A stretch of DNA of 64,000 bases from Xylogone sp. PMI_703 (Eukaryota > Ascomycota > Leotiomycetes), in the NCBI GenBank assembly GCA_021399445.1, contig JAJTUQ010000001.1:7564001-7628000 (forward strand), given 5' to 3'. Positions 1-64,000 of this stretch are shown in pieces. Each line of letters opens with the position of its first letter. Position 1 is the first letter of the stretch. Made by a program: the position numbers and the translations under genes. Under the pieces are notes generated by a model. It saw only the letters and a list, made by a program, of their open reading frames with translations. It made no database searches and was not told where the DNA came from.

Positions 1-708
1 ACAATGCACTGAGATGGAAAGGGACCGGTATTCTATCAAATGAATGCGAGCTTGATCTATAAAGCATGGGCGGTGCTGGGGATGCTAACTGGTGAAAGGG
101 ACGATTGTGGACTATACACCGGAGTGAACAAGAATTTATCCTTAAATACGCTAGCTATCAAACCAATATATTTCTGCGAAATTTTGGTGTTTGTTGATAA
201 ACCCAAAACAGCTGCTAGCATTGCAGTGTAATTGATTATTTCGCATACACCAGTACGAAGTATATTTTAAGTTTGTTTCCTGGAACCTGATGCAACATTA
301 ATACTCTGGTACAGCTCCGGGGCTTGTTTTTCCGTGTCTTGCGCGAAGCGCTGATGGGGCGGGTACGTATCTCAGGTTACCCCTGTTTAAGACGCTAACT
401 CAAAAGTACGTGGCTAAATTTCGCGGTTGCAAGGCGAAGAACAGCCAAATATTTCCCTCTTGGCTCCCTGGTCTTCCAGTGTCAAACAAGCATCTTAACA
501 GCACAACAAATTCACAACAGCAGAGCTTTTCCACCTACAGCATCGGATCTTTGATAGTATCAAGGCTGATGCTGATCTGGTTTTCAATCATTCGTATCCG
601 CTCGTTGTCAGTCTGTTAGGAGTACCCGCCAACACTAGCCCCCTTTCCGTTGAGCGCGATTTACATCTGTCCCACCGCTTTGAAGGAATATACTAGACAT
701 AGACAGTC
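1..708. other. intergenic, upstream of vrg4
   Basis: I find no coding potential here beyond short chance frames. The stretch holds the presumed promoter and leader of the GDP-mannose transporter that starts at 709. No RNA gene or repeat was recognised. Confidence 0.6.
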
Positions 709-2052
709 ATGGACAGCAAGAAGAATGAGGACTATCGCTCGGGGTCACCAGACTTGGAGATGCGCAAGTTTGGTGAACGTTCGCCATCTTATCGAGAATC
801 ATTTGGTCCAAGGTCGGTGAAATCAAGCGGCGGAGGGCTTCACATGTCGCAAATCACCAACAATCCGACGATCTCAATTCTTGCCTATTGCTTGTCGTCT
901 ATATCTATGACTGTGACGAACAAGTACTGTGTGTCAGGATCGAATTGGAATCTTAATTTCTTTTACCTCGCTGTTCAGGTAACTATCCTCTGTTGCTATC
1001 GCCGGATGTATCTATTGACACGCATCTAGTCCAGTGTCTGCATTGTCGCTATTATGATGTGTAAATCCTTGGGACTCATCACGAATATTGCACCATTCGA
1101 TAATAAGAAAGCCAAGACTTGTAAGCATTATTGGACTATCCATTAGTTTTAACAATTTGCTAACTTAACTAGGGTTTCCCATTTCTCTTCTTTTGGTTGG
1201 AATGATATACACCAGTACCAAAGCTCTTCAATTCCTTTCGGTTCCTGTCTATACTATCTTCAAAAACTTGACTATTATTGTTATTGCCTATGGAGAAGTT
1301 TTGTGGTTCGGCGGCAGCGTGACAGCCTCAGCGCTATTTTCTTTCGGTCTTATGGTTCTCAGCTCCGTTGTTGCTGCATGGGCCGATATTCAACATGCAC
1401 TTTATTCAAGTCCTGAGAGTCAAATGGGCGAGGCAGCCGAGGCTCTATCCACTCTGAATGCTGGTTATGCTTGGATGGGAATGAATGTGTTTTGCAGCGC
1501 TGCATACGTTCTTTCGATGAAGAAAGTTATCAAGAAAATGAATTTCAAGGACTGGGACAGTATGTTATATCTTTCTTTGCACAACTTTTCTGTGGTACTG
1601 ACTCTAAACCAGGCATGTTTTACAATAACCTTTTAACGATCCCCGTTCTGATTCTCTGTTCATTAATGTTTGAGGACTGGTCCTCGGACAATGTATCCAG
1701 GAATTTCCCAGTTGAGTCAAGGAATAGCCTCATCTTTGGCTTTATATATTCTGGCCTCGCAACGATCTTTATTTCATACTGTTCGGCATGGTGTATCCGT
1801 GTCACCTCATCCACCACATATTCCATGGTTGGGGCACTCAACAAGTTGCCAATCGCTCTCAGTGGTCTGGTCTTCTTTTCCGCCCCAGTCACGTTTGGTA
1901 GCGTATCTGCAATCATTATTGGATTCATCAGTGGTCTTGTTTATGCTTGGGCGGGAATAAGGAAATCACAGCAGAGCCAGATGTCCTTGCCAATCTCTCA
2001 ACCAACCATGAGTGCCAGCTCTATGAGTAACAGGGATGCGCAAAACTCTTAA
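709..2052 (+). CDS. vrg4: GDP-mannose transporter (Vrg4/GMT family)
   Basis: Golgi multipass nucleotide-sugar transporter that imports GDP-mannose for protein and lipid mannosylation. Four exons: 709-978, 1030-1120, 1173-1559, 1613-2052. All introns are GT-AG and the frame closes to 395 aa, the usual family size. The N-terminal ~45 residues are a hydrophilic cytosolic tail (RSGSPDLEM region). About ten hydrophobic segments follow. Two family signatures are present: [13 protein letters not shown] in the middle, and the GALNK motif near the C-terminus (about 1829-1843), which in Vrg4 proteins binds GDP-mannose. The hydrophilic C-tail is rich in Ser, Gln and Met. It is functionally linked to the neighbouring sur1 product, which makes mannosylated sphingolipid in the Golgi. 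Family assignment is firm; the start at 709 is the first ATG of the conserved frame. Confidence 0.95.
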
Positions 2053-2719
2053 GACAGCTAAAGGCACTCATAGTTGTTTCTATTCTCGAACTTCAATTAT
2101 CTCGTTATGAAGGTGATGGGACGCGTTTAAGTATCAGGATGGGTATGCACTTATACGTCACATATTAGACTGTGTCTGAGCGATGTAATGGATTTGTTGT
2201 GGAAGGTCGTTCTACTGTATTATATTTTGCAAATTTTGATTAACTAGAATGGTGGTAGGCATAGGGCATGGCTTTTAAGCATGGCTAAGTATGGCTTGTC
2301 CGTGTGATGATTGCGGAATTGGGGCGTTTGTAGGACTCTGAAAAATGAATATTGGCAATGAAGTGAATTTGTGTATGGTTTACGCAGAGTGTTCCAACTT
2401 AAAGCTGTAGTTAATTGTAGGAAGACATAAGACATTGGGAGAACAATGAGTAGCCCTGCGTTTCGAGACATAAAACACGTGCATCAAAGAGGCGTTCGGA
2501 GTAATGGGCAGAGGGAAAAGGCCTGGCAGCTTAGCTTCGGTTTCAGCGAATGACGTCGCCGGAAGCTTGGTCACCACCTTAACCTTCCGTAAGTTTTAGA
2601 AAGGCAATTGACAGATAGCCGTACGCGAAAAATATCTCACCTACGTCGAGAATTAATCTTCTGGAACCAGCTATCAGAAATGCACTGTGGCTCGGAGGAC
2701 AAGCTGGCAGCTCTGTAGC
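2053..2719. other. intergenic, vrg4 3' end and mmm1 leader
   Basis: Holds the vrg4 3' region and the mmm1 promoter and leader. No convincing gene apart from a 12-codon upstream ORF at 2680-2718, listed separately. Confidence 0.55.
2680..2718 (+). promoter_or_regulatory. upstream ORF of 12 codons ahead of mmm1
   Basis: ATG at 2680 opens a 12-codon frame that ends with TAG at 2716-2718. The stop is separated from the proposed mmm1 ATG (2720) by a single base. Such an arrangement could restrain translation or allow re-initiation. It depends on the mmm1 start being at 2720 and on the mRNA covering 2680. Confidence 0.4.
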
Positions 2720-4056
2720 ATGTCGACTCTTGAAGTGCCTGAAAAGGCTGTATCCTCGTAAGCCACCGCTATCTTCAATTATTTTTCTTTGCCCAGGTTA
2801 CAGGATGTATCAGCTCATATGTCCCTGACAGTCTCTCATTTACGCATGGCCTTCTACTAGGCCAACTATCTATCGTTCTCATCCTTGGTGCCTTCATCAA
2901 ATTTTTCATATTCGGTGACCCTCCGTCCCCAGATGTCACAGCCGCATTGCGAGCTACCGAAAGACGATCTCGAACTCTTGCACACAAACGCTCACTCCTT
3001 TCCTTGCGAAGTGCCTCTGCTCGACAGACACCTCATTTAAGCACAACTAGATCGAGTATTCTACGAACGCCGCCTCCATTGACGATTGGGACTATCCTAA
3101 GCAAGACTTACTATAACGTGGATAGCCACCAGCCCGAGAGTTTGGATTGGTTCAATGTGTTGATTGCACAGACTATAGCTCAACTTCGCAGCGATGCCCA
3201 GCACGACGATGCGATTTTAACCTCACTTACCAAAGCCCTGAATTCGAGTTCCAGGCCGGACTTTCTAGACGAAATAAAGGTTACAGAATTGAGTCTGGGG
3301 GAGGACTTTCCTATCTTCAGCAACTGTCGTGTTATTCCAGTCGATGAGGATGGATTGACATTAAATACTGGTCGTGGAGGGGATGGAGGAGCAGGACGTG
3401 AACATGGACGATTGCAGGCACGGATGGATGTTGACCTCAGCGACTTCATTACACTGGGATTGGAGACCAAGCTGCAACTAAACTATCCCAGACCGCTGGT
3501 CGCGGTTCTTCCGGTAGCATTGGCCGTTTCAGTGGTGAGATTCAGCGGCACGCTATCCATTTCATTTATCCCAGGCAGCGCAATTAATTCCACGCCGACC
3601 TGTCTCGCCTTCAGCTTCTTAGATGATTACCGACTCGATCTCTCGATCCGCAGCCTTGTGGGCAGTCGATCACGGTTGCAGGATGTACCTAAAATTGCAC
3701 AATTGGTCGAAGCACGGCTACACACGTGGTTTGATGAACGATGTGTGGAACCACGCTTTCAGCAGATCGAATTGCCCAGTCTCTGGCCACGAAAGAAGAA
3801 CACGCGGGGAGGGGGAGGTAGTGATATTCACGGCAACGCAGGATCAGAGCCTCCCAGCATTGGTCGATCACAAGGCAAAGATATACAGCGGGATCTGAGG
3901 GACGAGGCGCGACGCGAGGTCGAGGCCGAAGCGAGGGTTCGCTCTGGTCTTGATCTTGATAGCACCGAGGCGGAAGGACTACACTGGAGGCGCCGGCCCC
4001 GCGAAGATGTCAATTATGAGATGCCTGGAAGCATGCCCGGACTGCCCATGACCTGA
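2720..4056 (+). CDS. mmm1: Mmm1, ER-anchored subunit of the ERMES complex
   Basis: ERMES tethers the ER to mitochondria and moves phospholipids between them through SMP domains; Mmm1 is the ER membrane subunit. Proposed exons are 2720-2757 and 2814-4056, giving 426 aa. Visible are the conserved entry YVPDSLSFTHGLLLGQ, a single membrane helix (about LSIVLILGAFIKFFIFG), a basic linker, and an SMP domain beginning near ESLDWFNVLIAQTIAQ. The Mmm1-type end of the domain, ARLHTWFDERCVEPRFQ, is followed by a charged, low-complexity C-tail. The tiny first exon rests on a GTAAGC donor at 2758 and an AG at 2812-2813 that restores frame; other starts are possible. The body of the gene (2815-4056) is firm. 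A Gly-rich insert lies within the SMP domain (about 3370-3400). Confidence 0.88.
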
Positions 4057-5872
4057 CCGCGACGGTTGATGCTGACGATGCTGACGATACGAACATGATC
4101 CGGCAGTCCGAGCCTGAGAGTTAATTGGGGGAAGCAGAGCTTTTTTGAGCGCAAATGCCTTCGTGCAGAAGGGTTATTCCGAAATGAGAGTGCTGGCACG
4201 CGCAGATGGCACATCCCTTGACAGCTATCACAGACCGAGATCTGGTGTTTCACTGGTGCCTGGTCGGAGATCTCGGTACGAACTACTGGCAAAATAATAC
4301 CGCAACGGGCTGCAGTTGCAGAGTGAATACCGTACGTCCGTAACAGCGCCAGCGTATTCGGTATTAATACGTGATTAGATACGATATTGTGTACGATACG
4401 GTGCGTGGTGGGGGCAGTTTGGAAGTTTGCGAGGGGTAGGGAAGGGATGGGTGCTTCCAAAGCTGCGTGCGGCTGCTGCCAAGTTATGTGAGGGACTTTT
4501 CCTACTGTAACAGGTTTCATAAAAGGGTTTAAGGACTTTAGAGTGATGATGAAACGTCGGCCTAAGTTTAGAATGGGCGGTGTGGATCGTGCCTCGAGCC
4601 ACAGGACTTGTATCATACAGTCTTACTGTAGATGACCGCTGCTTGGAGTGTACGATATGACAGCTCTCTGTAAGTATTACTGTAAGAAAGTTATTACTCC
4701 GCCCAAATAGGAAACCAAGACGTATTTTTACGCATATTTCAAAGAGCGAGGAGCGAGGTGCATGCGTCGTTGTGTCAATGTGCGCCATTTCTGTGCAGCC
4801 CTAAGCCGGATGCAGGCTGGTGGACAGCAGCACAACGGGGCGGGATTGGCTGGAGGGCCGCGGCTTCTACAGTTAGCACTTGAGCATAACTTGCACAGCC
4901 CAGGCCGAGCCAGGCTTGGGAGTCGGGACGTGGTACCTTACGACCTTTGACGCGTCGTGCTTGGCCTCGGCGCCGTCATTCGCTCATTCGCCACTGCAGA
5001 CCCCTTTTTGTGATTGGGGCAAAATGTCCTTCACTGGCAGTATTACACTGTGCTGTGCTGTATGGAGTACTGTGTATGTCAATGGATGCAGCGAGCGTCA
5101 GTCAGCGCAGCCACCAGATTTTCGATGAAAGAGTAAGGGAGGCTGGCGGTTGGGATATGCGCGCTGCAGTCAGTATTATCCCAGCGAGCCCAGGAGGACG
5201 GGGCAGCTTTTATCCCATGCTGCCTCGAGGGAACGGGGATCGGAGCAGTTCAGATCTCCAGCCGCAGCTGCTGTGGTAACCCTTCCAAGGCCGATAGTGC
5301 GGTAAGTTATCCCGCACCATACGCTGGATGCGCATCGGCTTTCCAAAGTCTCCGCACGCCGGACCTGCGATTGCCCTAGCGGCATGTCACTGCTCCCAAA
5401 TCCAGCACCACCTAGCCCCAGGCCAAGGCCCAGAAAAGGCTTTCCCCCCTTCTCTTCCCTCATAACCATCTTCTTGTTCGCCTCTTATCTTGCTGCCATG
5501 CATCACTAGGGCCGTCCTTTCTCTCTCTCTCATATTCTTGTTTCTCTCACTCTCTTCCAATAATTTTTGAAAAGGAAGAAACTCAAAACGAGAACTAATA
5601 CAACCTACACTCCCTTTATCCATCTATCTGTAGTTATTTGCACGCCTCATGAGCATGGCCAGGTCGCTCTTGTGCCTTTCTTGAACAATAACCTTACCTC
5701 GTCTTCCCAAATAGGGGATAATCGGCTTGACCAACCCCCCTTGGCGTCTAATTTACCATTTTATCCACTCCCTCGCGCATCTACACAACTCACGCTCTCT
5801 CTCGTTCCTCTCGTTTTTCACACGCCAAAGCTTTTTTACTCCTTCTCTCGCATAGACTTTCCTCCCCTCACT
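4057..5872. other. long intergenic region, sur1 promoter and CT-rich leader
   Basis: About 1.8 kb without a supportable gene. The segment around 4750-5420 looks richer in G and C than its surroundings. From about 5440 to 5872 the + strand is strongly pyrimidine-rich (CTCTCTCT, TTCTC runs), as is common in leaders of well-expressed fungal genes. Open frames here have no recognisable protein character. Confidence 0.55.
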
Positions 5873-6943
5873 ATGCGTCGCGCAACGGCCGCCTTCATCG
5901 TTATCAACCTCTTCATCATCGGCCTTCTCATCAATGCCTGCAGCACCCTGATCTCGCTGCTCTTCGAGGATGGCGCCGCCGATGCCATCAGCCGCGCCGA
6001 GATTCCTGCGCCAGGCTCCGAGCTCATAGATAACAAGACCTTTGTGATCCCCAAGATCATCCACCAGACCTACATCAACACCTCCATTCCCGAGCAGTGG
6101 AAGGCTGGGCAGCAGGCTTGTCTAGATCTCCACCAGGACTACGAGTACAAGGTATGCAGCTCTCTCTCTCAGTTCAATTGGGCAGGCGAGCCGCGCATCA
6201 CTTGGATATAAGCTAACCATACACACCGTCAACAGTTATGGACAGACAAGGCCTCACGAGACTTCATTGCCGCTGAATATCCCTGGTTCCTGGACACCTT
6301 TGACAACTACCCTTTCCCAATCGAGCGAGCTGATGCCATCCGTTACTTTGTTCTTGCCCACTATGGTGGAATATACATTGACCTCGACGATGGCTGCAAC
6401 CGACGACTGGACCCGTTGCTCAGCTATCCAGCCTGGCTGCGACGCACTCTGCCCACGGGAATCAGCAATGATGCCATGGGTGCAGTTCCCCAGCATCCTT
6501 TCTTCCTGCGTGTCATTGACTCGCTGCAATCCTACAATCGAAACTGGGGCATGCCTTACATCACGATCATGTACAGCACCGGCCCGCTCTTCTTGTCCGT
6601 TATTTGGAAGCAATATATGGGTGAAGAGCGCCCCTTGTCGGAACACGTCCGTATCTTGATGCCCGATGAGTATCATAACCATCCATGGAGCTTCTTCAAC
6701 ATCTCGAAGGGAAGTAGCTGGCATGGAAAGGACGCGCAGACCATCTTCTGGATGGGGAAGCACTGGCTCCTTCTCACCGTTTCGGGCTTCTTGGTGGCTG
6801 GTGTTGTAGGAGGTACCTCATGGTGGTTGTGGACCAGGGTCTTCAACAAGAAGAAGAGAACCTCGGCTGGCCGCAAGAGGTTCAGCCTGTGGAGGAAGAT
6901 TGCCGGCAAGGAGAGATACGAATTACTGGATCGAATCGCATAA
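5873..6943 (+). CDS. sur1: mannosyl phosphorylinositol ceramide synthase (Sur1/Csh1-like, GT32)
   Basis: Golgi glycosyltransferase that adds mannose from GDP-mannose to inositol phosphorylceramide, making MIPC. Exons 5873-6151 and 6236-6943; 328 aa. An N-terminal membrane anchor (about residues 8-30) is followed by the GT32 domain. That domain starts at IPKIIHQTYINTSIP, continues through RADAIRYFVLAHYGGIYID, and carries the DXD-type metal/nucleotide motif in YIDLDDGC. A second hydrophobic segment (HWLLLTVSGFLVAGVVGG) precedes a basic cytosolic tail. The two-membrane-segment plan fits Sur1/Csh1. The frame stays open upstream of 5873, but this ATG immediately precedes the anchor. The donor substrate is supplied by the transporter encoded at 709-2052. 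Confidence 0.92.
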
Positions 6944-7780
6944 CGGCCATGCCGACGCGCAGCAGATACCTTTGAAGGAGTCAGGAGCAAAAAAAGCAAA
7001 AATTCTTCGATTGAGATACCATCTTGGCTAGTGCAGCATTATGAGATTGGTCGTCTTAACACAGCAAACCATGTTCTTTATTATTGCATTTGTCGGTGTT
7101 GGAACATCATTCTTCATCTGCTTTGTATGTGTATGTGTATGGTGTGTTCAGGAGTCTGGGCGGATTGATAGAAAAAGACATTTGCTTAGGGAGGGAGGAG
7201 GGGAAAATTATTATTTTTTTGCGGCAAAGCATATGTCCATAGATACTTTTTGTAATGATCAATCAATCTGCAAGGGATTAGCTAATCCTTGCAGTACTTC
7301 AAGGAATGAAAAAGAGCTTGATAAACTCTCAATTTTGGATTCGTTCAAGTTGTGTATGTTCCAACCTACATCAAGATACTGTGTCAGTACGTCCTGATGG
7401 TTCAACTTTCTGCTCAAGGAGGATTGAATTTCGAGAAGTAATTTCTCATAACACATCACAGCAGAAGTGAAAGAGCCAAAGCAGATGTTAAATGTAAAAC
7501 TTTTTTTCCCTTTATATTGACAAATCCAATAAAACTCCGGTTTACCTATCCTGTACATACATACACAAATTGTGTGAAGAAAGAGATAAAAGAATCTGAG
7601 AAGGAAGAAAGAAAGGAACGCCCATCCTAACAAAAAACATATGCAGCATTTTTTGGATTCCTCCCTTAGATGGAAAGCTCGGCGGGGTCGAGCAAAACTC
7701 TGGCAGAATTGATTTTCCTAGAGCAAAAAACTTCCTTCTTTCTTCTTTGTTGGTAGAAAAACATTGGCTCGCATGTCAAA
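6944..7780. other. convergent 3' region between sur1 and cbf5
   Basis: Two genes end facing each other here. No gene was recognised. The notable element is an inverted repeat at 7268-7294, listed separately. A TGTGTATG-type simple repeat lies at about 7120-7142. Confidence 0.55.
7268..7294. repeat. 13-bp inverted repeat with one bulged base
   Basis: CTGCAAGG-G-ATTAG is followed directly by CTAATCCTTGCAG. The arms pair over 13 bp with one extra G in the left arm and almost no loop, so the site is a near-palindrome. It lies in the shared 3' region of the convergent sur1 and cbf5 genes. Confidence 0.7.
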
Positions 7781-9387
7781 TTATTCGCTGTCTTCGCTTT
7801 CTTCTGCTTTCTTGCCTTCCTTCTTCGCCTTCTCTTTTTTCTCCTTCTTCTCCTTCTTCTTTCTCTTTCGCTCGGCTTTCTCCTCTGCTGTCTCGCCCTC
7901 GTGTCTCTTACGCTTCTTGGCCGCGTCGTCACCGTTGCTCATCATCGATACGTCTGGATCAACGCTAGAAGCTGGTGCTGTGGCTGGTGTGGAGTCGGCA
8001 ACGGGAGCAGGGGCTGGGGCTGAGCCATCCAATGGCGCATTGTAGTCCTTGTATTCAGCATTCCACTTGGCTGGGGTGGCCTCGTTTGGCCGGCCGTATT
8101 TGTCGAGTTTACCATCGGCCTTCATCTTCTTCTTTTCAAGGGCAACTGGTCCAAGTCCCCATCTTCTTGGGTAGAGATCGCGCTCCATGATGCAACGCTT
8201 GACCTTCGCCACTACACCGTGATCGCAGGTTGAAAGCTCCACAGTCGACATCTGAGCAATACCTAGAGCAATAGCCTCTCCCTTTGTAGTCATGAGGACA
8301 ACTTCTTCATGGACCTCAATTCCCTCCTCTGTAACGTAAAGTTAGCTCTGCTAGTCTGAAGTGTAGGTCTGACTTACCATATCTGAGTAATCCAGGGATC
8401 ATCAACTTTGCGCCATAGCACACTGCGTTGACAGCGCTATCCTTGACAACAATTCTCTTGTAAGTAGTGAGTAACGATTCCAAGGGCGAGATAACCGTGC
8501 GGAGGTAAGACTCATCGCGCGTATTATCCAACATCCATTGTGCATCCAACACATCGTGTAGAGTGACCATGTTATCCTGTTCAGCCATAGCACCACTTCT
8601 CACACGTCTAAGTTCCTGCATGTGAGCTCCCACCCCTAACAGCAGTCCCAGATGCACACATAGCGTTCGAATATAAGTTCCAGCTTCGCAGCTGACCCAG
8701 AAGACACCCAAGTGTCTGTCATTATCGAACTCATAAAGCTTGCTCTCATGGATTGTTCGAATACGGAGCTGTCGCTTAACGGCCGAGATCAAAGGCGGAC
8801 GTTGGAAGAGAGCACCAGTAAGAGTTTCCAAAGCTCGAGCAAACTGAGCCTCTCCACCTGGGAGCTTGTCGTGGAGTCGGATGACACAGACGTACTCTTT
8901 TCCAGCACCTTGCTGTGATTTTACCAGTCTTGTCGCGCGGTCAATGCAGACAATCAAGCATCCTGTAACCTTAGGATCTAAAGTACCGCTGTGACCGGTC
9001 TTCTCAACTCTGGCTCCAATGTTAGCAAATCAGCAATTGCCAGCCAAGGGGTTCAACTCTACCTTAGGATACGCTTGACCCATGCGACAACTTCGTGACT
9101 AGAGGGATTGGAAGGCTTGTCCAAGTTTATAACTCCAGAGCTAACGTAGGATTTGAGATCGCGCTTGAGCGGGGTGCAACCACTAGGAATAGGAGTGAAA
9201 TGGCCAGTTCGGACCAGTACTATATGCTCAGTTAGACCTAAGTAGATAGATGTAATTAGAACCTTCCTCTCTTACATTTGTTGTAGTTCTTCAGAAGCAG
9301 TGGCCATGAGCTCGTGTCGATGGCTGGGGTTATAGCTTCAGGCTTGATGCTATAATCAACATCTTTGTCGGCTACAACCACTGCCAT
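7781..9387 (-). CDS. cbf5: Cbf5/dyskerin, H/ACA snoRNP pseudouridine synthase
   Basis: Catalytic subunit of H/ACA snoRNPs, converting uridines to pseudouridine in rRNA and snRNA in the nucleolus. Exons on the minus strand: 9387-9276, 9219-9063, 9009-8378, 8328-7781; 482 aa, the usual size. Visible are the N-terminal DKC-like segment ([22 protein letters not shown]) and the TruB-type catalytic motif [12 protein letters not shown] with the catalytic Asp at about residue 101. A PUA domain (about [18 protein letters not shown] to [15 protein letters not shown]) and a Lys/Glu-rich nucleolar tail (encoded about 7785-7900) follow. All phases close. It lies near ltv1 and lsg1, two other ribosome assembly genes, but is transcribed from its own promoter. 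Confidence 0.96.
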
Positions 9388-9840
9388 TTTGGAAACGGGC
9401 AATTGACGTGGGGACCGGTTTCCTTCTTAGCTACTGCTTTCGTAGTTGAGCTGTAGAGATATTTTTCTCTCTATGTCCTTGGGCAAATTATTCTAGCCTC
9501 TTGAAATTTTACCGATAATTTGTGGAGATAGACGAGCTAAGAAACATCTGGCCTAGTCTGCACATCACGTGATAAACCAACTACCTTATCAGTGATCCGA
9601 GAGAGTTGGGTACGAATTACAATCTGTTACAGTAATACTAGGTAGGATGCTATGAAACTGAGGAATCCTTTGGTTAGCCTTTTCCCATCAGGCGGCATCT
9701 TAGCCATTTATATAATCCAATACATGGAAGCATAAATCTTAGTATACAAAGACATCCAAACGCCATCATTGCCTGTAGAACCTCCTGAACTTAAACAAGT
9801 TATAGCCATCCAAAACGCCGAACATATGCCGCTTTGTACA
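9388..9840. other. intergenic, cbf5 promoter and sac3 3' end
   Basis: Promoter of cbf5 (reading left) and 3' region of sac3. A TTGAAATTTT stretch at 9501-9510 resembles the RRPE box (TGAAAAWTTT) known from ribosome-biogenesis promoters, but one short match is weak evidence. No gene seen. Confidence 0.45.
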
Positions 9841-12800
9841 TCATGATCTACTTGTGCTTCGTGTCTCGCGCTCAATTTCCGTCCTATACCATCTTGCGCC
9901 TTCATCCATCTGTTCTCTTATCCTTTTAGCCTTTGCAAAGAGCTCTTCCTCGTCGGCATCTGCAAAACTCCTTTTATAATTAAGGTCTTTAGGCTCCACG
10001 ACCTCCGCGAAATGGGCTTTGGCATTTTCCTTAAGCTTCTGCATTTCTGCGCCCCTTTCAAGATCTATCCATAGACGCCCTATCTCAGGTGTTCTGGAAG
10101 TAATACTGTCGGTTGCGGCCTGCTGCTCCCTTTCACTAGGTGATTCTGAGAATCTCAGATTATCAAATGAGCGCTGCTTTGGAAGGATTTCCCTTGCAAC
10201 TGATGTAGCAAGAGGCGTACCATCGGGCAAAGTCGTTATCCCGCGGGCTTTTAGGCGAAAATAATTAGTTTGCACGCCACTGATCTGTCGTCGGTTCTCG
10301 TCACTCCAGGTATAATTTGGGAGAAGATGTATCCTCGAACCACCAGTTAGGTAGGAGGGATCTGAAAGTAGAGAACGTCGCATGGCATTATTAGACTTCA
10401 CACGCTTATGGCTTCGTCCTGGAGAATCTGGACTTGATGTTGAGCTTGGCGTGTTTTGCATGTTCTGGACCACCTTTCGCTTCCCATTATCCGCGACAAT
10501 GTGGGCATCATTTCCTGCATATGGGGGGCTATATGAGGACCCATATATGCTACTTCCATTCTCTATTGCATCTCTCTGAGAGTTTCTCGCTGATTGTCTG
10601 AAACCTTCCACTAGGTTATTTGACTCCGCCGCTTTTGACGCTTTTAGACTCTCCGCCATCTCCCGTCGAGCTTGTCGAGCCTCTCGACCTTTACGTCGGA
10701 GCCATCTGTGGTGTGCATTTTCCCGCCATAGATGGCCATATTTGGTTGCGAGGGACCGATATCTAAATAGATCAGCTTCTTTGCGAGCCTGGCGTTCGGC
10801 TTTCTTGGCCCGTTTCCTTTCTACTTGCTCAACGAAAGCTAAATATGTTTCCTCTAGAATATCTTTGATCATGTATGACGTGAATTGATCAATAAGGCCA
10901 TCATCACCAAGTGCCACCCAGTTGGAGAATGAGCGCATTCCAGAGCTTAGGTCCACCTGATCCAGTTCTGTGCCTATTAACGAGTTGGACTTTTGTTCAG
11001 GAACAGCCTCTGGAGTATCTGTCTGTTTTTTATCGAATAGACCAGTTTCAGGTGATCCTGATACTGTAGTCGGCGAGGGTTTCCCCGATAGCGACGCAAA
11101 AGGCGAGACTTGAGGTATTGCTTCATTTTGGAGACTCCCAAGGAGATTAGGTATACCAGGTGGTTCTAATTTATTACTCTTGATTGAGGGAAATTGAAAT
11201 ACCTTGGTAGATTGTCCTTGCTGTGCATCTGATGTTTTCGAGCTTTCGCTGTTGAAAGAACCACTCAGTGGGAAACCACCAGCGACTCCCTTTGATGATT
11301 GACTAGGAAGCGGAACAGCACTAGGTAGCTCTCTTGCCGACTCCTCGGTTCTAACTTGCTCAGAAGTAATAGGTTGCAGGGTACTCGGTAGCGGTTGGGA
11401 TAATACAGTACTGCTCACAGGGAAATGAGACTCTAGACCGGCCTCTGGGACACTAGGCTGCGTTACGGTTGTAGCTGGCTTGCCAAATAATTCATCGAAG
11501 GATTTCGGTGCCGGGTTCCAGTTGAACAATGGTTTTGGCGTTGACTCAATCTGCTGAGCTGAAGTCTGTTCATTTTCATTTTTAGTGCCCAATAGGCTCT
11601 CGTCGACATCTGAAGAGGCATTTCGATCGTGTTCAATCCTTGAGGAAGAGCCTATCTCTTCCTTTGAAACAGCTAGCTCGGGGGCATCAACAGCCTGATA
11701 ATTATCCACTACAAATGGACTTTCAGGAACGTGAGCATCTTCTACACTGAGTGGTGTCGTATCATATAAGGTTGCATCAATAACCTCAGGAAGTGAATGG
11801 TTACCGCGCTTCTTCTCAACAAGGCAGTATGAATGTGGCTGCTTCAGTGGTGGAAATGGGTCTACCATTTGATCGTCAGAGTCCAGAGACAGATATTGCT
11901 CTCCATCGATATCATCAAACTGTAAGCCGTAGGCCTCGCCGAAGGCAATGATTTCTGACTCGTTGTCGAAGTGCAAATAAGCGTTGAGCCTTCTCAGAGT
12001 CCAATCCTTTGTCTGGTCTCTTTGCTTCCGGTAGGCAACAAGTATGGTCTTTAAGACGGATTTTCGAACGCTGTTGAAGTAGACTTCCGCAAAGCAAGCC
12101 ATAGTATAAGAGACTTTCGGGTTCTGGACGATGGAAAAAAACCGAGAATAGGCATTCAAAGCCACATCCGTTGCGGAGTGCGGTTTCAACGGACCTCGAG
12201 TGTCCCAGGTATTTTGGAGTGTTTCAACAAGACTCACTGCTATCTTGATTTCTTCAGATCCCCCCCAAAATCTCCATCCCCAGTCTTGCACTGTCTCCAG
12301 AATCCCCGAATTATGACTGTTGAATAAGACATAGTATGCTCTAAACTCAGATTCATTTTCACAAGATATACCCTGGGCCTGACAATCTTCATATGCGTGG
12401 ATAAGAGACAATAAAGCTTTTCCTAGTTGCTCAACTTCCTGTTGCTCGGAAAAGTCTTCAGCTACTATACCATCTTTCGACATATGATGCAAAGCTATGA
12501 CATGGAACCGAGTTATCCTTTCCAAACAGTAAACTTGGTCATGGAGTTCGGCCGGGCTCATTGATGACTGAAACACAAAATCTCGTCTTATTGCTCTCGT
12601 GCGATCCCATAAGAAACCATGGACGGAGGGTAATTCAGTCTCATCCCCTAAAACAGTATGGATAAGATAATCAAGTGTTCTTTTCAGCGCAGCTGGTGAC
12701 CTTACGTCCATTGGTAGTGGTGCATCCTGTCCAGCTGCTGATCTTGCTAATGCTTTCACCATTTTTGCTGGGGAGGGCCACAGTGAACCGTCCGGTGCTC

Positions 12801-14030
12801 TTTCCTTTTCAGCATTTTGAACATCGTGTTCAACAATTCTTGTAATCTTTTCAAACTCTGGACACATATCCTCACAAGTCCCTTTAAAATCGATAGCCTC
12901 GCTAAGCTTCTTCGGTTTATCTGGATCGTCAAGGTATCCGCTTCGTATGAGGCTTGCCCGCACTTTATTTCTGTACGTTTTTGTTTGCTGCCAGAAACTT
13001 TCGACGGCAGATTTATGCTTAGGATCTCCAAGATTTTGTGTCGGCGAAGATGGTTTAATGATCCCTTCTTTCCGTAACACTTCAGCCATCTTTTCTGCTA
13101 GCGGACTAGGTTTATGAGCCGTCATAGATAACCCACTCAATTTCGGCAGTTGAGGTGTTGGTGACTTAATAGCATCGCTAGCAAGAGAGTTGGCGGAAGG
13201 TGTGCCAAACTGGATGCTGCTAGAAGATGATGGGGCGGAGAAGATGTTCGAGGCTCCATTATTCCTGAGTGAAGTAGCTACAAAAGGATTTGACTGGCCA
13301 ATGCCAGAGGGAGCTCCGAAACCACTACCAAGTGGTGTGCTAGAAGGTCCCAGGACATTTTTGGGAGGAGTTCCAGGGAATGAAGCGGAATTGTTCGTAT
13401 TGAAGGGGTTTGAAGATGGCTGAGAAGGGGCTCCGAACGCATTTGCTTGTGGCAAGCCAGAGGGAGCGAACGGATTAGTGGTTGGTTTGAAAGGGGCATT
13501 GAATGGGTTGAGTGCCGTCCCATTCAAAGCAGGCATAGATGAAGTTGATGTTTGCAGAGCGAACGGGTTCATTTTCGGGAGGGCTCTGCTATCGTCGAGA
13601 GCATTACCCGGAGGTTTAGGTGCTTCCACGCCTGCAAATTTCACTTGCTTATTACTGGGTGGGCCAGTGAGCGACCCTTTGGCACCCCGCGGCGCACTCG
13701 TAGTCCCGTTGGTGATCTGTCGAAGTTGCTCGCGTTTTGTAGCATTCTTGAGTCGCTCCTGCTCAAATGCGTTCGTATTATTCGAAATTGGAAGTGCCGG
13801 ACCTATAGAAAGTTTGAGCACTTCTTTTGCTTCATAATGACCTCCCAAGCCTGGGATAAGCGCTTTCATGGGGTTCTACCCAATGGCGCTAACCAGCTTG
13901 GTTGGTTGCGATCATACTCACTGGAAGAACTAGAAGCTCCTCGACTGGTCGAACCGCGACCTCTTGCTCCTCTTGAACGATTTGATGACTGGCCTCGCGT
14001 GCTTTTATTACCACTGCCTCTTAGCAGCAT
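9841..14030 (-). CDS. sac3: Sac3/GANP-family nuclear mRNA export factor (TREX-2 scaffold)
   Basis: Scaffold of TREX-2, which links transcription and mRNA export at the nuclear pore. Exons 14030-13922 and 13850-9841; 1372 aa. Exon 1 encodes an RGG-type basic stretch (SRGARGRGSTSRG). A 71-nt GTGAGT...CCCAG intron then joins it in frame to the GGHYEAKEVLKL segment. Next come nucleoporin-like NPF/FG repeats (about residues 120-260) and the SAC3 domain from KGTCEDMCPEFEK (about residue 359). The long acidic/Ser-rich middle again carries PF and FG motifs. The C-terminal part is basic and coiled-coil-like. An ATG at 13869 could start a shorter protein lacking the RGG exon. The family call is firm; the first exon is good but inferred. 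Confidence 0.92.
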
Positions 14031-14050
14031 TGTTCACGTTTTCGATTCAT
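14021..14050 (-). promoter_or_regulatory. upstream ORF overlapping the sac3 start
   Basis: On the minus strand an ATG at 14050-14048 opens a nine-codon frame ending in TAA at 14023-14021. It overlaps the proposed sac3 ATG (14030-14028) in a different frame. Ribosomes using it would pass the sac3 start, so it could repress the RGG-containing form and favour a downstream start. Confidence 0.4.
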
Positions 14051-14522
14051 GGAGAGAGGATCGCGGTCTCGAGAAGAGTATAAAAATAAAGAAATCGTAG
14101 TTATACTAGATTCGGACCAGCATTCAATGTTGCACCTTTGTCGTCACGGTTCGTGGCTGTCGATGTTGTACCGAGAAAGACATACAGCAACGCTAAACCT
14201 ATTACATTCATAGATTAAATTCTGCGCGCAGTTACCGCCTTTGTTTTTCAATGGAGCTCGCAAAGCTCATAAGTCGCCGGAGAGTCGATCAGAAACAACA
14301 TTTGCATGAATCCCGTATGTGTTCTAGGTTTCACTTTATAAAGTTCGTAGACTGTATTTCAGAAGTTCTAATGGAGCTCTTCGACTTTAACCCTGGGAAT
14401 CATACTTTTATCATAAAGACGTTGGCCATATTACTCCCTCGACCCATAATGCATTTCCCTTTCGGACTTTAACCCAGTAAGATATCCACAACGCCGTCCC
14501 ATCACACATATTTCAATATTCA
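14051..14522. other. intergenic, sac3 promoter and ltv1 3' end
   Basis: Holds the sac3 promoter and leader and the ltv1 3' region. A short + strand open frame (14251-14472) shows no protein-like features. Nothing else seen. Confidence 0.5.
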
Positions 14523-15755
14523 TTATACTCTTTGAGGCCGGACTCGCGCCGGCCCTAAGCCATTCCGAATTTCGTCAAGCTGCTCCAGTCCACTTTGATA
14601 TTTCCCCTTCCGTACATGCTTCTTCCCTTTCATTGAATAACCCCCAAGGAAATCATCCATGATATTATCGAAGTCACCTCTGAGAGGTCCTTGTACGCTT
14701 GATGCAGTTGATGAAGCTACAGAGACCGATGCCATATCGTCAAAGTCCTCTGTGTATTGCTTCTCAATATGTTCAAATCTGGCATCCAAGGTAGTGAGTC
14801 CCTCCGTGCGAAATAATGACGAAGAGGTCATTGAATATGTAGATGGATTTGTTAATGCCCCCTTCCGCTTCTTTCGGCGCCCACCGTTTGTAGTTGTGGT
14901 CAAAATAGAAGATTGGAGGTCTGACTGTGAAGGAGCTTCAGGCCTTGCTTTAAACTTCTGGTCCTTTTTGAACTTATTGAAATCTGCCATCCAATCTCCA
15001 TCCCCATGATCATCTGCCTCGCCTTGACCTATATCATCTGTAGTCTTCGACGGATCCCCATATTCTTTACTCGGCTTCGCTGTATCGTCTGACTCCCAAC
15101 CATCTTCGTCCTCGTCTAACATACCCTCCTCAAACTCTTCCCGATCGATCTCTTCGCCATCCTCTGTCAGCTGTCCAAAAACGTCTTCATCATCATCTAC
15201 ATAAGCCTCATCTTCCAGAGCTTCAAGGACTTCTCTTAATCTAGGGTCCATGTCCGGCTGGAACCCCGCCAATGCATCGGGAATGTCCTGCTGGGCTTGA
15301 TAGGTGACTTTAACAAGATTTTTTGACGGAAGTATTTCCTCGTCCAGAAGCACTTCAGCCCGATCCTCTAAAGTAGCAGACTGAAGAGCTTCTTCTAGGG
15401 ATACCTTTTCTTTCTTCTTCCCCTTGCCCTTTAGAGGAGGAGCCTCTACAAAATATGCTTCCCCTCCTCCAGATCCCAGATCACGCATGTGTTGCATATA
15501 GTCATATTCGGTATCGTCAAAATATATACCATAATTGGCGGCTTCCCCTTCATTATTTCTGACATTCTGTACTTCTGGCCCGAGTTCGTCGACCAAATCA
15601 TCAAGCCTTTTTATTTTATTGGAGTTTGGCAATGGCGTAGGATTGAGTACCATAGATGAGGCGGACTCATCGTGAATCAATGGGTCATTTTGAGGACGGT
15701 AAACAAGTGTGAAATGAGTCGCCGTCTTTTTATCAATCCATCCCTTGCGCGGCAT
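14523..15755 (-). CDS. ltv1: Ltv1, 40S ribosomal subunit assembly/export factor
   Basis: Acts on late pre-40S particles in nucleus and cytoplasm, where its release allows beak maturation. Single exon, 410 aa. The diagnostic N-terminus MPRKGWIDKKTATHFTLVYR is followed by DPL, a DDTEYDYMQHMRDLG signature at roughly residue 75, very acidic central stretches (about residues 190-235), and a basic C-terminus (KGKKHVRKGKYQ). Length agrees with fungal Ltv1. It is head-to-head with lsg1, which serves the 60S subunit, across a 262-bp gap. Confidence 0.93.
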   Translation of the reverse strand: MPRKGWIDKKTATHFTLVYRPQNDPLIHDESASSMVLNPTPLPNSNKIKRLDDLVDELGPEVQNVRNNEGEAANYGIYFDDTEYDYMQHMRDLGSGGGEAYFVEAPPLKGKGKKKEKVSLEEALQSATLEDRAEVLLDEEILPSKNLVKVTYQAQQDIPDALAGFQPDMDPRLREVLEALEDEAYVDDDEDVFGQLTEDGEEIDREEFEEGMLDEDEDGWESDDTAKPSKEYGDPSKTTDDIGQGEADDHGDGDWMADFNKFKKDQKFKARPEAPSQSDLQSSILTTTTNGGRRKKRKGALTNPSTYSMTSSSLFRTEGLTTLDARFEHIEKQYTEDFDDMASVSVASSTASSVQGPLRGDFDNIMDDFLGGYSMKGKKHVRKGKYQSGLEQLDEIRNGLGPARVRPQRV

Positions 15756-16017
15756 ATTGGCGGTGAAAAGGAAGTGTTGTTGCTTGCAAATAGAATTCTG
15801 CTTGAAGTGCCCCAGAAAAAAATTGTTCCAGGGACTTTGTGTATCGGCACGCGATTATGGTGGGGTCGAGGTCGAAATTTCGTCACCTGCAGTTTCGCCT
15901 CTTTTCTTCCCTCAGCGGGGCTGATAAATAACAACGATAGTAGAAAGTGTGCAGTTCTTCGGTGGACTGCGGAGCAGGGGAAGCAAACTAAAAGGGTTTT
16001 AATTGACGATTATCAAG
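15756..16017. promoter_or_regulatory. divergent promoter shared by ltv1 and lsg1
   Basis: Only 262 bp separate the two start codons, so both promoters must lie here. It contains a 10-bp palindrome CGAAATTTCG at 15873-15882 and an A-rich run near 15817. RRPE-like boxes are known in ribosome-assembly promoters; the match here is only partial. Confidence 0.6.
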
Positions 16018-18101
16018 ATGGTTCTCGCAAAGTCAAAGAATTCGGTGGGGCTGGGCAATAGCCTGATGAACGATCGATTTGGCAAAGGCAAAGGGTCGGA
16101 TCGAAAGAAAGTCACCAGTGCTGGGATCCAGAGGATTAACCACTCGACGGGAGAAGCAGTAAGTTATGAAATACTCCCATTTATACCTACTTACTAATAG
16201 CCACCTAGTATGTTACAAACGAGAAAAAAGAAGCCAGTTGGGTGAAGATGCGATCTGTAACTGAGCAGGCTGCTCTGGATGAATTTCTTTCAACTGCGGA
16301 ACTAGCGGGTACAGATTTTACGGCAGAAAAACTGAACAATGTGAAAATAATCCATGCGGATCAAAAGAACCCGTACTTGTTATCTGCGGCAGAGGAGAGG
16401 GCAGCTGTTGGGAAACAAAAGGCACATAGGGATAGGCTCACTGTTCCAAGGAGACCAAAATGGGATTCTTCTACAACACCAGAGGAACTTGATCGAATGG
16501 AACGAGACAGTCTTCTCGAATGGAGAAGAGGGCTTGCTGAACTTCAAGAAAGCAATGATTTATTGATGACACCCTTTGAACGGAATCTGGAGGTTTGGCG
16601 ACAATTGTGGCGAGTGATTGAGAGGTCGGACTTGGTTGTCCAGATTGTCGATGCTCGCAATCCTCTGCTGTTTCGATCGGAAGACTTGGAACGATATGTT
16701 AAAGACGTTGATCCGAGAAAAGAAAACTTATTACTGGTTAATAAGGCGGATATGTTAACGTCGAAGCAGCGAAAAATTTGGGCAGAGTATTTTGAAGAGG
16801 CAAACATCGCATATAAATTCTTCTCTGCTCATCTTGCAAAGGAAATGAATGAAGCGCAGGAGTTCGAGTCCGATGGTGAATTGGATACCAATGCTCAGGA
16901 AGGGTCATCTGGTGCCAATTTAGCCAGGGAGACACAGTCGTTGAATTTGCAGGGAGAAGCAGCTAACTCTTCAGATTCAGGCAAGGATAGAGAGGAGGAT
17001 AGTGTTGATGATGAGGAAGAGAGCTCCGAGGCTTCTTTTGACGAAGAGGACGAAATCATAAGAATCTTAACAGTGGATGAACTAGAGGCTCTCTTCCTTG
17101 AGCATGCACCAAAACTTGAAGGTAAGGAATCTCGAATCATTTCACGTACCGTTCTAATCCAAGCAGAGTCAGATACAGAGCAACGTAGAAAGATACAGAT
17201 CGGATTAGTTGGCTATCCCAATGTTGGAAAATCGTCTACTATCAATGCTATGATTGGAGCGAAGAAGGTCTCGGTCTCATCCACGCCAGGCAAGACCAAG
17301 CACTTCCAAACCATACATCTCAGCGAAAAGGTTCTTTTATGTGATTGTCCCGGATTGGTATTTCCAAATTTTGCGACAACTAAGGCAGAACTAGTTTGTA
17401 ATGGAGTGTTGCCAATTGATCAGCTTCGAGAATTCACAGGGCCTGCAGGCTTGGTTGCCAAGAGAATACCGAAGTCATTTTTGGAAGCCCTCTACGGCAT
17501 GAAGATCATTATCAGACCTCTTGAAGAGGGAGGAACTGGTGTGCCTACGGCAGAAGAGTTATTGATGGCCTACGCAAGGGCCAGGGGGTTTACGAGAACT
17601 GGGCAAGGCCAGCCAGATGAGTCTCGGGCGGCGAGATATATTCTGAAGGATTATGTTAACGGGAAACTTTTGTTCTGTCAACCGCCTCCTGTTGACATCG
17701 ACCCAGAGGAATTTAACGAAGAATTGTATGATGAAAGCTACCTCCCAGAAAAGAGACGACAGGCTTTGGCACATCAAAATTTATCACATATTGATCAGGC
17801 TTCGGTTGCAGATTCAGATATGGTGTCTTTATCTCAAGGACCAAAGTCGAAACAGCTTGACGGTGCCTTCTTTGCTCAGGGGCAAGGAAATTCCGCTCAT
17901 TTACGGATGCCGTTTAATTATAAGTACTCAGAACAAGGTACTGCGAGTGGAAAGCAATTATCTGGCCGGAAACAGAGCACTTTATTGGCTTTGGAAAAGG
18001 ATATTGATCCGAATGATGTGAAGACTTTGACTGGGAAAAAGCATTTTAAGAACGGAACTAAGCGGAAAGGCAAGCGCCGAGCAAATTATTTTGCAGATTA
18101 A
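16018..18101 (+). CDS. lsg1: Lsg1, cytoplasmic large-subunit GTPase
   Basis: GTPase that acts in the cytoplasm on pre-60S subunits to release the export adaptor Nmd3. Exons 16018-16158 and 16209-18101; 677 aa. The GTPase motifs are circularly permuted, as in the YlqF/YawG class. G4 (LVNKADML) comes first, then a long acidic insertion (about 16900-17060), then G1 (GYPNVGKSST), G2 (STPGKTKHFQT) and G3 (DCPG). The N-terminus SVGLGNSLMNDRFGKGKG and the Lys-rich C-terminus (KNGTKRKGKRRA) are typical. The frame extends slightly upstream, but the ATG at 16018 fits the family start. Confidence 0.95.
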
Positions 18102-18732
18102 ACATGTTCTGTGTTTCGAACCTATTGAATGAAAGTCTCTAGTATATAGTTCCTTACTGTTACTATTACGCATTTATCTCCTTGGTTGGCACCTATTGCA
18201 TGGGTGGGTTATAGGCGGAGGCGGACAACGGATAGGTTGCAATGCTGACACATTGGGAGGAGTCTAGGGAGTTCATGGTATATTAGATATTTACCAGAAG
18301 GGTTGTACTTCGCTCAAAAAGTGTAGGAAAAGAAGAAATGCCTCGGGGTCTCGATCCTCAGTTCGATGTTAAAATTTAAGTCCTTGAAATGCGGTGCTTA
18401 ATGTCGAGTACAGGAATTCTCCTTCAGCATCTGAATCGATCCGTGGGTAGTTGTCTCCGCATTTGCGGTAGCCACTCAGCCACTGGAGTGGCTTGATTGG
18501 GCGCCCCTAATGTATTTGTATCGCCTGATTGGTGAGATGTAAGCATCCTGGCATCGACCTCGGCATAAACTGCGGGTAGCTCAAGCTAATCGGTTCGGGC
18601 GCGGGTGAACAAAGTGTGGAGAAGCTTCACCACTCTGTCAGCTACCCTATATGAACGCAGCTTTCCCCAAATTCGAATCAAGCAGCGGCGTCTTTATTAC
18701 TCTTAGACCATAATATATCAATTGGTATCAAG
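18102..18732. other. intergenic, lsg1 3' end and acyl-CoA dehydrogenase promoter
   Basis: No gene recognised. The promoter of the acyl-CoA dehydrogenase presumably lies in the right half. No RNA gene or repeat seen. Confidence 0.5.
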
Positions 18733-20351
18733 ATGTCAGATAAAATTCCCATCATCGTGAGCTTGCCGTGTTTATCTTCCGCAGCTATTGATACTAATGT
18801 CTTTAGGCTACTGGCAGAGTCAGTGAGGAAGCAAAAAGGGTTCTGGATACTGTCCGCACATTTGTGGAAGAGAAGTGCATTCCGTAAGTCTTGCTACTTT
18901 ATTCACCATTCACAAGTGGAGGGCCTTGAAATTATTATAATATGTATATCTACAACTTTGGTTTGGACAATACAAGCTAATGTGTTACCAGCGCTGACCC
19001 AGTATACCATGCCCAGCTGGAGGAAGGTCGCTCAAGATGGGACCATTACCCTTCGATTATTGATGACTTGAAAGTGGAGGCAAGAAAGCTAGGACTTTGG
19101 AATATGTTCCTTCCCAAGGGGCACTATAAGGAATCCCCTGGTTTTACTAACCTTGAGTATGGTCTAATGGCAGAGTACTTGGGAAAGTCCAGAGTCGCCT
19201 CTGAAGCTGTCAATTGTGCTGCTCCAGATACAGGAAATATGGAGGTGCTGGCAAAATATGGAAATGAAGCACAAAAGAAGCAGTGGTTGAAGCCATTGAT
19301 GGATGGAGAGATACGATCGGCTTTCCTCATGACAGAACCAGATGTTGCCTCTTCTGATGCTACAAATATCCAGTTGAACATGAGAAAGGAGGGAAATGAT
19401 TATATTTTGAACGGTTCGGTGAGTTTTCAGCTGTTCGACCTTAACATGACTGGGACTGATGCCTTTTAGAAATGGTGGTCTAGTGGCGCTGGTGATCCAC
19501 GTTGTAAGATATATATTGTCATGGGGAAGAGCGATGCTAGTAATAAGGACCCTTATAAGCAACAATCAGTGATCTTAGTCCCAGCTGATACACCTGGCAT
19601 CACCATAAAGAGAATGCTGAGTGTATACGGTTATGATGATGCGCCTCACGGACACGGACACATCGTTTTCAACAATGTCCGAGTGCCAGCCAGCAATATG
19701 GTTCTAGGTCCCGGCCGAGGATTTGAAATTATTCAAGGTCGTCTGGGTCCGGGACGGATCCACCATGCCATGCGTACCATAGGAGCGGTAGGTGAACGTT
19801 ACATATTCCTTGGAATTGATACTGATATGGTGTAGGCTGAGAAAGCACTTGACTGGATGCTCATGCGAATAAATGACCCTAAGAAAACACCGTTTGGTAA
19901 ACAATTGAAAGAGCATGGGGTCATTCTTGAGTGGGTTGCAAAATCACGTATCGAGATTGATGCTGCCAGACTTGTTGTTCTGAATGCTGCTATCAAAATC
20001 GATGAGCTTGGCGCCAAAGGTGCCCTAAAAGAGATCGCGGAGGCCAAGGTTCTTGTACCACAGATGGCTCTCACAGTTATCGATCGTGCCGTACAAAGCT
20101 ATGGTGCCATGGGTGTTTGTCAAGACACTCCACTCGCCAACATGTGGGCTCAAATTAGGACCTTGAGACTGGCTGACGGACCTGACGAGGTCCACCTGCA
20201 GCAGATGGGCAGAAATGAGAACAAACGTGGCCAGCAAGTAACAGCATTGATAAAGAAGCAGCAAGAGATCACTCAACAGTTATTTGCGCACTACAAAGTA
20301 AAGCAGCCACAGCCTGGGGAGGATGTGCAGGGACTGAAATCGCGCTTATAA
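18733..20351 (+). CDS. acyl-CoA dehydrogenase, ACAD10/11-like, with peroxisomal PTS1
   Basis: FAD-dependent enzyme that introduces the alpha-beta double bond in an acyl-CoA. Exons 18733-18756, 18807-18883, 18992-19418, 19470-19787, 19836-20351; 453 aa. The N-terminal helical domain opens with the [28 protein letters not shown] region. The middle domain has the FAD-binding signature [16 protein letters not shown] and a [13 protein letters not shown] strand. The C-terminal domain includes the [17 protein letters not shown] helix and [10 protein letters not shown]. The last three residues are Ser-Arg-Leu, a canonical PTS1, suggesting a peroxisomal rather than mitochondrial role. Substrate is unknown. 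The 8-codon first exon is short but has good GTGAGC/TTTAG boundaries. Confidence 0.9.
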
Positions 20352-20696
20352 GGCTTTAGGTTTAAATTGCAAGGCATTAAAATTTGGAAATCAGTGTCGA
20401 GTGTAATCTAGCTTTTAAAGCAGCGTTATTTACTTTTTAGAAAAAAGCTGTTTGTTTTGCTTGGCGCATCCATGTCATACCTTTTTAGTCTTTCAAGTGC
20501 TCTGTACGATAATGTATTAGCTTGACGTCACGGTTGCCCCGTACGACGACACTTGTTTACCCTAGCGAGCCTTGACCACTTCTTCCAGGAACAAAAATGT
20601 GATCTTATCGCTGGACACCTGTGAACAACACCACTACACTCTCCAATAAACATTCTCTCCACCTCACCCTCAATTACAACAACCTATCTCATCAAA
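20352..20696. other. intergenic, promoter of the Spo12-like gene
   Basis: Contains the 3' end of the dehydrogenase and the promoter and leader of the small gene at 20697. No gene seen. Confidence 0.5.
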
Positions 20697-21170
20697 ATGT
20701 CTTCAATGGTTCTCGGTGACCGTGATGTCAACGCATCAGTCAGCTTGTCTTCTGGCCAGCCAGTAAAAGACGGTGCTAAGGAGATCAAGAGCATGGAATA
20801 TCATCGCCAAATGTTGCAGTCCAAGATCGAGCAGGCAAAGTAAGTCCCTTTGAAATTCTTCAATCTTCAATAAAGTATATCGGGAAAACATCTGGCTAAT
20901 GACTCCAACTCCAGGGAGAATCCGACTTATGTCTCACCATCTGATAACATCATGAGCCCCTGCACAGCAAAGCTGAGCGCTTATCGAAACAAACAAGTCG
21001 GAAAGTAAGTTTTAGATTCCGAAGAAACTATCTTGTATTCATATATCTAACTGATTGAAAGAGCTAAACCGAAGTCTTTGTTTGCTAAGACTTCGGCGAA
21101 AAGTCTCGGATCGGGGAGCATGTTTGGCGAGTCAATCAGGGCCTCCAATGAGAAAGTCTTCGAGCAGTGA
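20697..21170 (+). CDS. spo12: Spo12-family cell-cycle protein, 113 aa
   Basis: Spo12 proteins are small nuclear/nucleolar regulators of mitotic exit in yeasts (FEAR network). Exons 20697-20839, 20915-21004, 21062-21170. Both introns are GT-AG and phase 2, and the frame closes at TGA. The family core is the phosphosite-like block SPSDNIMSPCTAKLSAYRN (about residues 56-74), followed by a basic KAKPKSLFAKTSAKSLG segment. SP motifs fit Cdk phosphorylation. The N-terminal part is predicted to be helical and polar. It is missed by simple ORF scans because each exon is short. Assignment rests on the SP..N.MSPC..KL signature, recognised from memory. Confidence 0.82.
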
Positions 21171-21459
21171 TGCAGAGTGACCGATGCATCAATTAATTCA
21201 TTGCTACCCCAGTCTTCTACTTTATCAGGCGTCCTTTCTTCTTCACATTGATGGCATGTGTGTAACATAGACTTTTCTCATGACGGTTTGGGTGATGGGT
21301 TTCTGCTTCTGCAGACGAGGGATCGGTATCGGAGTTCATGAGGTGGATCTTGTCTGTTAAGGAAGCTACAAACTTAGTAAAGGGTAATTGATGACAATAT
21401 TACGACCTCAACGATATTTCGAGTTGGCTTTTATGATACAGGCCTCATAGTCTGGAATT

Positions 21460-22855
21460 TTAGGCTTTCCAATTACTAACTATACTAACTACGTCTTCAT
21501 CTGCCACCACATGACCTAATCCCACTCGCTGAGGTACATGCCTGGCACTTGCTCCCCATACCAACGCATACTTAAATGTATCCTTCAATGTCCTGTGAAT
21601 TGCATCACAGACATCTTCAATCGTGCTCTTGTTTCTCACAATCAAAGCCTCGCTGAAATCTGGATCGACGCCTTTTCTTTTTGTATAAATTCGCATCAGA
21701 TTCAACTCTTTCCAACATCTATCCACAACATCTTGCACCCCAAGATCTAATTCGCAGCTCATAACAACAGTCTGTGGCTCTCGTGCCAGTTTATCCAGGA
21801 AATCAAGTGATACGCTATCGATTTTGTTGTAGACATATAAGCATTTGATATATTTCCTATGATCCTTCATAATGACATCAATAAAGTCATCAACGGTAGC
21901 ATTCTCATCTCGAATCAAAACTTCGCAGTTTAATATCTTGTAATCCCGTAAGATATTGTATACCATTTTCTGATCGAGATTCTTTGGTGGATTCTGAAAC
22001 GTTATCTTCATTCCACCAGCTGTTTTAGGCTTCAAATAAATATTGCTAGAAATATTAAACAATTGCATCCAAGGCGTATCTGGAAATACTTACGGTGGTT
22101 CCCGGTTTAGTCTAATGCCTACCGCCTCAAGTTCAGCCTCCAAGAGCCCTCGTTGTTCAGCTTTCTTCGTCGCGTCAAGAACCATCAGAATGAGATCACT
22201 GGTTTTAGCTGCTGAAATAACTTGACGTCCTCTACCCTTGCCTTCAGCAGCACCTTCAATGATACCAGGCAAATCAAGGATCTGGATCTCGGCACCTCCA
22301 TACTCGAGAACGCCAGGTATGGCCGTCAATGTGGTGAATGAATAAGCTGCAACTTCCGATTTGGTCTTTGTAATTTTTGAGAGAAATGTTGATTTTCCGA
22401 CAGATGGAAATCCGACAAGTGCAATTCGAGCATCTCCGCTCTTACTTACGTCGAACCCTGTACCACCTCCTGCGCCCGAACCGGGTCCGGGTTCGAGCAG
22501 TTGTGCTCTTAACCGTGCTAGTTTCCTGCAGTACTATAAGACAGTAATTCTGCAAAAGAATATAAAACTTACCCTTTTAAGAGACCAAGGTGATATTCTC
22601 GGGTAGATTGTCAGTACTTTCATCTTGCCTTAACTCAAATATGCGTACCAGTTGCCTTGTTTTCTGAAGAATAGTTAGTAGGATTGAGTCTACAAATGTG
22701 TGTGAGAGAGGCAAAAATATAATGATAGCACGAGACTCCGTAACATACTCTGAGTCCTTCTCATCTCCTCCTCAATCCTACGCTTTCTCTTAGCTTGAGA
22801 TAGTCAACAATGACTAGCTGACTTACTCCTTGATCTTTTCTGTTATGTTCACCAT
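21460..22855 (-). CDS. rbg1: Rbg1/DRG1-type translational GTPase
   Basis: Obg-superfamily GTPase that associates with translating ribosomes together with a DFRP partner (Tma46/DFRP1) and helps stalled elongation. Six exons on the minus strand: 22855-22827, 22777-22749, 22663-22649, 22597-22573, 22525-22094, 22045-21460. Total 371 aa, matching DRG1 (about 367). Features are a helical N-terminus ([16 protein letters not shown]), G1 [10 protein letters not shown]3 [10 protein letters not shown], an S5D2L insertion, G4 YNKID, and a C-terminal TGS domain ending [16 protein letters not shown]. The 5' half is split into tiny exons (29, 29, 15 and 25 nt), all with GT-AG boundaries and consistent phases. 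Confidence 0.94.
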
Positions 22856-23214
22856 TTTGAAGGCTGCAACCAACGCTGTGGTTCTTTTACTATAACCCAA
22901 TCACCGATAAGCTATAGCTTTCTTATCCGCTTCTATTGTTTTCACTGAGTTTCAGAGCGCGCTCAAATGCCTTGCAAATTCGTCGCTGGAAGGAAGCCCC
23001 ACTACTATGGCGGTGACGACCGGCAATACTCGTGGGGTCGAACTCCCCTGAGCCCCCCTATTCAGTGAGCCCATATTAACCAAGCCCAAGAGTGCCTCAA
23101 GTGAATTATTATAGAATTATACATTTCATAAGAGAGTAGGCTATTGCCGGTCGTGATACCATACAAAACTCCGTTAGAAAAGAGAAACGTCATTAAAATA
23201 ATCCCCATAACCAA
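22856..23214. other. intergenic, rbg1 promoter and pol1 3' end
   Basis: About 360 bp holding the rbg1 promoter and the 3' region of pol1, which lies upstream on the same strand. No gene recognised. Confidence 0.5.
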
Positions 23215-26200
23215 TCAAGCCACACAGCCAATCTTGCGAAAGAGTGTATCCATCGCAACCCATTGACGTCCACACTTGTCCAAATATTTCTCTACTATCC
23301 CTTTTAATGTTCCAAATCTTACTCTGTTGTGCTCTGCAAGTGCTTGGACGCGCTCTATTGTATTATTAGTAAGTAGATAGCTCCAAATGGGGTGGTGCAC
23401 GTTACCTCTATCTGTTCCTCTTGCTGCAGATTTCGCCTTTTCAACATCAAACAAAGTGGCAAAGTATAAGAGCTGATTGTACATCATTTTTTCTGTATAC
23501 TCATAATGCATCCTACCAAGACAACCATGACCAAGACCCTTGGGACCCAGGCATCGATGTCCGTACACACTCATCTGTCGTGTCCGGTTGCCACATGCCT
23601 GGTCGTCACACACAAGCCAACCCTCATAGTACTTGCTCGTCTGTTGACGGATCTGATGCTCTAGTTGAGCCATCACCGATAAAGTTGAGAGTTGGCTACC
23701 ACAGCGGCACATTATGCCAGAAGAAGAACACATGTCGAGGCTTCCAATGATGCCCTCAAAACAAAATGTCGCTCTACAAGACCGGCACCTCAGGAATAAT
23801 CGGGCAGCATCTTTGAAACGAATCTCATCATCTATAAGGCTTTCTAAGGGATGAATCTCATGATCGTTGTTACCATTGAAGGAGTTGTTGCTGATCCTGT
23901 ATCTTCGAACATCGAGACCAAGGCAGTCTGCCAGACGTACTGCATCAGTGCCCGAAATATTAGCACACAAACGTTCTACTGGAGGAAATATCTGCTTGTA
24001 CAGATACCACTCAATGTCTGGTTTGAGACCCGAATCTGGCTTCAACACGTCTTGGACGGCATACGCTCGTTTTGCAGCTGAATCAGATGCATTTTTGCTG
24101 TCACCAGTAATGATATACCCGATCACATCGTCTTTGCGGACCGTTTTCCCATTGGCTATTTGGCGTAAGGCAACCTGTACCTGGGGCATACTGTCTGCGT
24201 TTGGATAATCCTTGGGTGCCTTTCCAAGCTTGGTGAAAATAGTGTATTTCTGGATTTTGATTTCGTCTGCCCGCATTTTCCCAGCCACCTCGCTGAGATA
24301 GTTGTGGATTTGTGTTATAACTAGGTCGGCTTCATCCCCAGAAAGAATGTAATTTAGTAATTGAGAGGATATTTCTTTCGAAAGATTGCAATATTCTCTT
24401 CGTTTCATATCGAGTCCCTTGACCTCCATCTTCTCGACAAACTTCCCATCGACGTCGACCATATTGATCGCAGCGTATTTCTTCTTGGCTTGAAGCAGAA
24501 TTCGTTTAAAGACGTTATCAATATCAATTTCCAGAAGTCTATAACGTTCGTTGACGGCTCTTTTGAACTCGTTGCCAACCTTAAGCGCATCTTGAATATT
24601 GTCAACATTAGCGTTAATCATTACAGAATCGGTGTCACCATAGATGACTTGAAGAGAATTGCTTTCAGCTAATGCCTTTGTGCTCCGTAGAATTTCACGC
24701 CCCTTGAAGGTTGTAAGCACAGCTAACGGTCTCGCATAAAATCGTGACTTAGTGTATCCCAAACACCCATACATAGAATTAGCTGTGAGTTTTAATGCCA
24801 GTTGCTTAATATCCCATGTGGTGAGTTGCTCGGCGGATGCATTCTTGTCTTTCATGAGGCTCTTGACCTGTCGACGACGGCTCACTAGTGTCGCAATAAG
24901 TTTCGGCAAGATGCCCATCTCTTGATCGGATGATGGTACTTCTGGCACGGTTTCTTCTTCGCCTTCAGACTAAAGAAAAGTTAGTATGCGCATGCCAGGC
25001 ATTCTCGGATATAGATTTACCATATTTGACCGCTCAACCGTTGTAAAGCAGATATTGAATTCTTGAATGATACTAGGATATAAGGAGTTAAAGTCCATGA
25101 CTAAGACGAACTTATCGTATAATCCTTTTTCGGGTTCAAAGACCAAGCCACCCTTATATTTGTCCTTTTTCTTCGTATCTGCGTCGTTGTCATCAGGAGT
25201 CTCTTCTTCAGCTGTCTGCCTCCCTTTGAAAGTTGCCTTGTCTGGGCAGATGTATTTATTTCGATGAAATTCGTGCAGAAGAATGTATTCATTCCGCTCA
25301 GCTCGTGTGCCAGTCAATGTTCGCGCCCAAGAATTGCCAGCTAAGTTGGTTAACACCTTAGTCAATGGAAGCATTTGGACCTTAAGGGCCAATGCTGCAA
25401 TGAAATATGTGTCCGTTTCGAGGTGATTGATGTAATTCATCAGACCCTTGTTTGTTGTAGCCCAAGACTTGAGTATGTCCTCATTATCGAGCTCTGCCCT
25501 TACATTCGGTTTTGGGAGATAAAGAGAACACATTTCCGTCAAGCTCCAAGATGTACATTTCATCATTGTAGACTTGCCGGCATCATTGGCAAGATCACAC
25601 AAGAGGCGCCCCGACATCAACGAACGCTCCGCAAAGAAGTTACCACCCATTTTACCCATCGAATTCGGCCACTGAGTACGTCTCATCCGACCTATTCGAG
25701 ACCACTGCGGTGTTTTCTTCGCTTGTATTCGGCTTAGAAGTATGCTGAAGTCGACCCCCTCCAATTGATGGCCTATGAGGACGTCGGGATCTACGAGATC
25801 TAGCTGCGCTAAAAAGAAGCTCAAGATTTCCTGCTCCTGTTTGAACAGTTTTATAAGACCCTTGCCATGCTCCTTTACATATTGCTCATTAAATCCAATA
25901 GGAAAATTTGATCCTGTGGGACGAATTGCAGTAAATGTTCGACAGGGTAGCTGTTCAGGAGGCGTTGTATCAGTGAGAGAAATATCTCGATAGATTCGGG
26001 CACTGATGGCAAGAATTTCTTGCTTGTTTTCCTTTACGTTCATAGTCGTCCGTAAGGCAATGCTCATAAGGGTGAGCGGAGGCGCCTCTAAATTGTCGGA
26101 GTCACTAAGTGGGTTGATCAAATTCGGTTTTGAAACTTGGACCTCGAGTTTACAATGGGATGCATTCTTCAGCACCCCAAATTCGCCACCTTCGATTCGA

Positions 26201-27841
26201 AGCCAGCATGGGCCCATAACATTCTTCCACAAGACGAACTGTTCGAAAAGCGGAGTGTTTGACCCAAAGACATGTGAGAATGTCGACCCAGTCAGATTAT
26301 CGGTAGGAATTTGAGGTTCTAAGTCATTAGCTAGAGTTGATACTTACTATAACGGGCACCTACTAGAATAAGGGTAGAAAAGTTTCAAATATTCTGCCTC
26401 CTTCGGTATGTCAGGAAGCTCAAATGCATATTTTCTTGTGCAGGGCTTAATCTTGTGCATTCCGACTTTCATTTTCCCCATCAATTCATCAACCTCTTCA
26501 TAGACATCTTTCATATCGACCTCTTCTGTGGCATCTCTGCCATGCTTCTGACGATATTGTCGTGGCAGAAAGAATAGTTTCCTTAGTATATTATCAATTT
26601 TGACGAAACAGCTCACAAACGTGCCGGTTTTTTTATTCTGGACCTTCCCGAAAAGACACAAGCTACCATTCACCTCAGTATAGTCTGTCCAAAACATGCG
26701 TAGGCTTCCATCTTCTTCGATTGCATCATTATGGTCGATTTTCCCAAAACTCATAGATTCTGTCGACTGGCTACTGTTCACAACGTTTAGACTTGCAGTG
26801 ATGTCGTTCCAGACGGACGCATCCACGTTATTTGCAGCCGCTCGAACCGGTGACGAGCTTGCAGGGGAGGGATATATATCAGATTTCTGGATTTTTGGGG
26901 CCGGCCTTGTACCGGACATGTTTACACTGGCTGTTGCAATCCCATCGGCTTGAGCAACCTCCATTATATCTTCGTCGTCCTCCTCTTCCAATTTGATGGA
27001 TAGTTGAGCTTTCCTCTCAACTGCTTTTGCTACAGGGGAAGATGGCTGAGGTTCACCCATTAACATAGTATCATCATCCATATTGTTCATGAAATCTATA
27101 TCGTCATCAATACTGTCGTTGGCTGGGGGAGAGGCTATGGCCTTGGAATCCGCTAATTTTAACCTCTTTGAGGTATGAGAGCTTGGTAGATCTCTTTCAG
27201 GTGTTGGCGGGCGCACTTTTCTTCTATCCTTGATCCTGGATACCTTAGTAGGTTGCGAGATGGGTCGAGGTATATTCGAATCCACTTCAACAAGAAGATC
27301 AGCCAGAAATTGATTGTCTTCTTCGGTTTTAATAGTCTAACTCAAGTTAGCATATATTTGGATTTATATAAAATATGTGGATATACTTTTGCTTTTGGTT
27401 GGGGGGCAACAGGACCCCTCGTAAAGTAATTACTTATTCCTTTATCCATAGACTCCTTCTTTGCCTTCTCTTCTTCCCGTTTCCTCTTTGCTACAGATCT
27501 ATTTAGTTATACCATTCGGACTTCACCAAAACGGAAGCGGACTTACCAGCCTTCGAAGCTTTTCCTCTTGGCAGAACCTCCTCATCGCTCTCGGTATCAT
27601 ATTCTTGCCTTGTGTCCCATTCTTCACGCCCGTCATCTGCATACCCCTCACCATTGTCGTCGATCACGAAATCATCTTGGTTCAGACGATCACGGACAAC
27701 CTTTTTGTAGCTCTCCTCATCAACTTCCTCATATAGATCGTCTGCTTGGTGAACCTCATAACTGTCCAGGCGTTTCTTGCCTGACTCGCGCAGAGCTCGA
27801 AGTTCGGCAAATTTTGACCTTGCATTGGTTGCCCTGGACAT
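23215..27841 (-). CDS. pol1: DNA polymerase alpha catalytic subunit
   Basis: Family B polymerase of the primase complex; extends RNA primers at origins and on the lagging strand. Exons: 27841-27547, 27490-27387, 27336-26364, 26318-25021, 24969-23406, 23354-23215; 1457 aa, close to yeast Pol1 (1468). An acidic N-terminal regulatory region precedes the inactive exonuclease-like domain. Motif A DFNSLYPSIIQEFNICFTTV is at about residue 866, motif B is KLTANSMYGCLGY, and motif C YGDTDS is at about 1000. C-terminal zinc modules (CRSCRATFCFEG, CGSQL, CDDQACGNRT) bind the B subunit. The last intron (23355-23405, 51 nt) is stop-free and in frame, but its removal restores the conserved TDRERVQALAEHNR join. 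ACGCG boxes lie in the promoter. Confidence 0.96.
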
Positions 27842-28167
27842 ATTGATCGAAGAATTTATTTTGTTCTAAAGAGGCTACCGCAAAGGAAAATTCATTAGGA
27901 GGGGATATCGATGGTATTTTGTTGAAGAATGGCGGAGTGTTACTATAGGAGTTATGGTGGTACGCGAAGTCAATGGGCCAGCAAAACGCGAACGCGAAAT
28001 CGCGGTGGGTAACGCGACACCCATGCTAGAACCCCTGTCACACTTTAATGGAATTTGAGAGGCAGGAGACTAGACTGTAAATAGTTAGTGGTTGACCAAA
28101 TTCGATTATCGATATCGGGTATTTTTCAGAACAAAACTTTCTTGTGATAAGAGCAACATTATTAAAT
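27842..28167. promoter_or_regulatory. divergent promoter pol1 / PPR gene with ACGCG cluster
   Basis: 326 bp between divergent starts. Four ACGCG motifs lie within 55 bp, at 27962-27966, 27986-27990, 27992-27996 and 28012-28016. ACGCG is the core of the MCB box bound by MBF (Mbp1-Swi6), which drives G1/S genes including POL1 in yeasts. Confidence 0.65.
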
Positions 28168-30272
28168 ATGAGCTGCGATGCATGCATCAAACGTTTTTTA
28201 GGGATAATTGTGGGTTCCCCCATCAATTCCCCCACCCTCAGGGCTGCGCGACAGGTTCGCCGGAATTTTCGAAGGCGATATACTGTTCCTACAACAGTAA
28301 TCGCACACGGGTCTGAACGGAGAAATGCTAGCACTGCGCACTATGAATATAAAGAGTCTACAGACTCCACACTGGGACGACCATCAAATGAATTGGAAGA
28401 AGGAAAGCAATGGCTTGAATCAAAGGATATTAGTTCTACTAGTAAACAGGGTCTTGCAACGACCTTGACGGACGGTGCCATTAAGAGAACCCTTAAGTAC
28501 TTGAGAGATCCTCTTAAACTTGCAGATTTTGTGCGAGAGAAGCTTCGAGCGGATCAATTCAATGAAGCCCAGGCGATAGTGCGAGCAGCGAGCAAAGAAA
28601 TTCAGTGCACTGTAAGCTGGAATCATTTGATCGATTATCTGTTGAGTAAGGGAAGAATGAATTCAGCAATCAAGACTTACCATGAAGTAAAGCAGATAGT
28701 TGACCCTAGACCGAGAATGTTACTGACTAAATGTAGATGAAAAAAAGAGCGCAACAGCCCGATTCACACACATATACCATCATTTTCAGAGGATGTGCTG
28801 TTCATCCCAACTCTGCTCAAGCCCTTGCAAAAGCAATGTCGATATATCACTCGATGTTCGCGCAAAATTCAGCGGTCAAGCCAAACACTATACACATGAA
28901 TGCGATGCTGAAGATGTGCGCAAAAGCGCAGGATATGGATGCTCTATTCGGAGTAGCAGCACAAATGCCTGAGATCGGTCTTCGTGCACCAAACAATCTT
29001 TCCTACACCACCATATTCAACGCCCTACGCCTTCATACCATCAATGACCAAAGAAGTGATCTTACTCCATCTCAAAAAGAACTCAATTGCCGAAAGGTTA
29101 TATTAGATTCTCGACGAATGTGGAGCGATATTACTAAATTATGGCATAAGGGAGAAATATGGATCGATGAAGAGCTTGTTTGTGCTATGGGCCGAATTTT
29201 ACTGATGGGTGATAGAAGGGATTGGGATGATATATTTTCTCTTCTAGAGCAAACAATGAACATACCACGACAGTTTCCCCGGCAAGAGCACGCTATGCCA
29301 CCGGGCGTAGAAACTGCAAGCCAGATGCAGAAGAGCTTGAGTGGAGATGTGCTTCCATATCCACCTGAAACAGTAAATGAGCTAGCTGCGGTGCAAGAAG
29401 ATCATTCCTCAATATCAATAGATGAGTTCAGCTCTTCTAACCTCCCAAAGTCTCAATCCAACACTTCAGTCGCATACGCTAAACCCGGGCAAAACACAAT
29501 ATCGCTTGCTATAGATGCCCTGTTAAAATTGAGGTTTAAATCCTACGCCGACCAGTATTGGGATATCTTCATAAACCAATATAAAATCAAATCAGATGCG
29601 GAGAACTTCCATGCATACTTACGGATACTACGTATATCGAGAGCTAGTAGCCAAGCGGTTGAGATACTCGAGAAGATGGATTTGGATGAAATGAAGCCGA
29701 AGACTTTCCGCATCGCTATGTCAACTTGCGAACGAGATAAAAATAATCCCAATGCTTTTGCAAATGCTGGGAAGATACTGGATTTTATGGAACGTGCCCT
29801 GGAGGTACCTGATATCAACACTCTCATTGCGTACTTGCGAGTTGCAATATCAGCTGCAACGAAAGCCGAGAAAAGCACACCACAAGGCCAGCTAGATCTA
29901 ACTAAATACGCTCAAGGAACCCAGATACTGCGTGCTGTGCAACGAGTCAATCCATTTTTCGTTAATCTAAAGTCTTACGCCAGCTTTGGTGACCCGGCAA
30001 AGCTTGGTAGTCGTTTGCCGATTGCTAATGCTGAATTCGTCGATTCTTTCCAGCAATTGATCAGGAAAATTATTAGCTCGATCGATCTCCTCATGAATAA
30101 GGGACTTGTACAACAGAATCTGCACAAGGGATTAGATACAGAGCGTCGCAAACTTACAGCATTTGTGACGAGGTTCAATCATACAAACCGCCAGCTAGGA
30201 ACATTGCCTAAGAAATCTCGGAACTATCTTATTAAGAAAGTACAGCCGGATCTCGTGTTCAAGGGTGAATGA
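28168..30272 (+). CDS. pentatricopeptide repeat protein, probably mitochondrial
   Basis: PPR proteins bind organellar RNA and control its maturation or translation. Exons 28168-28686 and 28737-30272, joined in frame by a GTAAAG...GTAG intron; 684 aa. The N-terminus is Arg-rich and poor in acidic residues (RAARQVRRNFRRRY), fitting a mitochondrial presequence. Helical repeats follow, including YHEMKKRAQQPDSHTYTIIFRGC, NTIHMNAMLKMCAKAQDMDALF and APNNLSYTTIFNALRLH. These are typical PPR pairs with TYT or SYT at the repeat start. A divergent C-terminal helical region ends in a basic RNYLIKKVQPDLVFKGE tail. The exact orthologue was not determined. It shares a promoter region with pol1. Confidence 0.82.
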
Positions 30273-30923
30273 AGAATAAGGGCATGCGGCGGGATTTCTA
30301 CAAGAGCAGTGTATTTGAAACGGAACGGCTAATGTTCTTTAATAAGCTCATCTCATGCGCTCCACCATACCATCTGTATATCATGTCATCCAACCAGTAT
30401 ATTCACAATGAACATGTACTTTGTTATGGTATACTGAAAATCACCTAAGCTCCATTTAACTTCTCTAGGATTGCAAAGATGATTCTGGGCTTAATCCCTG
30501 TACTGTACCCAGTCTACTCACGACAGAGTATAGATATCTCTAATGGGATAAGTGCGGAGGTTTATTTAGATCGATCCTATTAGCTAAATGTTTCAGTAGT
30601 CCTTTGGTGCAGTATGGCACTTGTGTATGGCCATTTTCATGAGGGAAGGCTGAAGGTTGGCGGAATTCTACCAGCGGGCGTGCACAGCCTCGCCTACAAG
30701 GCATGACGGAAGACGCGCGCGTCCGTCTCGCGTAAAGTTGTTAGACCAAGTAAAGCTCTCAAAATTCGGCTTCCAAGTCCAGAACATCATCTTTTGTCTG
30801 CGGATAGTGTCCATCACTTCTTTACCATCTACTTTCGTTTGATCGCAGATTTCGGACCGTCTCTTCGCATACCCCGGCCATTATAGATTGCTAGTATATA
30901 TCGGATCTCACAACTCGATTCTT
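30273..30923. other. intergenic, PPR 3' end and RRM-like gene promoter
   Basis: No gene supported. A GC-rich stretch near 30702-30735 contains a small inverted repeat (GACGGA ... TCCGTC) around an ACGCGCGCG run, upstream of the gene at 30924. Confidence 0.5.
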
Positions 30924-32131
30924 ATGGCTCCCACCAAATCTGCCGTGGAGTTCGAGGCTATCATTAATGCAGGTACGGCAAAGCGCAAAACCTACAATCG
31001 TCCCAATGTATCAATCGCGCCATTAATATCAATATAGATCGACAGCGGCGTAAATATGAGGCTCTTGCTGAAGAAATCTTCAATCGAGGGCGCAGGTCAA
31101 GTGCACCCAGTGCGCTAAAGAGCCGTAAACTGGGTGCAGGGCCATCTCTTGCTAGTAGAGTGGGAATTGCAAAGGTTAATATGCATTGTTTGCAATAGAA
31201 TCTATTCTGGAGTTAACCCGAGCTATAGAAAACAATTTCTGCCTCTCCAAAACCCAGCCCAAAGCCAGCAAAAGCATTTGGAGATGTCAATGCCGAATGG
31301 ACACATGATCTTCATGCTTTAAATAATCCAACACCTTCAGGATCATCGCAGTTACCACCGCGAGCACCGAAAGCTGCTCGGCTGGCGCGTGCTAATCAAC
31401 TTCAACGGGCGCTCAATGGATCTGCTTCATCGCCAGCTCTGAATAGCCAATTCAACGTAGTCGCTCCCCCAGCCTCGTCACCGGGAATTTCTATTCGAGG
31501 TCTGGCTGGTCCGTATGTTGTTATGGCCAAGAACTTTGCCCAGGGAACTACAGCTGCGGACATAGAGAGTGCGGTGACGCCTGTTGGCGGAATAACTCTG
31601 AGCTGTCGAGTCGTTGCTCAGCGGCCTCAGGTTATTGCTGAAATCATTTTTGAATCGAAGGAGGGAGCGGATGCAGTTGTTGAGACTTTTAATAATCAGA
31701 CGGTAAGTCATTTGAAGCCTAAATTGTGCCACCTATTCTGATTATGCAACCGCCCACAGGCTGATGGCCATCTTTTACATGTTTATCACAAAGTCGGGAA
31801 TACTCCATCGGTCTCTCATCTTCCAGGCACCACATCTGCATCACAAACGCATACTTCCAGACCCAGCGTCCCGCTCGGTCCCCGAGGCGATGTTGCCGCA
31901 AATCGCTCAGACTCCTCTCGATCAGACCCTCGTGTTAGACATGGTCGAAAGAATAATGACGGGGGTGAAGTTGTGGATGGCTCGTATGGATTTGACGATA
32001 CCATGGATGTCGATAATGCGCACAGTGATAAAGGAAAGCCCCAAGGGCTTTATAGTGATAGCCTAGTTGGAAAGCGTAATAGTACGCGTGGAGGTGGAAG
32101 CGGTCGATACCGAGGACGTGGACATAGATGA
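30924..32131 (+). CDS. RRM-like RNA-binding protein
   Basis: Four exons: 30924-30972, 31038-31174, 31229-31702, 31760-32131; 343 aa, all phases closing. The N-terminus (KSAVEFEAIINADRQRRKYE) is charged and helical and is followed by a basic SRKLGAGPSLASRVGIAKK segment. A central domain of roughly residues 155-232 has the beta-alpha-beta pattern of an RRM: YVVMAKNFAQGTTAADIESA, then IIFESKEGADAVVETFNNQ, then ADGHLLHVYHK. The C-terminus is polar and ends in an RG-rich tail (STRGGGSGRYRGRGHR), typical of RNA-binding proteins. The layout recalls mRNA-export adaptors of the Aly/Mlo3 kind, but I cannot assign an orthologue. Confidence 0.75.
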
Positions 32132-32455
32132 GATCAAGAAACGGATGGGTGACGATCCTCAAATCACGCTATCATAGGTCGATGGATTTGGCTCTACGAT
32201 ATGTACTACTACATCTAAAATGATGGATATTCCTGTTCAACGATTGGACAGGCTCATGATATAGCCCGCGCCGAATGAACTGGGTGTAAGCTTCTGGGTA
32301 GATCCAGATACTATTTGATAATGACATGGGGACTTCCCTATTTTAATGCAATTCTAGAACATTTTCCTAACACAGTAGACATCGCTTGATAGACGAGTTC
32401 ATCTTTCATTACCTTATCAGAACCAATCCAACTCCAAATGCAACAATACAAGGGT
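32132..32455. other. convergent 3' region
   Basis: Separates the RRM-like gene from the possible small membrane protein gene. No other feature recognised. Confidence 0.4.
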
Positions 32456-32797
32456 TCAGGCCATCCTACAGCCGAGATAATCATAAGACCTATACCCATT
32501 CCTATACTTTCTTTTTCTTCTTCTTCTCTTGCTCAAAGTACACAGCAACACAACAACCGCTGCAAGGAGACCAGCAACTAATAAAAACATGCCCAGATCC
32601 AGCCCAGTCAACGAAGTGCGGTCTCTGGCTCCTCCCGTGGCATACTGCGTACCGATAGACCAATCTTCAGAGCCGTAATCAAAGTTAGAAAATTTGGCGA
32701 AATCGCCATTTGTCCTCCCTGGTCGATGGATAGTTTTCACTTTCGGCGCGACAGCCACTGGATGGTTTGATATCTTCTTGGCTTTTTGAGGCTTCAT
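32456..32797 (-). CDS. possible small single-pass membrane protein, 113 aa
   Basis: I do not recognise this protein. The frame starts with an ATG (32797-32795) and encodes a basic N-terminus (MKPQKAKK), a polar stretch with SNFDYGSEDWSIGTQY, and one clear hydrophobic helix (GMFLLVAGLLAAVVVLLCTL). An Arg/Lys-rich run (SKRRRRKRK) and a short Tyr-rich tail follow. By the positive-inside rule the C-terminus would be cytosolic. It could be a genuine lineage-specific gene or a chance frame; the helix followed by a basic stop-transfer run favours a real protein. An upstream exon cannot be excluded. Confidence 0.42.
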   Translation of the reverse strand: MKPQKAKKISNHPVAVAPKVKTIHRPGRTNGDFAKFSNFDYGSEDWSIGTQYATGGARDRTSLTGLDLGMFLLVAGLLAAVVVLLCTLSKRRRRKRKYRNGYRSYDYLGCRMA

Positions 32798-33563
32798 GAT
32801 GGCATGTACAGCTGGTTCTGTAATGACTTCACTTCATCCTGCCAACGGATGTCAGTAGCATTCTCGCAGTTTGAATTCAGCGACGCCTAACTGCACCGGT
32901 TTACTGCCTGCGACATAACTCTGTAACAATTAGAAGATTAGAAGATTTGAAGTCCAAGATAAGAAAATAACATGTGTAGTGATTCCCCATGCCTGGCTTC
33001 CTCCAGGGCCTAAGTTTGGGTTGCCCACGGTGTTCCCTACCTTAGAACAAGACGGAGCGAGATCAGAAGTTGTTTATATCAACTCGACGTCACACAATCT
33101 TATAAGTGGTACTGGCACCCAATCTCTAGGCTTGAAAAGAATTTTAACTTCCAGTAAAACGTCAGTGCTTCCCTGCATATCCCATGCAATGTTCATAAAT
33201 TACATGTATAGTGCTCACTTGTTTAGCAATATAAAGCCAAAGACCAAATCCCCGGTGGACAATTTATCCACAATCCAGTACAATACATGTCGTTTGCAAT
33301 AATAAAAACCCACGCCCTCCCTCTCTCCGTCCTCGTATGATGAAACAGACTCTAGCCGCCAAGGTTGATAGTAGATAATAAGGTATCTGGTACTATTTTG
33401 CAGAACCCAACCACTTGGCCGCTCGGTCGACGTAATGGTCAAAGCCAACTATGCCGACCTATATTTGAACCCTAAATTGTAATTTAGTAGGGCGCATACG
33501 ACTGCCCCACTTGATCTGATAGAAATCGCACCCCATATACCTAGTCAAAAACGTAATACCAGA
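32798..33563. other. intergenic, yak1 3' end
   Basis: About 0.77 kb with no supportable gene. Holds the 3' region of yak1 and the possible promoter of the small minus-strand ORF. Confidence 0.45.
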
Positions 33564-36481
33564 TCAGTGCCACTGGTTTTGCCCCATAAAGCCCTCCTCC
33601 AGCGTGCGATCTTCGAGATTCCTGATAAAGTCACGATTGCTGCGTGGGTTACCTTGTCCTCCTTGTGTAGCTCTACTGCCTCGTCTCCGCGCACTCCCCA
33701 GGTTCCCATCAGGAGCGCCGTCTGGAGGTGGAGGATAATATGCAGGACTTGGTTGTAGCCTGATAGGTTGACTTGGATCAAGATGACTGGCGACTCTTTG
33801 TATTGCTGCCGGAATACCGCCTTGCTGTACTTCCATTGTCGAAGCCCTCTGACGGCCAGACCGCACGGCTGCTTGGGCATATAGGCTTGGTTGCTGAGAC
33901 GGCGCTCCGTACTGGACAGGTGGCATTTGTGCAGGTGGCTGATTTATCATACCCATCTGGTTATATGGTGCAACTTGTTGAGAGGGGTATGGTGGTGGTG
34001 CTTGATGGTTTGTGTTCGGGGAGTACATGTTATTGTTGTTATACATTGGTGGGGCCTGACCTTGCGGTTGTTGCTGGTACTGGTTAATTGGCGCCCCCGC
34101 TGCATAGCCTGACTGAGCTGCCGAATGAGCCTGCGCAGTAGCTTGGGCCTGGGCTGCTTGCGCGCGTTGTTTGCTCAATGCCTCGGCTTGCTGCTGCTGT
34201 TGCGTACCTGGAGCTGGTGATCTATTGATTGAGCTCGACTTGAGGTTCATTGGAGGGACAAATGGCCCCGTATACTTCTGTTGTGTAATAAAGGGATGCA
34301 ACTTCGCCTGCTGTGGTGACCATCTTTCCAGAGGGTTAATATTCAGCAGGCCACGAACAAAGTCAATGAACGCAACCCGGTTGTTCATTTCTAAACAATA
34401 GATGTCAGTTTATGGTTGTATACAGCAGAGGTTGAGCTCACCTCTATCTATCTCACTCTGTTTCATATTCTTTCTAGGCATTGGGTATGATCGAATGATC
34501 TCTGGAAGAGTGGTTGCTTGGAAGTATTTTTTGCTTGGCTGTTCTTTAGTACCGTGTTCGCGTGAGTACTGTTCCAAACTCTTGAGATGATAAGTCCTCC
34601 TGCCGTAGTCGTCTACATCATGCCGTTTCTCAAAAAATTCGCCTGCTTGCTTCCCCATTTCGAGCATCCAGTTTGGAGGGTTGCCCAACATCTCCACGAT
34701 CCGCGAAACTTGGTTGTATTCTGATGAGCCTGGAAACAAAGGCAATCCCAAAAACAGCTCAACCACTATACAGCCTAGAGACCACATATCAATTGCTGAT
34801 GAATAGGGAAGCCCTAAAAGAACTTCTGGAGATCGATAGAACCTCGACTGGATGTAGGTGTATACAGTCTGTCTTTCATCGCAAGCTGAACCGAAATCTA
34901 TTATCTTGATTATCGGGCTTTCAAGATTTTTGAGTAATATATTTTCAGGCTTGAGATCGCAATGAATCAGACGTGCTTTATTAAGAAGGCTGAGCCCATT
35001 CAAGAGTTGTTGCGCAAATACCCTCACTAGAGTAGTGCTAAGTCCTCGAAATTGATTCTGCTTAATCAATTCATAAAGATTGACACTAAGTAGCTCAAAT
35101 ACAAGGCAAAGATGCTGCCGATGAATGAAGGTATCCTTTAACCGAAGGAGATGATGGTCATCATTCTTATCGAGTTTGCTATTAAGCTGTGGTGATATTA
35201 GTAAATGTGTTGAGCAACACTGATAGTGAAGTGTCTTACTAGATCTAAGACAGACACTTCCATCATGCTCTGGTTGAAATATGCTGTCCTGTTCTTTATC
35301 ACCTTCACCGCAACGACCTCCTGGGTTTTGAGATTTTGGCACTTTACGACCTGGCCGAATGTTCCTTGGCCGAGAACATCAAGGATGAGATATCGATTCC
35401 TAAGGCTCTCGTTAGTATACATGTCTTCAGAGTTATCGAAGATCAACCGTACTTATGACCAGTCTCTTCTGATCCAAGAATATCATTCACGTAAAGTATG
35501 TAATCACTGTCTTCATTGTCGTAACCATCGTTCTTTACCCCCTTACTTGGTTTGGTAAGAACCCGCCGTGGATTTCTAGACGACTCATATTTGAAGCTTG
35601 GGTTACAGATTCGGTAGGTCGATGGAAGATGGCTAGTGAGGGCTTGTAGAGGCTTCATGCGAGATGTTAGCATATATTAGAGAATTGAAATTTCAGCTTG
35701 GTCCTACACTTATAAATCCTCCTTCTGGGTTTGCTCTTCGGAACGCTGGCTGAGAGTTTACTTTAGGTTTTAGGTCTGACATAGAGCGCACTTTGGTAAA
35801 CTCTGGAACAGGTCCCTTGCCAGGAGGTCCCTGGGAAGATTGCATGACAGGCCTCCTACTGGGAGATTTGGGATCGTTTCCAAATACCGCATTTAACTGC
35901 GTTATCGCAGAGGCTGGATAGCTTTCGTTGTTTGAGGAATAGGGTGTGATAGGTGGGAGTTGCGGCGCCTGCTGACGGCTATTGTAATATGAATTTGTTG
36001 AGGAATAGTTTCCTGGTCTAGTTGGTGACTGGCGATGATTTGCTGCTTGAGAGCCATATTGGCTTTGCTGCGGCGAAGAAACGTACGGAGAGGTTGGTGA
36101 CAGTGTATCCATAGGAGAATAGCGCTGTGCTGCTGAAGATGGTTCTTGGTTTGAATAGTGTTGTACAGCCCGACTTCCAGAGAGATGCTGTTGGTGGTGG
36201 GGTCGCATTGGATATTTCATACCGCTGTAAGGATCTCCTGCATCCTGCATTGCCACATCTCCATTGCCATCTCTCACTTGTGATGCTGAAGTAGGCGAAG
36301 CCCCGGTAGGCTGAGAATTTCCCGCCATTGCGTTCTGATATTGTTCGTAGGTAAATCCAGCGGGCGGTTGAGTCTGACCGTTGGCACTGTAATCTCTAGC
36401 CATCTGGGTCTGATTCGAGGTGTTACCATTATACCTTCTAGCAGACCCTGTAGAGTCAGAATATGGCTGCCATTGATCCAT
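33564..36481 (-). CDS. yak1: DYRK-family protein kinase Yak1
   Basis: Growth-restraining Ser/Thr kinase of the DYRK family, antagonised by PKA/TOR signalling in fungi. Exons: 36481-35708, 35652-35453, 35399-35240, 35186-34442, 34390-33564; 901 aa. A long Gln/Ser/Pro-rich N-terminus precedes the kinase domain starting RYLILDVLGQGTFGQV (about residue 327). VAVKVIKN carries the ATP lysine, HCDLKPEN the catalytic Asp (about 455) and DFGS the Mg loop. The DYRK activation loop YTYIQSRFYRSPE has its autophosphorylated second Tyr at about 489. The C-terminus is a poly-Gln/Pro tail (QQQQQAEALSKQRAQ). The exon 1 donor is GTAGGA and exon 3 starts at AATCG; both restore conserved sequence and phase. Confidence 0.93.
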
Positions 36482-38194
36482 CGTGAATCAGATGGCTGAC
36501 GTTGTGACAAATCGAGGGGTTCGCAAGAGCTCGAGTAGCGCCAACGTGGGATGGTCCAGAAGCCTGAAATGCGTCGCAGCTCGAAGCTGTCGACGGGAAA
36601 GCACAAGGCCGGGAGCGCGTCGCAGGCCAAAAGGAGCACCTCTTCAGAGAGGCAAGTATAGCCCTTAGAGATCCTGCTTTTCGTCACCAACGCATGGCCG
36701 TGGGCAGGTCGACGTTTAAAGATAGAGATAGAGAGGACGTCGTCGTTGCAGCTGGTCCCAACTTTTAGCGCGTGGGTGATCAACATTGGTGGCTTGCGAC
36801 TGTCATTGGCGAGCAGGTTCTACAGTGTTCGTATCCATACCCAACTCAACCGCCACCAAGCATCACCACAACATCTTATTTCAAGGTATCCAGGAGCTAC
36901 GCCTTCTAAATGTTCTAGGTTTTACGAATTTCAGGTGACTCCAGGAGAAATAGCGTAGCGGAAAATATTTCAAGGCCTGAAGCTACAGCCCCAAACCGCG
37001 GTACTTCTCTCTACAGAACGCTGCGAAAGCAATTAGTGAGCAGCGCCCGTCGCACTACTGTTGTATCGCATCTGGTTATGGAGTGGGCTGCGCAGTTAGA
37101 GTATCCCAGGTGCAATTGGTTCAATACGGGTTTCTAGCTTTATTTTGGCCGTCATTTGTGTCCCAGAGGGTCGTGATCCGTAAGGAATACAAAGATAATC
37201 TACTAGATTGTATTGACTCTCTACAACATCTTTTAAGTTTTTGAAGCGGTTCCAACCCGTACAGCTTCTTTATCTTGTGATGTACGAGTGAGGAATGCAT
37301 TATATAAATTTGATCGCTGTAAGAGAAGTTATGGTGAAATCCAAAGTGGTGATTTATGGGTCTGCTCTAATATTACTCATTAGTACTACTTCTTGGGCTA
37401 AAGGAAATCTCCATTGCGCCGATTTGTCACTGGGAGAGCAGTTGCACAACTCACGAATCAATGTAGGCAATTAAATCTGAGACCTCTTCAGCTGGTGAAA
37501 GGGTGCTACCACTCATCCACAATCTTCCCTCGTTCCTAGTCCGTATATAATATTTTTATAGCGTCATTGACCGCTCATTCTTACTGTGCTTACTTTTGGA
37601 CTTAACCCTGCCTGTACGCCGTAACCTATCTGAAACTTGTTGGTGGAGTCCAGACTACAAGTTGGGCAGCTAATCAATGTGGATCGCCACTACCCCATAT
37701 GTACCAACAGAGTCTGACATCAAGAAAAACTTGGAATCCATACATACAATTATTTTGGATTTTCACGTGCGTACTTTAGGATCTCGAAAACAAAGAAATT
37801 CTCGGGTCTGGATAACCATTTGACTAGCTTCAGGAACAGCCTAGTCACGTGAGGGGACAAGGCTGCAGATTACCTTGTTAGCTAAACATGCGGTCTCTAG
37901 TTAAACACGGCTGGATTAGCCACAAATTTTCAGCCACACATCCACAGGTTGGAGCCTTGAGATGACGCACCATAAGTCATTTTAAGAGTTTAATGGTTTC
38001 ATACTTCACCTTCTACACTTCATAGTAACTGATGGAAGGCAAAATAACCGTTTTCATTTACTAGTTTCTTGATTTTCCAGTGCCTTATCTTCTGAGCTCA
38101 GTAACAGTTCACCTTGTATGCATTGTTGCCACCTGCAACAGAGGCAACCTCAATAGTTGCTACGCTACCAATTATTACACCTTGGTTCTAGAGG
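36482..38194. other. 1.7-kb divergent intergenic region between yak1 and rad26
   Basis: Carries the promoters of both genes. No open frame with protein character was found. A GC-richer part near yak1 (36480-36780) gives way to AT-rich sequence. A TGGTTCAATAC/GCGGTTCCAACCC pair near 37128 and 37244 faintly resembles tRNA B-boxes but lacks a foldable tRNA. Confidence 0.5.
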
Positions 38195-41100
38195 ATGGAT
38201 TTTCCTACTGGTTTTAATGAGTCTAGCAAAAAGCAGGAGCATGCCAATAGTGATTCCGTGGTCGCAACCAGGCTAGACGAAGATGATGCTGGAAACGCTG
38301 GTACAGCTCTTGTAGATGAAGCGGTTGCTCTTCAGGGCCTGACCGAGGGGGTTCGAGATCAGGATGAGTTAGAGAGGGATATTACGCATCAAGCCAGTTT
38401 GGTTCTGATTGAACAGGAAGATGAGCGAGATCAGAAGCGAATCGATAGAGTCAATAACAGCATCGAAAAGCTTGAAAGTCAATGTCAAAGACAGAGGCGT
38501 CGCTTGAATACTCTTGGGAACAACCCTCTTATGCGGAATCGCTGCCTAGATGACATAAAGCGGATTGAGGCTGATATTGCGAGACTCAAGAATGATATCG
38601 TTGAAATTCGCGGTCGAATAGATGAAAGACACCAGCATGATAGTATTCCAGCAAATGAGGAGATCGATACGGCTGGAGGCAATAGAAGGCTGCCTAATGA
38701 GAGTAGACGAGAGTTTCTCATCCGTACTGGCAAAATCACTCCATTTTCACGCGTGACCGGAGCTACAGCAGATGATAGTGCAGAAAATCTGACTGAGGTT
38801 CTCTTAGATGCAGAAGAAGCCGCCGAGACCGAGGGCATTAATGCCAGTGAGGACATAGGTCCGCAGTCTCATCAAAATCTTAAAGCTCCGGGATTCGCGG
38901 GTATTGAGGTGAGCGAGTTGCTTTCTCCCGAGAATGAGTTTTCATTGCGTCCTCGCAAGAGGAGGCGAGTAGAGCAGACAGAACGGAAGGCCACTCCACG
39001 TGGATCTTCTCCAGACTTAGATGCAGATTTTACTCCCGAGCTCTCGGACATAGATCTTGAAGAATTTAGAGAGGAGACAGAGGAAGATGAAGAGGATAAG
39101 CTCTTGACTACGAGAACTTCTACGAAACGACAGGGCAGGACCAAACCTGTTACCGAAGGGAAAATAGATTTCACTAGTATCGATGATGGAAATGAACAGA
39201 TGTATCAAGCTAGACTTCGGAAGTGGGTAGATAAAAGAAGCGCTGCCCGTCTTCACAGTCGTCAACAGCATGATAGAGAAACTACACAGCACAATGACAA
39301 TGAAGAAGAATGGTTCAGAGAGTGCCCCAATGCTCCTGATCACTCTCTTGAGAACGGTATTAGGCTTCCTGGAGATATATACCCGGCTTTATTTGATTAT
39401 CAGAAAACAGGCGTGCAATGGCTCGGCGAATTATATGCTCAACAGGTTGGTGGTATCGTTGGTGACGAAATGGGCCTCGGGAAGACTATACAAGTGATAT
39501 CATTTATTGCTGGTCTACACTATAGTAAAAAGCTTAGCAAGCCTGTTATCATAGTAGCCCCGGCAACAGTTTTGCAGCAGTGGGTCAACGAATTCCATCG
39601 CTGGTGGCCGCCCCTTAGAGTGTCGATTCTTCACAGCTCCGGCAGTGGCATGCTTAATGTTCGTAATGAGGGTAGGATGGAGGAAGAAGAGGAGGAGATT
39701 ATATGGGGCACAGAAAAAAGGCCCTCAAGATCTTCAAAATCAGCGAAAAGGATTGTTGATAGAGTCGTCCAACATGGCCACGTCCTAGTTACAACATATG
39801 CCGGCCTTCAAACTTATAGTGATGTTTTGATACCAGTAGATTGGGGTTATGCTGTACTTGACGAAGGCCATAAGATTCGAAATCCGAACACAGCAATTAC
39901 TATATACTGCAAAGAGTTGAGAACACCCAATCGAATTATTCTCTCTGGAACTCCAATGCAAAACAATTTGATCGAGCTCTGGTCTCTCTTTGATTTTGTT
40001 TTCCCTATGCGACTGGGTACTTTAGTAAATTTTCGGCAGGCATTTGAGGTACCAATTAAGCTAGGTGGCTATGCCAATGCAACAAATTTACAGATTATTA
40101 CCGCTACTAAGTGTGCGGAAACTTTGAAGACAGCCATCAGTCCATATCTTCTACAGCGGCTCAAAGTTGATGTTGCAGCTGATCTACCCAAAAAGAGTGA
40201 GCAGGTTCTTTTCTGTAAACTCACGAAACCACAAAGAGAAGCATATGAAATCTTCCTCTCTTCCAATGAAATGACATCCATCTTGAATCACAAACGGCAG
40301 TCACTATACGGGATCGATATTCTTCGCAAAATCTGCAACCATCCAGACCTTCTAGATCCAACCTTAAAGACTAAGCCAGGATATAAGTGGGGAAGTCCAA
40401 ATAAATCCGGAAAGATGCAAGTTGTTAAGGCTTTATTAGAAATGTGGAAGCGTTTTGGCCATAAGACTTTACTCTTCACTCAAGGTGTACAGATGTTAAA
40501 CATTATTGAGGACTACATCAAAGGCCTTGACGGTTTTAGATACCTCCGTATGGACGGATCCACTAATATCAGGGAGAGGCAGAGTTTGGTTGATCAATTT
40601 AACAACGATCCTGACCTTCATGTTTTCCTCCTCACTACTAAAGTAGGTGGTCTTGGAGTAAATCTAACCGGCGCGAACCGAGTCATTATCTTCGATCCAG
40701 ACTGGAATCCGTCAACGGATGTACAAGCTCGCGAACGGGCTTGGAGATTAGGGCAGAAGAAGGAAGTCACAATATATCGACTCATGACTGCAGGAACTAT
40801 AGAGGAGAAGATATATCATCGCCAAATATTCAAGCAATTCTTGACCAACAAAATCCTGAAAGACCCTAAACAACGGCAGACGTTTCAAATGAAAGACCTC
40901 TATGATCTCTTTACACTTGGAGGCACAGATGCTGAGACTACGGAGACTGGCGAGATGTTCAAAGGTACGGAGGTTCGTTTCATCAGCAAGCTTGAAAGTG
41001 GTAGCCCGGAAAATGCTGCAATCATTCAAGAACCACCTGGAACAACGAAGTTTCAGCCTGAGAAATCGCCAGAGCAGGAACACGAAGACGTGAATGCTCA

Positions 41101-41761
41101 AGTACGAAATCTAACTGGAGTGGCAGGATTGGAAGATTTCCGCGGTGATCCTGAAGAGGAGAAGCCGTCGTCCGAAGAACACAGGTTAATGGAAGGTATA
41201 TTCGCAAGGTCTGGAGTGCATAGTGCCCTCGAACATGATCAGATCATCAACGGAAAGAAAGTTATCTCCGCAGACCGCGGCATGATAGAACGTGAAGCTA
41301 GAAAAGTAGCTGCTGAAGCCGCTGCAGAGTTGCGCAAGGCTGGCGAAGTTGCGAAAGCAGTTGAACCTGGAACTGTGACTTGGACAGGTGAATTTGGCAC
41401 CGCAGGCAGACCAATGAACATTAGACAGACAGCAGGACCAAGCTCTGTTAGTATTCTAGCAAATCTTGCCAACAAACAAGGGATCTCAGGTATACACAGC
41501 CCTGGCCGCTCACGGTCCGGCACGCCTAACAGCGAAAGAACGCCACGAGGGAAAGATTTCATGAAATTAATTAGAGATTTCATCAAATCTCAAGGCGGTT
41601 CCGTTCCAAGCCAGGCTTTGGTGAATCACTTTGACCGAATGTGTAGAACCCCTCAACAAACTGCTGAATTTAAGCATATGCTGGGTGAGATTGCTAGGTT
41701 GGAAAAAGGAGAGACAAGCCGGATGAGAGGAAGGTGGGTTTTACGTGATGAATTCAAATAA
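38195..41761 (+). CDS. rad26: Rad26/CSB, SNF2-family ATPase of transcription-coupled repair
   Basis: CSB homologue that recognises RNA polymerase II stalled at DNA damage and pushes it forward using ATP. Single exon, 1188 aa. The N-terminal coiled-coil region (about residues 60-150, rich in Glu, Arg, Lys) and an acidic, KRRR-containing linker precede the SNF2 core. Core motifs are Walker A DEMGLGKT (about residue 424), motif II DEGH (about 554), SGTPMQNNLIELWSL, and the C-lobe signature WNPSTDVQARERAWRLGQ (about 835-855). The C-terminus has a winged-helix-like segment (GGSVPSQALVNHFDRMC). The ATG at 38195 is the first in frame. Confidence 0.94.
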   Translation: MDFPTGFNESSKKQEHANSDSVVATRLDEDDAGNAGTALVDEAVALQGLTEGVRDQDELERDITHQASLVLIEQEDERDQKRIDRVNNSIEKLESQCQRQRRRLNTLGNNPLMRNRCLDDIKRIEADIARLKNDIVEIRGRIDERHQHDSIPANEEIDTAGGNRRLPNESRREFLIRTGKITPFSRVTGATADDSAENLTEVLLDAEEAAETEGINASEDIGPQSHQNLKAPGFAGIEVSELLSPENEFSLRPRKRRRVEQTERKATPRGSSPDLDADFTPELSDIDLEEFREETEEDEEDKLLTTRTSTKRQGRTKPVTEGKIDFTSIDDGNEQMYQARLRKWVDKRSAARLHSRQQHDRETTQHNDNEEEWFRECPNAPDHSLENGIRLPGDIYPALFDYQKTGVQWLGELYAQQVGGIVGDEMGLGKTIQVISFIAGLHYSKKLSKPVIIVAPATVLQQWVNEFHRWWPPLRVSILHSSGSGMLNVRNEGRMEEEEEEIIWGTEKRPSRSSKSAKRIVDRVVQHGHVLVTTYAGLQTYSDVLIPVDWGYAVLDEGHKIRNPNTAITIYCKELRTPNRIILSGTPMQNNLIELWSLFDFVFPMRLGTLVNFRQAFEVPIKLGGYANATNLQIITATKCAETLKTAISPYLLQRLKVDVAADLPKKSEQVLFCKLTKPQREAYEIFLSSNEMTSILNHKRQSLYGIDILRKICNHPDLLDPTLKTKPGYKWGSPNKSGKMQVVKALLEMWKRFGHKTLLFTQGVQMLNIIEDYIKGLDGFRYLRMDGSTNIRERQSLVDQFNNDPDLHVFLLTTKVGGLGVNLTGANRVIIFDPDWNPSTDVQARERAWRLGQKKEVTIYRLMTAGTIEEKIYHRQIFKQFLTNKILKDPKQRQTFQMKDLYDLFTLGGTDAETTETGEMFKGTEVRFISKLESGSPENAAIIQEPPGTTKFQPEKSPEQEHEDVNAQVRNLTGVAGLEDFRGDPEEEKPSSEEHRLMEGIFARSGVHSALEHDQIINGKKVISADRGMIEREARKVAAEAAAELRKAGEVAKAVEPGTVTWTGEFGTAGRPMNIRQTAGPSSVSILANLANKQGISGIHSPGRSRSGTPNSERTPRGKDFMKLIRDFIKSQGGSVPSQALVNHFDRMCRTPQQTAEFKHMLGEIARLEKGETSRMRGRWVLRDEFK

Positions 41762-42739
41762 ATGGCGTGGTTGTCAGCCAGTTTTCAAGACGGTTATAGA
41801 TTTGGGCTTGATCGCCCTGGGGTCAGCATGGCTTACAGCCCTTACACATCTTAGATAGATAATAGCACGTCAATAGTACAAAACCTAGTATATAATTTGC
41901 GAATTCGACTCGTTAAAGACTGGTCATTTTTCGTGAATAGTGAAGCTACGATCTAATGGCAAGAGCATTTAGTGTAGAACTGCACACATAGTTCACGCAC
42001 ATGTTTAAAGTGATCCTAGTATAACAGAGGGTATAGGGGAAATCTTTGATTCAGTATCGGATACTGGCAGTTAGGATCGAACTAATCAAATATTTGTACA
42101 GAGTCATCACCATTTCCTCCCACTACACCATCCGCAGATAACCGGTCAGTGCAATGAAATAACCTCTTCCCAGGCCCATGATGCCATCCGTCCCAGACCA
42201 ACCCTCCGGAACTGGAAACACGCAATTATAAGACCACCAGCCAAATATTAACAGGAAAGGTCATCATACCCATTCATGCCAGTTCATCCGCAAAAAAAAG
42301 CAAGTATTGCTGAAATCAATGCCAAACGCAGAAAATGCAACGCAAGGATGATAGAGACTTCTAGGATCTCTCAAGAAGAACCATAAAATCTCTCAAAAGC
42401 AACCTTAAATCAAAAAGGGCACAAATTTCCAGCTCATATTTTCCCTCTGAGAGGTTACTCATGAGTCAAGAAAGGACCATCGTGATGGAAGAAGAAACCA
42501 AAAAAAGAAACTCGTCTTCCCGCACACCAATACCAGACATGCGCAAGAAATAAGGAAGAAATCTGGTGACGGGATGTAGTCTATGATTCGATGTGAGGTA
42601 TCATGATAGAATGGAGAGAACGGAAAGAACTTTTTAAGACACTTTTGGAATGGAGCCCGCCACAAATGCAAGATCAGTTGCCTGTCTATACAGAGATATT
42701 AAAAGGGTCTTCTCGAACAGAGTTGTGAGAATTGAATGC
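41762..42739. other. convergent 3' region between rad26 and eIF4G
   Basis: About 1 kb where two genes end facing each other. No gene supported; short frames only. Confidence 0.5.
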
Positions 42740-45700
42740 TCAAGATTCGCCCTCCTTATCAACGGACTTTCCTGCAGATGCAGGAGTTGCCTTTGTTAAC
42801 TCAGGGGAAACCGATGTTGAGGGAGGAGAAGCTGGGTGCTCCGTCTCACCGGAACCTAATCCTGCAAGAAGACTAAATAAAGTATGTTAGCAAAGGACGG
42901 GACTTAAAGTAATCGATAAAGAACAAATACCTGAATGCATTTGCTGAGCTAGCAGACTCTTTTTCCTTTTGTTGAGGAGGTGTGCCTGTTCTTGATGAAG
43001 CTCCCGAATCTTCACCAGTTCTGCTCAGTGAACCACCTGGGCCCATCTTGCGACCACTGTTGCTTCGCGATGAGAACATGGAGGTAGGGCCAAAGGACAT
43101 CTGCTGGCTAGCTTGGCGGCTTGCACCACCTTTGTTAGCAAGACGACGTAGATCATCCATGCCAACCGTGTTCTTCTGATAATCAACAGGGGGTTGATTG
43201 CCGTATTGGTTTGAGAAGTTTCGAGAGTCTCCCCTTCCGATCTGCATACGTCCTCCACCACTACCACGCTGACTACCTCGAGCGGTCTCTACGGCCTTCT
43301 GGGCGGCCGCGGCCTCAGCCTATATAATGTTAGATGTTTATTCATTGATGTAAGTGTATATACGAGAACATACCTCAGCTCTGATTTCTTCAAGCGTCTT
43401 TGGACCTTTGTCAGATTCCTTTGAAGCCCATCGCTTCCTACGAAGATCTACTATGTCCATAAGCATGAATCGAAGACGACTCGGTAATTCAGGTGTGTCG
43501 ATCATTGTTTGGATGCGTGCGAAATAGACATCCATCATAGGTCGGCCCTTTTCAGTACTATCAAGGTTGGCACCAATAGTCTTCAGTAGTTTCGTCAGTG
43601 ACTCGATTTCAGCCTCATCTGGAATGCCGGTGTAATCCACAAGCTTCTTGACACACTCATGCATAATACGTTCAGTAAGCATGCTCAACTTGTAGAGTTC
43701 GCCGATAAACTGTACCAAACCAAGACCACGTCTCTTGGCAGCAGCAGCAGCGTAATATTCGTCCGACATCATAACGGCTTCTTCGGTCTTTGCTTCTCCC
43801 TCTGGCTTCTCAGGGAGATTGACCTTCCAACCACGCTCGAATTCTTCCTGGCATCTATTGAGTAGGTACTTCCGGAACAGATTGCCTCCGGAGACAACGT
43901 TGCCATTCTTATCAAGAATAGATTCATCCTTGATGTCAGGACTCATCGTCTCTAGCATGCGCTTACAGAATTTCGCATACATAGAGGCCCAGTGAGCTTC
44001 ATCCGTGGCCTTCTCGAAGGTAAGCTGAATGACCTGCCGCAGTGTACGCCCATCTGCTTCATCCTTTGATTGTGCTGCGATAGCAAGGATTTGGTCGGCA
44101 ATCTTATCAAACTTCTCCGGAGTCATCTTGTTGAGTGCTGCCTTGACCTTACGTTGGACCATGTCAGGTTCCATATGTCCACCAGGAGTGGGCCCAACGG
44201 CACCAGTAGCAGGTTTTTGGGAACCAACACTGAGGGGCTTCCAACCATTAGCCGTAACCTCAATAGGCTTGACTTCCATACCAGCTGTGAGCGGCATAGT
44301 CTTGGCAGCCTGAGCTTCGGCCTTTGCATTCGAGGTAGAGTATTCACCGCGTCTACTGCTATTACCACCTCGTTGAGACTTGCTCTGCTGGCGTGGCGAA
44401 TGGGGCATACCCATATTGGAACTCGAGGGTGTTCTATTCATAGCAGAGCCGCCGGGGAATGCTCCACCAGGACGGTTGAAGGAGGTCAAAGGATTGCTAC
44501 CGGCAGGTCGGTTCATATTCGACATGGCGAAACGCTGTTCCGATGTAGTTCCGGCTGGTAGCGTCTTGCCACCTACGCCGAAAGTACCCATCATAGTATA
44601 TCCAGAAGCAGCATTTCGGTTTGATCCTTGCCTGGGACCCATGCCTGAAGGGGTTCTTGTAGAAGACCGTGCTGAACCTCCATCCGTATCGCCGATGAGA
44701 GATTTGATCTGTGATTCAAACTCCAACGAAGGTTTCTCAGTAAATACCTTTTGGAATTGTAGCAAGAACTCTTTATCATATTTGAAGCTTCGACCTTTGG
44801 CAGCTGTGTTGAGTGCTGGATTTGGAGAACTGATGTTTGGTGGATAGAGACTTGAATTAATGACAGTGAGGAACCGAGCAGATTTGAGTGACTGAAGGGC
44901 AGCACTTGGTTGAGGGGGCTCTACAGGCTTGGTATTGATTGGAGCAAGATTGAGTGCAGGTGGCTTCGATCTCTTTTCCGTAGCTGAAGGCTTTGGAGGT
45001 GGTCCCATTGAGTCATCTGAAGCAGGTGTAGAAGCACCGCTGTCGGTACCAAGAGTCATATTAGAGAGCTTGGATGCCAAAGTGCTGGGCGTGAGAGGAG
45101 TTGACTTCTCTTCCTCCTTCCCATCCAATTTGTAGCTCTTCTTCAATTCGGCCTCAACACTGGATTTACCACTCTGACCCTTTGCTTCGGCTTCGGCTCT
45201 CTTACGCTCACGCTCGTCCTCAAGGCGTTCCATCTCGCGTTCAGCCTCCCGTAATTTGCGGTCATTTTCCTCCGCCTCGGCGGCATGTTTCTCAGCTTCG
45301 GCTTTGGCAGCAGCCTCCTTCTCAGCAGCACGCTTAGCAAGAATTTCAGCTTCCTTCCTCTCTCTTTCTGCCTCTGCTTCTTCCATCTCCCGGATTTGTC
45401 GTTCCAGCTCCTCTTCCTCTTCCTGCTTCGCCTTCTCTGCTGCAGCCTTTGCTTCGGCCTCCTCTTTGGCCTTCGCTTCCTCGGCAGCTTTTGCCTCTTG
45501 CTTAGCCTTTTCCTCCTCCTTTGCTTTCGCTTCAGCTGCAGCTTTATCTGCTTCAGCAGCAGCCGCTGCCTTAACCTTCTCCATCATCTCTGCCTTAATC
45601 TGATCCTGGGTTTTAGCAGGTGCAGTACTATCAGACCTTCCGTGTTGCGGGGTCATTGATTTGGGTGGTGGGGTTGGTGTAGATACAACTGGAGGAGTTC

Positions 45701-47625
45701 GGGTGCGATTGCTAGGTGCTGGGGAAGCAGGGGCCTTGAAACTCTCGACATCTAGAGCCTCACCATCAGGTCTCTTGATCTGGATAGCTTTATTTACTCG
45801 AGTTGGGATGGTGAATGTAGTTGATGCGCCACTAAGAGGCTTAGACTGAGGTGTATGCGTATGAGGAACAGGAGCGGAAGGAGGTTGAGCTTGGCCCATG
45901 CTTGAAGCAGGTCTATGTTCAGACATCTGGGACGAGTTCCGTGACATGGGTTGAGCTTGAGCGTATTGGCCTGCGATATAACCAGCCTGCTGAAAGCCAC
46001 CTTGGGGGGGTTGCTGGGGTCCGTTCATATATTGTATCTGGGGGTACATGTATGGGCCTGGTTGCATGGGCATGGGCATACGGTTATCGAAGCCCTGAGG
46101 TGGATAACCTGCAAAATTCTGTCTCGAAGTTAGAAACTGATCAAAATTGCCACTCTCGGGCGAGAAATCTATCTTTGAAATTGGAAGAGGTAGAGAGAAG
46201 GGGAGAGCAGGGGGAAGTGGAGGAAGTGTGAAAGGGGTTTGATCAAAAGGCTGATGCCCGGAGTTTGCTTGTACTGGTGCACTATCATTCGCAGGCTGCG
46301 TATAATGACCATTTTGTAGACACTCCGACTGCATCAACCCTTTCTTCACAACAAACTGTCTGTTGATAGGCTGCAATGGCATTGGCTCATTAGCGCCATA
46401 AGTATGACCGAAGAGCTCCCTTGTAGATCCTTTTGGTCGATTGTGGTTTGAGAACTTCTCATTCCTATATTTGTTGCTCTTGTTGCGTATCTTATGATTT
46501 GAAGTTGACTGGGTTTTTGAAGTAAAAGGGTGATGTACTTGTGGTGGTGGCATATGTGGGTTGTAATAATTTGCATATTGGGGTGGGGTTGGCATCGGTA
46601 TCGCCGCACTCATATTTGGAGTGCCCGGAATCGAGTTCGACATAGCTGGGCTACGAGCGGTTTGGTGGGGTGAATTTGGATACGGGCGTGCTTGACCCTG
46701 GAACTGCGTTGGCATACCGCCCCGTCCTTGGTTACCGTTGCCTCTGAAAGGCGGGCCTGCAGGGGGGTAGCCCATCTGTTGCTGGTATTGCGGGTTGTAT
46801 CCACCACGTCCCCGGCCTCCTTGCAGAGGATAGCCACCACGTCCTTGGCTACCAGGTCCCTGGTTACTCATATCACTCTGTACAGATTGCGAGGATTCCC
46901 TACGAAGGTGACCTGCTTGGTTACCAGGCGTCAATGGTCCTTGTGAACTAGATGCTTGTCTCATATGACGCTACATTATTAGTTAGCCGGTACTCTTAGA
47001 CTTGCAGAATGAACATGCAGAAACTCACATCGCCGTCACCACCAAGACTGCCGAATGTTGGCACACCATTTCCTTGCTGGGCAAGGCCAGAAGGTGGGCG
47101 TCCGCCGCTTGCGGACGGCTGAGGAATAGGAGAAGGTGATTGTGCCGGCGAGGTTACTCTAGGATTGCTTGGGATGGGGATTGGGGCAGAAGCTGGCTGA
47201 ACAATCTGTGCAGGAGTGCTTCTTGGAGTCGTAGACTCCGTTATGGATCCAAACTGAATTCCTCCCTTGGAGCCTCCGACGGGACCACCGTTTGCGACTA
47301 TAGTCACAGAACTTTTACGGCTATGTGCCGCAGAACCGTTAGTTGCAGAGCTGCTGTGGACGATAGCAGGTGCAGCCACAGCCGGTACAGCAGGAGATAT
47401 CGATGGTCTGCCGTTCACTGGCGAGATGGATGCAGACTTCCCATGTTGCTGTACCGGCACAGACCCTCCGACAGCCACGGCGGGGGATGGAGTTGAGCCC
47501 GTCGCGATGGGTGGCGACGAGACTGCCTTTTTTGCCGTAGAAGCGTACGACGGGGTCGACTGTGCTGCACTAGAGGTGTTTGAGGCCTGAGCTGGGATTT
47601 GTGATTGTTGAGACACAGAAGTCAT
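42740..47625 (-). CDS. eif4g: eIF4G, scaffold of the cap-binding complex eIF4F
   Basis: Bridges eIF4E, eIF4A and poly(A)-binding protein during translation initiation. Exons: 47625-47029, 46970-43374, 43319-42931, 42872-42740; 1571 aa. The N-terminus is Ser/Thr/Ala/Pro-rich; next come RGG/QQ-rich segments and a long Ala/Glu/Lys/Arg helical repeat (encoded about 45150-45600). An eIF4E-binding-type motif lies in the FKYDKEFLLQFQ segment (Y-x4-L-L). The MIF4G domain follows (about residues 1130-1380; MVQRKVKAALNKMTPEKFD onward), then a basic Ser/Arg/Gly tail. Within exon 2 a stop-free 420-nt stretch (46119-46538) has splice-site-like ends, so the true protein may be 140 residues shorter. Confidence 0.94.
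46119..46538 (-). other. possible in-frame intron (exitron) inside eIF4G exon 2
   Basis: Begins GTACAT after a PPPQ codon string. It ends with TTTCTAAC, six bases, then GACAG, a good branch site and 3' splice site. It is exactly 420 nt (140 codons) with no stop in frame. Removing it joins MPPPQ directly to NFAGYPPQGFD. The encoded residues (about 344-483) are Lys/Asn-rich, unlike the flanking Gln/Pro/Gly-rich protein. Confidence 0.5.
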
Positions 47626-50163
47626 AGGGTGGATAGTGTCGAGAGGCGACGTCGTATTATTGCGTGTTTGTGGATAAGCGGAAAGATTTTTGTGACGTTA
47701 TCGCGACGAACTCGGTGTGCCCTGTGCAAAGAATGGGTCAGATATCGAACCTGACCTCTGCTGAGAAGGCAAAAAACTGACGGAGTGGAGTTTTTAGGTG
47801 AGTTGGTCGAATTTAATCGCTTCCCTCAGTACAAGACAAAAAAACTCTCAAAGGTGAATAGCAAGTCGTGAATAAATCAAGGAATGACTGTCGCAGCCAC
47901 CAACTAAGAGGGAGACTGTCAAAGATCGTGCCGTTCTAACAAAGCGTAGATAGGCGTATTCGTCCTGCCGCGATCTGATCTCCTACGGAATAGAAGATGA
48001 CGCCGGCGGAGTTGATTTCGAGATGAGGTGGAATTTAATTCCTGGTGTTGCAGAAAGCGTGTGGAAAGGAACGAAATCGAGAATTTGCGTCTGGTGCAGG
48101 AAATAATAATTTGATTTCTCGCTAAGCAGGGCGCGCCCAGCAACACCCACGCACGGAAGTGGTCGGGGATAAGGTGGAGGTTGCCCAAGCGTGCTTTGGC
48201 AAGTACTGAAGTACATTTTTGGCCACAAAGACGGGATCGAATCTTTCGAACGTTCGATCATCATTGCGGAAACAAATGATATGGGGGCTCGGAGGGGAAG
48301 TCACTCCACGTCAGGACGGTTGACTTCGTAGCATGACTGTGATGAGGTTTTGCACCACGTCCTTGACCCTCGCCGCCGAGGAAATCGCACAACACCATCC
48401 ACCCTATCCACCCATCCACCTAGACTACCGCATATTTCTTCCACATTGCTTATTTCGGCCATGGCATGTTAGGCCCGAATTAGATATAAAATTGCAGTTA
48501 TCGGCTGTTGAGTTAGCGAGCTATTAGTCCTGACTATGCGCATTGACTATATTATATATGTTACCCAAAGATAAGGCCATCAACAGCAACATCAACGTGA
48601 GGCGTCTGGTGCCAGTCTCTTTGAATATGAGGGCATACAAATAAGAAGTCATATCCCGGAGCCATTTTCTGCTTCCATCAGCTTCTATTTCTCAGGTTAT
48701 ATTCTGCTGGGATTTTGTGATTCCGTCCCGTCATCTGGAGCGTCGTATTTTCCTTCATTGATTCTTCCTTATCTACCGGTACTTGCTTATCTGAAGAAGC
48801 TATTAGTGCGTCTCTTCTAGATAGCAACCACCATCCTTACAAAACATTATTTCTCAAAGCAACACGAATAAAATAGCTTTTTCAAGACTTCTTTCATGTT
48901 ATGAAATCTTCCATCAGAAGATTCCTTCTTTGTCTCGGAATCAATAGAATCAAGATAGTTTGTACAACCCAGATCAGCTCTAGACTCAATTCCCAATTGT
49001 GGATGTTTATCGCCGAGAATGACTGTCGAAAAAAAAGATGTTCTAAATATCAAACACGTAACCACCGTGGCTCACCTGCAAGGGGAGGTGAGTGTTGCAT
49101 TTGCGTCTCCGCTCTCAGACGATGTCTCAGTTCCCCTTAACGCACATTGTCGATCATCCATGCGATTAAGATGTCATAGCCATTGTTCGTCAAGCTGTTA
49201 GGAGATACAATTGATATTCTGAACAAGATGCTCTGTCTTGACAAACTTCAAAGAAACACTATAAACTTTAATCCCATCAGTAATTCTCTTTGTTTTAGTA
49301 AGTTGTCTTAAAGAGTCCTTTAGATCACGTTCTTGAACAGACACTTCATGGTCCCTAGCGGGTAATTGCTTTTTACACAGCAGCATATAAAATGGGATTA
49401 TAAAATATAGAACTTTCAAGGCAGAAATTTCATTGAGTGACGCTGAGCCAGTCTGCTTTTTGTATCGGGGACGGCGAACAGAGAACGAATTTGACGGGGG
49501 GCCTGCAGTAATGGAGTTACTGTATTTGCTGGCTATATCAATGACTCGTATTGGCTGATCTGGCTTCCCTGTGTGGCTCAATATACGAATGCAAATCCTC
49601 GTCCAGTTAGACGGAGGTGGCTGACATGATCCTTGAATTCACGAGCTTCACATGCCTCCTGCTGATTATCTTTCAACAATTGCACATAGAAAAACCTCTT
49701 CTATCCCGTGATATAATTATCTTGAATTGCCTGTTCATAAGAGTTAATATGTGACATACTTATATGAATTTAGTTCATAAATAACAAAGATTAAATCATG
49801 TCTACAAAATACCCTTATCTCAGTCCTAATTCATAACAACATTGCATCAAAATAGCAAGCAAGTAAACAATGCTCATTATCCGGTAACGCCTGATTAAAC
49901 TCAAGTGACCTTAACAGTACCGCATGCAGAACGACCTATCCTGGTATACAAGGTATCTTCATAAAAACACGCTCAATGATCCCTCCGCTTGGCGGATGTT
50001 GCCAATATATATAACCCATAAGGTAGAAAGGATAATGCAAAAGCTAAGACCGGCTAGTCAGAGGACAGCACACCCAGAAGAACCGTGATCCCTTATCCGC
50101 AATGCAAGTCAGTTTTATATTCTGAGGTAGAAAGTACAGTAGTGAGAGCAAGCTTAGAGAACC
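47626..50163. other. gene-poor 2.5-kb region upstream of eIF4G
   Basis: The left part (47626-48300) should hold the eIF4G promoter and leader. The rest is mostly AT-rich with only short frames. On the minus strand around 49198-49690 two neighbouring open stretches without a usable ATG look mildly protein-like, but I could not link them to a family. Confidence 0.5.
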
Positions 50164-51861
50164 CTACCATCCTTGAGATTCGATCCTCAAAATCCATCTT
50201 GAACACATCTTCAGTCTTTCTCTTACACTTGTTGTCTGCAACAATTCATACTTCTCAGAATCTGGTATGGGAAGAACACTAGCAAACCACCATGGAAACA
50301 GCGCGGGGTCAGTAGGACAATCACCGAAAGGCAAAACTTCTCTTCGATATAACCATGGGGCACGCTGTTCCTTCATCTTCTTCACAAATGCTGTACCAAA
50401 ATCCATTAACCCCTGAGTCGGCATGCTATCAATATCATTCATGGTAAGCTGTACAGTATGATCTCCCAGTGGATTTTCATGAGGTGGGATGTTGAAATTA
50501 TCATCCACCAGAGCAGTTTGTTGATTTGTCTGAGCTGTAGACGTAGTTTCAGCTGTTTCGGCCGCTTCTAAGGATTCTTCTGCTGCTAGACTAATGTCAT
50601 CTAGTCGTTCGACCTTGCCAACGAGATAGCCATCAAGAATACTATGTTGGGTAACCTTGAACCGGGAGACTCCAACAGTTTCAATCAAGCTACGGCCGTC
50701 AGGTAAGAGATGCATGGATACAATACGGAGGATTGTCCCATATTGACAGAAAGGTACAACACCTAATTCCCCTTGGACCTCACGGGATGAGTTGTACGGT
50801 AACATCCCAAATTTGCGATCCCCGCTTTCCATCGCACGTCGTATCATAAGTCGATATCTCGGCTCAAAAATGTGCAGAAAAGTTGGCATTGATGGGAAAG
50901 CTAGCATGCATACAAATAGAGGGGTATCAAATTCCCCCATTCCAACGGCATCCTCTGTTTTTGCCACTTGCATTCGTGATACAAGGTCGTCTGGAAACAG
51001 ACCACCAAGTAGTTTGGTCAAGAATGCGTTTGCAGGAGTCTGGGAGCTCATCGGTGGTGGTATTGCCAGTCGCCGGCGACACACTGGGCAGAGATTTGAG
51101 TTGTCGAGGACACGCTGCAGGCATTTTCGACAGAAGGTATGTCCGCAATTTGTAGTAACGGGATCTAAAAAGAGCGCATAGCATACTTGACAGTCCAACT
51201 CCGGTCTCATGATCTCTTTCAAGCCTTCTAGGAGAGATTTGTCCAGAAAATCAGCAGCTTCAGGGGTTGGTGATAAGCTGTCGAAGATGACCTCTGCATC
51301 ATGTACCAGTTCCCCAATCTCTGCCATAGTATATGCGGCTGCCAGCCGACCCCCAGGATATACTTTTGTCCTGGGTTCCTTATCCTGCAATGAAGATATT
51401 CCCGCTACGGCCCAGCTGTCCCTTTCTTCGACTTTCACCAGGACTTGGGAAGCATCTGACGAATTTCTGAATGCATCAAACCTCATTCGAACCACCTCCA
51501 TTATCTTGTTCAGCCCTACATCTACGCTGCAATCAGCCTCAGCGTGTTCCTCACCACAAGCTACAAACGGGCATCTAAAACCTTGTAGCCTATCAGGAAT
51601 GGCTGGATAAGATATATTGTGCCTTGGTTGTAATGCAGGGGTGCATTTCTTACACAATGTGTTCCCGCATGGTAGCGTTACCGGTTCATGGAAAGGAAGA
51701 GAACATTGCGAACATTGAACCAGCCTGATTATATCTCGGGCATCTTGTATAGGATCCAGTGTCCGGCCAGACGCATTGTTACTGGTAGAGGTGGCTGGGG
51801 CAGGCCGAGGAGTAGCTGACTCGAGGGATGAAGCTGTATTGTCGAAGGGTTGAGAGGACAT
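50164..51861 (-). CDS. RING-finger and LON-domain protein (LONRF-like E3 ligase candidate)
   Basis: Single exon, 565 aa; the frame is open three codons further upstream but 51861 is the first ATG. Two zinc modules are visible. The first is a RING-like CSQCSLPFHEPVTLPCGNTL followed by CKKC (about residues 50-75), with further Cys pairs to about 111. The second is a canonical C3HC4 RING, CQVCYALFLDPVTTNCGHTF followed by CRKC and CPVC (about 225-261). The C-terminal half is a LON substrate-binding domain (PLFVCMLAFPSMP, FEPRYRLMIRRAM, then GTILRIVSMHLLPDGRS and VERLDDI). This architecture matches LONRF proteins, cytosolic or nuclear ubiquitin ligases that bind misfolded substrates. No protease or ATPase domain is present. 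Partners are unknown. Confidence 0.9.
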   Translation of the reverse strand: MSSQPFDNTASSLESATPRPAPATSTSNNASGRTLDPIQDARDIIRLVQCSQCSLPFHEPVTLPCGNTLCKKCTPALQPRHNISYPAIPDRLQGFRCPFVACGEEHAEADCSVDVGLNKIMEVVRMRFDAFRNSSDASQVLVKVEERDSWAVAGISSLQDKEPRTKVYPGGRLAAAYTMAEIGELVHDAEVIFDSLSPTPEAADFLDKSLLEGLKEIMRPELDCQVCYALFLDPVTTNCGHTFCRKCLQRVLDNSNLCPVCRRRLAIPPPMSSQTPANAFLTKLLGGLFPDDLVSRMQVAKTEDAVGMGEFDTPLFVCMLAFPSMPTFLHIFEPRYRLMIRRAMESGDRKFGMLPYNSSREVQGELGVVPFCQYGTILRIVSMHLLPDGRSLIETVGVSRFKVTQHSILDGYLVGKVERLDDISLAAEESLEAAETAETTSTAQTNQQTALVDDNFNIPPHENPLGDHTVQLTMNDIDSMPTQGLMDFGTAFVKKMKEQRAPWLYRREVLPFGDCPTDPALFPWWFASVLPIPDSEKYELLQTTSVRERLKMCSRWILRIESQGW

Positions 51862-52692
51862 CCAAAACACTCGTTATGGTGGGGCTGTTGAAGCAGTCCC
51901 ACACAGAATCATTAAATGGTGCAAACCCCTGTGGGTTGTACTCAGTATTCTGTATATACTTGACTAGTGCGAGGAGTAGCCGAAGGTATTTGGGGCAAAG
52001 ATATAACCACTGTGGATTGACGAAAGGTGAGCGCACAGTTAGAGACAACAACAGAAGGAGGATGACAATTAGCAAAGCAGTAATTCGGTAACGGTATCAA
52101 ATGTTCATCTTTGAATACAAACTCTGCGAGGAACAGACGATTGGCGAGCGCACGAAGAGTAGAAGGTGATGTTGACTGGGTCGGTGAGAAACGATAGTTA
52201 TCACCGATCGCTGACCACTTCCGTGGTGGGAATGATGCGATCATTACGGGATCCAGGGACGCTTTAGCGAGATCCACTACATGGGTCGCCGATAGACGGA
52301 CTCTGGCAGGCCACAGGTAGGCCGGACCAGCATCTCGGTGGCTGCGGGGTAGCACTAAAATCTGGAGACGTCAGTGCTAGCCATGGCAGGAGAGGAGACA
52401 TCAAATCTACAGATATACTTCAATTGGCGTAATTGTTGGTGCAATTATTTCATTTATTCATTATCCGAGCTCTTTCTAAAGCTAGTCAATCTTTACTACT
52501 TAGCATATAGGATAATGGCATTTTAGAAGCAAAGAAAATATCTCCAGCATGCAGAGTAAATCCCTCCATTCCTTTCTGTGCAGTTCCATTCAATATCCTC
52601 CGAAATCTGGACTAGAAGAAGCATTCCCTTGGCTTCGCATACCTCTAGCAATAGGTATGCCAGTCCAGTTCATCGTCCTCACTGCGGTGCCA
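51862..52692. other. intergenic, RING-LON promoter and F-box-like gene 3' end
   Basis: No gene supported. A minus-strand frame (51942-52355) lacks family features and a matching exon partner. Confidence 0.45.
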
Positions 52693-54121
52693 CTATTGTG
52701 ATTTTGCTTCATTGGTGTTTATCATAGCCTCAAGCTCCTTGACAAACATTGCAAGCACTTGCCTCTGCATACTTGTTTCTGCTCCTGCACCTGTTTTCCA
52801 TATCTCTACCACAGCTTCCTTTCCATATGCATCTCTGTTATCTCGGTAGAACTGCATGATAGCTGGGTGGTTATGGGGCACGTTCATGATAGAGACCTCC
52901 TCCCAGAAGCGTTCCATAGGTAGGTTATTTTTCCAATTCCAGCAGAATCGAATGTCTTTCATATAGATTGGCTGGCAATCGATTTGAAATTCAACACTCT
53001 CGGCGCCTTCAATAGATGTGCATTCCCTGGACGCAAGAATTCGTTCAACACGCCAAGCCAATGTGCCCTCCATATCGTATTTAGAGAGAACCTTCTTAGG
53101 TAGTGTACCGTCCGTGGCCACATCTTTGAAGCTTCGTGTTTGTAAGCGTGTCCGGCTGGGTATTGAGGTTGGCTTTCTGTCCTCCTCAAGTCTACCATCC
53201 CCATCTATATCTAGATTGGCAATTCTTTGAGCGCTTTTGAATTTGCTTATGGAGTATTTGAGGCACTTGGGCTTCTCCATTTCCTCTCGAAGAACCCTCT
53301 CTATACCTTCAAAGAAGTCAGGCATTGGGGAGCCACGTTCTGCCAAGATTTCTAGACTCTTTAAGCCTCTAACCAGCTTTAGGAGTTCTTGACCACAACG
53401 GATGTTAGTACTTCCTTTTCGCAGACGCAAATACATCTCAAACCAAGAATTATCCGGCAAGTATAGAGAAAGATGTCTAAGATTTTCGCAGCGATTCATT
53501 GCCGTGAACAATTCTGGCATTTTTGGTTCATAGGGACTCCAGAAAGCTGAGATGGAGCGGATAGCCTCAAGCCGATTGTTTGTGATAGCTATGAGATAAG
53601 CAATGGTGTTTTTTGCGTCTTCGTTAAACTTAAAATGATTCACTTTATAGAAGACATGGCGACCGGCCACTTCTTGGTAGATTCTTTTACAAACCATAGA
53701 CAGCTGTACCGCTACCAATGGAGGAGCATTGGAGACATTTATCTGCATTTCACGACCCCTGTCTTCAATTTGCTTGGGGGACCAGATAAATTTGTTCGAT
53801 CTGGGGCACAACTGTCGAGGCTCAATAGGACTTGGTACAGAAACAGCGTACTCCCAAATCTGCTCTCTGACTTCCCATGGTAGGCTGAGAAGGGGGCATC
53901 GATTATTTGCCTACTATAAGTCAGCTTACTTATGTTACACTCCATATTCATTAATACATATACCGCATATACTACTTCCATGTCATGGTCCAGTTGTTGT
54001 GTAGAGTCCTTGAAGCCTCGTTAGTATTTACTGGTGAGTAGCATCGTCAAAGCATCGTTACCTCAATATTCGTATCTCCAGACTGATGCTGAAGCTCAGC
54101 GCTGGAAACGTTATTCTCCAT
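52693..54121 (-). CDS. F-box-like fungal protein of unknown function
   Basis: Proposed exons: 54121-54062, 54008 to about 53973, and 53910-52693; about 436-440 aa. The donor of exon 2 is uncertain (53964, 53973 or 53976; all in phase). The third exon opens with LLSLPWEVREQIWEYAVSVP, the F-box-like 'LP.E.R..IW.YA' motif common in many Pezizomycotina proteins of unknown role. A CPRSNKFIW segment, a VCKRIYQEVAGRHVFYKVN helix and an LRR-like region (NLRHLSLYLPDN) follow. Such motifs usually recruit Skp1 in SCF ubiquitin ligases, but the target is unknown. The family is rapidly evolving and often lineage-restricted. Confidence 0.72.
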
Positions 54122-54699
54122 ATCGAGAAATCGGATACTCGAAGGGCTTTATTGCCCAATAGTCGTATTAGTCTAAAGTTATTCTTCCATGATAGACTAG
54201 TAAGATGCTGAAGAATATCGAATTCTCTGGTGTTAATGCTTCAAAGAACAAACTTGCCTAATTCTTTGGCAGCACAATTTTGATAAAGAAAGTAGGTTTC
54301 ATGTTATAGATATTCTTCTGAAGTGAATAAGAGTTAAACTCGGTCTCGAGTTAGCGTGGATATACAAAAGAACGCTTTCCAGATGTATCTGTTGAAGCCA
54401 GGCGAATAGATGCTCCATCACGGGACCAGATATTTCTCCTACAGTCAATAAATATTCTTCAAACAGAGGGGAGGGAAGTAAAAGTTCCAACAGGATCTCA
54501 TAAGTTTTAATGCAGAGTCTGTTTATGTTTATATTTCTAGAAGTTCCTAGCAAAATATTGCTCTGCCGTGCTATTAACTTTGGCAATTGAGGCCTTATCT
54601 ACCAGTAATGATCACCCTCGTCCCCTGAAGTGCTGTAATGGTTCTTCTGATTAGTTCAGTAGTCAGTTTACTCCTCACGGCACACATGCCACTATTCCT
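54122..54699. other. intergenic between F-box-like and deaminase genes
   Basis: About 580 bp of AT-rich sequence. A minus-strand frame (54299-54586) shows no supported features. Confidence 0.45.
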
Positions 54700-55609
54700 T
54701 CAAAGTTCTTTCATATTCCTCTGCTCCTTACTCTCATCTTCAAGGCTATTCAGTGGTTCACAAGTCTCTCCTCCTTTACTTCTCACACAACCCTCGGGGC
54801 ATCTGGCGTCTTTCTGATATTGCCAACCGAAGTACACGTCGGTCTCATTAGCTAAGATCCCTCCAACTACTCTAGGAGTGCCCGGCAAATCAATACTCTT
54901 CCGGATTATATCCTCGGATGAAATATGAATCTGAGTGAAGCCCTGGGTCACTAGGGTAGAGATACTTGTTCCATATATATACTCAGCAAATCCAGCCCAG
55001 CGGATCGCAGACGCACACTACAATAAATGTTAGAAGTCTGATTAAGAGGTTTTCTAGCAAAACTTCATAAAAGAGTTAGGCAATACCATTGGGCAGCTTT
55101 CTGCATTAGTGTAAAGGCTTAGTTTGGAGTAAGCCTTCATGGCCTCAAACGGACTAAGTTTATAAGGCCCAGTAGGATCAGTGAGAACTTTCGAACAATT
55201 GGTAATTGCTGCCATTTCTCCTACAAATGGTAGTTTAGTCTGGGTATAGCAGTGTGGCAAAGATATCTGAGAATTGCTACCAACCGTGCATTGTAGGATC
55301 TCCAGTTGTAGCCATTGAATTGGCCCCTATGCATACCAATGTTCCTTTAGGATCTGAACTAGTATCTGTGTGGTTGACTATTACAGTACCGAATGCCTGG
55401 AATGGGCATGGAGAAATAAGTTCCGATAATGCTTGGTTTGCCATCCTCATCCAATACGCCCGCGTACTGTACGGTACAGGATCGGAGGATAAATCATCAG
55501 TTGCGGAGAACTTGACCTCGTGTTGATGGTTTCCATGATGCTTATCAGCTTTCGTAAAAGGTATGATCACGAGGAAGATGAGACTGAGGAGAGAGGCTGG
55601 GAACTTCAT
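54700..55609 (-). CDS. predicted secreted cytidine/guanine deaminase-like zinc enzyme
   Basis: Exons 55609-55285, 55220-55087, 55017-54700; 258 aa, phases closing. The first 21 residues are a clear signal peptide (MKFPASLLSLIFLVIIPFTKA), followed by a His-rich mature N-terminus (DKHHGNHQHE). The CMP/dCMP deaminase fold is complete: PFQAFGTVIV strand, then GANSMATTGDPTMHGEMAAI with the zinc His (about 108) and catalytic Glu (about 110). YTNAESCPMCASAIRWAG carries zinc Cys 151 and 154, and GTSIST follows. The HGE and CPMC motifs point to the guanine deaminase/TadA-like branch. No membrane anchor or clear ER-retention tetrapeptide (it ends MKEL). Cytosolic relatives are common; a secreted form is unusual. 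Substrate is unknown. Confidence 0.85.
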
Positions 55610-56427
55610 TTTGAAGATTATGCTATGAGAAGTAGAGAGAACCAAATGGTCGACGAGTACACGTTGAAATAATTATATTTTGTTTTCTTATCGTTCATTG
55701 GTACTGACCACAATAACGCGGCTAGTTTGATTAGCAATTTGAGAAGGTCATAAAGATCGCTTGTCCCGTTATCTGCGAATCGAAATTGGAGATTTACTCA
55801 TCGATGTTAGAAAAAAGATAGAAATACCTACTCTTTAGTATACACCTAGTCTCTAGCTTCGACCTATCCCCAGATGATAATATTATCGCTATCAATGAAT
55901 GCTCAGTAGATAATTTACAATATGTACCATCACGTCAAATTTACTGATGGAAACTAGATACGCAAAAATGGGGGTATATCTTGGTGGAATAAATGTGTCT
56001 TTAGGAACACATTTGTTAGAAAGGAAAGACAGACTGTTATCTCCTGGTTTCATCATTAACAACCGGTGACGATCGCCTCATTTCCCCATTATATTTTACA
56101 ACTACTAATATAGATTTCTTCGAAGCACTTTTGCTTCTGCAACACTAATAAATTGTGAATTTCGCAGGGGAAGAGCCAACAAGACGATGCTGCTGATCTG
56201 GCTGCATTGAGATACCAGTGAAATGCTAACTGATAGGCCTTGAGAGATACTCTAGGAAACGTAACAACATAATGGCTGGTCCTATACCCCATCTAGTTAC
56301 CCTCTCTAGGCATCGAGAGCCATTATATTGATTAAAGATGAGCAACTTTCTCCTCATCTCTGTCTGACTTCTGGAATGGCGTGCTGCCGTTATGATACAC
56401 CCTCAGGATAACCTGAGTCTGCAATTA
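55610..56427. other. intergenic, deaminase promoter and THOC1-GUK 3' end
   Basis: About 0.8 kb of AT-rich sequence. Only short frames (for example 56089-56292 on the minus strand) without recognisable features. Confidence 0.5.
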
Positions 56428-59205
56428 TCATAGTGCTGGCTCCGTTTCCATGGCATCCCCGTTTGTTGTTATTGTCCCTGTAGCCTCTCTTTCGACCTGG
56501 GAGCTAGTCATATCCGCAGATTCCAAATCTTCATCCTTGAAAGTTCCCGTCGGGAAGCCGCCATCTGATTCGAGAGACATCTTCATTGTTAATTCGTCGG
56601 TCGGTTGTTCCCCAGAACTACCACTTTCGCTGAATATATAATTTTCGAGATTATTATAGGATTGTTCCAGATGACCATTAACTAAGATTTTGTCGTAGGT
56701 TCCCTCTACCTCTGATTCCTCTAATTCTTTCTTAGCGATATCTAGCCGTTGTTGTAAATGTTCTTCGGAATCAGTACCACGCTCACGGAGTCGCCGTTCT
56801 AGCTCAGAAAGATCCGGCGGTGCTAGAAAAAGAAATCGGGCTTGAAACCCTCGCTCCCTGAGTTGTCTAATCCCCTAGTTTTAAAGTTAGATGACACTGA
56901 TTATAGCATATAAATAGGCACATACGTTGAGTTCCATCTCCATAACTGGTATCTTCCCAGAGGCAATGATGCTCTCAACAACCTTCTGACTCGTCCCATA
57001 GTCATTTCCATTGAAATTATTGTATTCTAAGAACTCATCACCGTCTCGTAAGATATCAAAATCCGCTTGCCCAACGAAGAAGTAATGCTGACCATGCACC
57101 TCACCTTCGCGCGGGGTCCGTGTCGTATGGGAGATCTTTTTGCTGAATACTTTGGGATGTTTCTCAATGAGTAATTTGATCAGAGTGCCCTTCCCAACAC
57201 CGCTCGGACCTGATATCACTATGGGACGTCTATCTTTCGGGAAAGTAGTGTCATCAGAATCTGCGGATTCTTCTTCGGCATTCCCAGTTGGCTCTTCCGG
57301 TTTGATCTCATCTATAAAAATGCTGTCAATTTTATCGTACCGTTCGATTTTGTCGAATGTAACAAGCTTGGTAACAGTCGCAATACGCAAAGCTCTCCAA
57401 CTTTTACTAGCTTTTGCTTCTATTGCCGCATTTTTTGATTCTTCATCTCTCGCCATGTCGATGTCCATATCATCCAACTCCATTCTGCTCTTGAAACTTT
57501 TGATTGGTGGGATTTGATATCTGGATGGATCTTTCAGTCTTTCTAATCCGCCCTTGCCTTCGTCTTCTGTGAGGAATTTGAGATCAAGTGAGCCTAACGG
57601 CTGTGTGCGTAATCTCTTATTGGTAGTGGCCTTGCGAGCCGAGGCTTTGGCTGCTATATATTCCTCTGGGGTAATCGGAGGCTTCGATATTGAAGGACAA
57701 TTCTCAATTTTCCAGCGAACCCAGTTCTTATCACGGGAAAGAACAGTCTCAACCATGCGGTAGAAATAGGGGCCCTCATGTCCTTGTTTGAGGTATTCTG
57801 CAATTGTTTCCTTCATCTCGATAGCCCATTTGGTCTAGAGTAATGTTAATCCTCGCATTCAAAACTATTACATGTAGCACAATACTTACATCTTCTTCGC
57901 TAAAGGTCTGGTCTGCATAGATGACAGACTTATTTGGATTGTCAGGGAGGGTAGCCTTTGATAGCTTTTCCTTTGCTTTCGTACTTAAGGAGAGTAGAAA
58001 ATCCATAAGTACTAAAACTTGTACAAGGATGTGCCTTCGGAAAGATAAATCGCTGATCTATTAGTAGTTAACCATTAGGTTCATAAGATTACCCGGGAGA
58101 CCCACCTCAAGTTCAAAGAGGTCTCTACTAGTAAGGTATTTAGGATTGAATGAGTTGGCAAGGTCATCATCACCAGAACCTCTTTTTCGCTTTATCCCTC
58201 TTTTGTTCTCATCCACAATTCTGGTAGGGCGTCCATTACTTTCATTTTGAACTGACACAAACACATCCATGGTAGCTTCTAGACCGCCCCTAAAATTTGC
58301 CAATCGCTGCTTATCAAATAGCTTTTTAGGTTGGCTGAAACTTTCCTGCAGAGACCAAAAAGTAGGGTATAATTTGTCAAAATCTTTGGATGCATCCGGA
58401 TTAGAGAAAGTCACAAGCTTTGAAGGGCCATTCCGTTCTTCTCCAGATTTTATAGAACTATTGGTATCGTTGTTGGTAACATCATCTACCATTTTCTCTG
58501 TATCAAGTTTCTCGGGTGGCTTATCGAAGGTAGTGACGTTCTCTACATGATATTCGCCGCGCAAATTGACCGAGCTCTTGTCACCCAACGGAAAGCTCTG
58601 AAACATGAATATAAACACCCGACCGCAGAAGGCTGTGTCTTCTGCTCTTGAAAGCCGCCGTAGTAGCTCATTACAGCTTCTCAAAATAATCAGATTTTTC
58701 TGTGAAAAGTGTTTCGCTGTAATTCTTTCGCGTCGAGATTCAAGATAGTCAAAGATCCTCCGACAACCTGCGATAGTTTGGCTATCTAAGAGTCCTTCAA
58801 TAAGCCAAAACAGTAGAGCTGGATCGCATTGTTCATCATCGGAAAGTATCGATATGATGTCCAGAAGGTTCCATATTTTATTGAATGAGGGTGTATCAAT
58901 AGCGGTGGTCGCCTACACAGATGTTAAATGAAAGTGTACTCAGAGCAGACCTTAAGTCTCACCAGTAAGTCATTGAACGCGTCGAATACAGCCGTCTCGA
59001 TGATCGCATACTGGCTACGCTTTTTGATATCAGGTGCCGATATAGAAGCAAACATCGCATCGACTTCACCAAACAAGCTGTCGAGGTCTGACTTATTTAG
59101 AGGTTGCTCGACCGCAGTCTTCTCTTTGACTCTCTCTGCAGCTACCAGCATCCGAGCCAGAAGCTGGCCGAACGCATCCACCGCCTGGACTTGATGCCCG
59201 GCCAT
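56428..59205 (-). CDS. hpr1: THO complex subunit 1 (Hpr1/THOC1) fused to guanylate kinase
   Basis: Five exons: 59205-58963, 58912-58106, 58057-57890, 57834-56926, 56874-56428; all introns phase 0; 857 aa. Residues 1 to about 580 are THOC1, the THO subunit that couples transcription to mRNP packaging. Signatures are DLLATTAIDTPSFNK, CNELLRRLSRAEDTAFCGRV, FNPKYLTSRDLFELEISDL, SFRRHILVQVL and VLSRDKNWVRWK. After an acidic linker, residues 608 to about 800 are guanylate kinase: P-loop GPSGVGKGT, SHTTRTPREGEVHGQHYFF, FNGNDYGTS, APPDLSELERRLRERGT. The usual Asp-x-Asp before the QG turn reads Glu-Met-Glu-Leu-Asn-Gly, and VND reads VNG. A polar tail of about 60 residues ends the protein. No ATG lies close before the kinase, and the joining exon spans both parts without interruption. 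Confidence 0.88.
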
Positions 59206-59483
59206 GTTAGGAAGCAGCAGGTAATATTTCTGCGCCAGTACTAAGAGGCCGTGAGGGTGGTATTGGGCAGAATGGGTGAGGTGTGTTTGAGGTATGCTGT
59301 GAATGTTGAATTAGCCCGCGACAGTTGAAGCTCATTTGCATGGGAGTTTCCCACTAGCGGCGGGAACTAATTTAGTGCCGATGCGCCTTCGCGTTGCTTT
59401 GCGAAACTTTAAACGCGCTTTTGTGACGGCTATCATATCTGGAGCACGCGCACTTCAAGTGCCCCATTACCTCATCCAACATA
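59206..59483. promoter_or_regulatory. divergent promoter THOC1-GUK / Aquarius
   Basis: 278 bp between the two start codons. It contains ACGCG at 59413-59417 and 59446-59450 and a GCGGGAA at about 59360. Both genes must draw their promoters from this space. Confidence 0.55.
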
Positions 59484-62400
59484 ATGGCGCCCAGCGCAAG
59501 GGTTAAAGAAGATTCTCACCCTATCATCGATGATAGGAGGCCGACCATTGAGGATCTACAGGGTGAAAATGCCTTTGCACAGCTTGCGAAAAAGCATTGG
59601 CATAAAAGCTCGAAAAAGTCGACCAAAGTTAAGGTGCGGCCCGACATATTGAAGAACGATATTTGGGATGTTTTGGAGAAAGATAATTTCCCTTTCAAAT
59701 CTCTACTTATTTTGGAGAATTTGCAGATTTTAGAAAGGTATGTTCTCTCATTACCCCAAAGAGTATACTAATAGATATTATTAGCTATCTATGGCCGGGA
59801 TACTCTGAGGATGCGTCGAACTTCCATGTCCTCCTCATTGCGCTCATAGTAAATGTAAAGACACGGGAACATTTGGCTACATGGGGTAAGTCTTAAATAA
59901 AAGGGCGATGTTTCAGTTGCTAACAGCTACGAGACATATTCTCAGATAACCCAGCCGATTTCTCCGCCCTTTTCCGAAGAATTCTATCAATGGTCCTAGA
60001 TAACACATTATCAGCAACGATTAGAACTAATTTGATATGCTTTATCACCAGTGCTTTTCAATCATTGGACAGTGGTATTGTTAGGAAGGAATGCGCTCCA
60101 TTGGTGTCGATTTCGATATGGCATAACCTATCTTCGGACAAAAAGAGGGATCGAAAACTTGATCAGACTGTGCAGATAAGAAAGGCCTGGCGAGCTGCTG
60201 CAAAGAGATATGATGCTGCAGATGAGGCAACAAAACCGAGACTTCGGTTTGAGCGATCTTGGCTCTTTACGTTGATACTTGATTTTTTCAATCAGCTTTA
60301 CGATGAAAAGGCAAAAGCTGGTACGTACCGAACAATCATAAAACAAAGCTTTACTGATCTTTTTGCGCCAGAGAATATATTATACTGTGAACGCTTTATT
60401 GAATTTCTTTCAGATCTTCAAAGTCAATTACCAACTAGAAGATATGTCAATACTCTCCTACGAGACTTGAATGTCCTTCCAGCAATCCGATTATCTCCTG
60501 CTTTTAACGACGAGGGGAATTTTCTATTGCGTGATCTGTATTCCTTACTTAGTCATTATACTTACTTCTCAATCGATGATCATACTGGAATTCAACATAG
60601 CACGACAGAGGCTTACGATCGTTACTGTGCCAGACTAGCAACGCTGCAAAGAGTTGCTCTTAAGCATTTCAAAAATAAATTGATGATCTTAGCGTTATCA
60701 AATTATGCATCCATTGACAAACGATCGGAACTGGAGAGTCACCTAGCTGCCCTAACAGATGCTGAAGTTACTCAGCTTTGTGAACTTCTAGATTTTCGAA
60801 CATCCTACCCGCCATCTACTAAGGTTGTCGCCGATCGTCAATTTCTGACAGAAGTTCTGTTGGCTAGCTATGAAGGACGAAAGACATTCCAAGAGACCAC
60901 TCGTGATCTAAGTATATTACCAACGGAACACACTTTATTTGAGCCCTCGCTCCTTCGAAGCGATGGGTATAATGGATCCCAGCCACTAGCCATACCGAAG
61001 TTGAATCTACAATATCTTACTGTTGGCGATTTTTTGTGGAGGTCATTCATCCTTCACCGATCTGAGTCATTTTTTGAGATACGAAAAGATGTTGAAGATA
61101 CAATCAAACGATTACGCCCGGTACCTAGCCGTGGGGATACAGTCAATTTTGAAGGATTTTCAAAGATGGCTTTGCCGATTAGCAGACCTGCGTAAGTTCT
61201 AGTCGACAAATTTCCTGTATCATTGCTAATACAATCTAGGATCTTGGAAGCTGCACCTCCGCGTGTAGGAGACGATAAACCTGCTATAGTCAAAGCCGAG
61301 ATCACTCTTGATGTGAGTAGGTTAGCGGACAATATCCGTAGAGAATGGGATTCTCTAAGGCCCGATGATGTTATCTTCCTACTGGTTGTACAGGCCGTTG
61401 ATAATACAAAGTTCATATCGAATGGGGCGCCCGCCATTCCCTACGCTCAGAAATTGGGATTAAAGTCTTTGCGAGCTGCTGAAGTTATCCAAGTGCTGGA
61501 TGACAAAGGGAGATCGCTAAGAGATCCAAATAACGCATTCCACACGCATACCGCCCGCCCACGTTTACGGCGGATTCAAGTTAAATTGGACACTGCAATG
61601 TATAAAGAGGATATGACTCGAGTAGATGGCGGTAAACCGAACATTTATGAAAGTATCAACCTCATCATGCGGAGGAAAGGGCGGGAAAACAACTTCAAGC
61701 CTATCTTAGATTCCATCCAGAGTCTAACATTATCTAATGTTCCATTGGCTCCATGGCTTCATGAAGTCTTTCTCGGATATGGTGACCCTGCTGGAGCTGT
61801 CTACACTAATCTTCCAAATCAGATCCGTAGGGTTGACTATAGAGATACATTCCTTGATTGGCAACATCTAGTTGAGAGTTTGCCGGGCAAGACGGTAGAG
61901 CCAAGCGATGATGTGAATGGTAGCTTCGGGCCACCATATGTCCTTGAATTTAATAAGACAGAGGAAGAGCCCGCACCAGCTAAGCCGTCTAAAAAGAGGA
62001 GGCGTGATGCTGAGCCCTCATCGCAGGTTCAGCTAGAACAAGTTCGGGTGTCGACTTACAAGCCCCAAAATACTGGGCCCTATCCAGTAGACGCTCCAAA
62101 ACTCAATACCGTCCGCTTTACTCCTGCTCAGGTTAATGCAATAATCTCAGGGACGCAACCTGGTCTGACAGTTATCGTTGGGCCTCCAGGGACGGGGAAA
62201 ACCGATGTAGCAACCCAGATCATCAATAATCTATACCACAACTTTCCAAATCAGCGTACTCTACTTATCGCCCATAGCAATCAAGCTCTAAATCAGTTAT
62301 TTCAGAAGATAGTTGCACTGGATATTGATGAGCGCCATCTATTACGGCTCGGTCATGGTGAAGAAGATCTCGATACGGAGGCTAATTTCAGCAAACACGG

Positions 62401-64000
62401 CCGCGTCGAGTCGTTTCTGGAGAATCGAGACATGTATTTAAGGGAGGTTGACCGTCTTGCCACGAATTTTGGGGCTCCCGGTGCCCATGGCAGCTCAGCT
62501 GAAACGGCAGGATACTTCAACTCAGTTTATGTAATACCGGCATGGACCAGGTTCCAGGACGTCGCAAAATCTCCAGAATCAACTGTGGAGGCCATTATTC
62601 AAGCCTTTCCGTTCCATCACTACTTTTCCAATGCCCCTCAACCTTTGTTCCCTCCAGATGCTGACAGGGAAACCATCCTAGATATAGCAAATGGCTGCTA
62701 TTACCACATTAGAAAGATCTTTGTTGAACTTGAAGATGTTAGACCCTTTGAAATACTCCGACGTGATCGTGATAAGGCAAACTATCTTCTCACCAATGAG
62801 GCTCGAATAATTGCTATGACATCCACTCACGCAGCAATGAGAAGACGGGAAATAGCATCTTTGGGTTTTCATTATGACAATGTTATAATGGAGGAGGCAG
62901 CACAAATTACTGAAATTGAGAATTTCATACCACTTGCAATGCAAAATCTGAAGAATGGAGAAACACCACTGCAAAGAGTGGTCCTCTGTGGTGACCATTT
63001 TCAGAACTCGCCCGTCATTCAGAATCTCGCATTTCGCCAGTATGCAAATCTAGAACAATCACTCTTTGCTCGACTTATCCGTCTAGGTGTTCCTTCAATC
63101 AATCTTGATCAACAAGGTCGAGCGCGTCCTTCCTTAGCGTCTCTCTATCAATGGCGGTATCAAAACCTGGGAAATCTTCCTTTCGTGTATACATCTCCTG
63201 AATTCCAAACTGCAAACGCAGGTTTCAAGTACGACTTCCAGTTTATTCAGGTTCCCGATTACAAAGGCCGAGGAGAATCAGAACCTACACCACATTTCAT
63301 TCAAAATCTTGGAGAAGCAGAATATGCTGCTGCGATATACCAATACATGCGGCTTCTAGGGTACCCAGCTTCCAAGATTAGCATTCTGACAACATATGCT
63401 GGACAGCGCGCTCTTATTAAAGACGTGTTAGCCCATAGATGTGCTAAGAACCCTCTCTTTGGTCTCCCTAAAATCGTCACCACGGTAGATAAATACCAGG
63501 GCGAGCAAAATGACTGTATGTATTTTCCAATATTCCCGTGCATCTAGCATCCAAACTGACGTCCTTTTCTAGATATTATCCTTTCACTAACCCGTACCTC
63601 ACGTGTTGGTTACCTTCGTGATATACGCCGCCTTACAGTGGCCCTTTCACGCGCTAGACTTGGCCTCTATATCCTAGGACGACGGGAGGTATTCGAATCG
63701 TGTTTAGAACTTCGTCAAGCTTTCGAGATCCTACTACAGAGACCAGATAAGCTCATGCTCGTTACAGGAGAACTCTGGCCTAGTAGAAGGATTCTGGCTG
63801 AAGAGGAAGGCAACGCTGTTCCAGGAGAAACACAGATGGAGGGCGTAGAGCACCTAGGGCAGTATGTGTATGAGATGACGAACGCAAAAGTTATGCAGCT
63901 GAGGGCAGAAATGGGGTTGGCACCAGATGCACCTCTTCCACTTCAGAATGCTGGGGCAATGGAAATTCAAGATGAGGTTGAAGGCGCATATTACTCAGAA
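59484..64000 (+). CDS. cwf11: Aquarius/Cwf11 intron-binding spliceosomal RNA helicase (3' end outside window)
   Basis: SF1B helicase that joins the spliceosome at the intron upstream of the branch site. Exons: 59484-59737, 59785-59885, 59946-61191, 61240-63515, 63573-64000 and beyond; 1435 codons in the window, of about 1480 expected. The N-terminal ARMADILLO-like part (AKKHWHKSSKKSTKVKV, FPFKSLLILENLQILE, ERFIEFLSDLQSQLPTRR) is followed by beta-barrel and stalk (VGDFLWRSFILHRSESFFEI). The helicase core has Walker A GPPGTGKT (about residue 848), MEEAAQITEIENF, CGDHFQNSPVIQNLAF, LDQQGRARPSL, TTVDKYQGEQND and VALSRAR. Motif III reads GDHFQNSP rather than the animal GDHHQLPP. Partial only because the window ends. 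Confidence 0.95.

Follow-up and report, generated by a model that had tools for sequence, protein, structure and literature searches.

We observed that Xylogone sp. PMI_703 encodes subunit 1 of the THO complex (THOC1/Hpr1) and a guanylate kinase (GK) domain as one protein. The THOC1-GK fusion is real and in frame, and it is a member of an already described architecture with an overlooked evolutionary story, in which the GMP-binding lobe of the kinase tends to outlive the enzyme parts. All positions refer to the window, the whole stretch of 64,000 nucleotides that was analysed.

Structure of the fused gene

The gene lies on the minus strand (59205 to 56428), and its five exons (Table 1) could be spliced into 857 residues and a stop codon. 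The spliced protein was identical, at every residue, to the deposited Xylogone protein (P0001), bearing out the claim of an earlier note that this is a single 857-residue frame with four phase-0 introns. The introns (50, 48, 55 and 51 nt) are all GT...AG, all in phase 0, and in each of them a branch-point-like motif ends 9-11 nt upstream of the intron 3' end.

Table 1. Features of the THOC1-GK gene of Xylogone, in window positions
Feature	Position	Strand	Details
Exon 1	58963..59205	(-)	residues 1-81, start codon at 59205; spliced product is P0001
Exon 2, THOC1	58106..58912	(-)	from splicing
Exon 3, THOC1	57890..58057	(-)	from splicing
Exon 4: THOC1 C-terminal part, acidic linker and GK N-terminal half, single open exon	56926..57834	(-)	
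Exon 5: GK C-terminal half, low-complexity tail, stop	56428..56874	(-)	
efThoc1 domain PF11957	57268..58876 (introns included)	(-)	residues 94-595, E 2e-153
Flexible acidic linker	57241..57309	(-)	~residues 582-604; pLDDT <50 at 582-600
Guanylate kinase domain PF00625	56629..57231 (intron 4 included)	(-)	residues 608-791, E 1e-50
P-loop GPSGVGKGT, intact	57184..57210	(-)	residues 615-623
Intron 4, phase 0	56875..56925	(-)	donor at same site as stand-alone guk1 intron donor
Disordered C-terminal tail	56431..56622	(-)	residues 794-857; pLDDT <50 for 794-854

The earlier note had proposed that a complete THOC1 is joined in frame to a complete GK. In agreement with this, both Pfam domains were full-length and well above their cut-offs (PF11957, 512.1 bits against 27, profile positions 1-479 of 490; PF00625, 172.4 bits against 25.2, profile positions 2-181 of 182). 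Pfam revealed no SH3 or PDZ domain in the fusion. The exon with the end of THOC1 and the P-loop was indeed free of stops, and the acidic linker lies in the same exon. No in-frame ATG stands just ahead of the kinase, as had also been claimed: the last in-frame methionine upstream of it is residue 533, within THOC1 and 82 residues before the first glycine of the P-loop (615). The predicted GK model superposed on 1gky at 1.5 A over 185 residues, and the THOC1 part gave a fold match as well.

Genome context and the stand-alone guk1

A genome search revealed one other GK locus, a normal 194-residue guk1 with one intron. The second, stand-alone guk1 that the earlier note had suggested looking for is thus present elsewhere in the genome, and the fused GK was rejected as the sole GMP kinase of the genome. 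No second PF11957 match or unfused THOC1 locus was found elsewhere in the genome; the fused gene would be the organism's THO-complex subunit 1.

When the two GK genes were compared, the intron donor of guk1 and that of fusion intron 4 fell at the same codon boundary and in the same phase (between LN and G in the fusion, between ME and G in guk1). The guk1 acceptor was picked by homology, and an alternative AG 12 nt upstream is possible. Because of this shared intron site, the fused GK appears to have arisen from a fungal guk1 by duplication at the DNA level; its identity to Xylogone Guk1 is 43.9% (82/187).

The divergent neighbour of the fusion, at ~59484-63547 (+), encodes the intron-binding helicase Aquarius (PF16399, PF21143, PF21144, AAA_11/12). 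Its likely start, from reading the frame, is ~280 bases from the THOC1-GK start, and given this short gap a single promoter may serve both of these mRNA-processing genes. SAC3/GANP at 9841-13875 (-), which we take to act in TREX-2 mRNA export, and eIF4G (MIF4G, eIF_4G1) at 43338-46970 (-) lie in the same 64-kb window. This set of mRNA genes (SAC3/GANP, eIF4G, THOC1 and Aquarius) is striking, and is probably a coincidence. The single open frame at 50164-51873 (-) carries a RING finger and a LON substrate-binding domain.

Relation to MoGuk2

The earlier note knew of no description of such a protein. This has to be corrected: a paper of 2017 described the architecture under the name MoGuk2 (PMC5732230), and it occurs widely among Leotiomycetes and Sordariomycetes. 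In the passages of Cai et al. (2017; PMC5732230) drawn on here, the Magnaporthe oryzae protein MoGuk2 (MGG_06394) has 810 aa with an N-terminal efThoc1 and a C-terminal Guanylate_kin domain, and the separate Magnaporthe Guk1 could not be deleted. The Xylogone fusion likewise holds both domains in one protein, beside a separate Guk1; it differs in its length of 857 aa and is the only THOC1 locus found in its genome. Among the papers listed in a literature search, at the level of titles and the beginnings of abstracts, none but the MoGuk2 paper described the fusion.

According to the same passages, the MoGuk2 knockout grew 18-33% slower, formed 12.7% of the conidia and no perithecia, and was reduced in virulence; GDP fell by 60.1% and GTP by 63.7%, and GMP rose by 34.0% (PMC5732230). 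GDP was raised in yeast expressing MoGuk2. As this yeast strain was heterozygous for guk1, GUK1 was still present, and a purified MoGuk2 enzyme does not appear in these passages. In the domain deletions, MoGuk2 without efThoc1 was the worst for conidial shape and virulence, and MoGuk2 without the GK or without the P-loop gave a partial rescue, that with the P-loop deletion being the best. Cai et al. concluded that MoGuk2 has GMP kinase activity; they regarded it as atypical among GMP kinases and gave it orthologues in 'a few species'. These passages devote one sentence to the part that efThoc1 plays in mRNA export, and their text gave no match for GFP, nuclear or Hpr1 (localiz occurs only in a reference title). 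A review (PMC10879430), in the part consulted, treats MoGuk2 as a GMP kinase and leaves efThoc1 unmentioned.

As far as these passages go, the MoGuk2 data may fit a mixed picture, in which most of the phenotype comes from loss of THO and the GK contributes without much need of the P-loop. The nucleotide data are evidence against a purely non-catalytic reading of the GK. Beyond the MoGuk2 study, the comparison of Xylogone with its relatives works out the class-level distribution and the residue decay.

Distribution of the fusion

The domain-architecture search that the earlier note had suggested was positive. Using the GK part as query, and limited by length to proteins of ~471-1500 aa, we obtained 66 matches, 18 of which were THOC1-GK proteins with both domains, mostly from Leotiomycetes (clade labels are presumed from organism names and general taxonomy). 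A profile built from 14 fusions gave 1288 matches, and all of the best 120 carried both domains (by Pfam and our own GK model), although this profile contains the GK and fused proteins therefore rank top by design. These 120 came from Leotiomycetes, Xylariales, Glomerellales and Hypocreales. Names among the matches listed place the fused gene also in Colletotrichum, Fusarium and Trichoderma.

With a THOC1-only profile, in a search that admitted shorter proteins, a GK was present in 40 of the best 120 of 1923 matches; all 120 were proteins of 561-789 aa, so that Sordariales and part of Hypocreales are length-biased. The fused matches that it added were from Sordariales, Trichoderma, Beauveria and Fusarium. 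The unfused ones among the same best 120 were from Eurotiomycetes, Lecanoromycetes and Geoglossum, and also from Sclerotiniaceae, Erysiphales, Diaporthales, two Lachnellula species, one Ophiocordyceps and Apodospora. When 214 THOC1 tails that passed a motif filter were examined, 138 had a GK match and 76 had none even at E 10. The Grosmannia THOC1 carries a degenerate GK (32.4 bits). Dothideomycetes, Pezizomycetes and Magnaporthales lie outside this sampling.

The Eurotiomycete, Lecanoromycete and Geoglossum copies compared are THOC1/Hpr1 with tails that give no GK match, and the PDB match of the Xylogone fusion to human THOC1 covers the THOC1 part only. Several Aspergillus guanylate kinases (P0018, P0021, P0022, P0023) are annotated with an extra PF10375 domain; either gene models were merged here or GK has entered a further fusion.

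Gain and losses of the kinase domain

In a THOC1 tree of 81 hand-picked proteins (46 fused, 20 unfused relatives and 15 outgroup), built by a quick method with SH-aLRT only, the outgroup was separate with a support of 100. The fused or unfused state required seven changes on this tree, Grosmannia being scored as unfused despite its degenerate GK. Most simply, this is one gain below the node of Leotiomycetes and Sordariomycetes with six losses, though parsimony alone cannot separate gain from loss.

A GK tree was made from 28 picked fused and 19 other GKs, leaving out MoGuk2 and the peptide-binding GK domains (GKPIDs) of animals. All 28 fused GKs formed one clade (100/100, with a bootstrap not fully settled), which adjoins fungal Guk1 and favours a single fusion. 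The branch leading to it is long (0.67). The fused GK shares with fungal Guk1 the fold, the P-loop, the GMP site and one intron site, and differs in its limited identity and in this separate clade. Horizontal transfer of the GK was unsupported, as the domain groups beside fungal Guk1 and shares the guk1 intron site. We propose that a duplicated fungal guk1 would have been joined once to THOC1, in the ancestor of Leotiomycetes and Sordariomycetes.

As for the losses, the protein of Blumeria (Erysiphales) ends with PKEKRPTI, where relatives run on into the kinase, and is a relic of loss. The THOC1 of Apodospora (P0182) has an odd low-complexity tail in place of its relatives' GK. This tail may be a faulty gene model or an out-of-frame read of a GK remnant, and the Apodospora loss is therefore the least sure. 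In Lachnellula, L. suecica (P0067) is fused while L. hyalina and L. cervina (P0170, P0171) are unfused; if the gene models are right, this would date one GK loss to within the genus. Since it was lost about six times, the GK is not indispensable.

Catalytic residues and the GMP site

The GK of Xylogone has the P-loop, R38, R41, E44, E69, R131, R135 and R146, that is, a complete set of what we take to be the catalytic residues (P-loop, GMP site and lid arginines). D98 is E in the Xylogone fusion and in 27 of the 31 Leotiomycete fusions; D100 is E in the fusion and also in Xylogone Guk1. The full catalytic set was found in 16/31 Leotiomycete fusions (at least 6 of the 16 being Pseudogymnoascus) as against 0/113 Sordariomycete fusions, and in 27 of these 113 the lid is absent. 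An intact kinase throughout the Leotiomycetes was rejected on this count; the 31 proteins include three Diplocarpon, two Cadophora, Oculimacula, Rhynchosporium, Leptodontidium and Drepanopeziza. The GMP-pocket residues E44, G79, R38, T80 and E69 were kept in 153-157 of 157 sequences.

We further compared column conservation with 10000 random column sets, in the 31 Leotiomycete and 113 Sordariomycete proteins. In Leotiomycetes, and likewise in Hypocreales plus Sordariales, the GMP site was better conserved than random sets; in the 66 Xylariales alone it was not clearly more conserved than random columns (1223/10000). The P-loop and lid columns were less conserved than random only in Hypocreales plus Sordariales (426/10000), and this was not seen in the Sordariomycetes as a whole (5121/10000) or in Leotiomycetes (8872/10000). 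These patterns suggest that, in an old and repeatedly lost fusion, the GMP lobe tends to be kept longer than the enzyme parts. The decay of catalytic residues with the GMP pocket retained looks new.

The hinge site

In the alignment, position 34 is a serine in yeast, mouse and Xylogone Guk1. PDB 4f4j is yeast Guk1 with a proline at position 34, and its title speaks of an enzyme converted to a spindle-orienting protein. As Anderson et al. (2016; PMC4718807), in the passages used here, name 4F4J as the s36P mutant, position 34 here is their site 36. According to those passages, the single change s36P left a reconstructed ancestral GK enzyme with virtually no catalysis and conferred peptide binding, the bound peptide uses the GMP surface, and the GKPIDs form one clade that is absent from all sequenced fungi (PMC4718807).

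We observed that the hinge serine was present in 26/31 Leotiomycete fusions as against 2/113 Sordariomycete fusions, being replaced in the other 111 by R, Q, P, T, V or A. Since in most Sordariomycetes the residue is R or Q and not P, the parallel with animals is one of site, not of residue. The likeness to the GKs of animal MAGUK proteins lies in the GK fold, a putative loss of catalysis, a GMP surface that may still be in use and a changed hinge site s36. However, the fused GKs group beside fungal Guk1 (in a tree without GKPID rows), the Xylogone fusion lacks SH3 and PDZ, and, unlike the catalysis-lost GKPIDs, it keeps the catalytic set. The comparison suggests, short of proof, that a parallel shift from enzyme to binding took place in fungi.

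Function of the fused kinase domain

Both readings offered by the earlier note, a supply or sensing of GMP/GDP and a binding module as in MAGUK proteins, are still plausible. We propose that the THOC1 part (residues 1 to ~580) would build THO/TREX on nascent mRNA, presumably as an incorporated subunit in the nucleus, and that the kinase fold would hang from the THOC1 C-terminus via the flexible acidic linker. The function selected across the clade would most likely be ligand binding by the GMP-binding lobe, the candidate ligands being GMP, GDP or, from a partner in the mRNP, a peptide that is phosphorylated or acidic. Phosphotransfer seems dispensable, its residues having been lost repeatedly. 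We give about even chances that the conserved function of the Xylogone GK is that of a guanylate-fold ligand-binding module tethered to THO. The MoGuk2 nucleotide data, the Xylariales GMP site, the P-loop and lid columns and the losses count against it. Since its catalytic residues are present, the Xylogone domain may also still be a working GMP kinase.

It is possible, at a little under even chances, that fungi evolved a protein- or ligand-binding GK domain independently of animals. Attachment to THO would have come first, and catalysis would then have been lost in several lineages via the same hinge site; Leotiomycetes such as Xylogone would be the still-catalytic intermediate, and GMP or a phospho-partner would regulate mRNP assembly.

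It is rather unlikely that the main function is that of an active GMP kinase which adds to the GDP/GTP supply, its tether to THO making it a nuclear or co-transcriptional source of GTP. The complete residue set of Xylogone, the close superposition on 1gky and the nucleotide changes upon MoGuk2 expression and knockout speak for this. However, no Sordariomycete fusion has the full set, D98 is mostly replaced even in Leotiomycetes, and Xylogone has a normal guk1. The MoGuk2 yeast test was made with GUK1 still present and, in the passages drawn on, with no purified enzyme, and loss of THOC1 itself could shift the nucleotide pools indirectly.

It is more doubtful still that the GK is a passenger from a single fusion, decaying under weak selection, with the fold alone kept to avoid misfolding. 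The losses, the Erysiphales relics, the degenerate Grosmannia copy, the long branch to the fused clade and the Xylariales GMP site agree with such decay. They are set against the near-invariant GMP pocket, and against a GMP site whose conservation exceeds that of random column sets, both in Leotiomycetes and in Hypocreales plus Sordariales. The alternative that annotation or assembly had wrongly joined two neighbouring genes was rejected as having a negligible chance, given a junction inside one open exon on a 9.08-Mb contig, both domains in all the best 120 of 1288 profile matches, and a Magnaporthe orthologue modelled by another group as one protein and studied by domain deletion (in the passages of PMC5732230); as the same joint occurs in many other genomes, chance or an assembly error is very unlikely as its source.

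In two large fungal classes, many members have the fused gene as their THOC1, and the only study found views its product as an enzyme of nucleotide metabolism. If the kinase fold serves for binding, some of the MoGuk2 knockout phenotypes may stem from an effect on mRNA export. Within the clade, the enzyme site ranges from complete to that of a pseudo-enzyme without a lid; this natural series may replicate the transition from enzyme to scaffold in animals, and is testable at a known site.
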